From assembly GCA_902595285.1 (NCBI GenBank), contig CACJPL010000002.1, forward strand, positions 1 to 64,000: a stretch of 64,000 bases of DNA, given 5' to 3'. Positions within the stretch are counted from its first letter, which is position 1. Each line of letters opens with the position of its first letter. Under the pieces are notes generated by a model. It made no database searches and was not told the origin of the DNA. It saw only the letters and a program-made list of their open reading frames with translations. Position numbers and translations under genes: made by a program. The DNA is from an uncultured Pelagibacteraceae bacterium. GTDB taxonomy: Bacteria; Pseudomonadota; Alphaproteobacteria; Pelagibacterales; Pelagibacteraceae. Below, one piece after another: positions 1 to 64,000 of the stretch.

Positions 1-2
1 CT

Positions 3-353
3 TTATTTGGTCAATGGACCTGGTCTGGAGAAGGTTTAAAACCTAAAAATGCTGAAGAGGGTAAAGATCATAAAGTTATGAAGTTTAATAGTTTACAGTT
101 ATCAGTTAGAGCTTATTTAAGAAATTTAAATACTCATTCTTCTTATAAAGAACTACGAAAAGCAAGAACAGAGTTTAGAAGTAAAGATAGACCTATTGAT
201 AGTTTAATTTTGTCTCAACATTTAGATAAATATGCTGAAACTGGTAATCAATATATTGAAGTTTTAAAAAAAATTATTGAACAAAATAATTTAAAAGACT
301 TTGATGATGCAAGACTATTACCATCAAGTAAAGATCTTGAAAGTTTAATTTAA
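3..353 (+). CDS. C-terminal part of a Bax/glucosaminidase-type cell-wall hydrolase (5' truncated by window edge)
   Basis: Reading frame is open from base 3 upstream of the listed ORF (LFGQWTWSGEGLKP...NSHSSYKELRKARTEFR...LDKYAETGNQYIEVLKKII), resembling the C-terminus of Bax-like glucosaminidases. Confidence 0.65.
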   Translation, partial: LFGQWTWSGEGLKPKNAEEGKDHKVMKFNSLQLSVRAYLRNLNTHSSYKELRKARTEFRSKDRPIDSLILSQHLDKYAETGNQYIEVLKKIIEQNNLKDFDDARLLPSSKDLESLI

Positions 354-1409
354 ATTTTTTATTGGAAATTGGATACCAAACCATCTCCATTTTCCATTAT
401 CATTCAGAGAACAATTAATTCTACCTCTTCTTGGCTTGAAAGGTTCTCTAAATTCAATCGTTAAAAAATTATTAGCAAAATTTGTTTTTGATTTTTCCCA
501 AATATCTCCTTCATTAGAATAACAATTGATATTAGCTAAATTTGTTTGCTCATTGAAAAATTCAACTTTGAAATTTGGAGGGTTTGTGTTTTCAAATAGT
601 TGCTTTTCATCAGGAAATATTTTTTTATATTCAAGGGGAAAATAATTTATAATTGATTTAAATCTTTTTAATTCTCCATATTTTTCATTAATAGGAAATC
701 TAGGTAGTTCAAATTTATTTTTATTTAAATCGATGACGCCAGAATGCTGACCAAAAGCAAATTTGAAATTTTTAGATATATAATCTCTCATGAATTTAGA
801 GTATTCACCAAATGGATATGAGAATAGACTGGGGATATAACCAAGTTCTCTTAGAAAAATTTTATTAGCTGTTTCAATATCTAAAATAAACTTTTCATTG
901 CTTACATCTATGAGATATTCATGTGTATGAGAATGATGTCCAATGATTGAAAAATCATTACTTTCAATTTCTTTAATTTGCTTCCAAGTCATATAACCTC
1001 TTTTCCCTACAGGCTCAGTTGAAACAAATAAAATAAATGGAATTTTATTTTCTTTTAGATAAGGCCATGCTTCAGTATAAAAAGATTCAAAAGCATCATC
1101 GATAGTTATGAGAATTTCTTTTTTTGATTTTGGTATATTAAATTGTTCATCAAAATTGTTTGGATTGTGAAAATCAAAATTTGATTTTCTAATAATATCT
1201 ATATGTTCCCTAAATATTTCCATTTTAATATTTGTGGAAGGGTATTTATTTTCATTAAAACGGTGATACATTATTGACAGAATTCCTTCATCATTAGAAT
1301 AATATTTGATATTATTTTCATCTGATTTAGAACTGATATTAGAAAATAAAATAATTATGAATAAACTGATAATTGATGTTGCGGGTGAAAAAATTTTTTT
1401 AATGATCAT
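345..1409 (-). CDS. Polysaccharide deacetylase (NodB-like) with N-terminal signal peptide
   Basis: Motifs MYHRF, ITIDDAFESFY, GHHSHTHEYL, FSYPFGEYS; hydrophobic N-terminus. Confidence 0.8.
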   Translation of the reverse strand: MIIKKIFSPATSIISLFIIILFSNISSKSDENNIKYYSNDEGILSIMYHRFNENKYPSTNIKMEIFREHIDIIRKSNFDFHNPNNFDEQFNIPKSKKEILITIDDAFESFYTEAWPYLKENKIPFILFVSTEPVGKRGYMTWKQIKEIESNDFSIIGHHSHTHEYLIDVSNEKFILDIETANKIFLRELGYIPSLFSYPFGEYSKFMRDYISKNFKFAFGQHSGVIDLNKNKFELPRFPINEKYGELKRFKSIINYFPLEYKKIFPDEKQLFENTNPPNFKVEFFNEQTNLANINCYSNEGDIWEKSKTNFANNFLTIEFREPFKPRRGRINCSLNDNGKWRWFGIQFPIKNLN

Positions 1410-1743
1410 TACTAATAATGATATTTATAATATTACTAGAGAGAATACTAAAATTAATTATGAAAAATTAACTTTAATTATTAATGATTTTTTAAATTCC
1501 CATCAATTAAAGTTAAAAGATATAAATACAATTTACTTAAATAGGGGTCCAGGAAGCTTTGCAGGAATTAGAAATTCGTTATCTATAGTGAAAGCATTGT
1601 ATTTAACTAATAATATTGATTACTATTGTTATAGCATTCAAGATTTTAAAGGTGAAAAAGATATAAAATACGAAAATATCCCCCATTTGTGTGATAAATT
1701 TAATATTAAAAAAAATTTGATTAACCCTATTTATTTAAGTTAA
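1357..1743 (+). CDS. tsaB: Short TsaB-like protein (tRNA t6A biosynthesis, ~128 aa)
   Basis: MNKLIIDVAGEKIF start and NRGPGSFAGIRNSLSIVKAL motif; the listed ORF start (1306) is probably too early; position before fur/miaB. Confidence 0.7.
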   Translation: MNKLIIDVAGEKIFLMIITNNDIYNITRENTKINYEKLTLIINDFLNSHQLKLKDINTIYLNRGPGSFAGIRNSLSIVKALYLTNNIDYYCYSIQDFKGEKDIKYENIPHLCDKFNIKKNLINPIYLS

Positions 1744-1752
1744 AATTATTTT

Positions 1753-2166
1753 ATGTCAGAAACAATAGAGCAAAAATGTATAGCAAAAGGAGTTAAATTA
1801 ACTGATCAAAGAAGGGTAATTGCACAAGTAATGTCTGAGTCTTCTGACCATCCGGATGTAGATGAACTTTATAATAGAGTGTCAAAAATTGATCCAAAAA
1901 TAAGTATTGCAACTGTTTATAGAACAGTAAAACTATTTGAAGAATCTGGAATATTAACAAAGCATGAGTTTAAAGGTGGAAAAGCTAGATATGAAGAATT
2001 AAATGAAGGCCATCACGATCATTTAATAGATGTGAAAACTGGTGAGATTATAGAATTTGTAGACGAAGAAATTGAAAAGTTGCAAAAAAAAGTTGCAGAA
2101 AAATATGGATATAAATTAGTAGACCATAAATTAGAATTATATGGGGTTAAGAAAAAATCCCAATAA
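1753..2166 (+). CDS. fur: Fur-family metal-responsive regulator
   Basis: DQRRVIAQVM, ISIATVYRTVKLFEESGIL, EGHHDHLID. Confidence 0.85.
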   Translation: MSETIEQKCIAKGVKLTDQRRVIAQVMSESSDHPDVDELYNRVSKIDPKISIATVYRTVKLFEESGILTKHEFKGGKARYEELNEGHHDHLIDVKTGEIIEFVDEEIEKLQKKVAEKYGYKLVDHKLELYGVKKKSQ

Positions 2167-2168
2167 TT

Positions 2169-3497
2169 ATGAATCAAAAAATATTTATTAAAACGTTTGG
2201 ATGTCAAATGAATGAGTATGACTCTAATAGGATATATGACTCAGTTAAAAAAATTGGTTATGAAAAAACAGAAAAATATGAAGAAGCAAACTGTTATCTT
2301 TTAAACACATGTCACATTAGGGATAAAGCAAAAGAAAAAGTTTATCATGAAATAGGTAGAGTAAAAAAAATTTTTAGATCTAAAAAAAAACCATTGGTGA
2401 TTATTGCAGGGTGTGTTGCTCAAGCAGAAAACCAAGAAATGCTTAAAAGAGAACCTTACATAGATTTAGTAATTGGTCCTCAATCTTATCATAAAATTAA
2501 CGATACAATTATAAATTATACTGAAAAAAAGAAAAAGATAGAAGAGACTGAGTTTGATGCAGTTTCAAAATTTAAATATTTAAGCAAAATAAAAAATGAA
2601 GCTGGAAAAGTTTCATCCTTTTTAACCATTCAAGAAGGATGTGATAAGTTTTGTCATTTTTGTGTAGTCCCATACACAAGAGGACCAGAATATTCTCGAC
2701 CATTTAATCAAATTTTGGATGAAGCAAAATATTTAGCTGATAATGGTGCAAAAGAAATAATTTTACTTGGTCAAAATGTAAATGCTTATGACAATGAAGG
2801 ATACAGACTATCAGATTTAATATTTAACATTGAAAAAATATCTGAAATTAAAAGAGTTAGATACACAACATCTCACCCAAAAGATATGACGGAGGATTTG
2901 ATTGAAGTTTATAAAACTTCCAAAAAGTTAATGCCACTTGTACATTTACCTGTTCAAAGTGGATCTAATAAAATTTTAAAATTAATGAACAGAAAACATA
3001 CTATTGAGGAATATTTAAATACTTTTGATAAATTAAAAGAAATTAACCCAAATATAGAATTTTCAAGCGATTTTATAATAGGTTATCCTGGTGAAGAAGA
3101 TCAGGATTTTAAAGATACCTTTTCTTTAATTGAAAGAGTTAAATTTATTAACTCTTACTCTTTCATCTTTAGCCCAAGACCTGGAACAGTGGCTGAAAAT
3201 TTAGACTTAATTGAAAAAAAAATTTCTTTTAAAAGATTAGAAAAAATTCAAAATGTTTTATTCGAAAATCAAATCCAAATGAACAACTCATTGAAGGGAA
3301 AAGTTATAGATGTTTTGTTTGAAAATTTAACCGATGATAAAAGCAAAGCTTTTGGTAGATCTGAGTATATGACATCTGTAATTTTTAATGGTAAAAAGAA
3401 TGATATTGGAAAAATAGTGCAAGTGAGAATTAAAGATAGTAATAGAAATACTTTATTCGGTGAAGTTATAACTAATTCGGATCAGAAGGTTGCATAG
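2169..3497 (+). CDS. miaB: tRNA-2-methylthio-N6-dimethylallyladenosine synthase
   Basis: KTFGCQMNEYDS, radical SAM EGCDKFCHFCVVPYTRGPEYSRP, TRAM-like C-terminus. Confidence 0.95.
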   Translation: MNQKIFIKTFGCQMNEYDSNRIYDSVKKIGYEKTEKYEEANCYLLNTCHIRDKAKEKVYHEIGRVKKIFRSKKKPLVIIAGCVAQAENQEMLKREPYIDLVIGPQSYHKINDTIINYTEKKKKIEETEFDAVSKFKYLSKIKNEAGKVSSFLTIQEGCDKFCHFCVVPYTRGPEYSRPFNQILDEAKYLADNGAKEIILLGQNVNAYDNEGYRLSDLIFNIEKISEIKRVRYTTSHPKDMTEDLIEVYKTSKKLMPLVHLPVQSGSNKILKLMNRKHTIEEYLNTFDKLKEINPNIEFSSDFIIGYPGEEDQDFKDTFSLIERVKFINSYSFIFSPRPGTVAENLDLIEKKISFKRLEKIQNVLFENQIQMNNSLKGKVIDVLFENLTDDKSKAFGRSEYMTSVIFNGKKNDIGKIVQVRIKDSNRNTLFGEVITNSDQKVA

Positions 3498-3500
3498 AAT

Positions 3501-4496
3501 TTGAGTGGAATAACTAAAAAAAATATCGATCAGTCTTTAAAATTTGTTTATTCAGATAACAATTCTTTAAGCGTTATATTTCACGACAATAACTTGTTAA
3601 TAGGTGTTGTTGGGGAATTTAATAAAAATTTACAAGAATTAGAAAAAATTACAAATTGTAGCTTATATTCAAGGGGAAATTCAATTTTAATTAAATCAAC
3701 ACCTGAAAAGAATGAAAAAATTAAAAATGCTATTCAATTTTTGGCTAATCAGTTTATTAATAATGGAAGTATAGAGAATAAAGATATACTTTCATCGGTT
3801 GATAACTTTATGATTAATGAAAAAGTAAAAAATAATAATGTTACAGATATTATTAAAACTCCAAAAAAATCTATAATTCCTAGATCTGAAAAACAAAAAA
3901 GCTATGTGAGAGCTTTGAGGGAGAGTGATATTGTAATTTCAGCCGGGCCAGCAGGAACTGGAAAAACTTTTCTGGCAGTCGCTGTAGGTCTAACTATGCT
4001 TTTAGAAAAAAAGATTGAGAGAATTATTCTTTCAAGACCAGCTGTAGAAGCAGGCGAGCGTTTGGGATTTTTACCTGGTGATATGAAGGAAAAAGTAGAC
4101 CCTTATCTTAGACCTTTATATGATTCTTTATATGATCTCTTCGACTTTGAAAAAATACAAAGAATGATTGAGATTGGAGATATAGAGATTGCACCTTTAG
4201 CTTTTATGAGAGGTAGAACTCTAAAAAATTCCTTTGCAATTTTAGATGAAGCACAAAATGCTACGGATACTCAGATAAAAATGTTTTTAACACGTATTGG
4301 AGAAAATTCTAAAATTGTTGTAAATGGTGACCCATCTCAAATTGATTTACCAAATAAAAGCATGTCAGGATTAGTTCGATCAAAAGAGTTACTAGGGCAT
4401 TTAAAAGAAATATCCATAGTTGATTTTGATCATTCAGATGTAGTCAGACATCCACTTGTTTCTAAAATAGTCAAAGCATACTCAAATAATGATTAG
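3501..4496 (+). CDS. phoH: PhoH-family ATPase (TTG start)
   Basis: SAGPAGTGKTFLAVAVG, RPAVEAGERLGFLPGDMKEKVDPYLRPLYD, ILDEAQNAT. Confidence 0.92.
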   Translation: MSGITKKNIDQSLKFVYSDNNSLSVIFHDNNLLIGVVGEFNKNLQELEKITNCSLYSRGNSILIKSTPEKNEKIKNAIQFLANQFINNGSIENKDILSSVDNFMINEKVKNNNVTDIIKTPKKSIIPRSEKQKSYVRALRESDIVISAGPAGTGKTFLAVAVGLTMLLEKKIERIILSRPAVEAGERLGFLPGDMKEKVDPYLRPLYDSLYDLFDFEKIQRMIEIGDIEIAPLAFMRGRTLKNSFAILDEAQNATDTQIKMFLTRIGENSKIVVNGDPSQIDLPNKSMSGLVRSKELLGHLKEISIVDFDHSDVVRHPLVSKIVKAYSNND

Positions 4497-4950
4497 TATT
4501 AATGTCTTCTCTGAGGAGAAGGCTTGGTCAAAAAGACTTAAAAATAAGGACATTTTTTTTAAAAAAATATGTAAAGCTTTTCCAAAAAAATATAAATTTT
4601 TGAATAAAAAAGTAACCTTAACACTATTACTTTCAAATAATCAGAATATTAAAAAATTGAATAAAGTTTTTAGAAAAAAAAATAAATCTACCGATATATT
4701 ATCTTTTCCATTAGATAAAAAAATAAAAATTTCAAAAAATACTTATCTTGGAGACATAATCATTAGCTATAATTATCTAGACAAACCAAGATCACAAAAT
4801 TTAAAATCTTTTAAAGAAAAAGTCACTAAATTATTCATACATGGTTTTCTTCATCTTTTAGGTTTTGATCATAAAAAAAATAAAGATTATTCCAAAATGT
4901 TAAAAGAGGAAAATTTATTATTTAAATCTGTACAATCAAAAATAAATTAA
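4489..4950 (+). CDS. ybeY: Endoribonuclease YbeY / rRNA maturation factor
   Basis: NKKSTDILSFPL, LGDIIIS, HGFLHLLGFDHKK. Confidence 0.93.
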   Translation: MISINVFSEEKAWSKRLKNKDIFFKKICKAFPKKYKFLNKKVTLTLLLSNNQNIKKLNKVFRKKNKSTDILSFPLDKKIKISKNTYLGDIIISYNYLDKPRSQNLKSFKEKVTKLFIHGFLHLLGFDHKKNKDYSKMLKEENLLFKSVQSKIN

Positions 4951-4951
4951 A

Positions 4952-6496
4952 TTGAAAAATAAATTTTATATTGAATTAATTTATTTAATTTTATTAGGAG
5001 TGCTTACTTCCTTAAGTTTGCCTCCATTTAATTATTTTGTAATAAATTTTTTAACTTTTAGTTTATTCTATATATTTTTAATAAAAAAAATTAAGTTTTA
5101 TAAAAATAAAAGAATATTTTTTCTTTATGGTTGGTTATTTGGGTTTGGTTATTTTGTAAGTAATTTATATTGGATCTCAATATCATTAACGTTTGATCAA
5201 AATTTTAAGTTTTTAATACCTTTTACAATAATATTGATACCTGGTTTCTTAGCCTTGTTTTATGCTTTAGTTGCTTATCTATTTGTGGTTATAAAACCAA
5301 ATAATAATTTAAGCTCATTTTTTCTTTTTTCTTTAATATTTGGAATAGTAGAATTTGTGAGAGGATCAATACTCACTGGTTTCCCTTGGAATTTAATTGC
5401 TTATAGTTTCTCTAATCAAATCGAAATTTTAAACATTACATCAGTCATAGGCACATACAGCTTTAATCTTTTCTGTATTTCATTATTTACAAGCCCATCA
5501 ATATTGATTTTAAGAGAGAATAAAAAAGATATTAGTATTTGTGTTGCATTTCTTATTACAACAATGTCATTTTATATACTTGGTTCACAAAATTTAGAAA
5601 AATTTAATAATCAACAGGTAAAAAAACTTGATTATAAACTAAGAATTTTAAGTTCAAATATAAGCATAGATAGATTTTATAATAATATTGATCCAATAAC
5701 TGCAATAGAAGAGCTAATTGAAATCAGCTCTCCTAAAAAAAATCAAAAAATAATTTTTATTTGGCCAGAAGGTATTATTCCAGGTATTTCACAAGACCAA
5801 CTAAAAGAATACAAATGGTTATTTGAAAATAAATTCAACGAAAATCATTTATTAGCAATTGGAATTAATAGCAAAGAAGATGAAAATAAAACTATAAAAT
5901 ATTTTAATTCATTATCTATTTTTGACTATGACCTTAATGTAATAAATTCATATAACAAAATTAATCTTGTTCCTTTTGGTGAATTTTTACCTTTTGAAAA
6001 CTTATTAAAAAGTATTGGTTTAAAAACAATTACTAATGATTATCAATCATATTCAAAAGGTGAACAAAGAAACATAATTAATCTGAGATATAATAATTTA
6101 TCAATTAAAATATTACCCCTTATTTGTTATGAGATAATCTATTCAGGTAAAATTTTCACAGATAGTAAGTTTGACTATATTGTAAATATTTCAGAAGATG
6201 GCTGGTTTGGTAAATCAATTGGACCAGAGCAGCATTTAACTCATAGTATTTTTAGAGCGATAGAGAGTGGGAAATATGTTTTAAGGTCTGCAAATAATGG
6301 GACAACAGCAATTATTAATCCACTAGGAGTTATTGAGCAAAAAGTTGATATAAATAAATCAGGTTTCATTGATTTAATTGAGTCAAGAAAAATTGAGACA
6401 ACTCTATTTGCAAAATTTGGAAATAAAATTTTTGGATTTATAATTTTGTTGTATATTTTTTTGATATTTTCATTTAAGAAACTTAAAAATGAGTAA
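4952..6496 (+). CDS. lnt: Apolipoprotein N-acyltransferase (TTG start)
   Basis: Multi-TM N-terminus plus nitrilase domain ([39 protein letters not shown]). Confidence 0.92.
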
Positions 6497-7658
6497 TTTA
6501 AAAAATTATCTTTTCACAAGCGAGTCTGTCTCTGAAGGTCATCCGGATAAAGTCTCTGATAGAATTTCAGATATGGTTGTTGATAGTTTTATTTCTGGAG
6601 ATCCGTATTCTAGAGTTGCCTGCGAAACACTAACTACTACAAATAAAGTTGTTTTAGCTGGAGAAGTAAGAGGGCCTGAGATAAAAAAAGATGAATTAAT
6701 TGAAAAAGTAAGAAATTGTATAAAAGATATAGGCTATGACCAAGAAGGTTTTACCTGGAAAGAAGCCACAAAAATTGAAAGTCATTTACATTCCCAATCA
6801 GCTGATATTGCTATGGGAGTGGACTCATCAGGAAATAAAGATGAAGGAGCTGGAGATCAAGGTATCATGTTTGGATACGCGTGCAATGAAACAGATGTTT
6901 TAATGCCAGCACCTATACATTATTCTCATAAAATTTTAAGATTAATGGCTGAAGATAGAAAATCTGGAAAATTAAAAAATATTGAACCAGATTCAAAAAG
7001 CCAGGTAACATTTGAATATATTGATGGAAAACCTTCTAAAGTAAAATCTGTAGTTATTTCTTCACAGCATTCTCCAGATGTAAATCAGTCTCAAGTCAGA
7101 GATTTACTCAGACCTTATATGTTAAAGTCTATTCCTGAAAATTTTCTTGATGGTTTTAACGAGGACGAGTTTTATGTAAATCCAACAGGTAATTTCGTGA
7201 TTGGTGGTCCAGATGGAGATTGTGGTCTTACGGGTAGAAAAATTATTGTCGACACATATGGGGGTGCAGCGCCTCACGGCGGTGGGGCTTTTTCAGGAAA
7301 AGATCCAACTAAAGTTGATAGATCGGCAGCCTATGCGGCAAGGTATATTGCTAAAAATGTTGTAGGTTCAAAAATTGCTGAAAAATGTTTAATTCAATTA
7401 GCTTATGCAATTGGAGTGTCAAAACCATTATCTATTTACGTCGATTTATTTGATAACGATCTAGATAAAAATAAATTCGTAGTAGAAAAGATTAAAGAAA
7501 ATTTTGATTTAAGTCCTAGAGGTATCAGAGAAATGTTGAATTTAAATAAACCAATATATGAAAAAACAGCTGCTTATGGTCATTTTGGTAGAGCACCTGA
7601 AGAAAATGGTTCATTTTCATGGGAAAAAACTGATAAAACCAACGTTTTTTCTAAATAG
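6489..7658 (+). CDS. metK: S-adenosylmethionine synthase
   Basis: [54 protein letters not shown]. Confidence 0.98.
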
Positions 7659-7664
7659 TTTCTG

Positions 7665-7692
7665 TTGAATTAAAAAAAAACTTTACTATATT
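7665..7692 (+). promoter_or_regulatory. Candidate sigma70-type promoter for nusA operon
   Basis: TTGAAT (7665-7670), 16-nt spacer, TATATT (7687-7692). Confidence 0.45.
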
Positions 7693-7716
7693 GCACCTAC
7701 ATTATTGAACTTTACA

Positions 7717-7743
7717 AAATGGGCTTCAGCCCATTTTTTTTTG
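7717..7743 (+). terminator. Intrinsic terminator between metK and nusA, possibly a leader attenuator
   Basis: AAATGGGCTTCAGCCCATTTTTTTTT: 7-8 bp GC-rich stem followed by T run. Confidence 0.8.
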
Positions 7744-7757
7744 GAGCAAACAAAATT

Positions 7758-9311
7758 ATGTTGAATAAAAGAGCGGATAAACTTGAACTATTAAGAATTG
7801 CTGAAGCCGTAGCTTTAGAAAAATCAATTGATAAAGAGCTAATTATAAGTTCAATGGAAACGGGTATTGCTAAAGCTGCAAAATCAAAATTTGGACAGGA
7901 AAATGAAATTAAAGTTTCTATCAACAGAGACAATGGAGATATTGAGCTTTTTAGAAAATTGATAATTGCTGAAAATCCTGAAAATGCAAATACTGAGATA
8001 AAATTAGAGGATGCAATTAATTTAAACGAATTAAATAAAGATAAGTCTATTGGTGATGAAGTATTACAACCACTTCCTTCATTTGATTTTGGAAGAATAG
8101 CTGCACAAACTGCAAAGCAAGTGATTAGTTTTAATGTAAGAGAGGCCGAAAGAGAAAGACAGTTTAATGATTTTATTGACAAGAAAGACTCAATTTTAAG
8201 TGGAATTGTAAAGAGATTAGAATTTGGAAATGTAATTGTTGATCTAGGAAGAACCGAAGCAATAATTCAAAAAAATGAATTGATCCCTCGTGAAAACATT
8301 AAAGCAGGTGATCGTATAAAAGCTTATTGTTATGATGTTAGAAGAGAACCTAGAGGCCAACAAATATTTTTATCTAGGGCTCATCCTAAATTTATGGAAA
8401 AGCTTTTCGTTCTAGAAGTACCTGAAATTTATGATGGATTAATAGAAATTAAATCTTCATCAAGAGATCCCGGAAGTAGAGCTAAAATTTGTGTGAAAGC
8501 AGTAGACACATCTTTGGATCCAGTTGGTGCATGTGTAGGTATGAGAGGATCAAGGGTGCAAGCTGTGGTAAACGAACTTCAAGGTGAAAAAATTGATATT
8601 GTTAACTGGTCTGAAGATCCTGCAATCTTAGTTTCAAATGCTCTATCACCTGCTGAGGTCCAAAGAGTTAATGTTGATAGTGAAAGAAAAAAACTTGATG
8701 TAATTCTCACTGAGGAAAATTTAAGTAAAGCAATTGGAAGAAGAGGTCAAAACGTTAGACTTGCAACCAAACTGTTAAATTATGAAATCAACATAATGAC
8801 TGACGCAGAGGACTCTGAGAGAAGGCAATTAGAGTTTAAAGAAAAAACTGAAAACTTTGTTAAAAATTTAGAATTAGATGAAACATTAGGCCAACTACTC
8901 GTTGCAGAAGGTTTTTCAACTATTGATGATATTAAAGATAGTTCAGCTGAAAATTTAATGAAAATAGAAGGGATAGAGGAAGATACAGCTATGGCTCTTA
9001 TAGAAAGGGCAAAAGAGTTTTATGATAAAGATCAAGAAGATATCTCTTTGAGGATTAAGGAATTAGGTCTTGATGATAATTTAATTAATTTAAGTGGCTT
9101 AACGCCAGGCATGTTGGTTACATTAGGTGAGCAAAAAATTCTTACGCTAGTAGATTTCGCAGATTTAGCATCGGATGAATTAACAGGTGGTTATGATATT
9201 GTTAAAGGTGAAAGAGTTAAAATTCAAGGATATCTTGAAGATTTTGCTTTATCTAAAGAAGAGGCCGATGAATTAATTATGTCCGCAAGAAACATAGTTT
9301 ATAAAGATTGA
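7758..9311 (+). CDS. nusA: Transcription termination/antitermination factor NusA
   Basis: LNKRADKLELLRIAEAVALEKSIDKE, S1 and KH domains (GMRGSRVQAVVNELQGEKIDIV, AIGRRGQNVRLA); listed start 7719 lies inside the terminator hairpin, so 7758 preferred. Confidence 0.95.
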   Translation: MLNKRADKLELLRIAEAVALEKSIDKELIISSMETGIAKAAKSKFGQENEIKVSINRDNGDIELFRKLIIAENPENANTEIKLEDAINLNELNKDKSIGDEVLQPLPSFDFGRIAAQTAKQVISFNVREAERERQFNDFIDKKDSILSGIVKRLEFGNVIVDLGRTEAIIQKNELIPRENIKAGDRIKAYCYDVRREPRGQQIFLSRAHPKFMEKLFVLEVPEIYDGLIEIKSSSRDPGSRAKICVKAVDTSLDPVGACVGMRGSRVQAVVNELQGEKIDIVNWSEDPAILVSNALSPAEVQRVNVDSERKKLDVILTEENLSKAIGRRGQNVRLATKLLNYEINIMTDAEDSERRQLEFKEKTENFVKNLELDETLGQLLVAEGFSTIDDIKDSSAENLMKIEGIEEDTAMALIERAKEFYDKDQEDISLRIKELGLDDNLINLSGLTPGMLVTLGEQKILTLVDFADLASDELTGGYDIVKGERVKIQGYLEDFALSKEEADELIMSARNIVYKD

Positions 9312-9321
9312 GTGATGACGT

Positions 9322-11541
9322 ATGGAAAAAAAAACAAAATTAACAATTTCAGGCTCAGCCAAAAAATCATTTAAGAATATTGAGATTGCTAAATCTCAAA
9401 GAAAAAACTCTGTAATAATAGAAAAGCAAACTGGAAAGTTCTCTAGTAGAGGCGGTTCATTTAGATCTTCAACAAGTAAACCTAGGCCGAATTCAACATT
9501 TAATAGAGTAGCTCCGTTAAAGCCTACATTTAGTTCAAAACCACCATCCAACACAAACGATTTTGAGAAGAGGAAGTTAGCAGAGCAAAGAGCTACAAAA
9601 AGACTTAAAGGTGAAAATGAAAGTAAAGATAGAAAAACTTTAAAAGCAGGAACTAAAAAAAGAGAATTAAAATTAACTGTATCAAGAGCATTGAGTGATG
9701 AAATTGATGCAAAACAAAGAAGTTTGGCATCAGTTAAGAGAGCAAGACAAAAAGAAATCAAAAATGCATCAAAAGATGATGCTCAAGAAAATCTAAAACC
9801 AATCAAAAGAGATGTAAATATTCCTGAAGCAATCACAGTAAGAGAATTGGCAAATAGGATGGCCGAACAATCTAGTAATGTAATTAAGCATTTATTTGGT
9901 ATGGGTGTTACAGTGACTATCAATCAAACATTAGCTGCAGATACTGCAGAATATTTGGTTAAAGAATTCGGTCACAATCCAATTAGAGGAGAAAAAGCAG
10001 AAGAAATAATCCAAAAAATAAAAGCCTCAAGAACAGAAAATTTAAAAAATAGACCCCCAATAGTTACAGTTATGGGACATGTTGATCATGGCAAGACATC
10101 AGTGCTAGATGTTCTTAGAAGTGCAAATGTAGTTTCAGGTGAATTTGGTGGAATAACTCAACATATTGGAGCTTATCAAATTAAAAGTCAGGGTAATAAA
10201 TTAACATTTATTGATACACCAGGCCATGCTGCATTTACAGAAATGAGAGCAAGAGGATCAAAATTAACTGACGTGGTTGTTTTAGTAGTTGCTGCTGATG
10301 ATGGAGTTAAACCTCAAACAGTTGAGTCTATAAAACATGCTAAAGCTGCAAATGTTCCAATAGTTGTAGCAATAAATAAATGTGATCTACAAGAAGCAGA
10401 TCCTCAGAAGATAAAAAATCAATTATTAGAGCATGAATTGATTGCTGAAGATTTGTCTGGTGATACTTTAATGGTTGAAATTTCAACTAAAACAAAACAA
10501 AACTTAGATAAATTAGTAGAGTCAATAATACTTCAAGCAGAAATTTTAGATCTTAAAACGGATTATGAATCTAAAGCTACAGGTATAGTTTTAGAGTCAA
10601 AAATTGATGTTGGTAGAGGTCCAGTTGCAAATATAATTGTTACCACTGGAACACTCAAGAGGGGTGATTTTTTTGTAAGTGGTTTAAAATGGGGAAAAGT
10701 TAGAGCGATTATAAATGACAAAGGTCAAAATATTAATGAAGCTTTACCTTCAACTCCTGTTGAAATTCTAGGAATAAATGGTGCAGCAAAAGCTGGAGAT
10801 GATTTTATTGTTCTAGATACTGAAAAAGAAGCCAAAACATTGAGTGAAAATAGAGCACAAGAAAGTAAAGATGGAAAAAATCCACTAACTTTTGCAACTC
10901 AAGATTCTGCCTTTTCAGATAAGTCTTCTGAGGAATTAAATTTAATTATTAAATCTGATGTACATGGATCGTCGGAAGCAATTAAAAATGCAATTAGTCA
11001 AATTAAACACGATGAAGTCAAACCTAAAATTATTCTAGCAGATATTGGAATGGTAACTGAAACTGATGTTACATTAGCAAAAGCCTCAGATGCTGTTCTT
11101 ATAGCTTTTAATGTAAAACCAAGTAAAGAAGCAAAAAAACTTGCTGAAAACGAGAAGATAAATATATCTTCTTATAATATTATTTATGAAGTTTTAGATT
11201 ACATTAAGCAAAGAATGTCAGGGCTATTGACACCTGATGTCCAAGAAAAAATTACTGGCACCGCACAAATTTTGGAAATATTTAAAGTTTCAGGTGCTGG
11301 AAAAGTTGCTGGTTTAAAAGTAACAGAGGGTGAAATTAATAGTACTTCAGATGTAAGAATTATAAGAGATGGTGCCATAATTTATACTGGAAAAGTTTCA
11401 ACAATATTTAGAGAAAAAGACCAAGTTAAACAAGTAAGTGGTGGTCAAGAATGTGGAATTACAGTGAAAGATTATATGGATTTTCAAAAAAATGACACAA
11501 TAGAGGCATTTAGTGTTACATCAACTGAGAGGTCAATTTAA
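9322..11541 (+). CDS. infB: Translation initiation factor IF-2
   Basis: [39 protein letters not shown]. Confidence 0.98.
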
Positions 11542-11924
11542 TGGCAGATAGAATCGGAAAACCAGTATCTCAAAGACAGCTAAGAGTAGGAGAAATGATT
11601 AAGCAGTCTTTAAGCATGATTTTTATAAGAAATGAGGCTAAGTTGCCGAATTTAGAGACAAATACTATAACTGTTACCGAGGTAAGAATGAGTCCTGATT
11701 TAAAAATCGCTAAAGCTTATGTACTTCCATTAGGAGGAAAAGATGCGGAGGAAACAATTAGTATTTTAAAGGAATATTCATTTTTAATTAGAAAAATTTT
11801 ATCACAAAAAGTGGTAATGAAATTTTTACCAAAATTACTTTTTAGAAAAGATGAATCTTTTGAGTATGCAGAAAAAATAGAAAACTTAATAAAACAAACA
11901 AATAATAGGAAGAAAGAGGCATGA
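11541..11924 (+). CDS. rbfA: Ribosome-binding factor A
   Basis: SQRQLRVGEMIKQSLS, VTEVRMSPDLKIAKAYV, P.L.FRKDESFEYAEKIENLI; directly after infB. Confidence 0.93.
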   Translation: MADRIGKPVSQRQLRVGEMIKQSLSMIFIRNEAKLPNLETNTITVTEVRMSPDLKIAKAYVLPLGGKDAEETISILKEYSFLIRKILSQKVVMKFLPKLLFRKDESFEYAEKIENLIKQTNNRKKEA

Positions 11925-12169
11925 ACAAAAAGGCACAAGAATTAGCAATGCACGATAAAGATACTGGATCTTCAGAGATACAGATCGCTTTGCTTACAGA
12001 GAAAATTGAAACTCTCTCTAAACATATTAAGCAATTCAAAAAGGATAAACATTCATCTGTTGGATTGTTGAGAGCGGTAAATAGAAGAAAGAAATTGTTA
12101 GAATACCTAAAGAAAAATAAATCGGATTCTTACAAAAATGTACTGTCGAAATTGAATTTGAGAAAATAG
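11921..12169 (+). CDS. rpsO: 30S ribosomal protein S15 (82-aa ORF)
   Basis: [52 protein letters not shown]. Confidence 0.97.
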
Positions 12170-12184
12170 AAGTCAAGATAGATA

Positions 12185-12209
12185 GAACGAAACGAACGAA
12201 ACGAAATGG
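12185..12209 (+). repeat. Short tandem purine-rich repeat (GAACGAAAC x2 plus degenerate units) in rpsO-pnp spacer
   Basis: gaacgaaacgaacgaaacgaaatgg read directly. Confidence 0.6.
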
Positions 12210-12216
12210 AAATGAA

Positions 12217-14289
12217 ATGTTTAAAGTATACAAGAAGGAAATTGAAGTAGCAGGAAAGAAGATAAGTGTAGAAACAGGTAAAGTAGCAAGACAGGCAGAC
12301 GGTGCAATAATCGCAAAATGTGGAGAGACAGTCGTATTAGCAACAGTAGTGGGGGCAAAAAAAGTTAATCCTGATATGGATTACTTTCCATTATCTGTAA
12401 ATTACCAAGAAAAATATTATGCAGCAGGGAAAATTCCTGGTGGATATTTTAAAAGAGAAGCAAGACCAACTGAAAGCGAAACATTGATCTCTAGATTAAT
12501 TGATAGACCAATCAGACCATTGTTTCCTGATGAATTTAAAAATGAAGTTCAGTTATTACCAACTGTAATTTCATATGATAAAGAAAATGAACCAGATATT
12601 TTATCAATCACTGCTTCATCAGCGGCATTAGCTATATCAGGAATGCCATTTATGGGTCCCGTAGGAGCTTCAAGGGTTGGTTTTATAGATGGAAAATATG
12701 TGTTAAATCCATCTAAAGCAGAATTAGAAAAATCAAAATTAGATTTAGTCGTAGCAGGTACAAAAGATGCTGTGCTTATGGTTGAATCTGAAGCAAATGG
12801 TTTAACTGAAGAAGAAATGTTGAACGCTGTTAAATTTGGTCACGAAGGTTTTGTTTCAGTAATTGAGATGATAGAGGAGCTTGCAAAAGAATGTAGAAAA
12901 CCTGAGTGGACTGTTGAAAAGAAAGATCTATCAGAAGTTAAGAAAAAATTAGAAGAAACTTTTACAGAAGATCTTAAAAAAGCTTTTGCAACAAGAGATA
13001 AACAGGATAGATCAAATCAAATTTCAGAGATCACTGATAAAGCAAAAAAACTTTATGAAGAAGATGAAAATTACACTGATCTAGATGTTAATAGTCAGTT
13101 GAAAAATCTTGAAAAATCTATTGTCAGAACTGATATCCTAAAAAACAAAAACAGAATTGATGGTAGAGGCTTATCAGATGTCAGACCAATTTCGTGTGAA
13201 GTTGGAGTTTTACCAAGAGCTCATGGATCTGCATTGTTTACTAGAGGAGAAACACAAGCGATTGTAGTTGCAACTTTAGGAACATCTGATGATGAACAAA
13301 GAATTGAAAGTTTAGATGGTCTTCAAAGAGAACGATTTATGCTTCACTATAATTTTCCTCCTTTTTCAGTTGGAGAAACAGGACGAATTGGAACTGGTAG
13401 AAGAGAAATTGGACATGGTAAATTAGCCTGGAGAGCGATTAATTCTTCGTTACCTACAAAAGAAGCATTTCCATACACTTTTAGAGTAGTTTCAGAGATT
13501 ACTGAGTCTAATGGTTCTTCTTCAATGGCTACTGTTTGCGGAACTTCTTTAGCATTAATGGATGCTGGAGTACCAATTAAAGAGCCAGTTGCGGGTATTG
13601 CAATGGGATTAATTAAAGAGGGCAATGATTTCAGTGTTCTATCAGATATTTTAGGTGATGAAGATCACTTAGGAGATATGGACTTTAAAGTTGCTGGAAC
13701 TAAAGATGGAATAACTTCTCTTCAAATGGATATCAAAATTACAGGTATTACATTTGAAATCATGGAGCAAGCTTTGAGCCAAGCTAAAAATGGAAGAGTC
13801 CATATCTTGGGAGAAATGAATAAAGCATTATCAGCTTCAAGATCTGATGTTGGAAAGCACACCCCTAAAATGGAACAGGTAAATGTTGATAAAAAAGACA
13901 TTGCTGCTGTGATTGGAAAAGGCGGTGCAACGATTAGAGAAATTGTTGAAAAATCAGGTGCAAAAGTAGATGTAAATGATGAAGGTGTAGTAACAGTTGC
14001 TGCTCCAGATGAAGAGTCTAGAAATATTGCTATGCAAATGATTAAAGACATCACTGCAAAAGCTGAATTAAATAAAATTTATTCTGGTAAAGTAATGAAG
14101 ATTATGGAGTTTGGTGCATTTGTTAATTTTTTAGGAAAACAAGATGGGCTTGTTCATATTTCAGAACTTGCGGACAAAAGAGTAGCCAAGGTTACAGATG
14201 TTGTAAAAGAGGGTGATGAAGTAAAAGTAAAAGTAATCGGTTTTGATAGAGGAAAAGTTAAACTTTCAATTAAACAAGTAAGTGAATAA
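12217..14289 (+). CDS. pnp: Polyribonucleotide nucleotidyltransferase
   Basis: [29 protein letters not shown], two RNase PH domains, KH ([15 protein letters not shown]), S1. Confidence 0.98.
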
Positions 14290-14336
14290 TATCTTGGACT
14301 CAAGCACTAAATTATTTTAAATTTATAAAAAGTTAT

Positions 14337-15407
14337 TTGAAAAAAAAATTTTTATTTATCTCAAATGAAATTAAAAACAGTCCTGTAGGAGGAAGAAGAA
14401 ACCTTTCTTCATTAAATGAAAATATTTTAAGAACTGTATTTAGAAATAATTTTTTTTCAATAAAACTAAAAAAAAAAAAAATTAAATCTTTAAGTGATAT
14501 TTTGTTAGCTTTAACTGGAAGTATTGATGGTATTTCTGGCAAAAAAATAAATCATATAAAGGAATTCATAAAAAAAAATCAGATAGAGTACGTGTTTATT
14601 GATGGTTCTAACCTCGGCAAAATTGCAAGAAAAATTGAAGATCCAAAAATTAGAATTATTACATTTTGTCATAATGTTGAAGCTAATTTTTTTTTAAAAA
14701 AATTTCTAACTTTTTTATCTTTTAGAAATTTTTATATTTTTATTTGTAATTTTCTAGCAGAGTTACAAAGTATCTATTTTAGTGATTATTTAATTTTTTT
14801 AAATAAAAGAGATAAATCAATGATGTTTAAATATTATCTTAAAAAAAATTTTTTTATAATTCCTATCTGTTTAAAGGACAAATTTAAAAAATATAAAAAT
14901 TCTTTCAATCATAACAATTTCATAATGTTTGTAGGTAGTAATTTTTTTGGAAATATATCAGGTCTCGAATGGTATATTGAACATGTTGTCAGCAAAATTA
15001 ATATTAAAACCTTAATTGTTGGAAAAAATTTAGTTAATTATAAACACAAAAATAATCCTAAGGTAGTTTATAAAGGTTATGTAAAAAATTTAAATTATTA
15101 TTACAAAAAAGCACTATTTGTTGTTGCTCCAATTTTTAAAGGATCAGGGATGAAAACTAAAGTTGCTGAAAGTCTGATGCACGGAAAAAAAATAGTTGGA
15201 TTAAAAGAAGCATTTATTGGATATGATAAATTTGAGAAAAAAATTGGTGTTAAATGCTCTAACTCAAAAGAGCTTATAATTGCAATTAATCATCTTCTTA
15301 AAAAAAAACATCTATATTTTGAACCAGGATTAAGAAACTTATATTTGAAAAATTTTTCAGACGATGCTTTAAAAAATTATTACAAAGAAGTTTTTAAAAA
15401 AATATAA
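14337..15407 (+). CDS. Glycosyltransferase, GT4-like (TTG start)
   Basis: C-terminal LIVGKNLV...YKGYVKNLNYYYKKALFVVAPIFKGSGMKTKVAESLMHGKKIVG typical of GT-B glycosyltransferases. Confidence 0.7.
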   Translation: MKKKFLFISNEIKNSPVGGRRNLSSLNENILRTVFRNNFFSIKLKKKKIKSLSDILLALTGSIDGISGKKINHIKEFIKKNQIEYVFIDGSNLGKIARKIEDPKIRIITFCHNVEANFFLKKFLTFLSFRNFYIFICNFLAELQSIYFSDYLIFLNKRDKSMMFKYYLKKNFFIIPICLKDKFKKYKNSFNHNNFIMFVGSNFFGNISGLEWYIEHVVSKINIKTLIVGKNLVNYKHKNNPKVVYKGYVKNLNYYYKKALFVVAPIFKGSGMKTKVAESLMHGKKIVGLKEAFIGYDKFEKKIGVKCSNSKELIIAINHLLKKKHLYFEPGLRNLYLKNFSDDALKNYYKEVFKKI

Positions 15408-15412
15408 TTATT

Positions 15413-17374
15413 ATGTGTGGTTTTTTTGGATTACAAAGTTATTCATTAGATAAACATAAAAAAATTTCTGCTTCAAAAAAAGCAATAGATTTATTGAATT
15501 CACGAGGACCCGACTCAAACGGTATAGTATTAGATGATAACGATAATTTAATATTTGCGCACAATAGATTATCAATCTTAGATTTATCAGAAACAGGTAA
15601 CCAGCCAATGATTTCAAGCTCGGGCAATTTATTAATGATATTTAATGGTGAAATTTATAATCATAAAAGTTTAAGAGAAGAATTAATAAATAACCATAAT
15701 TTTAAAAATTGGAAAGGATCATCTGACACTGAAACTTTAATTCAATCTGTAGAAATTTGGGGGATTGAAAAGACTCTCAAAAAGTTAAATGGTATGTTTG
15801 CATTTATAATTTGGGATAGAACCTCAAAAACTTTATTTTTAGCTAGAGATAGGTTTGGTGAAAAACCTCTGTATTATGGTTGGATTTCTCAAATTGATAG
15901 TTTTGTTTTTAGTTCAGATTTAATATTTGATAAAATTTTTAAAAATGTTGATTTTAGTTTAAATGAGAATGCTTTAAATGATTTAATTCATTTAAATTAT
16001 ATTAATAACAATATCTCGATTTTTAAAAATATATTTAAACTTGAACCTGGGCATTTTTCAAAAATTTTTTTTAAAAAAAATAAAATTCCAGAAGTAAATA
16101 CCCACAAATATTGGATAACCAATAATACTGTTAACCATAAAAAGGATATTATTTATAAGGAGTCAATTAAACAATTAGACGAAAAACTTACTAATATAGT
16201 AAAAAATCAAATATTTGCTGATGTTGAAGTTGGAACTTTTTTAAGTGGCGGTATAGATTCGTCTTTAGTTACAGCTAAAGCACAAGAAGTTTCAGAAAAA
16301 AAAATTAAAACTTTTTGTATAGGTGTTGAGGACAAAAACTATGACGAGTCAAAATATGCTAAACAGGTTGCAAAACATTTATCTACAGATCACGAGGAAC
16401 TAATACTTAGTGAAAAAGATATGATTGATTCTGTGCCAAAAATAATTTCAAAATTAAATGAACCTTTTGGAGATAGTTCTTTTTTACCAAGTTATTTTGT
16501 TTCAAACTTAGCAAAAAATAAATTAAAGGTTGTTCTTACTGGTGATGGGGGGGATGAAATTTTTGGAGGATATAATAGGTATACTCAGTTAAGAAATCTA
16601 TCAAAAATTCATCAATTACCCAAAAGCATAAAAAAAATAATAAATTATTATTTTTCAAATATGAATGAAAAAAAAGTTAATCGAATAAATTATATTTTTA
16701 AAATTTTACCTTTTTTTAAAAAACAGTTTTATTTAAATGATAAAATTAAAAAATTATTTGATAGAGTGGATCCAAATCTTAATTTTTCTGATTTTATATT
16801 TAATTTTCTGATTAATAAGAATGATTTAAATTTACTAAATAATTCAGAGATATTCTCCAAAGAAAAAGTAATCGATAATTTAAAACAAAAATTTTTTGAA
16901 GAAAATACTTTGGATCTTTCGTTGGAGGAAAAAATGATGAATGTTGATATAAATACATATCTTCCCAACGATATACTTTTTAAAGTTGATAGGGCTAGTA
17001 TGGCAAATAGTCTTGAAACTAGAGCACCTTTTTTAGATAAAGATCTCTATGAGTTTTCTCTAAAGCTACCACTCAATCAAAAAATTAGTAAATCAAGAGG
17101 TAAAATTATTTTGAGAGATTTACTTAAAAAGAAATTACCTACTAATTTAATTGATAGACCGAAAGGTGGATTTTCAATTCCTATAGGGCACTGGATAAGA
17201 AAACCATTGTTAGAATGGTCGGAAAACCTTCTGAGTAAACAAAATATTGAAAAATCTGGTCAATTTAATCACGAGAATGTTACAAAAATTTGGAATAATC
17301 ACAAGATAGGAAATGATAATTCTAATTTAATTTGGTCAATACTTTCTTTCCAGCAATGGTATTTAAATCGATAG
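15413..17374 (+). CDS. asnB: Asparagine synthase (glutamine-hydrolysing)
   Basis: MCGFFGL N-terminal nucleophile Cys, SRGPDSNG, FNGEIYNHKSLREEL, SGGIDSSLVTA, TGDGGDEIFGGYNRY. Confidence 0.93.
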   Translation: MCGFFGLQSYSLDKHKKISASKKAIDLLNSRGPDSNGIVLDDNDNLIFAHNRLSILDLSETGNQPMISSSGNLLMIFNGEIYNHKSLREELINNHNFKNWKGSSDTETLIQSVEIWGIEKTLKKLNGMFAFIIWDRTSKTLFLARDRFGEKPLYYGWISQIDSFVFSSDLIFDKIFKNVDFSLNENALNDLIHLNYINNNISIFKNIFKLEPGHFSKIFFKKNKIPEVNTHKYWITNNTVNHKKDIIYKESIKQLDEKLTNIVKNQIFADVEVGTFLSGGIDSSLVTAKAQEVSEKKIKTFCIGVEDKNYDESKYAKQVAKHLSTDHEELILSEKDMIDSVPKIISKLNEPFGDSSFLPSYFVSNLAKNKLKVVLTGDGGDEIFGGYNRYTQLRNLSKIHQLPKSIKKIINYYFSNMNEKKVNRINYIFKILPFFKKQFYLNDKIKKLFDRVDPNLNFSDFIFNFLINKNDLNLLNNSEIFSKEKVIDNLKQKFFEENTLDLSLEEKMMNVDINTYLPNDILFKVDRASMANSLETRAPFLDKDLYEFSLKLPLNQKISKSRGKIILRDLLKKKLPTNLIDRPKGGFSIPIGHWIRKPLLEWSENLLSKQNIEKSGQFNHENVTKIWNNHKIGNDNSNLIWSILSFQQWYLNR

Positions 17375-17384
17375 TGTTAATTTA

Positions 17385-18170
17385 TTAAGTGATATTTTTA
17401 GGATCAGGCATACCTACTTTATTGTATCCAGCATCGACATAGTGAATTTCACCTGTAACACCGTTTGCAAGATCACTTAGTAGATATAATGCTGAATTTC
17501 CAACATCATGGATATCAACATTTCTCTTTAGAAAAGAATGGTCTTCGTTCCATTTATATAGAAATTTTGCATCTCCGATTGCAGAAGCAGCCAATGTTTT
17601 GATAGGTCCCGCACTTATTGCATTTACTCTTATACCTTTGGCTCCTAAATCTCTTGCAAGATACTTAACACTTGCTTCAAGAGCAGATTTGCAAACACCC
17701 ATTACATTATAATTTGGAATGGCTTTAGTTGATTCGTATGTTAAAGTTAATAAACTTCCACCTTGTTTCATTACCTTTGAAGCCTCTTTTGCCACTTCAG
17801 TGAATGAAAAGCATGAGATTAACATACTTCTTAAAAAGTTTTCTCTAGTTGTATTTAAATATTCACCTGATAACTCTGATTTGTCTGAAAAAGCAACTGC
17901 ATGAACTACAAAATCAATTTCACCCCATTGAGATTTGATATCTTCAAATAATTTTACTACTTCTTCTTTTTTTTCTACGTCACAACTAAATGTAACGTTT
18001 GAATTTAATTTTTCTGCCAAAGGGACTACTCTTTTTTTAAGAGCATCACCTAAATATGTAAATGCTAGTTCAGCTCCTGCTTCAGCAAGTTTTTGAGATA
18101 TACCCCAGGCAATAGATCTTTCATTAGCGACACCCATGATTAATCCTTTTTTACCTTTCATTAAACTCAT
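17385..18170 (-). CDS. fabI: Enoyl-ACP reductase (NADH), FabI
   Basis: MKGKKGLIMGVANERSIAWGISQKL, FVVHAVAFSDKSELSG, LTYESTKAIPNYNVMGVCKSALEASVKYLARDLG. Confidence 0.96.
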   Translation of the reverse strand: MSLMKGKKGLIMGVANERSIAWGISQKLAEAGAELAFTYLGDALKKRVVPLAEKLNSNVTFSCDVEKKEEVVKLFEDIKSQWGEIDFVVHAVAFSDKSELSGEYLNTTRENFLRSMLISCFSFTEVAKEASKVMKQGGSLLTLTYESTKAIPNYNVMGVCKSALEASVKYLARDLGAKGIRVNAISAGPIKTLAASAIGDAKFLYKWNEDHSFLKRNVDIHDVGNSALYLLSDLANGVTGEIHYVDAGYNKVGMPDPKNIT

Positions 18171-18173
18171 AAA

Positions 18174-19385
18174 TTAAACCTTTTCAAAAATTAAAGCTGC
18201 ATTAGTTCCGCCAAAACCAAAGCTATTTGACATTACTGTATTTAAAGTTGCTCCCGTTTCAGTTTTTGAAACTATAGGAAATTTTTTAGCATCATCATCC
18301 ATCTCAGTAATATTTGCAGAACCTGTAATGAAATTATTTTTCATCATTATCAAACAATAAATTGCTTCATGAACTGAAGCAGCGCCTAATGGGTGGCCTG
18401 ATAAAGATTTAGTTGAACTTATTTTTGGAATATCATCCCCAAATGTTTCTTTAATAGCATTAAGTTCAGTTATATCTCCAACTGGTGTTGATGTTCCATG
18501 AGTATTTATATAATCAATTTTATTTTTTGTAGTTGCCATCGCCATTTTCATACATCTAACAGCACCTTCGCCTGATGGGGCTACCATATCATATCCATCT
18601 GAAGTTGCTCCATAACCAGTTAATTCTGCGTATATTTTAGCACCTCTTGCTTTAGCATGTTCGTACTCTTCAAGCACTAAAACACCTGCTCCACCAGCAA
18701 TTACAAATCCATCTCTAGTCTTATCATAAGCTCTAGATGCAGATTGCGGAGTGTCATTATATTTTGAAGATAAAGCAGTCATGGCATCAAACATTGCTGT
18801 CATTGCCCAATGAATTTCTTCACTACCACCTGCAAAAACAACATCCTGTTTACCCATTTGAATTAATTCCATAGAATTTCCTATGCAATGTCCACTAGTT
18901 GCACATGCAGAGCTCATTGTGTAGTTAGTTCCTTTAATTTTAAATGGTACCGCAAGTGTTGCAGAAGCAGTACTGGCCATAGTTCTTGGAACAATAAAAG
19001 GTCCCATTAATTTTGGTGTCTTCGCTCTAGTTTTATCTGCAGCTAAAATTACATTCTCTATAGAAGGTCCCCCTGAACCCATCACAATTCCAGTTTTAAA
19101 ATTACTCACTTCACTTTCTTCTAATCCAGAGTCTTCAATAGCTTCTTTCATTGCAATATAATTGTAAGCTGAGCCTGATCCCATAAATCTAATTGTTTTT
19201 CTATCTATATGATCCTCAAGTTTAATATTTGGTTTACCATGAACATGGCTTTTCAGATTATGCTCTTTATAATCTTCAGCATAAGAAATTCCTGATTTTG
19301 AATTTAATAAAGATTGATGAACTTCTTCTTGATTATTTCCTAAACAGGAAACAACTCCTAAACCTGTGATAACTACTCTTCTCAT
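18174..19385 (-). CDS. fabB: 3-oxoacyl-ACP synthase I
   Basis: [65 protein letters not shown]. Confidence 0.96.
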
Positions 19386-19885
19386 TATTTAAACAACCCT
19401 ACTTTTAAACTTTCTGCTGAATATATTTTTTTATTATCTGCAAGAACAATTCCATTTGCAAGCCCAACAGTTGTTCCTCCAGGAGACATAATTTTTTTCA
19501 TATCTATTTCATATCTTACATTTTTTACACCCTGTAATACTTCACCTGTAAATTTTACAGTACCCACTCCTAGAGCTCTTCCTTTTCCAGGATTTCCTAG
19601 CCAACCTAGAAAAAAACCTACCAGTTGCCACATAGCATCTAAACCTAGGCACCCTGGCATGACTGGATCTTTTTTAAAATGACAATCAAAAAACCAAAGA
19701 TCATCTTTAATATCTAATTCAGCTTTTAAAGAGCCTTTATTAAACGCTCCATTATTTTCATTGATTTCCGTTATTCTGTCAAACATAAGCATTGGCGGGA
19801 GTGGTAATTTTGCATTACCAGGACCAAAAAGATCACCATTCCCACAAGTTATTAGATCATCATAGGAGTATGAGTTTTTTTTCAT
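19385..19885 (-). CDS. fabA: 3-hydroxydecanoyl-ACP dehydratase
   Basis: [44 protein letters not shown]. Confidence 0.97.
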
Positions 19886-19954
19886 ATTAGAGCACCCTTA
19901 ATACTTGATTTAATCCTAATATAATATAATAAAACAGTATATTTTTATTCATAC

Positions 19955-19971
19955 TTTAGAATAATTATAAA
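19955..19971 (+). promoter_or_regulatory. ICE-like (Irr box) site upstream of irr
   Basis: TTTAGAA-TAA-TTATAAA; 13 of 14 arm positions match the consensus TTTAGAA-N3-TTCTAAA. Confidence 0.55.
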
Positions 19972-19976
19972 AAACA

Positions 19977-20405
19977 ATGCCAAAAAACTGTAATTTTATT
20001 GAAAAATTGAGAGAAGTTGGGCTCAGACCGACCAAGCAAAGAATAAAAATGTGTGAAGTTTTGTATAATAGAGAAAAAACTTTCCATTTTACAATTAACG
20101 ATCTTGTTAAAATGATATCTGAAAAAATGAATGAAAAGATATCTCTAGCCACAGTTTATAACACAGTTCATGCATTTGAAAAAAAAGGATATTTAAAAGA
20201 AATTTCAATCGATAGTCACAAAAGTTATTTTGATACAAACACATCAGCACATCATCATTTTTTTGATGAAGATACTCATGAGCTAATTGATTGTGATGAT
20301 AATGATATTGATCCGGTAAATATTAAAAAAAATATTACAGGAAAAAAAATAAATTCCGTTGAAGTGTTGGTTAGAATTGCGAGTGATAATCAAACTCAAA
20401 AATAA
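19977..20405 (+). CDS. irr: Fur-family regulator, Irr-like
   Basis: LREVGLRPTKQRIKMCEVL, ISLATVYNTVHAFEKKGYLKEI, SAHHHFFDEDTHELID; divergent neighbour of fabA-fabB-fabI as in other alphaproteobacteria. Confidence 0.8.
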   Translation: MPKNCNFIEKLREVGLRPTKQRIKMCEVLYNREKTFHFTINDLVKMISEKMNEKISLATVYNTVHAFEKKGYLKEISIDSHKSYFDTNTSAHHHFFDEDTHELIDCDDNDIDPVNIKKNITGKKINSVEVLVRIASDNQTQK

Positions 20406-20434
20406 TTTAATTAAATCATATACTTAAAATCTAC

Positions 20435-20451
20435 ATTATAATAATTCTAAA
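20435..20451. promoter_or_regulatory. Second ICE-like site, upstream of rubrerythrin promoter
   Basis: ATTATAA-TAA-TTCTAAA; 12 of 14 arm positions match TTTAGAA-N3-TTCTAAA. Confidence 0.5.
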
Positions 20452-20452
20452 C

Positions 20453-20482
20453 TATTGACATGCTGTCAATATGCATTATATG
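20453..20482 (+). promoter_or_regulatory. Rubrerythrin promoter with perfect dyad over -35
   Basis: TATTGACA-TGC-TGTCAATA (20453-20471) contains -35 TTGACA (20455-20460); 16-nt spacer; TATATG (20477-20482). Confidence 0.65.
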
Positions 20483-20510
20483 GTTTGTAAATTATTAAAA
20501 AGGAGAAAAA

Positions 20511-20927
20511 ATGTCTTTAAAAGGAAGTAAAACAGAAGAAAATTTAAAAGAGGCGTTTGCCGGTGAAAGTCAAGCAAACAGAAGATATCTTTATTTCGCA
20601 CAAAAAGCTGACATAGAAGGTTACAATGATGTAGCAGCAGTTTTTAGATCAACAGCAGAAGGTGAAACTGGTCACGCACATGGTCATTTAGAGTATCTAG
20701 AAGAAGTTGGTGATCCAGGAACTGGTATGCCAATTGGTGAAACAAAAGCAAATTTAGCTTCGGCAGTACAAGGCGAAACTCATGAGTATACTGATATGTA
20801 CCCTGGTATGGCTAAAACAGCTAGAGAAGAAGGCTTTGAAGAAATTGCTGACTGGTTTGAAACTTTAGCTAAAGCTGAAAAATCACACGCTGGTAAATTT
20901 CAAAAAACTTTAGAGTCTATTAGCTAA
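20511..20927 (+). CDS. Rubrerythrin family protein
   Basis: [56 protein letters not shown]. Confidence 0.93.
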
Positions 20928-20936
20928 TCAAATTTC

Positions 20937-20965
20937 TTAGTGGGCGTTAGTCGCCCACTAAAAAT
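20937..20965 (+). terminator. Intrinsic hairpin after rubrerythrin
   Basis: TTAGTGGGCG-TTAGT-CGCCCACTAA: long GC-rich stem; short T run only weakly present. Confidence 0.6.
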
Positions 20966-20992
20966 AATTCGAATTTCAAAAAACTTAATTAT

Positions 20993-22324
20993 ATGAGCAA
21001 AGAAGGAAGTTTAGGTGCACCTATAAGACATCCTATAGATTTTGAGCATCCTGATTTTTTAAACCCTGAAAAGTTAGACGCTGAAATGAGAAGAGTGTTT
21101 GATATTTGTCATGGATGTAGAAGATGTTTTAATCTCTGCGATTCATTTCCTAAGCTATTTGACATGATTGATGAATCTAAAAATGAGGACGTTGATAGCT
21201 TATCTAGCGATCAATTTGCTCCTGTCGTTGATGCATGTACATTGTGTGATATGTGTTTTATGACTAAATGCCCATATGTTCCACCTCATGATTTTGATTT
21301 AGATTTTCCACATTTAATGTTGCGATATAGAACAGCGCAAAAAAAATTAGGTAAATTACCAAGCGTACCAACACAATTAGCCCAAATAGACCGAAACGCC
21401 AAAATTGGTGTCATGTTCTCTAAAATAGTCAACTGGGCATCAAATATTAAAAATAAATTAATCAGAAAAATCTTAGAATTAATTACTGGAATAGATAAAA
21501 GAGTCCAGTTACCAAGATATAACTCAGAAACTTTTTCAAATTTTTTCAAAAAAAATAGAGATAAGATAAATTATCAAACATCTTCTAAAGATAGAAAAGT
21601 TGTTATTTATTCAACTTGTTTTGTAAATTTTAATAAAAAAAATACAGGTGTTGCCGCTTTAAAAGTTTTGAAAAAAAATGGTGTAGAAGTTCAGGAGGCT
21701 TATCCTGGTTGTTGTGGGATGCCATTTCTAGAACAAGCTGATCTGTCAAAAGTTGTTGAACAAGCGAAAAAAGTTTCTAAGGATTTAATCGAATGGATTG
21801 ATAAAGGATATAAAGTAGTAACCTTAACAGCAAGTTGTGGATTGATGTTAAAATTCGAATGGCCTTTGTTATTACCAAAGGATGAAAAAATAAAAAAATT
21901 ATCTGCAAATGTTATGGATATTGATGAGTATGTTGTGGATATTGCAAACAATGAGGGATTAGTAGAAGGATTAAATGAGATTGATGGAGGAGTAACCGTG
22001 CATCATGCTTGTCATGCTAGAGCACAGAATATGGGCATCAAGGCAAGAGATATGTTAAAATTGATACCAAACGTTAAAATTGATGTAGTTGAAAGGTGTG
22101 CGGGTCATGGAGGAACTTTTGGAGTAATGAAAGAAACTCATGATTTAGCAAATAAAGTTGGAAGACCTACATCTAGACAAATAAAAAATAAAAATAATAA
22201 GTATATGGCTTCTGATTGCCCTTTAGCTGGTAAACATTTAAAACAGTTAGAAGTTGATACAAATATATCTAATGATGAGGCACTACATCCTATCGAATTG
22301 ATGGCAAAAAGTTATAACTTATGA
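20993..22324 (+). CDS. Fe-S oxidoreductase (heterodisulfide reductase / GlpC-like, CCG domains)
   Basis: CHGCRRCFNLCDSFP, CTLCDMCFMTKCPYVPP, GCCGMPFLEQ, HHACHARAQNMG, RCAGHGGTFG. Confidence 0.88.
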   Translation: MSKEGSLGAPIRHPIDFEHPDFLNPEKLDAEMRRVFDICHGCRRCFNLCDSFPKLFDMIDESKNEDVDSLSSDQFAPVVDACTLCDMCFMTKCPYVPPHDFDLDFPHLMLRYRTAQKKLGKLPSVPTQLAQIDRNAKIGVMFSKIVNWASNIKNKLIRKILELITGIDKRVQLPRYNSETFSNFFKKNRDKINYQTSSKDRKVVIYSTCFVNFNKKNTGVAALKVLKKNGVEVQEAYPGCCGMPFLEQADLSKVVEQAKKVSKDLIEWIDKGYKVVTLTASCGLMLKFEWPLLLPKDEKIKKLSANVMDIDEYVVDIANNEGLVEGLNEIDGGVTVHHACHARAQNMGIKARDMLKLIPNVKIDVVERCAGHGGTFGVMKETHDLANKVGRPTSRQIKNKNNKYMASDCPLAGKHLKQLEVDTNISNDEALHPIELMAKSYNL

Positions 22325-22920
22325 TCATGCCAAGAGAAAAAAGAGAAATTCAAAAACAAGACATCATGCCCTTAGATGTTTATATAGAAAAGAGACGTGA
22401 ATTAAGAAAAAGTATTGTTAATTATAAAAAAAATAGAAGAGTTGCTTTAGGCCCTTATGCTACTTTTTATTTTGAAAGTTATGAAACAATGTTAGCTCAA
22501 GTACAAGAAATGCTATATATTGAAAAAGGTGGTGATGAGCAACTTCAGGATGAGTTATCTGCTTACAATCCTTTAATACCTAACGGCAAAGAACTAACAG
22601 CAACTTTAATGTTTGAAATAGACAATCCCATCTCTAGGGCTGCGTTTCTTGGAAAAGTTGGTGGAATAGAAGAAACAGTATTTATGAAAATAAATGGTGA
22701 GAGAATTAAAGCAGTTCCCGAAGAAGATGTTGATAGAACTTCTTCTGAAGGAAAAGCTTCATCAGTACAGTTTATTCATTTTAATTTTACTGATGATCAA
22801 ATTGAAAAATTTCAATCTAACAGCTCAGAAATTGAGCTTGGAATTGATCATAAAGAGTATTCTCATAGCACAAAATTATCTAAAGAAAATATAGCCTCTT
22901 TATCTACTGATTTTAGTTAA
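22321..22920 (+). CDS. DUF3501 family protein
   Basis: Directly overlaps Fe-S oxidoreductase; RREIQKQDIMPLDVYIEKRRELRKSIVNYKKNRRVALGPYATFYFESYETMLAQVQEMLYIEKGG pattern. Confidence 0.8.
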   Translation: MIMPREKREIQKQDIMPLDVYIEKRRELRKSIVNYKKNRRVALGPYATFYFESYETMLAQVQEMLYIEKGGDEQLQDELSAYNPLIPNGKELTATLMFEIDNPISRAAFLGKVGGIEETVFMKINGERIKAVPEEDVDRTSSEGKASSVQFIHFNFTDDQIEKFQSNSSEIELGIDHKEYSHSTKLSKENIASLSTDFS

Positions 22921-23372
22921 TTTAGTCCCCAAATATTATCTGTTTTAATCCAACCTTCAAATTTTTCTGATGTAATTTTACACCAATTTTGTTCACATTT
23001 TTCTACAATTAATAATCTTCCCTCTTTTATTTGAGCAATTGGTTTAGCAAAAGATGTAGGTTTTTTAAATAAAACTTTATCTTTTGTAGCTATTACAGAA
23101 TTACTTCTTTTTAATTGAGAGATATGAATCCATCCACTGTTATTTTTTAAATCTATAATTCGCCTGAAATTCTCTTTTTTATCGATTTGTTTTAATGGAA
23201 GATTTATTTTTTTATAAACGTATTTAATATCAGATTCAAAACTTGGTCCGTAACGAACATTTACTTCATTCTTTTTAAGAGAGACAAAAATTTCATTTGC
23301 AAACGAAATGTGAGTAAAAAATAACAAAAAAAATACTATATAAATTTTTTTTATTATTAATTGCACAAGCAT
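22917..23372 (-). CDS. Secreted SH3-domain protein
   Basis: Signal peptide, EVNVRYGPSFESDIKYVY, SGWIHISQL, WCKITSEKFEGWIKTDNIWG. Confidence 0.75.
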   Translation of the reverse strand: MLVQLIIKKIYIVFFLLFFTHISFANEIFVSLKKNEVNVRYGPSFESDIKYVYKKINLPLKQIDKKENFRRIIDLKNNSGWIHISQLKRSNSVIATKDKVLFKKPTSFAKPIAQIKEGRLLIVEKCEQNWCKITSEKFEGWIKTDNIWGLN

Positions 23373-24112
23373 TTTTTTCTTTTATTAATTTTTGCTTTTC
23401 TGAAATTTAAATTTAATAGATCTAGAATTAGAATGTATCCATTTAAATTTTGTCCAATGTTTAATATTTTTTTTAAAACTTCGTTGGCTTGTAACGTACC
23501 TATTATTCCTGCAACAGTTCCCAAAATTCCCTCATATTCACAATTTAAAATTTCATCAGATATTGTTTCTTCTTGATAAAAACATCTCAAGCAAGGATTT
23601 TTTTTGTTGTTAAAATTAAAAGTAAAAATGTGTCCATCAAACTTACTTATAGCACCGGTGACTAGAAATTTTTTATATTTTAGACTTAAATCATTTATTA
23701 AAAATTTACTTTCAAAGTTATCAGTCCCATCAACAATATAGTCATAATTTTTAATAATTTTTTCAAATGTAGTCTTATTTAATTTTAAATTAAAAATATT
23801 TATTTTTGTCTTTGAATTAATTTTATTTAATTTTTTTTTTGCAATCTTTACTTTTGATTGATTTATATCTTTTTCATTATACAGGCTTTGTCTGTGGATA
23901 TTAGAGAGACTTACAATATCATGATCTGCAATCCCAAGTGTACCAATACCCGATCTAGTTAAAAATTCTGCTACTGGGCAACCTAGACCACCCATACCAA
24001 CTATCAAGACTTTTGAGGATAAAATTTTTTTTTGACCTGTTGCACCAATATTTTTAAGAATTATTTGCCTTGAGAATTTCTCTATTTCTTTTTTGTTTAA
24101 ATTTTTGCTCAT
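23357..24112 (-). CDS. ThiF/MoeB/HesA-family adenylyltransferase
   Basis: FSRQIILKNIGATGQKKILSSKVLIVGMGGLGCPVAEFLTRSGIGTLGIADHDIVSLSNIHRQ. Confidence 0.88.
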   Translation of the reverse strand: MSKNLNKKEIEKFSRQIILKNIGATGQKKILSSKVLIVGMGGLGCPVAEFLTRSGIGTLGIADHDIVSLSNIHRQSLYNEKDINQSKVKIAKKKLNKINSKTKINIFNLKLNKTTFEKIIKNYDYIVDGTDNFESKFLINDLSLKYKKFLVTGAISKFDGHIFTFNFNNKKNPCLRCFYQEETISDEILNCEYEGILGTVAGIIGTLQANEVLKKILNIGQNLNGYILILDLLNLNFRKAKINKRKKCLCN

Positions 24113-24546
24113 TTTCCTGTTGAGCCAAACCCACCTTCTCCTCTAATTGTTTCTGGTAGATCATCAGTTTCCTCTAGATCCATTTTAATTACAGGAGTTA
24201 AAATCATTTGTGCTATTCTATCCTTATTATTTATCAAGAAATCATTTTTCCCGTGATTAAAAAGAATTACTTTTATTTCTCCCCTGTAATCACTATCAAT
24301 AGTTCCGGGTGTATTTAAAACACTTATACTATTTTTTGCAGCTAAACCGGATCTTGGTCTTATTTGGATTTCAAAATCTCTTGAAAATGCAACAGCAAGA
24401 CCTGTTGGAACTAAGCATGATGAGTTTGGTTTAAGATTAATGGGTTTTTTTACTAGTGCCATCAAATCCATACCTGATGCACCTTCTGTTTTGTAAGCAG
24501 GTAATTCAACCGCAGGGTCTAACTTTTTGATAAGAACTTTTGCCAT
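24109..24546 (-). CDS. dut: dUTP diphosphatase
   Basis: EGASGMDLMA, IRPRSGLAAKNSISVLNTPGTIDSDYRGEI, RIAQMILTPV, GEGGFGSTG. Confidence 0.97.
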   Translation of the reverse strand: MAKVLIKKLDPAVELPAYKTEGASGMDLMALVKKPINLKPNSSCLVPTGLAVAFSRDFEIQIRPRSGLAAKNSISVLNTPGTIDSDYRGEIKVILFNHGKNDFLINNKDRIAQMILTPVIKMDLEETDDLPETIRGEGGFGSTGK

Positions 24547-25751
24547 TAATTTAATTGATCAATTATTCTATCAACTATTTCATCAGAAATTCCAGATTTT
24601 TTTTTATATGAAAGTTTTTCTTTTTTAACGTATTTGTTTTTATAATGAATTGTCACCTCATTATAATCAGAATTAAATCCTATATCTTTATTTGATACAT
24701 CATTAGAAATTATCCAGTCACAATTTTTCTTGTTTAATTTTTCCTCTGCATTTTTATCAATCTGATTAGTTTCTGCTGCAAATCCTATTACAAGTTCAGG
24801 TCTCATAGAGTTATGGTTAGACACATAATGAAGTATGTCTACATTTTTTTCTAAATTTAAGTTTAAGTTTTCTTGTTTTTTAATTTTATTTTCATACTTT
24901 TTATTAATTTTAAAATCAGCTACCGCAGCAGAAAAAATTGCTACATCAACAGGTAAATTTTTTTGGGTAGCAACTAACATTTCATCTGCTGTTTCAACTT
25001 TAATAAGATTAATATCTTTTGTTATTTCAAGATTAGTTGGACCTGATATCAATGTTGTATCAAAACCTTTTTTGGATAATGACTTTGCTAATTCATATCC
25101 TTGTTTACCACTTGATTTATTTGTAATAAAACGAACTGGATCTATATACTCATTAGTTGGACCCGCTGTAACTAATGCTTTAAATTTTTTGTTATTTTTT
25201 TGAGTTAAGAAATATTTATCAATTTCTTCAGCAATTACTGATGGGTCTGACATTTTACCTTCCCCGTATTCACCACATGCCATATCACCAACCTCTGGAC
25301 CAATTAGTTTATATCCAAACTCCTTTAATTTTTTTAAATTTATTTTAGTAGTTGGATGTTCCCACATTCTTACATTCATTGCTGGTGCTAAAATAATATC
25401 TTTATCTGAAGCTAAAACCACAGTAGATGCCAAGTCATCAGTTGTTCCTTGAGCTAATTTTGAAATTGTATTTGCTGTCGTTGGTGCAATTAAAATTAAA
25501 TCTGCCCATCTTGAAAGTGAAATATGATCCATTTCAGCTTCGTTCTCAACGCTGAATAATTCACTATATACTTTACCTTGAGAAAGTGATGTTACTGACA
25601 ATGGAGTTACAAATTCTTTTGCACTTTTAGTAAGGATTGTCTTTATTTCTGCCCCATTCTTTTTAAAAAGTCTAATTGTTTCAAGACTTTTATAAGCAGA
25701 TACCCCTCCACAGATAATGAATAGTATTTTTTTATTTAACAAATTTTTCAT
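24546..25751 (-). CDS. coaBC: Bifunctional phosphopantothenoylcysteine decarboxylase / phosphopantothenate-cysteine ligase
   Basis: IICGGVSAYKSLETIRLFKKNGAEIKTILTKSA, APAMNVRMWEHPTT, VTAGPTNEYIDPVRFITNKSSGKQGYELA. Confidence 0.96.
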   Translation of the reverse strand: MKNLLNKKILFIICGGVSAYKSLETIRLFKKNGAEIKTILTKSAKEFVTPLSVTSLSQGKVYSELFSVENEAEMDHISLSRWADLILIAPTTANTISKLAQGTTDDLASTVVLASDKDIILAPAMNVRMWEHPTTKINLKKLKEFGYKLIGPEVGDMACGEYGEGKMSDPSVIAEEIDKYFLTQKNNKKFKALVTAGPTNEYIDPVRFITNKSSGKQGYELAKSLSKKGFDTTLISGPTNLEITKDINLIKVETADEMLVATQKNLPVDVAIFSAAVADFKINKKYENKIKKQENLNLNLEKNVDILHYVSNHNSMRPELVIGFAAETNQIDKNAEEKLNKKNCDWIISNDVSNKDIGFNSDYNEVTIHYKNKYVKKEKLSYKKKSGISDEIVDRIIDQLN

Positions 25752-25759
25752 TTGCGGAA

Positions 25760-27340
25760 TTAAAATACTATAAGACCAAAAATTACAAGAAGTAATAAAC
25801 CAATAATAGATTGATTTCTAAATGCTATCATTTCTGATTTCTTATCATTTAAAGCGGTATATGAATTTGAGTTTTGTGGAATTTGACCGCTAGCTAAAAA
25901 CGTTAATGCTTGATTTGCTTTATCCATAATCTCAGGAAATTCTGGCAAACGTTTAATAACTTCAGATGTATTTTTTAAAGTTTCATTTAAATTATTAATT
26001 GGGTCTTTTGTTTCTTTAAGCCAATTTTCTAGTACAGGCTTTGAAGTTGTCCAAATATTTGTGTTTGGATTTAATTTTCTTGCTACACCCTCAACAACAA
26101 CCATAGTTTTTTGTAACATTAATAATTGAGGTTGAGTTTGCATATTAAACTTTTCTGTTACATCAAACAATTGTTTGAGCAATTTACCTCCTGAAATATC
26201 TTTCACTTCTTGACCAAATATAGGCTCACCAATTGATCTCAAAGCTTGAGCTAGATCATCAATTGGTACTTCTTTAGGAACTAATCCAGCCACTAAATGA
26301 ACCTCAGCTACTTTTCGATAATCTCTTTGAATAAATCCAAATAAAATTTCTGCTAAAAACCTTTTACTAAGTTTATCCAATCTACCCATAATCCCAAAAT
26401 CTATTGGTACAATTTGGCCACTATTATCAACAAAAATATTTCCTTGATGCATATCTGCATGAAAAAAACCATCTCTTACAGCATGTCTCAAAAAATGCTG
26501 GATAATATCTTCTGCTATTTTATTAGTATCTAAATTTCTTTTCTTTAACTCCTCAGCTTCCCTTATTGAGATTCCATCTATCCAATCCAAAGTCATTACA
26601 TTTTCACTAGTAAAATTCCAATAAATCTCAGGAACTTTAAACCCAGCATCATTTTTAGTATTTTCTGCATATTCATTTGCAGCAGCAGCTTCAAATCTTA
26701 AATCCATTTCTAGATTAGTTATTTCTTTAAGTAAAAAAACAACTTCAACAAGTTTTAATCTTTTTGTTTTTTTTACAAATGACTCGATAATAAATGCAAA
26801 TAACATCATTGCATCTATTTCTTCATTGAATATTTTTTTTATATTTGGTCTTAAAATTTTTATTGCTACATCTTTGATAGTTCCATTGTCATTTATTTTT
26901 GCTTTATGAACTTGCGCAATTGATGCGGCAGCAACTGGTTCACTTAAATCAATTATTGAATTAAACGCATCAACTCCAAGATCTTCTTTAATAATTTCTT
27001 TTGCTTCATGAATTGAAAAAGGGGGTAATCGATCTTGAAGTTTTTCAAGCTTTAAAGATAATTCTTCTCCAATTATATCAGGTCTAGTAGCAAGAAATTG
27101 TCCAAGTTTAATAAAAGTTGTACCCATAGACTCTAATGACCTGGATAGTCTTTCTCCATCATCCTCAATCAAATTATTTTGTTCCTTTTTTTCAAACGAA
27201 ATAGATAAAATTTGGAATAATATTGTTACAGCTAAAGGAGGTTTTTTAAATTTTGATGCAATTTTTAAAATATCTGATTTTGCAATTTTTCTTCCTAATT
27301 TAAATAAAGTAATAAATTTTTTAATCATTAAATTTTCCAA
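25760..27340 (-). CDS. ubiB: Ubiquinone biosynthesis kinase-like protein UbiB
   Basis: GTTFIKLGQFLATRPDIIGEELSLKLEKLQDRLPPF, AAASIAQVHKA, HADMHQGNIFVDNSGQIVPIDFGIMG. Confidence 0.95.
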   Translation of the reverse strand: MENLMIKKFITLFKLGRKIAKSDILKIASKFKKPPLAVTILFQILSISFEKKEQNNLIEDDGERLSRSLESMGTTFIKLGQFLATRPDIIGEELSLKLEKLQDRLPPFSIHEAKEIIKEDLGVDAFNSIIDLSEPVAAASIAQVHKAKINDNGTIKDVAIKILRPNIKKIFNEEIDAMMLFAFIIESFVKKTKRLKLVEVVFLLKEITNLEMDLRFEAAAANEYAENTKNDAGFKVPEIYWNFTSENVMTLDWIDGISIREAEELKKRNLDTNKIAEDIIQHFLRHAVRDGFFHADMHQGNIFVDNSGQIVPIDFGIMGRLDKLSKRFLAEILFGFIQRDYRKVAEVHLVAGLVPKEVPIDDLAQALRSIGEPIFGQEVKDISGGKLLKQLFDVTEKFNMQTQPQLLMLQKTMVVVEGVARKLNPNTNIWTTSKPVLENWLKETKDPINNLNETLKNTSEVIKRLPEFPEIMDKANQALTFLASGQIPQNSNSYTALNDKKSEMIAFRNQSIIGLLLLVIFGLIVF

Positions 27341-28032
27341 CCACTATGAATTGAGACAATACCACCAGAAAGATTTCTATAAGAACATTTATGAAAATTA
27401 TTTTTTTCCATCAACTCTATTAATTCATCTTGATTAATAAATTGTTCAATACTTTTGATTAAATATTCGTAAGGTTTTTTTTCTCCAACTACAAACTGAC
27501 CAATAATAGGAATGAGTTTTGCATAATTTTTATATACAAAATCAAGATTTGAATTTTGAATCTTAGAAAATTCTAGACATAGATAACGTCCACCAGGCTT
27601 TAAAACTCTATAGGCTTCTGACAGTGCCTTATTTAAATTTTTTGTATTTCTTAGCCCAAAGCTAATAGTGTAATAATCAAATGAATTGTCTGTTATTGGT
27701 AATTTTTCTGCTGGAGAAATAACCCATTTTACATTTTTGTAATTAGATAATTTTTGCTTTCCTTGACTGACCATTCCTTTATTAGGGTCTACACAAGTAA
27801 TTTCAGCCTCTTTATTTGTGCTATCTAAAAATAACTTTCCAATATCCCCCGTCCCACATGCAACATCAATTAATTTTCTACTAACTCTCGGATTTATCAT
27901 ATTGATTAAACTTTTTTTCCAATATCTATGAACACCCATAGACATAAAATCATTCATCAAGTCGTATTTATTGAAGACCTGATTAAATACATTTTCTACA
28001 AGTCCTTTTTTATTTTGAAGATTTTGTTGCAT
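27328..28032 (-). CDS. ubiE: Ubiquinone/menaquinone methyltransferase
   Basis: YDLMNDFMSMGVHRYWKKSLI, DVACGTGDIGKLFL, SFGLRNTKNLNKALSEAYRVLKPGGRYLCLEFS. Confidence 0.95.
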   Translation of the reverse strand: MQQNLQNKKGLVENVFNQVFNKYDLMNDFMSMGVHRYWKKSLINMINPRVSRKLIDVACGTGDIGKLFLDSTNKEAEITCVDPNKGMVSQGKQKLSNYKNVKWVISPAEKLPITDNSFDYYTISFGLRNTKNLNKALSEAYRVLKPGGRYLCLEFSKIQNSNLDFVYKNYAKLIPIIGQFVVGEKKPYEYLIKSIEQFINQDELIELMEKNNFHKCSYRNLSGGIVSIHSGWKI

Positions 28033-28061
28033 AAAAAAATATATATTGAATATAGTATTAA

Positions 28062-28925
28062 ATGCCAGAATTACCAGAAGTAGAAATTGTTAGACAATCC
28101 CTCCATAAAAAGATCAAAAAAAAAAGCATACAAAAAGTAATAATTAGAAACAGGAATTTAAGGTTTAAAATACCAGGTGATTTCGAAAATTTTATAAAAA
28201 ATAAAAAGATAATTAAAGTTAGTAGATTTTCTAAATATTTAATCATTCATTTTCAAAATGAGGACTATTGTTTAATTCATTTAGGAATGTCAGGAACAAT
28301 CCATATACTTGATAAGAAAAATCCTCTAAAATTTACAAACACTAGTTTTTATCATTCACCTTTTTTACCTGAAAAACACAATCATGCAGAGTTTGTATTT
28401 GATAACTTGAAAGTAATTTATAATGATCCAAGACGCTTTGGATTTTTCGAAATAATCAAAAATCATCAAGATTTAGAGAAAAGATTTAAATCAATGGGAC
28501 CTGAGCCTTTTAGTGATAAATTTAACTTAAATTATGTAATTAATTATTTTAAGAATAAAAATAAGGATATAAAAAGTTTTTTACTTGACCAGAGATTTGT
28601 TTCTGGAATAGGTAATATTTATGCAAGTGAAATTCTTTTTGCTAGTAAAATAAATCCATTTAAAAAGGCAAAGAGACTTAATAAAAATGAATGTTTGAAT
28701 GTTATTTTAAATTCTAAGAAAATACTTGAACAGGCAATTAAAAAGGGTGGTTCAAGTATTAGAGATTTTAAAGATATTTCAGGTAATAAAGGTAACTTTC
28801 AAAAGGAGTTTAAAGTTTATCAGCGAGAGGGAGCTAATTGTAAGCGTACGAATTGCAAAGGTATTATAAAAAAAAAAATAACATCAAATAGGTCAACTTT
28901 TTTTTGTGTTTCTTGTCAAAAATAG
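28062..28925 (+). CDS. mutM: Formamidopyrimidine-DNA glycosylase
   Basis: MPELPEVEIVRQSL, LIHLGMSGTIHI, NDPRRFGFFE, LLDQRFVSGIGNIYASEILFASKINPF; C-terminal zinc finger. Confidence 0.97.
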   Translation: MPELPEVEIVRQSLHKKIKKKSIQKVIIRNRNLRFKIPGDFENFIKNKKIIKVSRFSKYLIIHFQNEDYCLIHLGMSGTIHILDKKNPLKFTNTSFYHSPFLPEKHNHAEFVFDNLKVIYNDPRRFGFFEIIKNHQDLEKRFKSMGPEPFSDKFNLNYVINYFKNKNKDIKSFLLDQRFVSGIGNIYASEILFASKINPFKKAKRLNKNECLNVILNSKKILEQAIKKGGSSIRDFKDISGNKGNFQKEFKVYQREGANCKRTNCKGIIKKKITSNRSTFFCVSCQK

Positions 28926-28975
28926 TTAAATATTTAGTTGACCACTATAAATTCTCAAGCTATACCCCTGCGCAG

Positions 28976-29236
28976 ATGGCAAACACAAAATCAGCAATTA
29001 AGAGAATTAGAAGAATTTCTAAACAAACAGCGGTAAATAAAGCTAGAAAGAGTAGGTTTAGAAACGCTCTTAAGAAAATGAACCTTTTAATTGATGGTAA
29101 AAAGAAAGATGAAGCTCTTAAATTTTTACCAAAGTTAAACTCTGAGTTGATGAAAATTGCAAAAACAGGAATAATAAAAAAACAAAATGCTTCTAGAAAT
29201 GTTTCTAGAATTACAAAAAAAATTGCTGCAATCTAA
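28976..29236 (+). CDS. rpsT: 30S ribosomal protein S20
   Basis: MANTKSAIKRIRRISKQTAVNKARKSRFRNALKKM...IIKKQNASRNVSRITKKIA; start moved from 28904 to 28976. Confidence 0.93.
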   Translation: MANTKSAIKRIRRISKQTAVNKARKSRFRNALKKMNLLIDGKKKDEALKFLPKLNSELMKIAKTGIIKKQNASRNVSRITKKIAAI

Positions 29237-29266
29237 ACGTTAGTTGAAATTTTTTAACAACTCCTG

Positions 29267-29275
29267 ATATCCACA
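29267..29275 (+). promoter_or_regulatory. Candidate DnaA box
   Basis: ATATCCACA, one mismatch to TTATCCACA, in the rpsT-dnaA intergenic region. Confidence 0.35.
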
Positions 29276-29339
29276 TTATATATTTAACTTTTGTATTAAG
29301 TTACTATATTTAGATTTAGTAAATATTTGAATTGTAGAC

Positions 29340-29420
29340 ATTCAATCTGTATTCGATTTAATTTTAATTCAATCGATTAATTGATTCAATCTATATTTGA
29401 TTCAATTATTAATTTTAAAT
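29340..29420. repeat. Degenerate direct repeat (period ~44 nt) with repeated ATTCAATC
   Basis: ATTCAATCTGTATTCGATT... at 29340 and ATTCAATCTATATTTGATT... at 29384, further ATTCAATC copy between. Confidence 0.6.
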
Positions 29421-29548
29421 TTAAGTTTATTTTAGAATTTTTTTTTTAAATCTAAATCACAATCATAGATTTTATTTTTTTTTAAATTTCTTTATTAACT
29501 TGTTGCAAATTTTTTTAAATAGTTCTAACTGAGATTTCCCCTTAAGTT

Positions 29549-30967
29549 ATGAACAAATTTACAAATACAAAAAATATTAAGAATTTTTCATCTGAAGGCT
29601 TTGAATGGAAGCAAGTACAGAATGAAATGAAAAATAAATTAGGCTTAGAAGTTTATGAAAGCTGGTTGAAAAAGATTTTTTTTGTAGAGGAATTCAATAA
29701 TTATTTATTATTATCAGTTCCAACAAGATTTATAAGAGACTGGATTACGTCGAGATACTTAGATCAAATATTACAGATAATTAAAATATATAAAAAAGAC
29801 ATTATTCGGATCGAGTTTAAAATAGGTGAAAAAGAGGAGAATACTAATTTAAAAGAAAACAATACAAAAGAGAACAATACAAACGAAAATATTTCATTTA
29901 TAAAAGATTCTTACCTTCAGTATAACCGGATAGATCCAAATAAGAGATTTGATAATTTTATAACAGGTTCAAGTAACAAATTAGCTTACGAAGCTTCTTT
30001 AAAAGTCTCAGAAAATATATCTCATTATAATCCTCTTTATATTTATGGTGGTGTTGGAATGGGAAAAACTCACCTATTAAATTCAATAGGTTTAGAGCTT
30101 AAAAAAAATAACAAAGTAATGTTTATTTCTGCTGAACGTTTTATGTATCAGTTTGTAAAATCAATTAAATCAAACGATATGGTTAAGTTTAAAGAATATT
30201 TTAGAAACACAGATATTTTATTAATCGATGATATCCAGTTTATAAGTGGAAAAGAAGCTATGCAGGAAGAATTCTTTCACACCTTTAATGCACTACTTGA
30301 TAAGGGATCTCAAATAATTGTATCAGCTGATAGAGCACCAAATAAATTATCAAGAATTCAAGAAAGAATTAAATCAAGATTTTCTGGCGGATTAGTTGTT
30401 GATATTCAAAAGCCAGACCTTGAGCTAAGAAAAAAAATAGTTGAAAAAAAAACTGAAGAATTAAATGCTTTGTATTCAGAACAATTACAAGTTTCTAGAG
30501 AAATTCAAGATTTTATAAGTAATGAAATAACTGGAAGTGTAAGGGAACTAGTTGGTGCAATAAACAGAGTTGTTTCATTTTCAAGAATTTACAACAAAGC
30601 CCCAAATCTTGCTGAAACCAAAGTAATTTTAAAGGATTTGTTAAATTTAGCAGAAAATAAAGTTACAATAGATCTAATTCAGACAACTGTTTGTAAGTTT
30701 TTCAAAATAAGCAAAAATGAAATGTTATCATCTAGAAGATCAAGGTATTTAGTAAGACCTAGGCAAACAGCAATTTATTTAACTAAAATTTTGACTTCTA
30801 AATCATTACCTGAAATTGGAAGAGAATTTTCTAACCGAGACCATACAACAATTATTCATTCAGTAAAAACTATTGAAAAAATAAAAGAAAAAGATTCTGA
30901 GATGGTTGATAATATAAATAAATTAAAAAACCAGATTTTATATAATAATAAAGAAAATGAAATTTAA
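29549..30967 (+). CDS. dnaA: Chromosomal replication initiator DnaA
   Basis: YESWLKKIFF, NPLYIYGGVGMGKTHLLNSIG, ILLIDDIQFISGKEAMQEEFFHTFNALLD, GREFSNRDHTTIIHSVKTIE. Confidence 0.98.
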   Translation: MNKFTNTKNIKNFSSEGFEWKQVQNEMKNKLGLEVYESWLKKIFFVEEFNNYLLLSVPTRFIRDWITSRYLDQILQIIKIYKKDIIRIEFKIGEKEENTNLKENNTKENNTNENISFIKDSYLQYNRIDPNKRFDNFITGSSNKLAYEASLKVSENISHYNPLYIYGGVGMGKTHLLNSIGLELKKNNKVMFISAERFMYQFVKSIKSNDMVKFKEYFRNTDILLIDDIQFISGKEAMQEEFFHTFNALLDKGSQIIVSADRAPNKLSRIQERIKSRFSGGLVVDIQKPDLELRKKIVEKKTEELNALYSEQLQVSREIQDFISNEITGSVRELVGAINRVVSFSRIYNKAPNLAETKVILKDLLNLAENKVTIDLIQTTVCKFFKISKNEMLSSRRSRYLVRPRQTAIYLTKILTSKSLPEIGREFSNRDHTTIIHSVKTIEKIKEKDSEMVDNINKLKNQILYNNKENEI

Positions 30968-32069
30968 CGTAAATCAACAAGACCTTCAGCAAGCATTAAA
31001 TTATTGCCAAGGCGTTATTGAAAAAAGAAGTACACTACCAATTCTTTCAAATATTCTGTTAGACGCAAGTAATTCAAAACTTACTATTACTGCAACCGAT
31101 CTAGATCTAATATTTATACATCAGTTAAACAATATAGAAATTTTAGAGGAGGGTAAAACAACCACAACTTCCTCAATAATGTATGATATTATAAGAAAGT
31201 TTAATTCAGGAAAAAAAATAAATCTTTCTTTAACAGATATAAGTAAATTACAAGTAGAGTCGGAAAAATCTATTTTTAATTTGAATTGCATAAGTGCAAC
31301 AGAGTTTCCACTGACAGATGAAAATTTTAATGAAAATGAATTTATAATTAAATCAAAACAACTTTTGAAATTGTTAAATAAGTGTAAATTTTCAGTTTCA
31401 AATGATGAAACAAGGCATTATTTAAGTGGTATTTATTTTCATCAAACGGAAGTCGACGATAAAAATTATTTAACTGCAGTTGCAACTGATAGTCATCGAA
31501 TGTCTATTTCAAAAATTAGATTAGAGGAAAAAATTGATTTTGATCCAATAATTTTACCTAAAAAAACAATTTTTCAGCTTTGTTCTTTATTAGACAGCTA
31601 TGATGGAGATGTAAAAATTTCAAATGTGAAATCAAAAATTAAATTTGAATTAAATAATAGTACTTTAATTTCAAAACTTATTGATGGAAAATTTCCTAAC
31701 TATATTCAAGTTATACCTAAAAATAATCAAAAAAAGTTAGAAATAGATTTAAAATTATTTTTAAATTCTGTTGATAGAGTAGCGTCAGTTTCGTTAGATA
31801 AAAAAGATGGAGTGAAATTTAAATTATCTAAAGATGTTCTAGATTTGTCAGTAAATAATACTAATAGCGGTGATGGTAAAGAAACCTTAATTGTTCAGTT
31901 TGATCATGATTTAGAAATAAGCTTTAATTCTAGATATTTAATAGATGTTGCTTCACAACTAGATGGAGATAAAGTTGAAATTTTCCTTAATGACTCTGGC
32001 TCTCCTGCACTAATAAAAGATCCAGGTGATTTTGATAGTATTTTTGTTGTTATGCCTATGAAGGGCTAA
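30957..32069 (+). CDS. dnaN: DNA polymerase III beta clamp
   Basis: MKFNVNQQDLQQALNYCQGVIEKRSTLPILSNILLDA, AVATDSHRMS, VVMPMKG; follows dnaA. Confidence 0.97.
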   Translation: MKFNVNQQDLQQALNYCQGVIEKRSTLPILSNILLDASNSKLTITATDLDLIFIHQLNNIEILEEGKTTTTSSIMYDIIRKFNSGKKINLSLTDISKLQVESEKSIFNLNCISATEFPLTDENFNENEFIIKSKQLLKLLNKCKFSVSNDETRHYLSGIYFHQTEVDDKNYLTAVATDSHRMSISKIRLEEKIDFDPIILPKKTIFQLCSLLDSYDGDVKISNVKSKIKFELNNSTLISKLIDGKFPNYIQVIPKNNQKKLEIDLKLFLNSVDRVASVSLDKKDGVKFKLSKDVLDLSVNNTNSGDGKETLIVQFDHDLEISFNSRYLIDVASQLDGDKVEIFLNDSGSPALIKDPGDFDSIFVVMPMKG

Positions 32070-32767
32070 TTAATTAAGTCTAACTCTGAATAAATATTTT
32101 TTTCAAGAATTTGAATAAAATTTTCCTTTGTTAACCCGGAAGGAATTGGTTTTAAAATAGATATTGTAATAATTCTATTAGATTTTTTATCACCTTTTTT
32201 AGGCCACACATATCCAGAGTTAATTGCAACTGGTTGACAAGTAACATTTAGCTGTTCATAAATTCTCGATACACCTTTTTTAAAATGTGGTCTTTCATCG
32301 GGTAGAACTCTAGTTCCTTGAGGAAAAATAATTAAAGGTCTTTTAGAAGTATCCATTATTTTTGAAATATCATCAAAAAAACCCAAGTTATCTTTTGTAA
32401 CTTTATTTCTTTTAATTGAAATTGATCCTATTTTTTTTAAGTACCAACCAAATATTGGAATTAACAATAATTCTTTTTTTAGAATAAATACAGGTGAGTT
32501 AAAGATTGTTTGTAAATAAAAAGTTTCAAACATTGATTGATGAGATGCTGCTATAAAAAATTTTTCATTATTAATAATATTTTCTCTTCCTTTGACTGAA
32601 ATTTTTACTGAAAGAACAAACCTTAAACAAAAACTTGCCCAATGGCCCATTAATTTACCTCCCATCAAAACAACCTTTTTAGGCAAAAAAAATGATGGTA
32701 AAAAAATTATCGAAATTAAAAATATTCCACTGAAAAATAATATTGAAAATAAAAAGTTTCTTATCAT
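32066..32767 (-). CDS. plsC: 1-acyl-sn-glycerol-3-phosphate acyltransferase
   Basis: AASHQSMFETFYL, FPQGTRVLPDERPHFKKGV. Confidence 0.9.
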   Translation of the reverse strand: MIRNFLFSILFFSGIFLISIIFLPSFFLPKKVVLMGGKLMGHWASFCLRFVLSVKISVKGRENIINNEKFFIAASHQSMFETFYLQTIFNSPVFILKKELLLIPIFGWYLKKIGSISIKRNKVTKDNLGFFDDISKIMDTSKRPLIIFPQGTRVLPDERPHFKKGVSRIYEQLNVTCQPVAINSGYVWPKKGDKKSNRIITISILKPIPSGLTKENFIQILEKNIYSELDLIN

Positions 32768-32778
32768 TTTGTCAAAAG

Positions 32779-33993
32779 CTAAATTATATCTTTATGCTTT
32801 TGTCTTTTTCTTATTACTTTAATTTTTGATCCCTTTATTAATAATTCTACTGGTTTAGGTCTTAAATTATAATTTGAGCTAAGTGACATTCCATAAGCTC
32901 CCACATCACATATTGCTATTAAATCTTTTTCTTTCAACACTTGAAATTTTTTTAATGTAACAAATTTATCTGTACTTTCACAAATAGGACCTACAAATTC
33001 ATATGGTTTTTTTGATTTTTTGTTAGATTTTGTAACAGGTAAAGTTTTATGGAACGCACCATACAAAGCAGGTCTCATTAAATCGTTCATTGCAGCATCT
33101 AAAATGATAAATTTTTTTCTTCCACTATCTTTTATATAGATTATTTTTGACACTAATGTACCGGTATCACCAATAATTGATCTACCTGGCTCAAATATAA
33201 TTTTAACTTTATGTTTTCTTAAAAATTTAAGAATAGCAGTGTTGTATTTTCTATAATTAAGTTTTTCATTTTTATCAGTGTAAGTAATGCCCATACCTCC
33301 ACCTAAATCTATAAATTCAAATTTATGATTTGTTTTATTTAAAATTTGACTAATCGCTTTAAGCATTTTTTCATAAGGTTTATGGTCTAAAATTTGACTA
33401 CCTATATGAACGCTTAGACATTTTAAATCAATATTTTTTGAATTTTTGCAATAATTTATAATTTCATAGAATGTATTTTTATTTACACCAAATTTATTTT
33501 CCTTTTTTCCAGTGGATATTTGACTTAATGTTTTTGCGTCTGTGTTGGGGTTTAGTCTTACACCAATTTTTATTCTTTTATATTTTGATTTTGCTATTCG
33601 ATTTATTTCTTTTATTTCACTTAAAGACTCAGCGTTAATAAGCAAAATTTGTTTATCAATAGCAAAGCTAATTTCACTTGTTGTTTTACCAACACCAGAA
33701 AATACTATTTTGCTTGGATTAATTCCTGCTTTTAGTGCCATCATCAGTTCTCCAACTGAAACAACATCAGCACCTAATCCAAATTTTTTAATTTCTTTAA
33801 TAATATTAACATTTGTGTTGGATTTAACCGCAAAGCAGATAAGTGGTGAAAAAGATTTAAAGTTTTTTTTAAAATTATTAATATTTTCTTTTAATTTTGA
33901 ATATGAGTAAGAGTAAAATGGAGTTCCAAATTTATTTGCAATTTTTTGGAGATTAATTTTTTCTATTGTTAATGTTTTATTTACGTATTTCAT
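32779..33993 (-). CDS. lysA: Diaminopimelate decarboxylase
   Basis: FYSYSYSKLKENI, FAVKSNTNVNIIK, LSVHIGSQILD, FIDLGGGMGITY, FEPGRSIIGDTG, CDVGAYGMSLSSNYN. Confidence 0.96.
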   Translation of the reverse strand: MKYVNKTLTIEKINLQKIANKFGTPFYSYSYSKLKENINNFKKNFKSFSPLICFAVKSNTNVNIIKEIKKFGLGADVVSVGELMMALKAGINPSKIVFSGVGKTTSEISFAIDKQILLINAESLSEIKEINRIAKSKYKRIKIGVRLNPNTDAKTLSQISTGKKENKFGVNKNTFYEIINYCKNSKNIDLKCLSVHIGSQILDHKPYEKMLKAISQILNKTNHKFEFIDLGGGMGITYTDKNEKLNYRKYNTAILKFLRKHKVKIIFEPGRSIIGDTGTLVSKIIYIKDSGRKKFIILDAAMNDLMRPALYGAFHKTLPVTKSNKKSKKPYEFVGPICESTDKFVTLKKFQVLKEKDLIAICDVGAYGMSLSSNYNLRPKPVELLIKGSKIKVIRKRQKHKDII

Positions 33994-34124
33994 TAAGCTA
34001 AGTTAATTGAAACTTCTTTTATTTCTGCTTTTTTATCTTGATCTATGTATTTAGGGTCATTTTTCTTTCCACAAGAAATAACTGCATAAAATAATAATAT
34101 AATTATAGTAAATTTTTTAATCAT
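33993..34124 (-). CDS. Small (43 aa) lipoprotein, LptM/YifL-like
   Basis: MIKKFTIIILLFYAVISCGKKNDPKYIDQDKKAEIKEVSINLA; lipobox VISC; stop overlaps lysA ATG and start overlaps argH stop; below the ORF track length cutoff. Confidence 0.75.
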   Translation of the reverse strand: MIKKFTIIILLFYAVISCGKKNDPKYIDQDKKAEIKEVSINLA

Positions 34125-35512
34125 TTTTCTTTTTTATATTTCATTATCATTTTTTTAATATTATCAAAAGAAGTTCCACCATAAGATTTTTTCGAATTAA
34201 TTGAATTTTTTAAATTAAATACTTTTAATACGTCATCTTTAAGTTTAGGTTCAATTTTTCTTAATTCCTCTAAAGTCAATTCATTTAATTTTTTTTTTCT
34301 TTTTTCAGCAAAATTAACTACAGCAGCAGTTTTTTGATATGCTTTTCTAAAAGACATTGAGTGATTTTTCACGAGATAATCAGATAAATCAGTTGCTGTA
34401 ATGTATCCAGAATTAGCAAGTTCTAACATTTTACTCTTATTCGGATTACAATTTTTTAATATTTCATCAAAAATTTTTAAACAATTATTTAGATTGTCTT
34501 TAGATTTGAAAGCAATCTCTTTATCGTCTTGCAAATCTTTAAAATAAGACAATGGCAAACCTTTTAAAATTGTAAGCATTGAAAATAAATTTCCATAAGC
34601 GTTTCCTGATTTTCCACGCAAGTACTCTAAAAGATCAGGATTTTTTTTTTGTGGCATTATCGATGATCCAGTAACAACTTTATCAGATAAATTGATCAAA
34701 TTAAAACCATCAGAATTCCAAATAATTAATTCTTCAGCAATTCTAGAAATATGCATAGCACACACAGATGAAGCGTATAAAAAATCCAAAACAAAATCTC
34801 TATCCGAAACTGTATCAATAGAATTATTTGTTGGCATTTTAAAACCAAGTTTTTTGGTTGTATAATTTCTATCTATATTAAATGATGTTCCTGCTAAAGC
34901 TGCAACACCTAAGGGGTTTTCATTTAAACTGTCTAAATTATTAGAAAATCTCTTTTTGTCTCTATTAAACATTTCCACATAAGACATTAGATAATGCGCA
35001 AAAGAGATAGCTTGAGCATTTTTAAGATGTGTAAATCCAGGCATAATAGTTTCAACATTTTTTTCAGCCAACTTAATTGTACTCTTAATAACTTTATTAA
35101 TGTTATTATTTATTTCGTTAGTTGAATTTTTCATCCAAATTTTAAAATCTGTAATTACTTGATCATTTCTTGATCTTGCAGTGTGAACATACCCAGCTTC
35201 TTCACCTATAATTTCGAAAAGTCTCTTTTCGATATTCATATGAATATCTTCATATTTTTTATTAAACTCAAATTTATTTTTTGTAATTTCCTTGTCAATT
35301 TTTGTTAGTCCATAAATAATTTTATTTTTTATTTTAAATGAAATTATTTTTTGTTTAAAAAGCATCTCAACATGAGCAATTGATCCTTGAATATCTTCTT
35401 TATAAAGTCTTTTATCAATATCTATTGAATTACCGACTTTTTGAAACAAACTTGATGCATTTTTTTTTATACGTGTGTTCCAGATTGCTTGGTTGTTTTT
35501 ATTTTTTGCCAT
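34121..35512 (-). CDS. argH: Argininosuccinate lyase
   Basis: HTARSRNDQVITDFKIWM, GFTHLKNAQAISFAHYL, GSSIMPQKKNPDLLEYLRGKSG. Confidence 0.97.
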   Translation of the reverse strand: MAKNKNNQAIWNTRIKKNASSLFQKVGNSIDIDKRLYKEDIQGSIAHVEMLFKQKIISFKIKNKIIYGLTKIDKEITKNKFEFNKKYEDIHMNIEKRLFEIIGEEAGYVHTARSRNDQVITDFKIWMKNSTNEINNNINKVIKSTIKLAEKNVETIMPGFTHLKNAQAISFAHYLMSYVEMFNRDKKRFSNNLDSLNENPLGVAALAGTSFNIDRNYTTKKLGFKMPTNNSIDTVSDRDFVLDFLYASSVCAMHISRIAEELIIWNSDGFNLINLSDKVVTGSSIMPQKKNPDLLEYLRGKSGNAYGNLFSMLTILKGLPLSYFKDLQDDKEIAFKSKDNLNNCLKIFDEILKNCNPNKSKMLELANSGYITATDLSDYLVKNHSMSFRKAYQKTAAVVNFAEKRKKKLNELTLEELRKIEPKLKDDVLKVFNLKNSINSKKSYGGTSFDNIKKMIMKYKKEK

Positions 35513-35536
35513 GATATTTAATTATACCTATTTAAC

Positions 35537-36052
35537 ATGAGATTTTTAATAATATTTATTTTTTTGATAACAAATGTCGTAGCTGAAGAACTACCTGGTA
35601 TTAAAAATATTGTAATCCATAAAATACCAAAAACACATGATAATGTTATTTTTTTAGACAAAAATGATCAAAAAATTAATATCAATGAATATACTGGTAA
35701 CTTATTGGTATTAAATTTTTGGGCGACTTGGTGTGAACCTTGTAAAGAAGAAATGCCATCTTTAGATAAACTCCAAGCCAACCCAGAATTGGATAATATA
35801 AAAATTTTCGCAATTAATATTGGGAGAGAAAATTTAGACAAAGTTAATAAATATTTTGTAGATCTTAACATTAAAAATTTTGACCCTTATTTTGATCCAC
35901 CTACTACATTAGCAAAAATGTTTTCTTTAAGAGGTATCCCTACAACAATTCTAATTAATAAAGAGGGACAAGAATTTGCTAGAGTAATAGGTTCAATTGA
36001 TTTTGAAAATAAAAATTTTATTAATTGGATAAAAAATATAACTAATCTTTAA
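35537..36052 (+). CDS. TlpA-like thiol:disulfide oxidoreductase
   Basis: Signal peptide and LVLNFWATWCEPCKEEMPSLDKLQ, RGIPTTILINKEG. Confidence 0.9.
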   Translation: MRFLIIFIFLITNVVAEELPGIKNIVIHKIPKTHDNVIFLDKNDQKININEYTGNLLVLNFWATWCEPCKEEMPSLDKLQANPELDNIKIFAINIGRENLDKVNKYFVDLNIKNFDPYFDPPTTLAKMFSLRGIPTTILINKEGQEFARVIGSIDFENKNFINWIKNITNL

Positions 36053-36245
36053 AAAAATAAGCAAAGCCAACTAAAGCAATTATAGCAATAAACTGTAAAA
36101 TAACTCTTAACTGCATTAATTTATTTGAATATTTTTTACTTGTCTCTCCTCCCTTAAAAAGGGTCCCAATACCTAAGATCAAAACTATCCCTACAGCTAT
36201 CAAAAGAGCTATTGATAAAACTTTTACTAATATTCCTGAAATCAT
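36042..36245 (-). CDS. Small twin-TM protein, HIG1-domain-like
   Basis: 67 aa, two TM segments with SNKLMQLRVILQFIAI characteristic of HIG1-like proteins. Confidence 0.7.
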   Translation of the reverse strand: MISGILVKVLSIALLIAVGIVLILGIGTLFKGGETSKKYSNKLMQLRVILQFIAIIALVGFAYFFKD

Positions 36246-36294
36246 ATTTTTATTTTAGATTGTTTTTTGACATAAAAAACATAATTTATCTACT

Positions 36295-36945
36295 ATGACA
36301 TTTTGCCTAGATTCTATAATTATTAAACCAGAAAATGGTAATGAAATTAAAAATGCAATTATTTTGCTTCATGGATATGGAGGTGATGGAAAGGATATTA
36401 GCATGCTATCTTTAAACTGGAAGAGACATTTGCCTAATACAGTCTTTATTTGTCCAAATGGTCACGAGCCATGTGCTATAAATCCATCTGGTTATCAATG
36501 GTTTGATTTAACAAAAGAGAAGTCTGATTACATATTAGAGCAATCAATTAAAGCTGAAGAAGTCTTAAAAAAATTTATTAATGAAATAAAAAAAGAGTTC
36601 AAGTTATCTAATAATCAAATATGTTTATCAGGATTCAGCCAAGGATGCATGATGTCTATAAATGTTGGTCTTACATTTGGAGAAAATTTTTTATGTATAG
36701 TCGGTTTTTCTGGAAAGATAATAAATCAAAATGATTTGAAAGATAGAATCAAAAATAAAACTGAAACATTACTTATACATGGTGAAGCTGATCAAATTGT
36801 CCCATCTACCCATTTACTGGAAGCAAAAGATTTTCTAATTCGAAATAATGTTAAAGTTGATACACTATTAATAAAAAATTGTGATCATCATATTCCTATT
36901 GAAGCATCAAGTACAGCTTTAAATTTTATTTTAAAAAAAATTTAA
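36295..36945 (+). CDS. Phospholipase/carboxylesterase family hydrolase
   Basis: AIILLHGYGGDGKDI, LSGFSQGCMMS, IHGEADQIVP, CDHHIP. Confidence 0.88.
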   Translation: MTFCLDSIIIKPENGNEIKNAIILLHGYGGDGKDISMLSLNWKRHLPNTVFICPNGHEPCAINPSGYQWFDLTKEKSDYILEQSIKAEEVLKKFINEIKKEFKLSNNQICLSGFSQGCMMSINVGLTFGENFLCIVGFSGKIINQNDLKDRIKNKTETLLIHGEADQIVPSTHLLEAKDFLIRNNVKVDTLLIKNCDHHIPIEASSTALNFILKKI

Positions 36946-36993
36946 CATCTCTTATTATTGATAAAATTGTTCAACTAAGTTAAAATTAAATTA

Positions 36994-37563
36994 ATGAATA
37001 ACTTTATTGAACAAAATGTTTCATTGGAAAAGTGCCCTGCATTAGTCCTCAATGCAGATTATAGACCTCTGAGTTACTACCCTTTATCTTTGTGGTCATG
37101 GCAGGATACAGTTAAATCTGTTTTTCTGGATCGAGTTATTATTGTTAGTAATTATGATAGAACTATAAGAAGCCCGTCATTTAATATGAAATTACCAAGT
37201 GTTATCGCATTAAAGGATTATATTGTTCCTCAAAGCAAACCAAGTTTTACTAGATTTAATGTGTTTTTAAGAGATAAATTTTCCTGTCAATATTGCGGAA
37301 GCAATGAAGAGTTAACTTTTGATCATTTATTACCTAGATCAAAAGGGGGTGAAACTAATTGGGATAATGTTGTAACAGCCTGTTCTGCATGCAATGTAAA
37401 AAAGGGTGGAAAACTATTAAAACATTCAGGCATGAAATTACATCAGTACCCTTATCGACCATCAACAGAGGATCTACATAAAAATGGCAAACATTTTCCA
37501 CCAAATTTTTTACATAAAAGCTGGATGGATTACCTATATTGGGATGTAGAACTAGAGTCTTAA
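36994..37563 (+). CDS. HNH endonuclease family protein
   Basis: RDKFSCQYCGSNEELTFDHLLPRSKGGETNWDNVVTACSACNVKKGGK. Confidence 0.9.
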   Translation: MNNFIEQNVSLEKCPALVLNADYRPLSYYPLSLWSWQDTVKSVFLDRVIIVSNYDRTIRSPSFNMKLPSVIALKDYIVPQSKPSFTRFNVFLRDKFSCQYCGSNEELTFDHLLPRSKGGETNWDNVVTACSACNVKKGGKLLKHSGMKLHQYPYRPSTEDLHKNGKHFPPNFLHKSWMDYLYWDVELES

Positions 37564-38093
37564 ATCTTCTCAGAAATATTTATTGCAATTTTTGATCCTG
37601 TTTTAATAATTTTATCTAATATAGAGTAAGGACCTTCTTTTGTTGCACCCTTTTCATAAGCAATATCTTTATGACTTAATTCATCTTCTCTAAATTTAAT
37701 TATTTTTTTTTTAAGTTTTGGTTCACTTTTATCAAGTTGTTTTATTTGGTTTAAATAATGCTCATCTATAACTTCTTCAACAGAAGCAGTGCAAAGCATA
37801 GCTGCCTTCTTTCCAAGCAAAGTTGAACCAAAACCTAATCCTACACCCAATAAATCCCATAAAGGTAAAAACTTTGTTGGTTTTATATTTCTCTTTTTAA
37901 TTTCTTCCTCAAAAAAATCAGAATGCTCTTTTTCATGAACTTTCATTTCTTCAATTGTTTTTTTTAAAACTTCATCTTTAACTAATGTGTTTAGAGCAAG
38001 CAACTGTCCTTCATAAATTTTAACAGCACCACGTTCTCCAGCATGATCAACTCTAATAAATTCTTCTATTTTCTTTTTATTTATTGTTGTCAT
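37560..38093 (-). CDS. coq7: Demethoxyubiquinone hydroxylase (Coq7)
   Basis: IRVDHAGERGAVKIYEGQL, HEKEHSDFFEEE, TASVEEVIDEHYLNQI, REDELSHKDIA. Confidence 0.93.
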   Translation of the reverse strand: MTTINKKKIEEFIRVDHAGERGAVKIYEGQLLALNTLVKDEVLKKTIEEMKVHEKEHSDFFEEEIKKRNIKPTKFLPLWDLLGVGLGFGSTLLGKKAAMLCTASVEEVIDEHYLNQIKQLDKSEPKLKKKIIKFREDELSHKDIAYEKGATKEGPYSILDKIIKTGSKIAINISEKI

Positions 38094-38562
38094 AACTTAA
38101 ATAAACTCTTGTTGTAAAATATACTATTAATATTGATATTATAATATTGTAACTTGTAAGCGATAAACCTAAAATTTTAAATGTAACATCTTTGCAACTT
38201 ACATTTTTTTCTTGTAACTGTCTTAATATGTCTTCTTTTGATAGTAAATTGGAGCCATTTTTTAAATCACAAACCAGTGATTCTTGAATAAAACCTTGCT
38301 CTATACCTAAATGATATAAAGATAAAATAGTAGCTGCTAAAAAAATTAAAATAAGAGAAAGAATGAAATATTTTTCAAGATTAATAAATTTATAATTTAA
38401 TACAATAATTATTAATGCTAATAGGTATGGAATTCTTTCCAGTGTACATAAGTTACAAGGCTGATGCCCTAAAACATATTCAATAAAAAATGCTGAAGAT
38501 AAAGCAATAATGCTAATCAAAAAAATTAACTTTAATGTAATTGTTTTGTTAATCTCAAACAT
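38077..38562 (-). CDS. dsbB: Disulfide bond formation protein B
   Basis: YVLGHQPCNLCTLERIPYLLA; multiple TM segments. Confidence 0.85.
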   Translation of the reverse strand: MFEINKTITLKLIFLISIIALSSAFFIEYVLGHQPCNLCTLERIPYLLALIIIVLNYKFINLEKYFILSLILIFLAATILSLYHLGIEQGFIQESLVCDLKNGSNLLSKEDILRQLQEKNVSCKDVTFKILGLSLTSYNIIISILIVYFTTRVYLSYDNNK

Positions 38563-39160
38563 TAAATTTTAAAAATAAATAAATAATAATAAATATTATA
38601 ACTATAATAATTCCAATTATGGTGAACCATTTTGATCCATGTTTTTCCATGTACTCTGTAAATAATTCTCCAAATTTATAAGATAAATATGCAACTATAA
38701 AAAATCTCAGGCTTCTTGAAATTAAGCTAACAATTATAAAAATAGGAAGATTAAAAGCAATTAAACCACTTGAAATCGTAAAAGCTTTATATGGCAATGG
38801 TGTAAAGCCCGCTAAAAAAAGAATACTCAACCATGCAAGGAATCCACTACCTTGTGACATACTCAATTTCAAATTTTCAACTTTATCTTGATAGCCATAA
38901 AATTCGATTAGATACATTGCTAAATCAAAAAATAAATAACCTATCAAATATCCAAAAATTCCTCCAAGAACTGAAAATATTGATGCTACTAAAAATATTT
39001 TTAAATATTTCTCTTTTTTAGCAATAACCATTGGTATTATCATGGCATCTGGAGGTATAGGAAAAAAAGAACTTTCTATAAAAGATACAAGCCCTAAATA
39101 AAAATTCGAACTTTTATGTGCAGCTAATTCTAAACATTTTTTGTACAGTGTTTGAAACAT
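38555..39160 (-). CDS. DedA/YqaA-family membrane protein
   Basis: FIESSFFPIPPDAMIIPMVI, GGIFGYLIGYLFFD, FTPLPYKAFTISSGL. Confidence 0.85.
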   Translation of the reverse strand: MFQTLYKKCLELAAHKSSNFYLGLVSFIESSFFPIPPDAMIIPMVIAKKEKYLKIFLVASIFSVLGGIFGYLIGYLFFDLAMYLIEFYGYQDKVENLKLSMSQGSGFLAWLSILFLAGFTPLPYKAFTISSGLIAFNLPIFIIVSLISRSLRFFIVAYLSYKFGELFTEYMEKHGSKWFTIIGIIIVIIFIIIYLFLKFNV

Positions 39161-39221
39161 TTTTAGGTTTTAATATAAATTTAGTTCTTATACTATTAAA
39201 TATAATTTAATTGAATACCAA

Positions 39222-39306
39222 GGGCGAATGGCGGAACTGGTAGACGCGCACGACTCAAAATCGTGTTTCGCAAGAAGTGAGAGTTCGATTCTCTCTTCGC
39301 CCACCA
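39222..39306 (+). tRNA. tRNA-Leu(CAA)
   Basis: Acceptor GGGCGAA/TTCGCCC, anticodon stem-loop CACGA-CTCAAAA-TCGTG, variable arm, T loop GTTCGATTC, encoded CCA. Confidence 0.96.
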
Positions 39307-39313
39307 AGTAACT

Positions 39314-41044
39314 ATGAATTTAGATAATTTAAATAATTTGATAGAATTATTTGCTAACCAAGCAAATAAACAAAATAAAAGAGATATTTTTTTAGAATGG
39401 CTAAACCCGAGGAATAAAAAAACATACACATGGGAACAAACTGAAAAGAATATTTTAAATTTATCAAAAGTTATTAAAGAAAATATAAAAGAAGGTGATA
39501 GATGTCTTTTAGTTTCAGAAAATAGACCTGAGTGGTTTGTTTCTGATTTAGCTATAATGTTAGCTGGTGGAATTACAGTTCCAGCATATACAACATATAT
39601 AGAAGATGATTATAAGTATTTGATAGAAGATTGTGAACCTAGCTTAGTTATTGTTTCTAATAATGAAATGCTAAAAAAATTAAATAATATAATTAATGAA
39701 AAAGACTTTATTAAAAAAGTTATAACTTTAGACGAAATAGCCAAGGTAACGAATAACTTAAGTTTAAATAACAAAGAAAGATATTTAGATTATAGTTCTA
39801 TTATAAAAAATAATTTGTTAGTAGAAGATAAAATTGAAAATAACAAATTAAAAAGAAACTCTCCTGCATGTATCATTTATACTTCTGGAACCGGAGGAAA
39901 TCCCAAGGGGGTAATTTTAAGTCACGGTGGAATTTTAAATAATGTTGTTGGATCTTGTGAAATTACAAAACCATTATTTAATTCAAGACCAGTATTTTTA
40001 ACTTGGCTTCCGCTTTCTCATTCTTATGAGCACTGTCTTCAATTTGTACAGATAGCTGTAGGAGCAAGAGTATTCTATGCTGAAAAAATTGAAAAACTTC
40101 TAGAAAATATATCTGAAGCAAAGCCTACAATTATGGCAGCTGTCCCTAGGTTTTACCAAAACCTTTATAATAAAATAAACATGAATTTAAAAAAACAAAC
40201 AGGTTTTAAAGCAAAATTAATTGAAGCAACTCTTCGTCTGGGAAGAAAAAAACTATTAAATCAAAAAATGATTTTTTCTGAAAAATTAGTGAATTTTATA
40301 GTTGATAGATTAGTTAGAAAAAAAATCAAAAAACAGTTCGGTGGAAATTTGAAAGCTTTTGTTTCAGGTGGTGGTGCCTTAGACAGAGAAATAGGTGAAT
40401 TTTTAAATGCTATAGGACTACCAACACTACAGGGTTATGGTTTAACAGAAACATCGCCAGTGGTAAGTTGCAATCCAATACATAAAATAAAAGTAGAAAC
40501 TGTAGGACCTCCATTTAAAGGAAATGAAGTTAAAATTGCTGAAGATGGAGAAATTTTGGTTAAAGGTGAAAATGTAATGCTAGGATATTGGAACAAAAAA
40601 GAAGAAACTGAAAAAGTAATTATAAATGGATGGCTACATACAGGTGATATTGGAGAGATAGATCCAAATGATGGCTATTTAAAAATAACTGATAGAAAAA
40701 AAGATATTATAGTTAGTGCTGGAGGAGACAATATTTCACCAGCTAAAATTGAAAATATGATTACAAATGAGCCAGAGATAGATCAATGTATGGTTTATGG
40801 TGATAAAAAAAATTATTTAGTAGCGTTGATAGTGCCTAATAAAGATTTTTTAAATGAAAAAGAAAAAATTAATGAAGTAATTAAAAAAATAAATACAAAG
40901 TTAACTTTATTGGAAAAGATAAAAAAAATTCAATTAACAGATGAAAATTTTTCTATTGAAAATGGTTTAATGACACCAACAATGAAAGTAAAAAGAAAAA
41001 AAGTTACTGAAAAATATAAAAATCAATTAGAAAATCTTTATTAA
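39314..41044 (+). CDS. AMP-dependent long-chain fatty acid-CoA ligase
   Basis: IIYTSGTGGNPKGVILSHGG, GYGLTETSPVVSCN, GWLHTGDIGEID, ITDRKKDIIVSAGGDNISP. Confidence 0.93.
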   Translation: MNLDNLNNLIELFANQANKQNKRDIFLEWLNPRNKKTYTWEQTEKNILNLSKVIKENIKEGDRCLLVSENRPEWFVSDLAIMLAGGITVPAYTTYIEDDYKYLIEDCEPSLVIVSNNEMLKKLNNIINEKDFIKKVITLDEIAKVTNNLSLNNKERYLDYSSIIKNNLLVEDKIENNKLKRNSPACIIYTSGTGGNPKGVILSHGGILNNVVGSCEITKPLFNSRPVFLTWLPLSHSYEHCLQFVQIAVGARVFYAEKIEKLLENISEAKPTIMAAVPRFYQNLYNKINMNLKKQTGFKAKLIEATLRLGRKKLLNQKMIFSEKLVNFIVDRLVRKKIKKQFGGNLKAFVSGGGALDREIGEFLNAIGLPTLQGYGLTETSPVVSCNPIHKIKVETVGPPFKGNEVKIAEDGEILVKGENVMLGYWNKKEETEKVIINGWLHTGDIGEIDPNDGYLKITDRKKDIIVSAGGDNISPAKIENMITNEPEIDQCMVYGDKKNYLVALIVPNKDFLNEKEKINEVIKKINTKLTLLEKIKKIQLTDENFSIENGLMTPTMKVKRKKVTEKYKNQLENLY

Positions 41045-41162
41045 AAGAATAAATTAAACAGTTTATTAACCGCATAAACATTAACTAAATTACAAAAAAA
41101 AAGTTTTATAAAAATAAAAAATTAAAAATTATTTTTTTAAAATTTAACTTTTAATTAAAGAA

Positions 41163-41219
41163 TTGACATAACTTATAGAAAAAAATAAAAATATAGTAAT
41201 AGCGAATCAATTTGATTCG
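41163..41219 (+). promoter_or_regulatory. Candidate promoter and dyad upstream of the Lys/Arg-rich peptide gene
   Basis: TTGACA at 41163-41168 followed by an AT-rich -10 region; perfect dyad CGAATCAA-T-TTGATTCG at 41203-41219. Confidence 0.5.
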
Positions 41220-41243
41220 TTTAACTAAAAAAGGGAGCTAAAG

Positions 41244-41336
41244 ATGCCTAAGAAAAGAAAAAAAGCGGCAAAGAAAACTAAGAAAAAAGCTAAGAAAAAA
41301 GCTAAGAAAAAAGCAAAAAAAAGAAGAAGAAAATAG
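41244..41336 (+). CDS. 30-aa highly basic Lys/Arg/Ala peptide (MPKKRKKAAKKTKKKAKKKAKKKAKKRRRK)
   Basis: ATG with GGGAG 8 nt upstream, uninterrupted to TAG, followed by intrinsic terminator; below ORF track length cutoff. Confidence 0.75.
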   Translation: MPKKRKKAAKKTKKKAKKKAKKKAKKRRRK

Positions 41337-41354
41337 TAACTTAGTATTCTTTAC

Positions 41355-41397
41355 AAAAAACGCTTCTCATTACATTTTGTGTGAGAGGCGTTTTTTT
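41355..41397 (+). terminator. Intrinsic terminator after the basic peptide gene; complementary A run may serve the convergent CarD gene too
   Basis: AAAAAACGCTTCTCA-ttacattttgtg-TGAGAGGCGTTTTTTT. Confidence 0.85.
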
Positions 41398-42301
41398 ATT
41401 CTTCGATAGGTTCATCAGCTTCTGAAATTGGCTCATCCTCAGAAATTACAGCTGGTGCAGCTTTTACAGCTGCTGCTGATTGTGATTGTGGACCTAAATT
41501 TCTTTTTAATGCTTTATCTAATTTTTTTTGTGTATCTTCTAACGATATATTTAGCACAATTTGGAATTCTGATAAAATTCTCTCATAAGCTTTTTCAAAT
41601 AATTGCCTTTCACTATAAGATTGATCAACCATAAGATCATCACCTTTATTTAAATCTCTAACAACCTCAGCCAATTCATAAATTTTCCCAGATGAAATTT
41701 TAGCTTCGTATTCCTGTGCTCTTCTGCTCCACATAGATCTTTTAATTTTTGGCTTACTTTTTAATATAGATATACATTTATTTACTTGGTTAATTGTTGA
41801 CAATGGTCTTAGATGAGACTGTTTGTTTACAGGCACCATTCCATTAGCTTTATCTTTTTCAAATTTAATTACATAAGTTTCAACATCAATCCCACCGATA
41901 TTAATTTTTTTAAATTCATTAATTTGACCAACCCCATGTTTTGGATAAACAACATGGTCTTTAATTTTATATTCTCTTTTTTCAGTTTCTTGTTTTTTAA
42001 CTTTTTTAATCTCTGGCTTAACTTCATTTGTTTTAGAAATTCTTAAATTATCTACTTTAGTCTCAACTGGGGTTATGGTTTTCTTAGTAGTTTTTTTTGT
42101 CTTATTTACTTTTGGTGAAACTCTTTTTAAGATTTTTTTACTTTTTTTTATAATTATTTTTTTATTTTTTGTTGTTTTTTTAACCTTTGATACTTTTTTT
42201 TTTGTAACTTTTTTTTTCAATTTATTATTGTTTGTTTTACCTTTAAAGATTTTCTTTAAAATATTTTTCGTACTTATTTTGCTCATTTTTAAATTTTTCA
42301 T
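41396..42301 (-). CDS. CarD/CdnL-family transcription regulator with long lysine-rich N-terminal extension
   Basis: [49 protein letters not shown] (CarD domain), [26 protein letters not shown]; ~100 aa Lys-rich N-terminus; start may be 42286. Confidence 0.87.
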
Positions 42302-42569
42302 GATCCGACGGCGGATCTTTTTTAATATTTATGTTAGGCCAGATTTCAGAGTACTTTTTATTGATCCCTAACCATTTCTCGCTTCCAGGTTCAGTATCTG
42401 CTTTTATCGCGTCTACCGGACATTCTGGCTCGCAAACGCCACAATCTATACACTCATCAGGTTTAATTACAAGCATATTTTTGCCTTCGTAAAAGCAATC
42501 AACCGGACATACATCTACACAGTCTGTCAATTTGCATTTGATGCATTTGTCATTAACGATATAAGTCAT
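42243..42569 (-). CDS. fdxA: Ferredoxin FdxA (7Fe-type)
   Basis: [55 protein letters not shown]. Confidence 0.95.
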
Positions 42570-42973
42570 TTTGAGTTTTGTTTAATTTTCTCTTTAATAT
42601 TGCCCATAGTTTTATTGTCAATATAAAGCAATCCAGCAAGTCGTCTCATCAAATTAGTTTCATAAATATCTGCATTTTCATTAGAATAAATTATGGACCA
42701 TAAAGACTCAACAATTCTAATTTTATCCTTTTTAGATAAGTTTTTTACTTCTCTGGTAAAATCTAAAATTTGATTTGAATTATTTTCAATTACCTTTGCT
42801 TCTTCAATTGTTTTAGAAATAATTTCTTTATCTAAACCAAGGTCTTCTAGAGTTTTTTTGATAATTTCTTCCTCTTTGTCAGTATAGTCTTCGTCTATCT
42901 TAGCGGCATGAATTAAAAGAGCACAAATTTTGGTATGAAAATTATTATTTGTTTTATTTTTTTTAAAAAACAT
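42566..42973 (-). CDS. TerB-like protein
   Basis: [30 protein letters not shown]...[19 protein letters not shown] pattern. Confidence 0.7.
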
Positions 42974-42975
42974 TT

Positions 42976-45456
42976 TTAACTTAAATTTAAATCTTTCAAC
43001 ACTCTAAATGGATTCTCTGAAGATACTTTTTTTGAAGGATTTTTTTTAATTTTTTTAATAGGATTATATTTAAAATATGTTTCACTATCTTTTTCATAGA
43101 TTTTATAATTCATTTTTTTGAGAAGTTTTTTAAAGTTATCTTTACTACAACCTAAAAGATTTAACATTTCTGGAACTATTTTAATATTAGTATTTTCTTT
43201 TGAGCTTAAATTTATAATTAATACAAACAGTCTTTCCAAAATATCAATTCTCACAAAAAAATTATCAAATTTTTCGAATCCACACAAAAGCATAAAGTTT
43301 TTATTTTTTTTTTCTTTATCATCTAAAAAATTTAGTCCAAACGTAGGTGGTTTTAAATTATGAAATTTTTGATGAAAATTTTTCCATAACAATGTCCTTA
43401 GAGATACTGCTTCAGGCTTTATTAATTGAAAAAGGAAAACATGGTATCTTCCAAATTTTACGCCTAATTCCCTAAGAATTTTTCTTTCGTGTTGTTCGAG
43501 ATTTTTTAAGTATTCAGATACCTGTTCTCTCTTCAAAACACCATTATTTTCATAAAGTTGATAAGCTAATGCTTTAATTGAAGAATTATTTTCTTTCATA
43601 TTTTTTAAATCAACTAAGCTTTTAAGCGTAATGTTTATTTTATTATGTATCCACTTATTAATATATTCGTTTAACTTTTGTTTAGTGTTTTGTTCAATAA
43701 TATCATCAAGGATTAAATTAAAATTTGGATTTAAATAGTCGTTACCTGTTGTTAATTTAGCAATTGGAAAATCATTCCAATAGATTTTGAAGTCTTCATT
43801 TAACTCAATTAGACCTGTATCAATTATGGATTGAACCCTTTTTTCTAATTCAGGACCTATTGTTTGCCTCGCAGCTTTTTTTAAAGATTTTATATCAGTT
43901 TCTAAGGCACCTTTTTTTAAATCTAATTCTAATTTTAAACCTTTAATTTTTCCAATGAATTGATCATCAATTTTGACATCGTTGTTTTGTAGAATTTCAG
44001 TCTTGAATTCCATATCCTGTTTTAAACCTCGTACGAGCACACTAGCTCTTTTATCAATAAATGTTTTAGTAAGTTCTTCATGCAATCTATCTGAAAGCTT
44101 ATCTTCCAAGTGTTTAGTTTTTTCTATCCAATAATTTTGATTTTCTACCCAATTATTTTTATTTGAAACATATGACCAAGTCCTGACATTTGCAATTCTA
44201 TTTGATAAAGAATCTACATTTCCCTCTAATTTATCAAGTTTCATGAGCTGTAACCTCATATAATCTTCTGGAATAAGTCTATTTTTGCTGGTTAAAAATT
44301 TAAATACATTGCCAATAACTTCGAAATGATTTCCATAAGTCTTTTTTACAAAATCAGGTATTTGGCAACACTCCCATAAAAGCATTAATGTTTTTTTATC
44401 AAATTCTGAATTATAAATTTTTTGATACTTTAAAAAGTATTTAAGTGCTTTCTCATCCTCACATTCTTGTATTTTTCTTAACCAACTTGCTTGAGGTTTT
44501 TCCTCTAAACTTTTGATTAAACTAATTGGATTATTAAAATTTAGATTTGAATTTCTCCAAAATAAAGTATTAATTTCCTCAAACTTATGATTTTCAATTA
44601 ATTCTACTTCCTCTGGTGATATTTCTTTACAATCACCTGTAATACCAAAACTTCCATCATTTAGGTATCTGCCAGCTCTACCTGCTATTTGGCCAATTTC
44701 AGAAAGGCTTAATCTTCTTAGTTTTTTTCCATCAAATTTTTTTATATTTGAAAAATAAACAAAATCTAAATCCATATTTATTCCCATACCGATAGCATCA
44801 GTAGCAACTAAAAAATCAACATCTCCAGACTGATATAATTCAACTTGAGCATTTCTTGTTTTTGGACTTAATGATCCCATTACAATGGCAGCACCACCCT
44901 TTTGTCTTCTTATTAATTCAGCTATTGCATAAACCTCCTCGGCTGAAAATGCAATAATTGCTGTTTTTCTATTTATTCTTGATATCTTTTTATGACCTGC
45001 ATAGCTAAGCTTCGATAATCTTTCTCTATTTATAAATTGAATATCTCCATCTAATTTAGAAATTATATTTTTAATAGTATTTGAACCCATAAGCATTGTA
45101 AGCTTTTCTCCTCTCATATTTAAAAGTCTATCAGTAAAAATATGACCTCTTTCATGATCAGCACACATTTGAATTTCATCTACTCCAACAAACTCAAGAT
45201 GCTTATCAATTGGCATTGACTCAACTGTACATAAAAAATATTTAGCATTTGATGGAATTATTTTCTCTTCTCCAGTTATCAGAGCAACATTATCTAAACT
45301 TATCTTTTTAATTACTTTGTCATAAACTTCTCTAGCTAGTAATCTAAGAGGAAAACCAATCATACCAGTTTCAAAAGAAAGCATAGTTTCAATAGCTAGG
45401 TGGGTTTTACCTGTATTAGTTGGACCCAAAACAGCAGTAATTTGATTTTTAGTCAT
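42976..45456 (-). CDS. SUV3/MgpS-like superfamily 2 helicase
   Basis: ITAVLGPTNTGKTHLAIETML, VDEIQMCADHERGHIFTDRLL, FLVATDAIGMGINMDLD, IGQIAGRAGRY. Confidence 0.9.
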   Translation of the reverse strand: MTKNQITAVLGPTNTGKTHLAIETMLSFETGMIGFPLRLLAREVYDKVIKKISLDNVALITGEEKIIPSNAKYFLCTVESMPIDKHLEFVGVDEIQMCADHERGHIFTDRLLNMRGEKLTMLMGSNTIKNIISKLDGDIQFINRERLSKLSYAGHKKISRINRKTAIIAFSAEEVYAIAELIRRQKGGAAIVMGSLSPKTRNAQVELYQSGDVDFLVATDAIGMGINMDLDFVYFSNIKKFDGKKLRRLSLSEIGQIAGRAGRYLNDGSFGITGDCKEISPEEVELIENHKFEEINTLFWRNSNLNFNNPISLIKSLEEKPQASWLRKIQECEDEKALKYFLKYQKIYNSEFDKKTLMLLWECCQIPDFVKKTYGNHFEVIGNVFKFLTSKNRLIPEDYMRLQLMKLDKLEGNVDSLSNRIANVRTWSYVSNKNNWVENQNYWIEKTKHLEDKLSDRLHEELTKTFIDKRASVLVRGLKQDMEFKTEILQNNDVKIDDQFIGKIKGLKLELDLKKGALETDIKSLKKAARQTIGPELEKRVQSIIDTGLIELNEDFKIYWNDFPIAKLTTGNDYLNPNFNLILDDIIEQNTKQKLNEYINKWIHNKINITLKSLVDLKNMKENNSSIKALAYQLYENNGVLKREQVSEYLKNLEQHERKILRELGVKFGRYHVFLFQLIKPEAVSLRTLLWKNFHQKFHNLKPPTFGLNFLDDKEKKNKNFMLLCGFEKFDNFFVRIDILERLFVLIINLSSKENTNIKIVPEMLNLLGCSKDNFKKLLKKMNYKIYEKDSETYFKYNPIKKIKKNPSKKVSSENPFRVLKDLNLS

Positions 45457-45627
45457 TTCTATCTTTAGTATTTCTTTTTTTTTACCTACCAGATATTGTT
45501 ACTGCTAAAGAACAAAAATAGACTAAAACATGACCGAATCGGAGAGTAAAAAGTTCTCATTTTCTTATTAATTATAGCGAGATTAACATAAATAGGATTA
45601 ATTCTATAACAGTAATTTTAAAAAAAA

Positions 45628-47583
45628 ATGAACAAAAAACTTTGGGAAGCCTCATTACATCAGAAAAGAAATTCGAATTTATTTAGATTTGAAAAATTTC
45701 TAGCAAAAAAATTTAATTACATACCAGAACAAAATTTTAAAAAATTATTTAATTGGACTATTAAAAACCCAAAAATGTTTTGGTCTTCAATATGGGAATA
45801 TTCAAATCTTAAAGGACTTAAAAAGGATAAATTTTATTTACCAAAGAATATAATGAAAAGTAAATTTTTAATACAGTCAAAATTAAATTTTGCTGAAAAC
45901 CTATTATCAAAAAATGATAACTCAAAAGCAGTAACATTCATTAGTGAAAATGGTTATCGTGAAGAAAAATCTTGGAGAGAATTAAACTATAATACTATAA
46001 AAGTAGTTAATTTTTTAAATAAAATTAAAATTAAAGAAAAAGATAGGATTGCAGCATATACAGTAAATCAAATAGAAACTGTGGAGAGCTTTTTAGCAAC
46101 TAGCGCCATAGGTGCTATATGGTCCTCTTGCTCACCAGATTTTGGCACACAAGGAGTCATAGAGAGATTTTCTCAAATAAAACCAAAGTTGTTAATTATT
46201 ACTGATAGATATTATTATAATGGAAAAGAGATCAATGTTCTTGAAAGATTGCCAAATATTTTAAAAAAAATTAAATCTATTAAAAATATTTTAATTATAA
46301 ATTACCCTGGTAAAAGAAATTTGAAGCCAAATAAAATTCACGGGGTAAAAATATTTTTTTACAAAAATTTAAAAAATAAAAAGGAGACAGAAATTTCATA
46401 TAAAAAATTTGACTTTGACAAAGAATTAGCAATTTTATATTCAAGTGGCACAACAGGAAAGCCAAAATGTATATGTCATAGAGCTGGAGGAGTTTTGTTG
46501 CAACATTTAAAGGAGCATAAACTTCACTGTAATGTAAAAGAGGGTGATAATATTTTTTATTTTACTACCTGTGGATGGATGATGTGGAATTGGTTGATAA
46601 CTTTTTTAGCATCTAAAGCTTCAATAGTTCTTTTTGAGGGTTTTCCCATGTATAAAAAAAATGATTTATTATTCAAAATAGCAGAGAAAGAGAGAATTTC
46701 GTTATTCGGCATAAGTGCCAAATATATAGATCAATTAAAAAAACTTAATCTAAAGATAAATAATAAATATAAACTTAAGTATATGAAAACCATTTGTTCA
46801 ACTGGATCACCTTTATCACCTGATAGTTTTGATTATGTTTATAAAAATATAAAAAAAAATGTACATTTAGCTTCGATTGCAGGCGGAACAGACTTAGTAT
46901 CTTGCTTTGTTTTAGGAAATATATATTCACCAGTTTACAAAGGACAGATTCAGAATAACGGTTTAGGAATGAATACAGATGTTTTTTCTGAAAAAGGAAA
47001 ATCATTAATAAACAAAAAGGGAGAATTAGTTTGTAAATCAGCATTTCCATCGATGCCAATTTATTTTTGGAATGATAAAAATAATCAAAAATATAAGTCT
47101 GCATATTTTAAAAGATTTAAAGATGTTTGGCATCATGGCGATTATGCTGAGAAAAAACCTAATGGAGGATATATAATTTATGGAAGATCAGATACCACTT
47201 TAAATCCAGGGGGTGTCCGATTAGGTACTGCAGAGATATACTCTGAGGTTGAAAAATTTAAAGAAATAAAAGAGTCAATTGTTGTAGGACAATCTTGGGA
47301 TAATGATGTTAGAATAATTCTATTTATTGTTATGAGTAAAAATTTTTTATTAACAGATGTTCTGTTTGATAAAATAAAATCACAAATTAGAAAAAATGCA
47401 TCCCCTAGACATGTGCCCAGTAAAATAATTGTTGTAAAAGATATCCCCAGAACAAAAAGCGGAAAGGTGGTTGAGCTTGCAGTAAAAAATACAATAGAGG
47501 GTAATAAGATTAAAAATATTGAAGCTTTAGCAAATCCAGAAGCATTGAATCAATTTAGGAATTTAAAAGAGTTAAGTTTTTAA
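45628..47583 (+). CDS. Acetoacetate-CoA ligase
   Basis: AILYSSGTTGKPKCICHRAGGVLLQHLKEHKLHCN, WMMWNWLITFLASKASIVLFEGFP, GGTDLVSCFVLGN, GRSDTTLNPGGVRLGTAEIY. Confidence 0.9.
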   Translation: MNKKLWEASLHQKRNSNLFRFEKFLAKKFNYIPEQNFKKLFNWTIKNPKMFWSSIWEYSNLKGLKKDKFYLPKNIMKSKFLIQSKLNFAENLLSKNDNSKAVTFISENGYREEKSWRELNYNTIKVVNFLNKIKIKEKDRIAAYTVNQIETVESFLATSAIGAIWSSCSPDFGTQGVIERFSQIKPKLLIITDRYYYNGKEINVLERLPNILKKIKSIKNILIINYPGKRNLKPNKIHGVKIFFYKNLKNKKETEISYKKFDFDKELAILYSSGTTGKPKCICHRAGGVLLQHLKEHKLHCNVKEGDNIFYFTTCGWMMWNWLITFLASKASIVLFEGFPMYKKNDLLFKIAEKERISLFGISAKYIDQLKKLNLKINNKYKLKYMKTICSTGSPLSPDSFDYVYKNIKKNVHLASIAGGTDLVSCFVLGNIYSPVYKGQIQNNGLGMNTDVFSEKGKSLINKKGELVCKSAFPSMPIYFWNDKNNQKYKSAYFKRFKDVWHHGDYAEKKPNGGYIIYGRSDTTLNPGGVRLGTAEIYSEVEKFKEIKESIVVGQSWDNDVRIILFIVMSKNFLLTDVLFDKIKSQIRKNASPRHVPSKIIVVKDIPRTKSGKVVELAVKNTIEGNKIKNIEALANPEALNQFRNLKELSF

Positions 47584-48810
47584 ATGTTAAAAGATTTAAT
47601 TAAAAATTTAAAACCGTCATCTACTTTAATGATTAATGAAGCCTCTAAGAAAATAGAGGAGCAAGGGAAAAAAATATTTAAATTTGGTTTTGGACAATCA
47701 CCGTTTAGTGTACCGCAAGATGTTGTTGAGGAGTTAAAAAAAAATTCCTATCAAAATAAATATTTACCAATTCAAGGACTTAATCAATTAAGAGAGGTCG
47801 TAGCAAAATATACTTCAAGCAAGAAAAATTATGAATATAATTCTTCTAATGTTTTGATTGGACCTGGTTCTAAAGAATTAATGTTTTTGCTTCAAATAAT
47901 TTTTGATGGTGAAATCATTTTGCCAGCTCCGAGTTGGGTTTCTTATGCTCCGCAAGCAATTTTGGGTAGAAATAAAATACAAATAGTTCAAACAAAAAGA
48001 GAAAATAATTGGTTTCCAACTGGACAAGAAATTGAAGAAATAATTTTTAAAGATGATAAAAAAAATTATCTTTTATTTTTAAATTCTCCTAATAATCCAT
48101 CGGGACAAGTTTGTGAAAGATTAGATGAAATCTCTCAAATAGCTAAAAAATATAAACTTATAATTTTATCTGATGAGATATATTCAGAGTTATGTTTTAA
48201 ATCTAATTTTAAATCAATTTCCAGTTTTTGTCCTGAAAAAACTATTATCAGTAATGGTTTAAGTAAATGGTGTGGAGCCGGTGGTTGGAGATTAGGTTAT
48301 TTTATAATACCAGATTCATTAAACGATATAAATAAAATGATTAATGTATTAGCTAGCGAGACCTTTTCAGCAGTAAGTGCTCCTATCCAATATGCAGCTA
48401 TAAAAGCTTATAAAAACGATCATAGAAAATATATTACAAAATCTAAAAATATTCTTAAAGCAGTGGGCGAGTATGTTTATTCAAATTTAAAATCAAATAA
48501 AATTTTAATTAATAAACCTCAAGGAGGTTTTTATTTAATGCCAGAATTTTTAAATAATAAATTCGAAAGTTCATCCGAGATGTGTAATAATATATTAAGT
48601 AATACTGGAATTGCTTTATTACCAGGATCTGATTTTGGATTTAAGCCAGATAGAATGTTAGCAAGATTAAGCTTCACAGATTTTGATGGACAAAAATTTA
48701 TGGACCAAATTGATGAAAATGAGAAAATTGATAATGATACAATTAAAAAGCTAGCACCAAAAATTGTAGAAGGTGTTGATATACTAAATAAATGGTCTGA
48801 ATCTTTGTAA
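47584..48810 (+). CDS. PLP-dependent class I/II aminotransferase
   Basis: LNSPNNPSGQVCERLDEI, ILSDEIYSEL, SNGLSKWCGAGGWRLGYF. Confidence 0.9.
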   Translation: MLKDLIKNLKPSSTLMINEASKKIEEQGKKIFKFGFGQSPFSVPQDVVEELKKNSYQNKYLPIQGLNQLREVVAKYTSSKKNYEYNSSNVLIGPGSKELMFLLQIIFDGEIILPAPSWVSYAPQAILGRNKIQIVQTKRENNWFPTGQEIEEIIFKDDKKNYLLFLNSPNNPSGQVCERLDEISQIAKKYKLIILSDEIYSELCFKSNFKSISSFCPEKTIISNGLSKWCGAGGWRLGYFIIPDSLNDINKMINVLASETFSAVSAPIQYAAIKAYKNDHRKYITKSKNILKAVGEYVYSNLKSNKILINKPQGGFYLMPEFLNNKFESSSEMCNNILSNTGIALLPGSDFGFKPDRMLARLSFTDFDGQKFMDQIDENEKIDNDTIKKLAPKIVEGVDILNKWSESL

Positions 48811-48891
48811 AATCTTTCTATACATTCATTATTATTTTTTGTTAGAATAAATTTATATAAATAACGACATATAATTATAGAGGGGTAAATA

Positions 48892-49896
48892 ATGAGAAAA
48901 ATAATAACATCTCTATCAAGTGCTTTACTGATTTTATTTGCATCGCTTTCATTAAATGGTGTTGCTAAATCAGCAGAGTTCTTCACGATAGGAACAGGCG
49001 GACCTACAGGAGTATATTTTCAAACAGGTAACGCAATTTGTAAAATGCTACACAAATCAGCAATTAGTGCTGATCATGGAAGAAAAAAAGGTACAGCAAA
49101 AGCTTACAGATGTACTGCGCCATCAACTGGTGGATCAAATTATAATATTGGCCAAATCGCAGCTGGGGAATTTCAGTTTGGTGTTGCTCAATCAGACTGG
49201 CAGTATCATGCTGTCAATGGTTCGAGTAAATGGGAAGGAAAACAATATAGTGATTTGAGAGCTGTTTTTTCAGTTCATAATGAACCTTTTCAAATATGGG
49301 CTAGAAAAAAAGCAAAAATTAAAAATTTTTCTGATTTAGAAGGAAAAGTAGTTAACATTGGTAATCCTGGTTCAGGTCAAAGAGGAACTATGGAAGAACT
49401 TATGAAAGCTATGGGTGTTGATAATAGTTTCTTTAAATCAACAACAGAACTTACTTCATCTGAGCAAGTAAAAGCTTTATGTGATGGAAAGATAGATGCT
49501 TTTGGTTATTCAGTTGGTTTCCCTAACGGTGCAATGGAACAAGCAGCAACTTGTGCAGCTAAAGCATCGCCTATCAATTTAACTGGACCTGAGGTTCAAG
49601 GTTTAATTGATGGTGCGGATTATTACGCTCAAGCTGTAATTCCTAAAGGTACTTATACTAAACAGAAAAAAGACGCTACTACTTTTGGTGTAAAAGCTAC
49701 TGTAGTAACTTCTGCAGATGTTTCTGAAGAACTTGTATATTTAGTTACAAAAGCTGTTTTTGAAAACTTTGATGATTTCAAAAAACAACATCCAGCATTT
49801 AGTTTTTTGGAAAAGAAAAACATGATTAAAGACGGTTTATCTGCTCCACTACACCCTGGTGCTATTAAATACTATAAAGAAGCTGGATTAATGTAA
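48892..49896 (+). CDS. TAXI-family TRAP transporter solute-binding protein
   Basis: Signal peptide, FFTIGTGGPTGVYFQTGNAIC, GEFQFGVAQSDWQYHA, VNIGNPGSGQRGTMEEL. Confidence 0.93.
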   Translation: MRKIITSLSSALLILFASLSLNGVAKSAEFFTIGTGGPTGVYFQTGNAICKMLHKSAISADHGRKKGTAKAYRCTAPSTGGSNYNIGQIAAGEFQFGVAQSDWQYHAVNGSSKWEGKQYSDLRAVFSVHNEPFQIWARKKAKIKNFSDLEGKVVNIGNPGSGQRGTMEELMKAMGVDNSFFKSTTELTSSEQVKALCDGKIDAFGYSVGFPNGAMEQAATCAAKASPINLTGPEVQGLIDGADYYAQAVIPKGTYTKQKKDATTFGVKATVVTSADVSEELVYLVTKAVFENFDDFKKQHPAFSFLEKKNMIKDGLSAPLHPGAIKYYKEAGLM

Positions 49897-49915
49897 TTTA
49901 ATTTCTTAAAAATAT

Positions 49916-49951
49916 AAAAAGGCCTGGTAATTTTTACCGGGCCTTTTTTTT
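49916..49951 (+). terminator. Intrinsic terminator between TAXI SBP and TRAP permease
   Basis: AAAAAGGCCTGGTAATTTTTACCGGGCCTTTTTTTT. Confidence 0.88.
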
Positions 49952-49969
49952 ATGGTATGAATAATTTTA

Positions 49970-52291
49970 ATGAGCGACTCAATTAGTGCCAAAATAAAAC
50001 ATAAAATAAGTGAAGATTTATCACCAACTAGAAATATTACTGGCTTTCATTTAAAAATTGTTTCAGCTATCGCAATTATATGGTCTTTATTTCAACTATG
50101 GTATGCTTCACCATTTCCGTTTATTTTAAACATTGGAATTTTTAAGGGATTACCAGCAAGAGCAATTCACTTAGGATTTGCTCTTACTTTGGCTTTTTTA
50201 ATCTATCCAATATCAAAGGGTAAGAAAATTTCATTTTTTGATGTTTTAATAAGTTTTTTAGGAGCAATATCTTGTCTTTACATTTATTTTTTTTATGACC
50301 AACTTGTTGATAGAGGGGGTGTTCTTTTAAACTTAAAGATTACAGATACATTCAATTTTCCATTAGAATTAATTTTAGGAGGATTTGGAATATTAATTCT
50401 TTTAGAGGCTACTAGGAGAGCAATTGGTTTACCTTTAGTAATTATTGCAAGTTGTTTTTTATTATTTTCTTATTTTGGAAGATATGCACCCGAAATAATT
50501 TCTCATGGAGGTCTTTCTTTAAATAGACTTGTAGGTTTTCAATGGCTTGATCAAGAGGCAATTTTTGGAATCCCAATTGGTGTATCAGTGGATTTTATTT
50601 TCTTATTTGTTTTATTTGGTGCTTTGCTTGAAACGGCTGGTGGTGGAAAATATTTTTTAGATCTTGCTTTTGCAATGGTTGGAAAAATGCGAGGGGGACC
50701 AGCGAAGGCAGCAATTTTAGGTTCAGGTATGACTGGATTAATTTCAGGATCTTCAATTGCAAACACAGTTACGACTGGAACATTTACAATTCCAATTATG
50801 AAAAAAACTGGTTTTTCAAAAGAAAAAGCTGGTGCCATTGAGGTTTCTTCATCAGTCAATGGTCAGATAATGCCACCTGTCATGGGGGCGGCAGCATTTG
50901 TAATGGCAAGTTTTATTGGTGTAACTTATTTTGAAATAGTTAAACATGCTTTCTTACCAGCTATTATTTCTTATATAGCACTATTCTATATTTCACATTT
51001 AGAAGCTTTAAAATTAAATCTTAAGGGAATGCATGATGCAGACGTTCCTCATTTAAAAAAAACTTTTTTATCTGGGATACATTTTTTAATACCAATTTTT
51101 GTTTTAATTTATACTTTAGTTTATTTAAGATTTACTGCCTCTTATTCAATTTTTTATGCAACAATTACTTTGGTTTCAGTAAATTTAATAAATTTGTTAA
51201 TAAAAAAAAAAATTAAAAAAGATGCTTTTAAAGAATGGTTTAATCAAACAATAGTTGGTTTTGAAAAAGGTGCTTTAAATATGGTTGCTGTTGGTATAGC
51301 AATAGCAACTGCAGGTATTATAGTAGGAGCGGTTGGATCTACTGGTTTAAGTACTAATTTAATAATAGTAATTGAGTCTATAGCTAAGGATAACGTTACT
51401 ATTCTATTGTTTTTAACAATCATTCTATGTTTACTTTTAGGAATGGGTTTACCAACAACTGCAAATTATGTTGTTGTTGCTTCTTTAATGGCGACTGTTT
51501 TAGTAGATGTTGGGAATGCCTCAGGTTTTATTTTTCCTTTAATTGCAGTTCATTTATTTGTCTTCTATTTTGGCTTAATGGCTGATGTAACGCCACCAGT
51601 TGGGCTTGCTTCTTATGCAGCTGCAGGAATATCTGGTGGAGATCCTTTAAGAACAGGAGTGCAAGCTTTTTGGTATAGTTTAAGAACAGGAATTTTGCCG
51701 ATTGTATTTTTATTTAACCATGAACTTTTACTTATTGGCATTGAAAACATTTGGCATGGATTGATTGTAATCATAACTTCTTTAATTGGAATTTTAATAT
51801 TTACCTCAGCCACTCAAGGTTGGTTTATTAATAAACTTAAATGGTATGAAATAATTATTTTTTTAGTAATTTCTATTTCCTTGTTATCACCCGACTTTGT
51901 TTTAAACAAATTTTATCCGAAATATAATTATGAAGAAATTACTAAAATTAATTCAATGAAATTAGATTCTACAAAAGAAATTCAAATTAAAATAACAAGG
52001 CCTAGTTTATACGGAGAAAGATATAAGTTATTTGTGATATCAAAAAATACCTTTGAGGATAAATTTACTTTAGAAGACTATGGAATCACATTATTGAAAC
52101 AAGATGATAAAGTTGTTGTTGATAATTTGAAATGGAATGGAGAGGCAAAAAAAAATGGCTTAGAAATGGGAGACTATATAAGTGAATTTAAAATTGAAAA
52201 TTCAGATAGACCATCCAAAAATATCGTTTATCCTATAGCAATATTATTGTTAGTAGTATTCGGCTACTTAAACTTAAAAAGGAAAGAGTAA
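49970..52291 (+). CDS. TRAP transporter fused permease (4TM+12TM)
   Basis: GRYAPEIISHGGLSLNRLVGF, GSSIANTVTTGTFTIPIMKKTGFSKEKAGAIEVSSSVNGQIMPPVMGAAAFVMA, GMGLPTTANYVVVASLMA. Confidence 0.95.
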   Translation: MSDSISAKIKHKISEDLSPTRNITGFHLKIVSAIAIIWSLFQLWYASPFPFILNIGIFKGLPARAIHLGFALTLAFLIYPISKGKKISFFDVLISFLGAISCLYIYFFYDQLVDRGGVLLNLKITDTFNFPLELILGGFGILILLEATRRAIGLPLVIIASCFLLFSYFGRYAPEIISHGGLSLNRLVGFQWLDQEAIFGIPIGVSVDFIFLFVLFGALLETAGGGKYFLDLAFAMVGKMRGGPAKAAILGSGMTGLISGSSIANTVTTGTFTIPIMKKTGFSKEKAGAIEVSSSVNGQIMPPVMGAAAFVMASFIGVTYFEIVKHAFLPAIISYIALFYISHLEALKLNLKGMHDADVPHLKKTFLSGIHFLIPIFVLIYTLVYLRFTASYSIFYATITLVSVNLINLLIKKKIKKDAFKEWFNQTIVGFEKGALNMVAVGIAIATAGIIVGAVGSTGLSTNLIIVIESIAKDNVTILLFLTIILCLLLGMGLPTTANYVVVASLMATVLVDVGNASGFIFPLIAVHLFVFYFGLMADVTPPVGLASYAAAGISGGDPLRTGVQAFWYSLRTGILPIVFLFNHELLLIGIENIWHGLIVIITSLIGILIFTSATQGWFINKLKWYEIIIFLVISISLLSPDFVLNKFYPKYNYEEITKINSMKLDSTKEIQIKITRPSLYGERYKLFVISKNTFEDKFTLEDYGITLLKQDDKVVVDNLKWNGEAKKNGLEMGDYISEFKIENSDRPSKNIVYPIAILLLVVFGYLNLKRKE

Positions 52292-52293
52292 AA

Positions 52294-52719
52294 TTATCCA
52301 CCTGGTCCTAAATTAGAAGGCTTTATTTTAATAATTTTCCATACTCCAGATGCAGAAGTTATTATTTTATCATTACACTTTAGCTCACAAAATAAAAAGA
52401 CAAGAGTATTTGTTTTTTTTAAAATTTTTGTACGTCCAATAATTTCATCCCCAATTTTTGAAGCACCTATAAATTTAATATCTAAAGAGATAGTTACACA
52501 GGGTGCATTATCTGCAGCTCTATGCGCAGCTGTTCCCGCTCCTGCATCTATTAATGCAGATAAATAACCTCCATGGGTTATTCCAGCAGCATTTAAATGA
52601 TTTTCATTAATTATAGATTTAAATTCGTATTCGTTCTCTGAAATAGTTCTAAATAAAACACCACCATTGTGTTTCATAAAACCAGGTTTAATACTTATTT
52701 GTTCAAATTCTTTGCTCAT
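52294..52719 (-). CDS. PaaI-family hotdog thioesterase
   Basis: HLNAAGITHGGYLSALIDAGAGTAAHRA, ISLDIKFIGASKIGDEIIG. Confidence 0.85.
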   Translation of the reverse strand: MSKEFEQISIKPGFMKHNGGVLFRTISENEYEFKSIINENHLNAAGITHGGYLSALIDAGAGTAAHRAADNAPCVTISLDIKFIGASKIGDEIIGRTKILKKTNTLVFLFCELKCNDKIITSASGVWKIIKIKPSNLGPGG

Positions 52720-52725
52720 AATTTT

Positions 52726-52830
52726 TTATAATACAAAAGTTAAAATTAACAAAATAATTAAAATAATTATAAAAAAATAAATTACAGATTTTTGTAAAGA
52801 TGCTTTTAAAAGCCAATCAAACATTTTCAT
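52726..52830 (-). CDS. 34-aa putative single-TM peptide
   Basis: MKMFDWLLKASLQKSVIYFFIIILIILLILTFVL; AAAAGGAA just upstream; between tRNA-Arg and thioesterase on the same strand. Confidence 0.5.
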   Translation of the reverse strand: MKMFDWLLKASLQKSVIYFFIIILIILLILTFVL

Positions 52831-52837
52831 TTCCTTT

Positions 52838-52914
52838 TGGTGGACCGCCCAGAACTCGAATCTGGAATCTCCCGGTTCGTAGCCGAGCGCCTTATCCAAT
52901 TTGGCCAGCGGTCC
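52838..52914 (-). tRNA. tRNA-Arg(ACG)
   Basis: Reverse complement GGACCGC...CTCGG-CTACGAA-CCGGG...GTTCTGG...GCGGTCC-A-CCA. Confidence 0.95.
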
Positions 52915-53070
52915 TAAAATTGCTTATCTAAATATACCAAAGTTACTGCATTTTTTGATTTTATTAACAAATTTTGTTAAATAAAAATACAGCTTTGCAC
53001 AAAAAGTCTAATTAATGTGCTAAAATAACATTAAACATACTTTTATTTGGGTATATAAACCCTTTTTAAA

Positions 53071-56000
53071 ATGAGTGAAAAAATACTTGTGCCTGACATT
53101 GGTGACTTTGAAAATGTTGAGGTTATAGAGATACTTGTAAAACCTGGTGATCAAATTAAAGAAAATGATCCAATAGTTACAATTGAAAGTGACAAATCAA
53201 GTGTTGAAATTCCTTCAACATTATCTGGAAAAGTAGATAATGTAGAAGTTAAAGTTGGTGATAAAGTTTCCAAGGGAGATTTATTGCTCAATCTTACATC
53301 ATCATCAAAAACATCATCTGAAAGCGCTCTTCCAAAAGATACAGAAAATATAATCAAACAAGCTGAAGAAGCAATAGCTGAAAAAAAAGAGGAAAAAAAA
53401 ATTATTAGAGAACCATTAGTAGAGAAAAAACAATCTACAATTCAAGTTGTTAATGGTTCTGATATCGACCCACTTGAAACTCAAGATTGGTTGGACTCTT
53501 TGTCTGCGGTAATTTCCAAAGATGGAAATCATAGAGCCCATTTTTTAATAAAAGAATTAATTAATAAAGCTTATCGTGAAGGAGCAAATATTCCCTATAC
53601 TCAAAATACTCCATACATTAATACAATACCTCCTGAGGCTGAAGTAAAGTCTAGTGGTGATCAAAATATTGAAAGAAGAATTAGATCGTTAATTAGATGG
53701 AATGCAGCGGCGATGGTGGTACGTGCTAATAAAAAATATCCTGAGCTTGGTGGACACATTGGTACATTTGCTTCTGCTGCAACATTATATGATGTTGGGA
53801 TGAATCATTTTTGGAGAGCAAAAAATAACAAATTTGGCGGAGATTTAATTTATTTTCAAGGACATAGTGCTCCAGGAATGTATGCAAGGGCATTCTTAGA
53901 AGGTCGATTAAATGAAAAACAACTAGATAGTTTTAGACAAGAAGTAAAGCCTGGAGGTCTATCTTCATATCCACACCCTTGGTTAATGCCAAAATTTTGG
54001 CAATTCCCCACAGTATCTATGGGGTTAGGTCCTATGCTTGCTATATATCAAGCAAGATACATGAAATATTTAATCAACAGAGGTTTGATTAAAGACGAGG
54101 GAAGAAAAGTATGGGCTTTTTTAGGTGATGGAGAAATGGATGAGCCAGAATCAATGGGAGCAATTGGATTAGCTGCAAGAGAAAATTTAGATAATTTAAT
54201 ATTTGTAATAAACTGTAATCTTCAAAGATTAGATGGTCCAGTTAGAGGTAATGGAAAAATTATTCAAGAGCTTGAGGGAAGTTTTAGAGGATCAGGATGG
54301 AATGTAATCAAAGTTATTTGGGGATCATATTGGGATTCATTAATTGCAAATGACAAATCTGGTCATTTAATAAAAGCTATGAATGAGACAGTCGATGGTG
54401 AATATCAAGCAATGAAAGCTAGGAATGGTGCATACGTTAGGGAAAAATTTTTTGGAAAATACCCTGAAACGCTAGAATTAGTATCAAGCATGTCAGATAC
54501 AGATATTTGGAGACTTAATAGAGGTGGTCACGATCCTCACAAAGTTTTTGCTGCATATGATCAAGCGTCTAAACATCAAGGAAGTCCAACAGTAATAATT
54601 GCAAAAACTATTAAAGGTTATGGAATGGGAAAATCAGGAGAAAGTGTAAATACTACTCATCAAACTAAAAAATTAGATGTTGATGACTTGATGTACTATA
54701 GAGATCGATTTGATGTTCCTTTAACAGATGAACAGGTAAGAAATATTGAATACTTTAGGCCTGACGAAAAATCTCCAGAAATACATTACCTTAAAGAAAA
54801 AAGAATTAAATTAGGTGGATATTTACCTGAACGTTCAACTTTCGCTAAACCAATTAAAGCACCCTCAAAAGATATTTTCGATTTCATGAAAGTATCAACT
54901 GGTGAAAAAGAAATGTCTACTACTATGGCCTTAGTACGAATGTTGACAAATTTATTAAGGGATAAAAATATATCTCCTAGACTGGTTCCTATTATTCCTG
55001 ACGAAGCAAGGACGTTTGGTATGGAAGGATTTTTTCAAAAAATAGGGATTTATGCTCATGAAGGACAAAAATATGAGCCTGAGGATGCAGCTCAATTAAG
55101 TTCTTATAGAGAAGATAAAAGTGGTCAAGTTTTAGAGGAAGGTATCAATGAAGCAGGTGCTATGTCTTCTTGGATTGCCGCTGCCACTGCATATACTAAT
55201 CATGATATCGAAATGATCCCAATTTATATTTTTTATTCAATGTTTGGTTTCCAAAGAATAGGAGATCTAGCTTGGGCAGCTGGGGATAGTCAGGCTAGAG
55301 GATTTTTGGTAGGTGCCACAGCTGGAAGAACAACATTAGCTGGAGAAGGCTTACAACACCAGGATGGGCATAGTCATTTAATTGCATCAACTATTCCAAA
55401 TTGTGTAACTTATGATCCTACATTTCATTATGAATTAGCGGTAATTTTTCGAGAGGGTTTAAGAAGAATGCATGAAAAAAATGAGAATGTTTTTTATTAT
55501 ATTACAACAATGAATGAAAATTACTCACACCCAGAAATGCCGAAAGATAAAAATTGTGAGCAAGGCATTTTAAAGGGCATGTATAAAATAAAAGAATTTA
55601 ACAAATACAAAAAAACTAAAATCCAACTTTTAGGATCAGGAACAATTTTAAGGGAAATGATGTCTGCTGCAGAGATTTTACAAAATGATTATCAAATTGA
55701 CAGTGAGATATGGAGTGTAACAAGTTTTAATGAATTAAGAAAAGATGGAATGGAGATAGAAAGATATAATCTTTTGAATCCTGACAAAAAACCTAAAAAA
55801 TCTTATGTTGAGCAATGCCTGGGCCAAACAGAGGGCCCAATTATGGCCGCATCTGATTATATGAGAATGAACTCAGATCAAATCAGATCTTATACTAATA
55901 AAAGTTTTTATTCATTAGGAGCGGATGGCTTTGGAAGAAGTGATACAAGAAAAAATTTAAGAAAATTTTTTGAGGTAGATAAAGAACATTTGGTTGCTTA

Positions 56001-56109
56001 CGGTTTAAGTATTTTAGCAAAAGAACAGCTTATAACTTCTAAATATGCAAAAGATGCAATGAAGAAGTATAATATTGATAGCAACAAACCAATGCCAACA
56101 AAATTATAA
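53071..56109 (+). CDS. aceE: Pyruvate dehydrogenase E1 component, homodimeric type, with N-terminal lipoyl domain
   Basis: Lipoyl domain (PDIGDFENVEVIEILVKPGD...TIESDKSSVEIPS) followed by E1 (DPLETQDWLDSL, GHIGTFASAATLYDVGMNHFWRA, FLGDGEMDEPES, NCNLQRLDGPVRGNGKIIQELE). Confidence 0.95.
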   Translation: MSEKILVPDIGDFENVEVIEILVKPGDQIKENDPIVTIESDKSSVEIPSTLSGKVDNVEVKVGDKVSKGDLLLNLTSSSKTSSESALPKDTENIIKQAEEAIAEKKEEKKIIREPLVEKKQSTIQVVNGSDIDPLETQDWLDSLSAVISKDGNHRAHFLIKELINKAYREGANIPYTQNTPYINTIPPEAEVKSSGDQNIERRIRSLIRWNAAAMVVRANKKYPELGGHIGTFASAATLYDVGMNHFWRAKNNKFGGDLIYFQGHSAPGMYARAFLEGRLNEKQLDSFRQEVKPGGLSSYPHPWLMPKFWQFPTVSMGLGPMLAIYQARYMKYLINRGLIKDEGRKVWAFLGDGEMDEPESMGAIGLAARENLDNLIFVINCNLQRLDGPVRGNGKIIQELEGSFRGSGWNVIKVIWGSYWDSLIANDKSGHLIKAMNETVDGEYQAMKARNGAYVREKFFGKYPETLELVSSMSDTDIWRLNRGGHDPHKVFAAYDQASKHQGSPTVIIAKTIKGYGMGKSGESVNTTHQTKKLDVDDLMYYRDRFDVPLTDEQVRNIEYFRPDEKSPEIHYLKEKRIKLGGYLPERSTFAKPIKAPSKDIFDFMKVSTGEKEMSTTMALVRMLTNLLRDKNISPRLVPIIPDEARTFGMEGFFQKIGIYAHEGQKYEPEDAAQLSSYREDKSGQVLEEGINEAGAMSSWIAAATAYTNHDIEMIPIYIFYSMFGFQRIGDLAWAAGDSQARGFLVGATAGRTTLAGEGLQHQDGHSHLIASTIPNCVTYDPTFHYELAVIFREGLRRMHEKNENVFYYITTMNENYSHPEMPKDKNCEQGILKGMYKIKEFNKYKKTKIQLLGSGTILREMMSAAEILQNDYQIDSEIWSVTSFNELRKDGMEIERYNLLNPDKKPKKSYVEQCLGQTEGPIMAASDYMRMNSDQIRSYTNKSFYSLGADGFGRSDTRKNLRKFFEVDKEHLVAYGLSILAKEQLITSKYAKDAMKKYNIDSNKPMPTKL

Positions 56110-57372
56110 ATGTCAGAAACTGAGATTAAAGTACCAAATATTGGAGATTTTAAAGATGTTGAGGTCATTGAGGTATTAGTTGCTGAGGGTCAATCAATTA
56201 AAAAAAATGATGCTCTAATAACAATTGAAAGTGATAAATCTAGCGTAGAAATACCATCAAATTTAGAAGGTAAAATTAAAAATTTAAAAATAAAAGTAGG
56301 AGACAAAGTTTCTGAGGGTGACTTAATTTTAATTATAGATAGTACCTCTGAAGTTAAAAATGAAGATGTTGAAGAAAAACCAGAAATTGAAAAAGAGCTA
56401 AAACAAACTGAGGTAATAAAACCTGAAATCCAAGTAAAAACTTTTTCTAAAAATAATATTTCAGACATTTCATCTGCAAGTCCAAAAGCTAGAAAATTTG
56501 CTAGAGAACTTGGTGTAGATATTAATCAAGTAGTGGGAAGTCAGAAAGATGGTAGAGTTGTTGAAGATGATATTAAAAAATTTGTTTCATCTAATTCTAA
56601 AAACAAGGTTGTAGTAAAAGCTAATAAACCAGATAAAATTAAAAATGAATTTGAACATTCTGATTTTGGTGAAATAGAAATTAAAGACATACCAAGAGTA
56701 AAAAAATTATCATCAAAATATCTTACAAATTCATGGACAACAATTCCTCATGTTACAAATCATGATGAAGCCGACATAACGGAGATGGAAAGTTTTAGAA
56801 GTTCATTAACAGATATGTATACTGGAGAAAAAATTAAAATTACACCTCTAGCATTTATAATAAAGGCTTTAGTTGCGTCTCTTAAGAAATTTCCTAGTTT
56901 TAATTCTTCTATCGACGAAATTGAGATTGGAAAAATGACTTTAAAAAAATATTATCATATTGGGATAGCAGTTGACACTCCAAATGGATTAATGGTTCCA
57001 AAAATAAGAAATGCAAATAACAAAAAAATTTCTCTGATAAGTAAAGAATTAAAGGAGGTGAGCGAACTTTGTAGAAATTTAAAAATTGATAAAAAAGAAT
57101 TGTTTGGTGGCTCGATGACGATTACGAGTTTAGGTGGTATAGGAGGTTCATTTTTTACTCCTATAATTAATTATCCTGAAGTTGCTATATTAGGAGTAGG
57201 AAGATCAGAAAAAAAACAAATTTTTATGAACGGGAAATTTCAAACCAGGACCATGCTGCCAATTTCTTTATCTTATGATCACAGAATTATTGATGGTGCT
57301 GAAGCAGCTAGGTTTAATAATGATCTAAAAGAAAACTTAGGTAAAAATTTTGCTTATAAACTAGCTGTCTAA
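56110..57372 (+). CDS. aceF: Dihydrolipoamide acetyltransferase (E2)
   Basis: Lipoyl domain, peripheral subunit-binding domain (ASPKARKFARELGVDINQVVGSQKDGRVVEDDIKKFV), catalytic LPISLSYDHRIIDGAEAARF. Confidence 0.94.
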   Translation: MSETEIKVPNIGDFKDVEVIEVLVAEGQSIKKNDALITIESDKSSVEIPSNLEGKIKNLKIKVGDKVSEGDLILIIDSTSEVKNEDVEEKPEIEKELKQTEVIKPEIQVKTFSKNNISDISSASPKARKFARELGVDINQVVGSQKDGRVVEDDIKKFVSSNSKNKVVVKANKPDKIKNEFEHSDFGEIEIKDIPRVKKLSSKYLTNSWTTIPHVTNHDEADITEMESFRSSLTDMYTGEKIKITPLAFIIKALVASLKKFPSFNSSIDEIEIGKMTLKKYYHIGIAVDTPNGLMVPKIRNANNKKISLISKELKEVSELCRNLKIDKKELFGGSMTITSLGGIGGSFFTPIINYPEVAILGVGRSEKKQIFMNGKFQTRTMLPISLSYDHRIIDGAEAARFNNDLKENLGKNFAYKLAV

Positions 57373-57378
57373 TTAAAA

Positions 57379-58272
57379 ATGAATAAATCTATATCATTAT
57401 TTAGTGCCTTGTTGTGCACTTTCATTTGGGGAACAACTTTTATTGCCCAAGATACGGGCATGGATAATATCGGCCCTTTTACATTTAATGCTGTGAGATT
57501 TTTTGTTGGTTTTTTAGCCATAATTCCACTTATGATTTTATTTGAATTAAAAAATTTTAAATCAGAATTTAAATTAGATAAAAAAACTTTCATAATTTAT
57601 TCATTATTAATTGGAATTTCTTTATTCTTAGGCTCAGCACTACAACAAGTTGCTTTGCTTTATACAGATGTTGCAAACGCTGCTTTTTTTACAATTTTTT
57701 ATGTGCCAATGGTACCGATTATCATTTTTTTGTTTGGTAAAAAATCAATGCATTGGAGCGTATGGCCTTCCGTAGTTCTATGTTTGATTGGAGGATATCT
57801 ATTAACAAATTTTCATGATGCAACAGTAAGATTAGGAGATACTTTAGTTGTTCTTGGAGCTTTATTTTGGAGCACTCATATCATTTTTACTGGGATCATT
57901 ATAACTAAATATAATCTTCCACTTACTTTAGGAGCTGCGCAGACTTTAATTGTGGCTATTTTTTCATTTATAATTGGAATTATTTATGAAGAATTTATTT
58001 TAAATAATATTTTAAAGGAAATTTATTCAATTTTATATGCTGGAATATTATCTGGTGGATTTGCATTTGTTCTACAAATTTATGCACAGAGAAATATTAC
58101 ACCTGCACCAGCAGCCATTATATTTTCTCTTGAGGGAGTATTTGCCACGATAGCTGCTTGGTTTATTTTAAATCAAATTCTAGATATAAATAATTTGCTT
58201 GGATGCTTTTTTATTCTACTTGGAGTTCTTTTATCTCAATTGCTACCTTTGATTAAAAAGAAAAATACTTAA
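57379..58272 (+). CDS. EamA/DMT-family transporter
   Basis: TFIWGTTFIAQDTGMDNIGPFTFNAVRFFVGFL; 10 TM pattern. Confidence 0.88.
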   Translation: MNKSISLFSALLCTFIWGTTFIAQDTGMDNIGPFTFNAVRFFVGFLAIIPLMILFELKNFKSEFKLDKKTFIIYSLLIGISLFLGSALQQVALLYTDVANAAFFTIFYVPMVPIIIFLFGKKSMHWSVWPSVVLCLIGGYLLTNFHDATVRLGDTLVVLGALFWSTHIIFTGIIITKYNLPLTLGAAQTLIVAIFSFIIGIIYEEFILNNILKEIYSILYAGILSGGFAFVLQIYAQRNITPAPAAIIFSLEGVFATIAAWFILNQILDINNLLGCFFILLGVLLSQLLPLIKKKNT

Positions 58273-59033
58273 TAAATTAAACTAAATAAAATAATAGCAA
58301 TTATAATTCTATAAATTACAAAAGCGTTCATTGAAAATTTATTTATATAAATTAAAAAGAATTTAACTGTTAGAAAAGAAAAAATAAAAGAAGATATAAT
58401 TGCAATAACTATTAAGTAGTTTAATTCAATTGCTTGTTCGAAAACATCTTTTAAGCTTAAGGCACTAGCTCCAGCTAATGCTGGGATAGAAAGTAAAAAA
58501 GATATCTTACTTGAATCTACTCTATTAAATTTTAAAATTCTCGCAGCTGTTATGGTAATTCCTGCTCTACTCACTCCGGGCACAAGAGAGAAAATTTGGA
58601 AAATACCTATAAATATTATTGACTGCAAATTTAAATTTGAGGAAATTTTTTTATCAAATCGATTTTTGTCTGAGATGTATAAAATAATTGCAAATATTAA
58701 TGTAGTCCATGCTATAATTTCTATGTTTCTTAACTGATAAATAAAACCTGTATTATAAAGTATATAACCAACAATTATTAATGGAATAGATCCAAGTATA
58801 ATTAAACTCAAAAGTCTTTTATTTTTTCTAGCATCAAAAAGTTCATCTCTAAAAAAATAAATTATTGCCATTAGAGATCCTAAATGAAGGCTTATATCAA
58901 TTAAAAGAGAACCGGACTTAAATTCATATAACGTGGAAACCAAAATTAAATGAGCAGAAGAGCTTATAGGCAGAAATTCAGATATTCCTTGAATTGCAGA
59001 GAGAATTAAAACTTCTATAATATTTTGAAACAT
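58269..59033 (-). CDS. uppP: Undecaprenyl-diphosphatase (BacA type)
   Basis: AIQGISEFLPISSSAHLIL, FQIFSLVPGVSRAGITITAARIL. Confidence 0.95.
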   Translation of the reverse strand: MFQNIIEVLILSAIQGISEFLPISSSAHLILVSTLYEFKSGSLLIDISLHLGSLMAIIYFFRDELFDARKNKRLLSLIILGSIPLIIVGYILYNTGFIYQLRNIEIIAWTTLIFAIILYISDKNRFDKKISSNLNLQSIIFIGIFQIFSLVPGVSRAGITITAARILKFNRVDSSKISFLLSIPALAGASALSLKDVFEQAIELNYLIVIAIISSFIFSFLTVKFFLIYINKFSMNAFVIYRIIIAIILFSLIY

Positions 59034-59140
59034 TATTTCTTCGTAACTTATAAAGTATTTATTTAAAACAATTCGATTTAAGCATAATAGCTATGCAATA
59101 ATTAAAAACTTGTTTATTGATGGTAATTATTTAAAAATTA

Positions 59141-59159
59141 AGGTCAATATATATGACCT
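59141..59159. promoter_or_regulatory. Inverted repeat upstream of gltD
   Basis: AGGTCA-ATATATA-TGACCT, 58 nt before gltD ATG. Confidence 0.4.
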
Positions 59160-59216
59160 ATTTTATACTTTATATACATAATTCTAAGTATATTTTGCCA
59201 AAAATTAAATAAAATT

Positions 59217-60656
59217 ATGCCTGATAAAATGCTTAAATTTGTTAAAATAGGTCAACAAACTCCACCTAAAAGAGAAGTTGATACGAGAAAGAAAGATTTT
59301 AACGAAATTTATGATGAGTATATCAATGAAAAAGCCAAAGAACAGTCAAGTAGGTGTTCGCAATGTGGAGTACCTTTTTGCCAAGTTCATTGTCCTTTAA
59401 GTAACAACATTCCAGATTGGCTTAAGCTGACAGCTGAGGGAAGATTAAAAGAGGCATATGAATTATCCCAAAGCACAAACAATATGCCTGAAGTGTGTGG
59501 CCGAATTTGCCCTCAAGATAGATTGTGCGAGGGAAATTGTGTAATTGAACAGTCTGGTCATGGAACAGTAACTATTGGATCAGTAGAAAAATATATTACA
59601 GATAATGCTTGGGCTCAGGGTTGGGTAAACCCAATTAAGGTAATAAATGAAAAAAAACAAAGTGTAGGAATTATAGGAGCAGGTCCTGCTGGTTTAGCTG
59701 CTGCAGAACAATTAAGAAAAAATGGATATAAAATTACTGTCTACGATAGATATGATAGAGCAGGAGGATTATTAATTTATGGAATTCCAAATTTTAAATT
59801 AGAAAAAGAAGTTGTAGAGCGAAGAACAAAACTCTTAAAGGATGGAGGAATTGAATTTGTTCAAAATTTTGAAGTTGGTAAGGATGCAAGTCTAGATCAA
59901 TTGAGAAAAAAACATGATGCAATTTTAATTGCTACAGGAGTTTATAAAGCAAGAGAAGTAAACTTACCTGGAAATGATCTTGATAATATTTTTCCTGCAA
60001 TGGATTTTTTAACAGCATCTAATAAAAAAGGTCTAGGAGATGATGTTGAGTTGTTTGATAAAGGAATTTTAAACGCAGAAGGTAAAGATGTTGTTGTAAT
60101 CGGTGGAGGTGACACAGCAATGGATTGTGTAAGAACCTCTATAAGACAAAAGGCAAAATCTGTTAAATGTTTGTACAGAAGAGATAAAGAAAATATGCCA
60201 GGATCTGCTAGAGAAGTTGCAAATGCAGAAGAAGAAGGTGTTGAGTTTGTTTGGTTATCGAGTCCTAAAGAATTTAAAGGTACAAATAAAGTAGAAAAAA
60301 TAATTGTAGATCAAATTAAATTAGGTGATCCAGACGAGTCAGGAAGAAGAAAGCCACAAGTACAAGAAGGCTCAAGTTACGAAACAAAAGCAGATATGGT
60401 TATTAAAGCACTAGGTTTTGATCCAGAGGATTTACCAAATTTATTTGATAGTAGTGAATTACAAGTAACAAAGTGGGGAACTATTAAAACAGATTTTGAT
60501 ACTTTGGAAACAAATATAAAAGGAGTGTTTGCTGCTGGTGATATAGTTAGAGGAGCTTCATTAGTTGTTTGGGCAATAAAAGATGGAAGAGATGCAGCAG
60601 CTTCAATTAAAACTTATCTAGAGAGTAAAACTAAAGTAGAAAAAAGAGTGGCTTAA
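59217..60656 (+). CDS. gltD: Glutamate synthase small subunit
   Basis: RCSQCGVPFCQVHCPLSNNIPDWL, EVCGRICPQDRLCEGNCVIEQSGHGTVTIGSVEKYITD, GIIGAGPAGLAAAEQLR. Confidence 0.96.
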   Translation: MPDKMLKFVKIGQQTPPKREVDTRKKDFNEIYDEYINEKAKEQSSRCSQCGVPFCQVHCPLSNNIPDWLKLTAEGRLKEAYELSQSTNNMPEVCGRICPQDRLCEGNCVIEQSGHGTVTIGSVEKYITDNAWAQGWVNPIKVINEKKQSVGIIGAGPAGLAAAEQLRKNGYKITVYDRYDRAGGLLIYGIPNFKLEKEVVERRTKLLKDGGIEFVQNFEVGKDASLDQLRKKHDAILIATGVYKAREVNLPGNDLDNIFPAMDFLTASNKKGLGDDVELFDKGILNAEGKDVVVIGGGDTAMDCVRTSIRQKAKSVKCLYRRDKENMPGSAREVANAEEEGVEFVWLSSPKEFKGTNKVEKIIVDQIKLGDPDESGRRKPQVQEGSSYETKADMVIKALGFDPEDLPNLFDSSELQVTKWGTIKTDFDTLETNIKGVFAAGDIVRGASLVVWAIKDGRDAAASIKTYLESKTKVEKRVA

Positions 60657-63600
60657 TGGAAAATTACAAAAAGAATCTTCATCTTTTAAAAGAAAATAAT
60701 GTTTATTCAGAAGACATGGAGCATGATGCTTGTGGTGTTGGTATAATTGCATCAACTGAAGGTAAAAAATCTCGTAAAGTTGTAGAGTATGGTATTGAAG
60801 CGTTAAAAGCAGTTTGGCATAGAGGTGCTGTAGATGCTGATGGGAAAACTGGTGATGGAGCTGGAATTCATGTTGAAATACCAAAAGATTTCTTCATTGA
60901 AAAGATAGAAGTCACAGGACACACACATGACAATTCTGAAATATGTGTGGGCATGATATTTCTGCCTCGGAATGATTACGCAGCACAAGAAAGTTGCAAA
61001 ACAATTGTAGAAAGTGAATTAACAAAAAATGATTTTAGCATTTACGGTTGGAGACAAGTTCCGGTTAACCCAAAAGTTTTAGGAGAAAAGGCATTCCAAA
61101 CAATGCCTGAAATTATCCAAGTATTGTTTAAACCTTATAATCCAGAATTAACAAATAAAAATTTAGAAAGAAAAATTTATGAAACTAGGAGAAAGATAGA
61201 AAACGAAGCTTTTAAAAAATCTTTAAACAATTTTTATATTTGTTCATTGAGTTCTAAATCTATCATTTACAAGGGAATGTTTTTAGCTGAAGCTATCTCA
61301 GATTTTTACCTTGATTTAAAAGATGAGAGATTTGTTTCAAGGTTTGCTATTTTTCATCAAAGATTTTCAACAAATACAGCACCTAGCTGGAATTTAGCTC
61401 AACCCTTTAGAGCTATAGCGCATAATGGAGAAATTAATACTTATAGAGGAAATAAAAATTGGATGAAAGTTCATGAACAAGAGATGAATAGTCCCCTTTT
61501 TGACGATGTTGAGAACTTAAAACCTGTTATACAACAGGGAGCATCAGACTCTGCTGCATTAGATAATGTTTTTGAATTATTAAATATATCTGGTCAGCCT
61601 GCTCCTTTGGCTAAGCTTATGTTAGTTCCAGACGCATGGTCTAAAAAAAATAAAACTCTACCAAAAGATCACCAACAATTATTTAATTTTTTAAACAGTA
61701 CTATGGAGCCATGGGATGGACCAGCAGCTATTGCTGGAACTGATAATGAGTGGGTTATAGCCGCAAATGATAGAAATGGATTAAGACCTTTAAGATACGC
61801 AATTACAAAAGACAAATTATTATTTGCAGGTTCTGAAACAGGAATGATTGAATTAAATGAAAAAAGAATTTTGTCAAAGGGAAGATTGGGTCCAGGGGAA
61901 ATAATTGGAGTTAGAATAGAAAAAGGTAAAGTATTTACTAATAAGCAAATAAAAGATTATTTAGCCAAAGAGTATAAACACTTTAATTCACAAATTATCG
62001 ACCTAGATGATAAGTTAACTATTTCAGATGAAAAAAATTCTTTTTCGGGAGATGATTTAAGAAGAAGACAATATACTTTTGGAATAAGTTTAGAAGATCT
62101 TGAGCTCATACTGCATCCTATGGCAGAAGATGCTAAAGAAGCAACTGGATCTATGGGGGACGATACACCATTAGCTGTTTTGTCAGACAGATATAGACCT
62201 TTATACCATTTTTTTAGACAGAATTTTAGTCAAGTCACAAACCCACCAATAGACTCTTTAAGAGAAAACAAGGTTATGAGTTTGAAAACAAGATTTGGAA
62301 ATCTTGGAAATATTTTAAATTTTGATAATTTAACAAAGCAAAATATTTATGTTTTAAATAGTCCAATATTATCAAATTCTCAGTTTGAAAAATTTATAAA
62401 TTTTTTTGGCAATAATTCATCTATAATAGATTGTACTTTTTCTGAGGAAGAAACTTTATTTGACTCAATTAAAAAAATCCAAAAAGAAGCTGAAATTGCA
62501 GTAAGACAGGGAGTTACTCAATTGATTTTAAGTGACAAGGAGCTTTCTACCTTAAAACTTCCAATACCAATGCTTTTAGCAGTTGGATCAATTAATTCAT
62601 TCCTTATTGAAAAAAAACTAAGAGGATATGTATCAATAAATGTTCAATCTGGAGAGGCTTTAGATACACATTCTTTTGCAACTTTAATAGGAGTTGGAGC
62701 AACTACTGTAAATCCATATTTAGCATTTGATAGTTTATTTCAGCGTCATGAAAAGAAATTATTTGGTCAATTTAGCTTTGATGAATGTGTAGAGAGATAC
62801 ATAAAATCAGTAAACGCAGGTTTATTAAAAATCATGTCTAAGATGGGTATTTCAGTTCTAAGTTCTTATAGAGGTGGATGTAACTTTGAAACCGTAGGTT
62901 TAAGTAGAACAATTGTTGCAGATTATTTTCCAGGAGTTGTCTCTAAAATTTCAGGTATTGGACTTACGGGTATAGAGAAAAAAATTAGAGAAATTCACAA
63001 AGAGGCATTTGAAAGTTCTGAAACCATATTGCCGATAGGCGGTATATATAGATATCGTAAAAATGGTGAAACACATCAATATCAAGGAAAATTAATACAT
63101 TTACTCCAAAGTGCAGTAGGTTCTAGTTCTTATGATGCCTATAAAAGATATGCGGATGGAATATATAGTTTACCACCTATTAATCTTAGAGACTTAATTG
63201 ATTTCAGAGAAAAAAAATTAAGTGGGCCGATAGATATTTCTGAGGTTGAACCAATAGAAAATATTTTAAAAAGATTTGGAAGTGGGAGTATGTCTCATGG
63301 AGCTTTATCGAAAGAGGCACATGAAACTTTGGCAACTGGTATGAATAGGATCAAAGGTGCTTCATGTAGTGGAGAGGGCGGTGAAGACGCAAGTAGATTT
63401 AAAGTTTTACATAATGGTGACAGCGCAAACTCAAGAGTTAAACAAATTGCTTCTGCAAGATTCGGAGTTACAGTTAACTATCTTAATAATTGCAATGAGA
63501 TAGAAATTAAAATTGCACAAGGCGCTAAGCCTGGTGAAGGTGGTCAGTTACCTGGATTTAAAGTTACAGAAGAGATTGCAAAACTTAGACATTCAACTCC

Positions 63601-64000
63601 TGGAGTAACTTTAATATCACCACCACCACATCATGATATTTATTCAATTGAGGATCTTGCACAACTAATTTATGATTTGAAACAGATAAATCCTAAAGCC
63701 AGAATAGGAGTTAAGTTGGTTGCTTCGTCTGGTGTAGGAACAATTGCTGCTGGCGTAGCTAAAGCAAAAGCAGATATAATATTAATTTCTGGACATAATG
63801 GTGGAACAGGAGCAACACCCCAAACTAGTGTTAAGTATGTTGGAATACCATGGGAAATGGGTTTAACCGAAGCAAACCAAGTATTAACTTTAAATAATCT
63901 TAGACATAAAGTTACATTAAGAACTGATGGTGGAATTAAAACTGGAAGAGATGTAGTGATAGCTGCAATGATGGGTGCTGAAGAATATGGTGTTGCTACT
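60656..64000 (+). CDS. gltB: Glutamate synthase large subunit (3' truncated by window end; absent from the ORF track)
   Basis: MENYKKNLHLLKENNVYSEDMEHDACGVGIIA; ATG overlaps gltD stop (TAATG); later ...RFSTNTAPSWNLAQPFRAIAHNGEINT, GHNGGTGATP. Confidence 0.95.
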   Translation, partial: MENYKKNLHLLKENNVYSEDMEHDACGVGIIASTEGKKSRKVVEYGIEALKAVWHRGAVDADGKTGDGAGIHVEIPKDFFIEKIEVTGHTHDNSEICVGMIFLPRNDYAAQESCKTIVESELTKNDFSIYGWRQVPVNPKVLGEKAFQTMPEIIQVLFKPYNPELTNKNLERKIYETRRKIENEAFKKSLNNFYICSLSSKSIIYKGMFLAEAISDFYLDLKDERFVSRFAIFHQRFSTNTAPSWNLAQPFRAIAHNGEINTYRGNKNWMKVHEQEMNSPLFDDVENLKPVIQQGASDSAALDNVFELLNISGQPAPLAKLMLVPDAWSKKNKTLPKDHQQLFNFLNSTMEPWDGPAAIAGTDNEWVIAANDRNGLRPLRYAITKDKLLFAGSETGMIELNEKRILSKGRLGPGEIIGVRIEKGKVFTNKQIKDYLAKEYKHFNSQIIDLDDKLTISDEKNSFSGDDLRRRQYTFGISLEDLELILHPMAEDAKEATGSMGDDTPLAVLSDRYRPLYHFFRQNFSQVTNPPIDSLRENKVMSLKTRFGNLGNILNFDNLTKQNIYVLNSPILSNSQFEKFINFFGNNSSIIDCTFSEEETLFDSIKKIQKEAEIAVRQGVTQLILSDKELSTLKLPIPMLLAVGSINSFLIEKKLRGYVSINVQSGEALDTHSFATLIGVGATTVNPYLAFDSLFQRHEKKLFGQFSFDECVERYIKSVNAGLLKIMSKMGISVLSSYRGGCNFETVGLSRTIVADYFPGVVSKISGIGLTGIEKKIREIHKEAFESSETILPIGGIYRYRKNGETHQYQGKLIHLLQSAVGSSSYDAYKRYADGIYSLPPINLRDLIDFREKKLSGPIDISEVEPIENILKRFGSGSMSHGALSKEAHETLATGMNRIKGASCSGEGGEDASRFKVLHNGDSANSRVKQIASARFGVTVNYLNNCNEIEIKIAQGAKPGEGGQLPGFKVTEEIAKLRHSTPGVTLISPPPHHDIYSIEDLAQLIYDLKQINPKARIGVKLVASSGVGTIAAGVAKAKADIILISGHNGGTGATPQTSVKYVGIPWEMGLTEANQVLTLNNLRHKVTLRTDGGIKTGRDVVIAAMMGAEEYGVAT

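Follow-up and report, generated by a model that had tools for sequence, protein, structure and literature searches.

The window, as the whole stretch of 64,000 nt analysed here is called, includes an ORF of 30 codons at positions 41244-41336 of the forward strand that translates, in the list of ORFs for the window, to MPKKRKKAAKKTKKKAKKKAKKKAKKRRRK, exactly as given in an earlier account made from the letters alone (the sequence-only reading). The peptide has 18 Lys and 4 Arg residues and a net charge of +22; the Lys/Arg density described in that reading is real, but the count of 21 given there is one short of the actual 22. Lys/Arg codons make up 73% of the ORF. As judged by the ORF itself, its conservation, its composition and its codon use, the feature is assigned as the gene for a Lys/Arg/Ala-rich, H1-like microprotein. 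There is no other gene between the AMP-binding, acyl-CoA-ligase-like gene at 39314-41044 (forward strand) and the convergent CarD-family gene at 41396-42301 (reverse strand), the product of which was identified by protein family search as a CarD/CdnL-type RNA-polymerase-binding protein with a Lys-rich N-terminal tail. One ORF of at least 20 aa with at least 60% Lys and Arg was observed in the window; 100 Markov copies of the window contained none. A degenerate DNA pattern for the peptide gene matched once in its own genome, and a reversed-pattern control had no match in 197 genomes of the order Pelagibacterales. That 41244-41336 is a real gene is virtually certain.

The signals around the ORF are those of a small transcription unit. 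The SD-like GGGAG reported in the sequence-only reading does precede the ATG, and the upstream TTGACA is present at 41163-41168, 80 nt 5' of the ORF start at 41244, where it is followed by an 18-nt spacer and a weak -10 element, AAAAAT, at 41187-41192. As a consensus match, this sigma-70-type promoter (41163-41192, forward strand) is weak and no better than chance, since matches of such grade number one found against 1.4 expected. Its support comes instead from relatives, in which the -35 element and the AT block 3' of it are conserved; TTGAC(A/T) is kept at this position across the genera of family f1 (Pelagibacteraceae) and in the sister family f2. The strong intrinsic terminator was confirmed at 41355-41396 (-21.8 kcal/mol, z = -6.3) and is conserved in relatives. 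It is bidirectional and common to the convergent CarD gene, the stop codon of which overlaps its T-run. The peptide gene has a promoter, a 5' hairpin, a ribosome site and a terminator of its own, the terminator also serving CarD.

The 5' leader includes a dyad, AGCGAATCA-ATT-TGATTCGTT, at 41201-41221 (forward strand), which is recognised by its fold (-12.3 kcal/mol, z -2.5) and its conservation, and which starts about 9 nt 3' of the -10 element, close to where the mRNA is predicted to begin. The 5' arm, CGAATCA, is common to all genera and the inner stem varies by genus, being CACATA/TATGTG in g2, CACTTAAA/TTTAAGTG in g3/g4 and CAC/GTG in f2. Within family f1 the stem is nearly invariant, which limits the pair counts there; G-U pairs in g5 and g6 would favour an RNA hairpin over a DNA operator. 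In its simplest role, the hairpin would probably serve as a 5'-terminal stem that stabilises or protects the mRNA. The sequence-only reading did not contain this structured leader, nor the series of orthologs and the antisense match with rhtB RNA that are described below.

Conservation and translation of the peptide gene

The CarD protein was used as the anchor for finding peptide loci across genomes, because similarity searches fail on the low-complexity peptide. For the same reason, a profile HMM built from the peptide alignment missed most of the real copies when applied to the whole order, and it was replaced by the degenerate DNA pattern together with CarD anchoring. The ORF was present at each of the first 50 CarD loci of the window's genus and at 60 of 62 CarD-anchored loci of Pelagibacterales, the remaining two of which end at a contig edge. 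With the degenerate pattern it was detected in the majority of the f1 genomes (genera g1-g6). Among the 16 genomes of this family negative for the pattern, 13 also lacked a CarD match, and hence the locus rather than the peptide alone is absent from those assemblies; of the other three, two have CarD at the edge of a contig, in one case only in part, and the third has a peptide variant of 20 aa, MAAKRKAAKKSKKKAKKRSR. The 13 genomes from which CarD and the peptide are jointly missing are estimated to be 89-98% complete, suggesting that the locus breaks assemblies or was lost as a block.

No such ORF was found 3' of CarD in other Alphaproteobacteria (28 loci and 40 further stretches, from partly overlapping genomes), and the sole match in these loci, L339, is located 5' of CarD. 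Use of the pattern across the wider class was abandoned, as it gave mostly chance matches in GC-rich genomes, where matches to reversed-pattern controls were also common. The strict pattern found no copy in viral contigs. A genome from a different alphaproteobacterial family (G527) has a stand-alone gene for a 58-aa MAKKKKKAAPKKKKK repeat protein with its own terminator (L146:1888-2110, minus strand), located between aconitase-like and ccmA-like genes about 6 kb from CarD; it may or may not be related to the SAR11 gene. As judged from the genome sequences, the peptide gene is near-universal in Pelagibacterales.

Across the six genera of Pelagibacteraceae, the peptide has 20-58 aa and consists of Lys, Arg and Ala, with Thr and Pro in some. 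Its length is 34-58 aa in g4, 36-38 aa in g2, 31 aa in g3, mostly 20-35 aa in g1 (one of 41 aa) and 22-24 aa in g5/g6. In the sister family f2, all seven genomes carry at the same place and in the same orientation an ORF of 76-91 aa (MEELKVIFAKARKKAKKKAAPKKKRKAAKRKPAKKKAAPKKK...RRKKRR). In front of this ORF are the same TTGACA promoter and a leader hairpin that likewise has GAATCA as its 5' arm. The f2 orthologs carry KKKAAPKK repeats, and their presence at the orthologous position strengthens the resemblance to H1 tails that the sequence-only reading had recognised by composition. In both families, length varies by in-frame gain and loss of repeats, with the frames kept. The overall composition of 67 distinct proteins is 54% Lys, 18% Ala, 18% Arg, 4% Thr and 2% Pro, with no acidic residues. 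The f1 and f2 proteins have no alignable core, and a meaningful alignment of them is impossible; position, promoter and leader DNA suggest that they represent one gene that has been shrinking. Neither the peptide nor its relatives of 58-91 aa matched a profile in Pfam or NCBIfam, and no chain among all PDB chains matched the peptide at E<=10. The window peptide has no folded or helical N-terminal domain, and the f2 orthologs have only a short MEELKVIFAKA start.

Translation of the ORF is indicated by several features. Its residues are confined to Lys, Arg, Ala, Thr and Pro, rarely Ser, Gly or Val; indels among orthologs are triplets that keep the frame, and neither frameshifts nor stops were seen in close relatives. 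The sequence-only reading had named decay of the ORF in syntenic relatives as the finding that would speak against it; the ORF proved to be conserved there, with in-frame indels, restricted composition and CarD synteny. In equal-length comparisons pN/pS is 0.37, a value inflated by shifts of the repeat register. The best evidence is the placement of codons. KKK runs are encoded as AAG-AAA-AAA, and, counting one CDS per distinct protein, AAA-AAA-AAA occurs once among 161 KKK triples against 59+/-5 expected after within-gene shuffling of AAA and AAG. The longest A-run averages 7.2, compared with 9.0 after shuffling, and of 17 KKK runs in the window's ordinary genes, 11 consist of AAA alone. Consecutive AAA codons, not AAG, make ribosomes slide (PMC9207662), and the avoidance of AAA-AAA-AAA therefore implies that correct synthesis of the product has been under selection. 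As related sequences are not independent, this argument rests on the size of the effect and not on a p-value. The ORF at 41244-41336 is, on such features of its sequence, very probably translated.

An antisense match between the ribosome-binding site and rhtB RNA

The 14-nt segment GGGAGCTAAAGATG (41233-41246, forward strand), which extends from the SD to the start codon, is invariant in all 79 distinct units of genus g1, the window's genus, collected without using the SD, and occurs in none of 14 elsewhere. The SD-to-ATG spacer within this region, CTAAAG, is dispensable for SD function and is invariant only in the genus with rhtB. The genome includes only two copies of GGGAGCTAAAGATG, and the second is the opposite strand of the loop of an rhtB RNA. 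On the minus strand the second site scores 79.9 bits against the Rfam family RF01814 (cut-off 55), and the minus strand of 41205-41270 itself gives 27 bits to this family. The second site was also considered as another microprotein (MAKKDYLTDNIRG), and this was rejected, as the frame is not kept in comparison, the hairpin is kept, and Rfam identifies the site as rhtB RNA. The rhtB motif was described in 2009 as a candidate motif in Ca. P. ubique, a hairpin with a conserved loop for which no target or function was given (PMC2704228), and a literature search found no paper on rhtB after that description.

The hairpin assigned by Rfam (G000:C9, about 13980-14065; L002:1474-1554; minus strand) lies directly before a LysE-family gene (L002:868-1482, minus strand), and its 3' stem holds AAGGA, possibly the sequestered SD of that gene. 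Of 44 rhtB loci, most have a LysE-family gene (PF01810) with its ATG 4-14 nt beyond the end of the hairpin. About eight loci lack this arrangement, which suggests a function in trans. A conserved promoter-like motif, AATGCA...TATATT/TATTAT, is located 5' of rhtB in most of the 44 loci, and together with the U-run and the Rfam orientation it indicates which strand of rhtB would be transcribed. The stem beside the loop covaries (CCTTC..AAGG, CCATC..TTGG and CCTATC..TAGG).

The loop, CUUAGCCAUCUUUAGCUCCCGG, includes UAGCUCCC, and its core, UAGCCAUCUUUAGCUCCC, is antisense to GGGAGCUAAAGAUGGCUA, with 18 of 18 positions matched in MA- lineages and one mismatch in MP- lineages such as that of the window. 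The predicted duplex of the loop with the peptide mRNA has an energy of -33.8 kcal/mol, whereas 73 other ORF starts of the window reach -17.0 at best and 500 shuffled loops -20.2. With 14 nt of perfect match and additional pairing in the flanks, the complementarity over the ribosome-binding site exceeds that of a generic anti-SD. The core is constant across loci except for one base in genome G300, a change that weakens the pairing. Loop and target from the same genome pair at -36.4 and from different genomes at -35.6; as both partners are nearly invariant, conservation is shown and covariation offers no proof of pairing. Targeting is supported by the co-distribution of rhtB and the invariant start region, RF01814 being above the cut-off in 33 of 39 genomes of the window's genus and in none of 26 relatives. 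Pairing with the loop, at -25 to -29, is also predicted for the homologous starts from other genera. On these sequence comparisons, pairing of rhtB with the peptide mRNA is quite likely to be functional. Leaders from g2/g4 and f2 (L088-L092 and L309-L316) include a CTCC/CCTC stretch able to pair with the SD (GGAG/GAGG), a hint that translation may be controlled in another way in the absence of rhtB RNA.

Proposed role of the peptide and alternative readings

Known bacterial proteins of similar composition are the H1-like proteins or tails represented by Hc2 of Chlamydia, the C-termini of AlgP and PhaF of Pseudomonas, and BpH1 of Bordetella, all of which share with the SAR11 peptides a Lys/Ala(/Pro/Thr)-rich, low-complexity, repeat-built and length-variable sequence. 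Hc2 varies in repeat number (PMC2848022), and the H1-like tail of AlgP binds DNA (PMC9239181). The f1 peptides are much smaller (20-58 aa) than Hc2 (165-237 aa) and the AlgP tail (195 aa; PMC2848022, PMC9239181). Unlike AlgP and Hc1, the window peptide has no folded N-terminal domain, and at 73% Lys/Arg it is denser in these residues than H1-like proteins and gave no profile match. It is apparently the miniaturised end of an H1-like series, a remnant of a histone-H1-like DNA-packing protein.

The neighbouring CarD protein also bears a basic element. Its Lys-rich N-terminal tail in SAR11 is about 90-100 aa long and as a rule missing from CarD of other Alphaproteobacteria; in genus g3 (L087, L308) this tail contains an AT-hook-like KRGRP. 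Derivation of the peptide from the CarD tail was unsupported, the longest DNA common to the two in one genome being 11 nt. In-frame Lys-rich N-terminal extensions, roughly 40-70 aa long, were also seen on metabolic enzymes in several SAR11 genomes (acetyl-CoA-synthetase-like in L086 and L153, aldehyde-dehydrogenase-like in L147 and L154). For full activity, CarD of Myxococcus depends on a basic disordered domain, and other such domains can take the place of its HMGA-like tail (PMC4374960). As in Myxococcus, a CarD-family RNA-polymerase-binding domain is paired with a basic element in SAR11, where CarD has a Lys-rich tail of its own; SAR11 differs from Myxococcus in that a free basic peptide is also encoded, by a convergent gene of its own. 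As Myxococcus CarD accepts substitute basic domains, a functional linkage between SAR11 CarD and the free peptide is worth testing.

The composition of the peptide makes H1-like binding of nucleic acid likely. A polycation with a charge of about +22 and no fold would bind DNA and/or RNA through contacts of Lys and Arg with phosphate, and the bound peptide would contribute to condensing or neutralising the nucleic acid of a very small cell. The 5' hairpin would probably protect the mRNA and, in genus g1, the rhtB loop would pair with the SD and start codon and block binding of ribosomes. At loci where rhtB lies just before the gene for a LysE-type exporter, pairing could possibly also open the exporter leader, giving reciprocal control. 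The explanation as a whole, namely a translated monocistronic gene for a miniaturised, nucleic-acid-binding H1-like microprotein controlled by rhtB in the window's genus, is considered reasonably probable. A more specific version for the dominant SAR11 genus, in which pairing of the antisense rhtB with the gene for a condensing microprotein of 20-35 residues also switches the LysE-type exporter leader and so links packing to the Lys/Arg economy, is put forward only tentatively.

Other readings of the locus share parts of this evidence. The peptide could be a basic microprotein associated with the ribosome or with RNA, rather than a nucleoid protein, as its extreme charge fits rRNA as well as DNA. 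It resembles the ribosomal microproteins eL41 (eukaryotic) and bTHX (bacterial) in size and charge, its length of 20-35 aa and its composition being within their range. Such a role is nevertheless unlikely, given the lack of a match among all PDB chains and of linkage to ribosomal genes, and the free drift of length and repeat number over 20-91 aa, which would not suit a ribosomal protein seated in a fixed pocket. The H1-like tail of AlgP also accompanies localisation to polyphosphate granules (PMC9239181), and the peptide might by analogy bind polyphosphate or phosphate-rich granules rather than bulk DNA; no gene linkage of this kind was seen and the same chemistry serves DNA, and this reading is very unlikely.

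The remaining alternatives concern the ORF rather than its product. With 22 Lys/Arg codons, 73% of the total, and with complementarity between the start of its mRNA and a hairpin, in the leader of a LysE-family gene, whose 3' stem holds an AAGGA that could be the SD of that gene, the ORF might mainly be a sensor that reports charged tRNA and tunes the LysE-type exporter via pairing with the rhtB leader. However, the gene and its H1-like composition occur in genera and a family without rhtB, where the protein reaches 91 aa, and the choice of codons works against slippage, as it would for a product in need of correct synthesis; a role mainly as sensor is accordingly judged quite improbable. A non-coding RNA, with the ORF a by-product of A-rich sequence in an AT-rich genome, would account for the structured leader and the terminator, but not for the in-frame indels, the restricted residues, the pN/pS, the invariant SD and start, the interruption of A-runs by AAG or the absence of such ORFs from the Markov simulations, and has a negligible probability.

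SAR11 bacteria, which rank among the most abundant cells on Earth, have streamlined genomes with few known regulators. The peptide gene was previously unannotated, and the peptide is too rich in Lys and Arg for tryptic proteomics. Its antisense link to rhtB is unexpected, and for this Rfam family, an orphan since 2009, the match supplies the first specific candidate target. The series from 91 to 20 aa bears on how far an H1-like protein can shrink, and a near-universal gene that has no match in the profiles and PDB chains searched would change the view of nucleoid organisation in SAR11.
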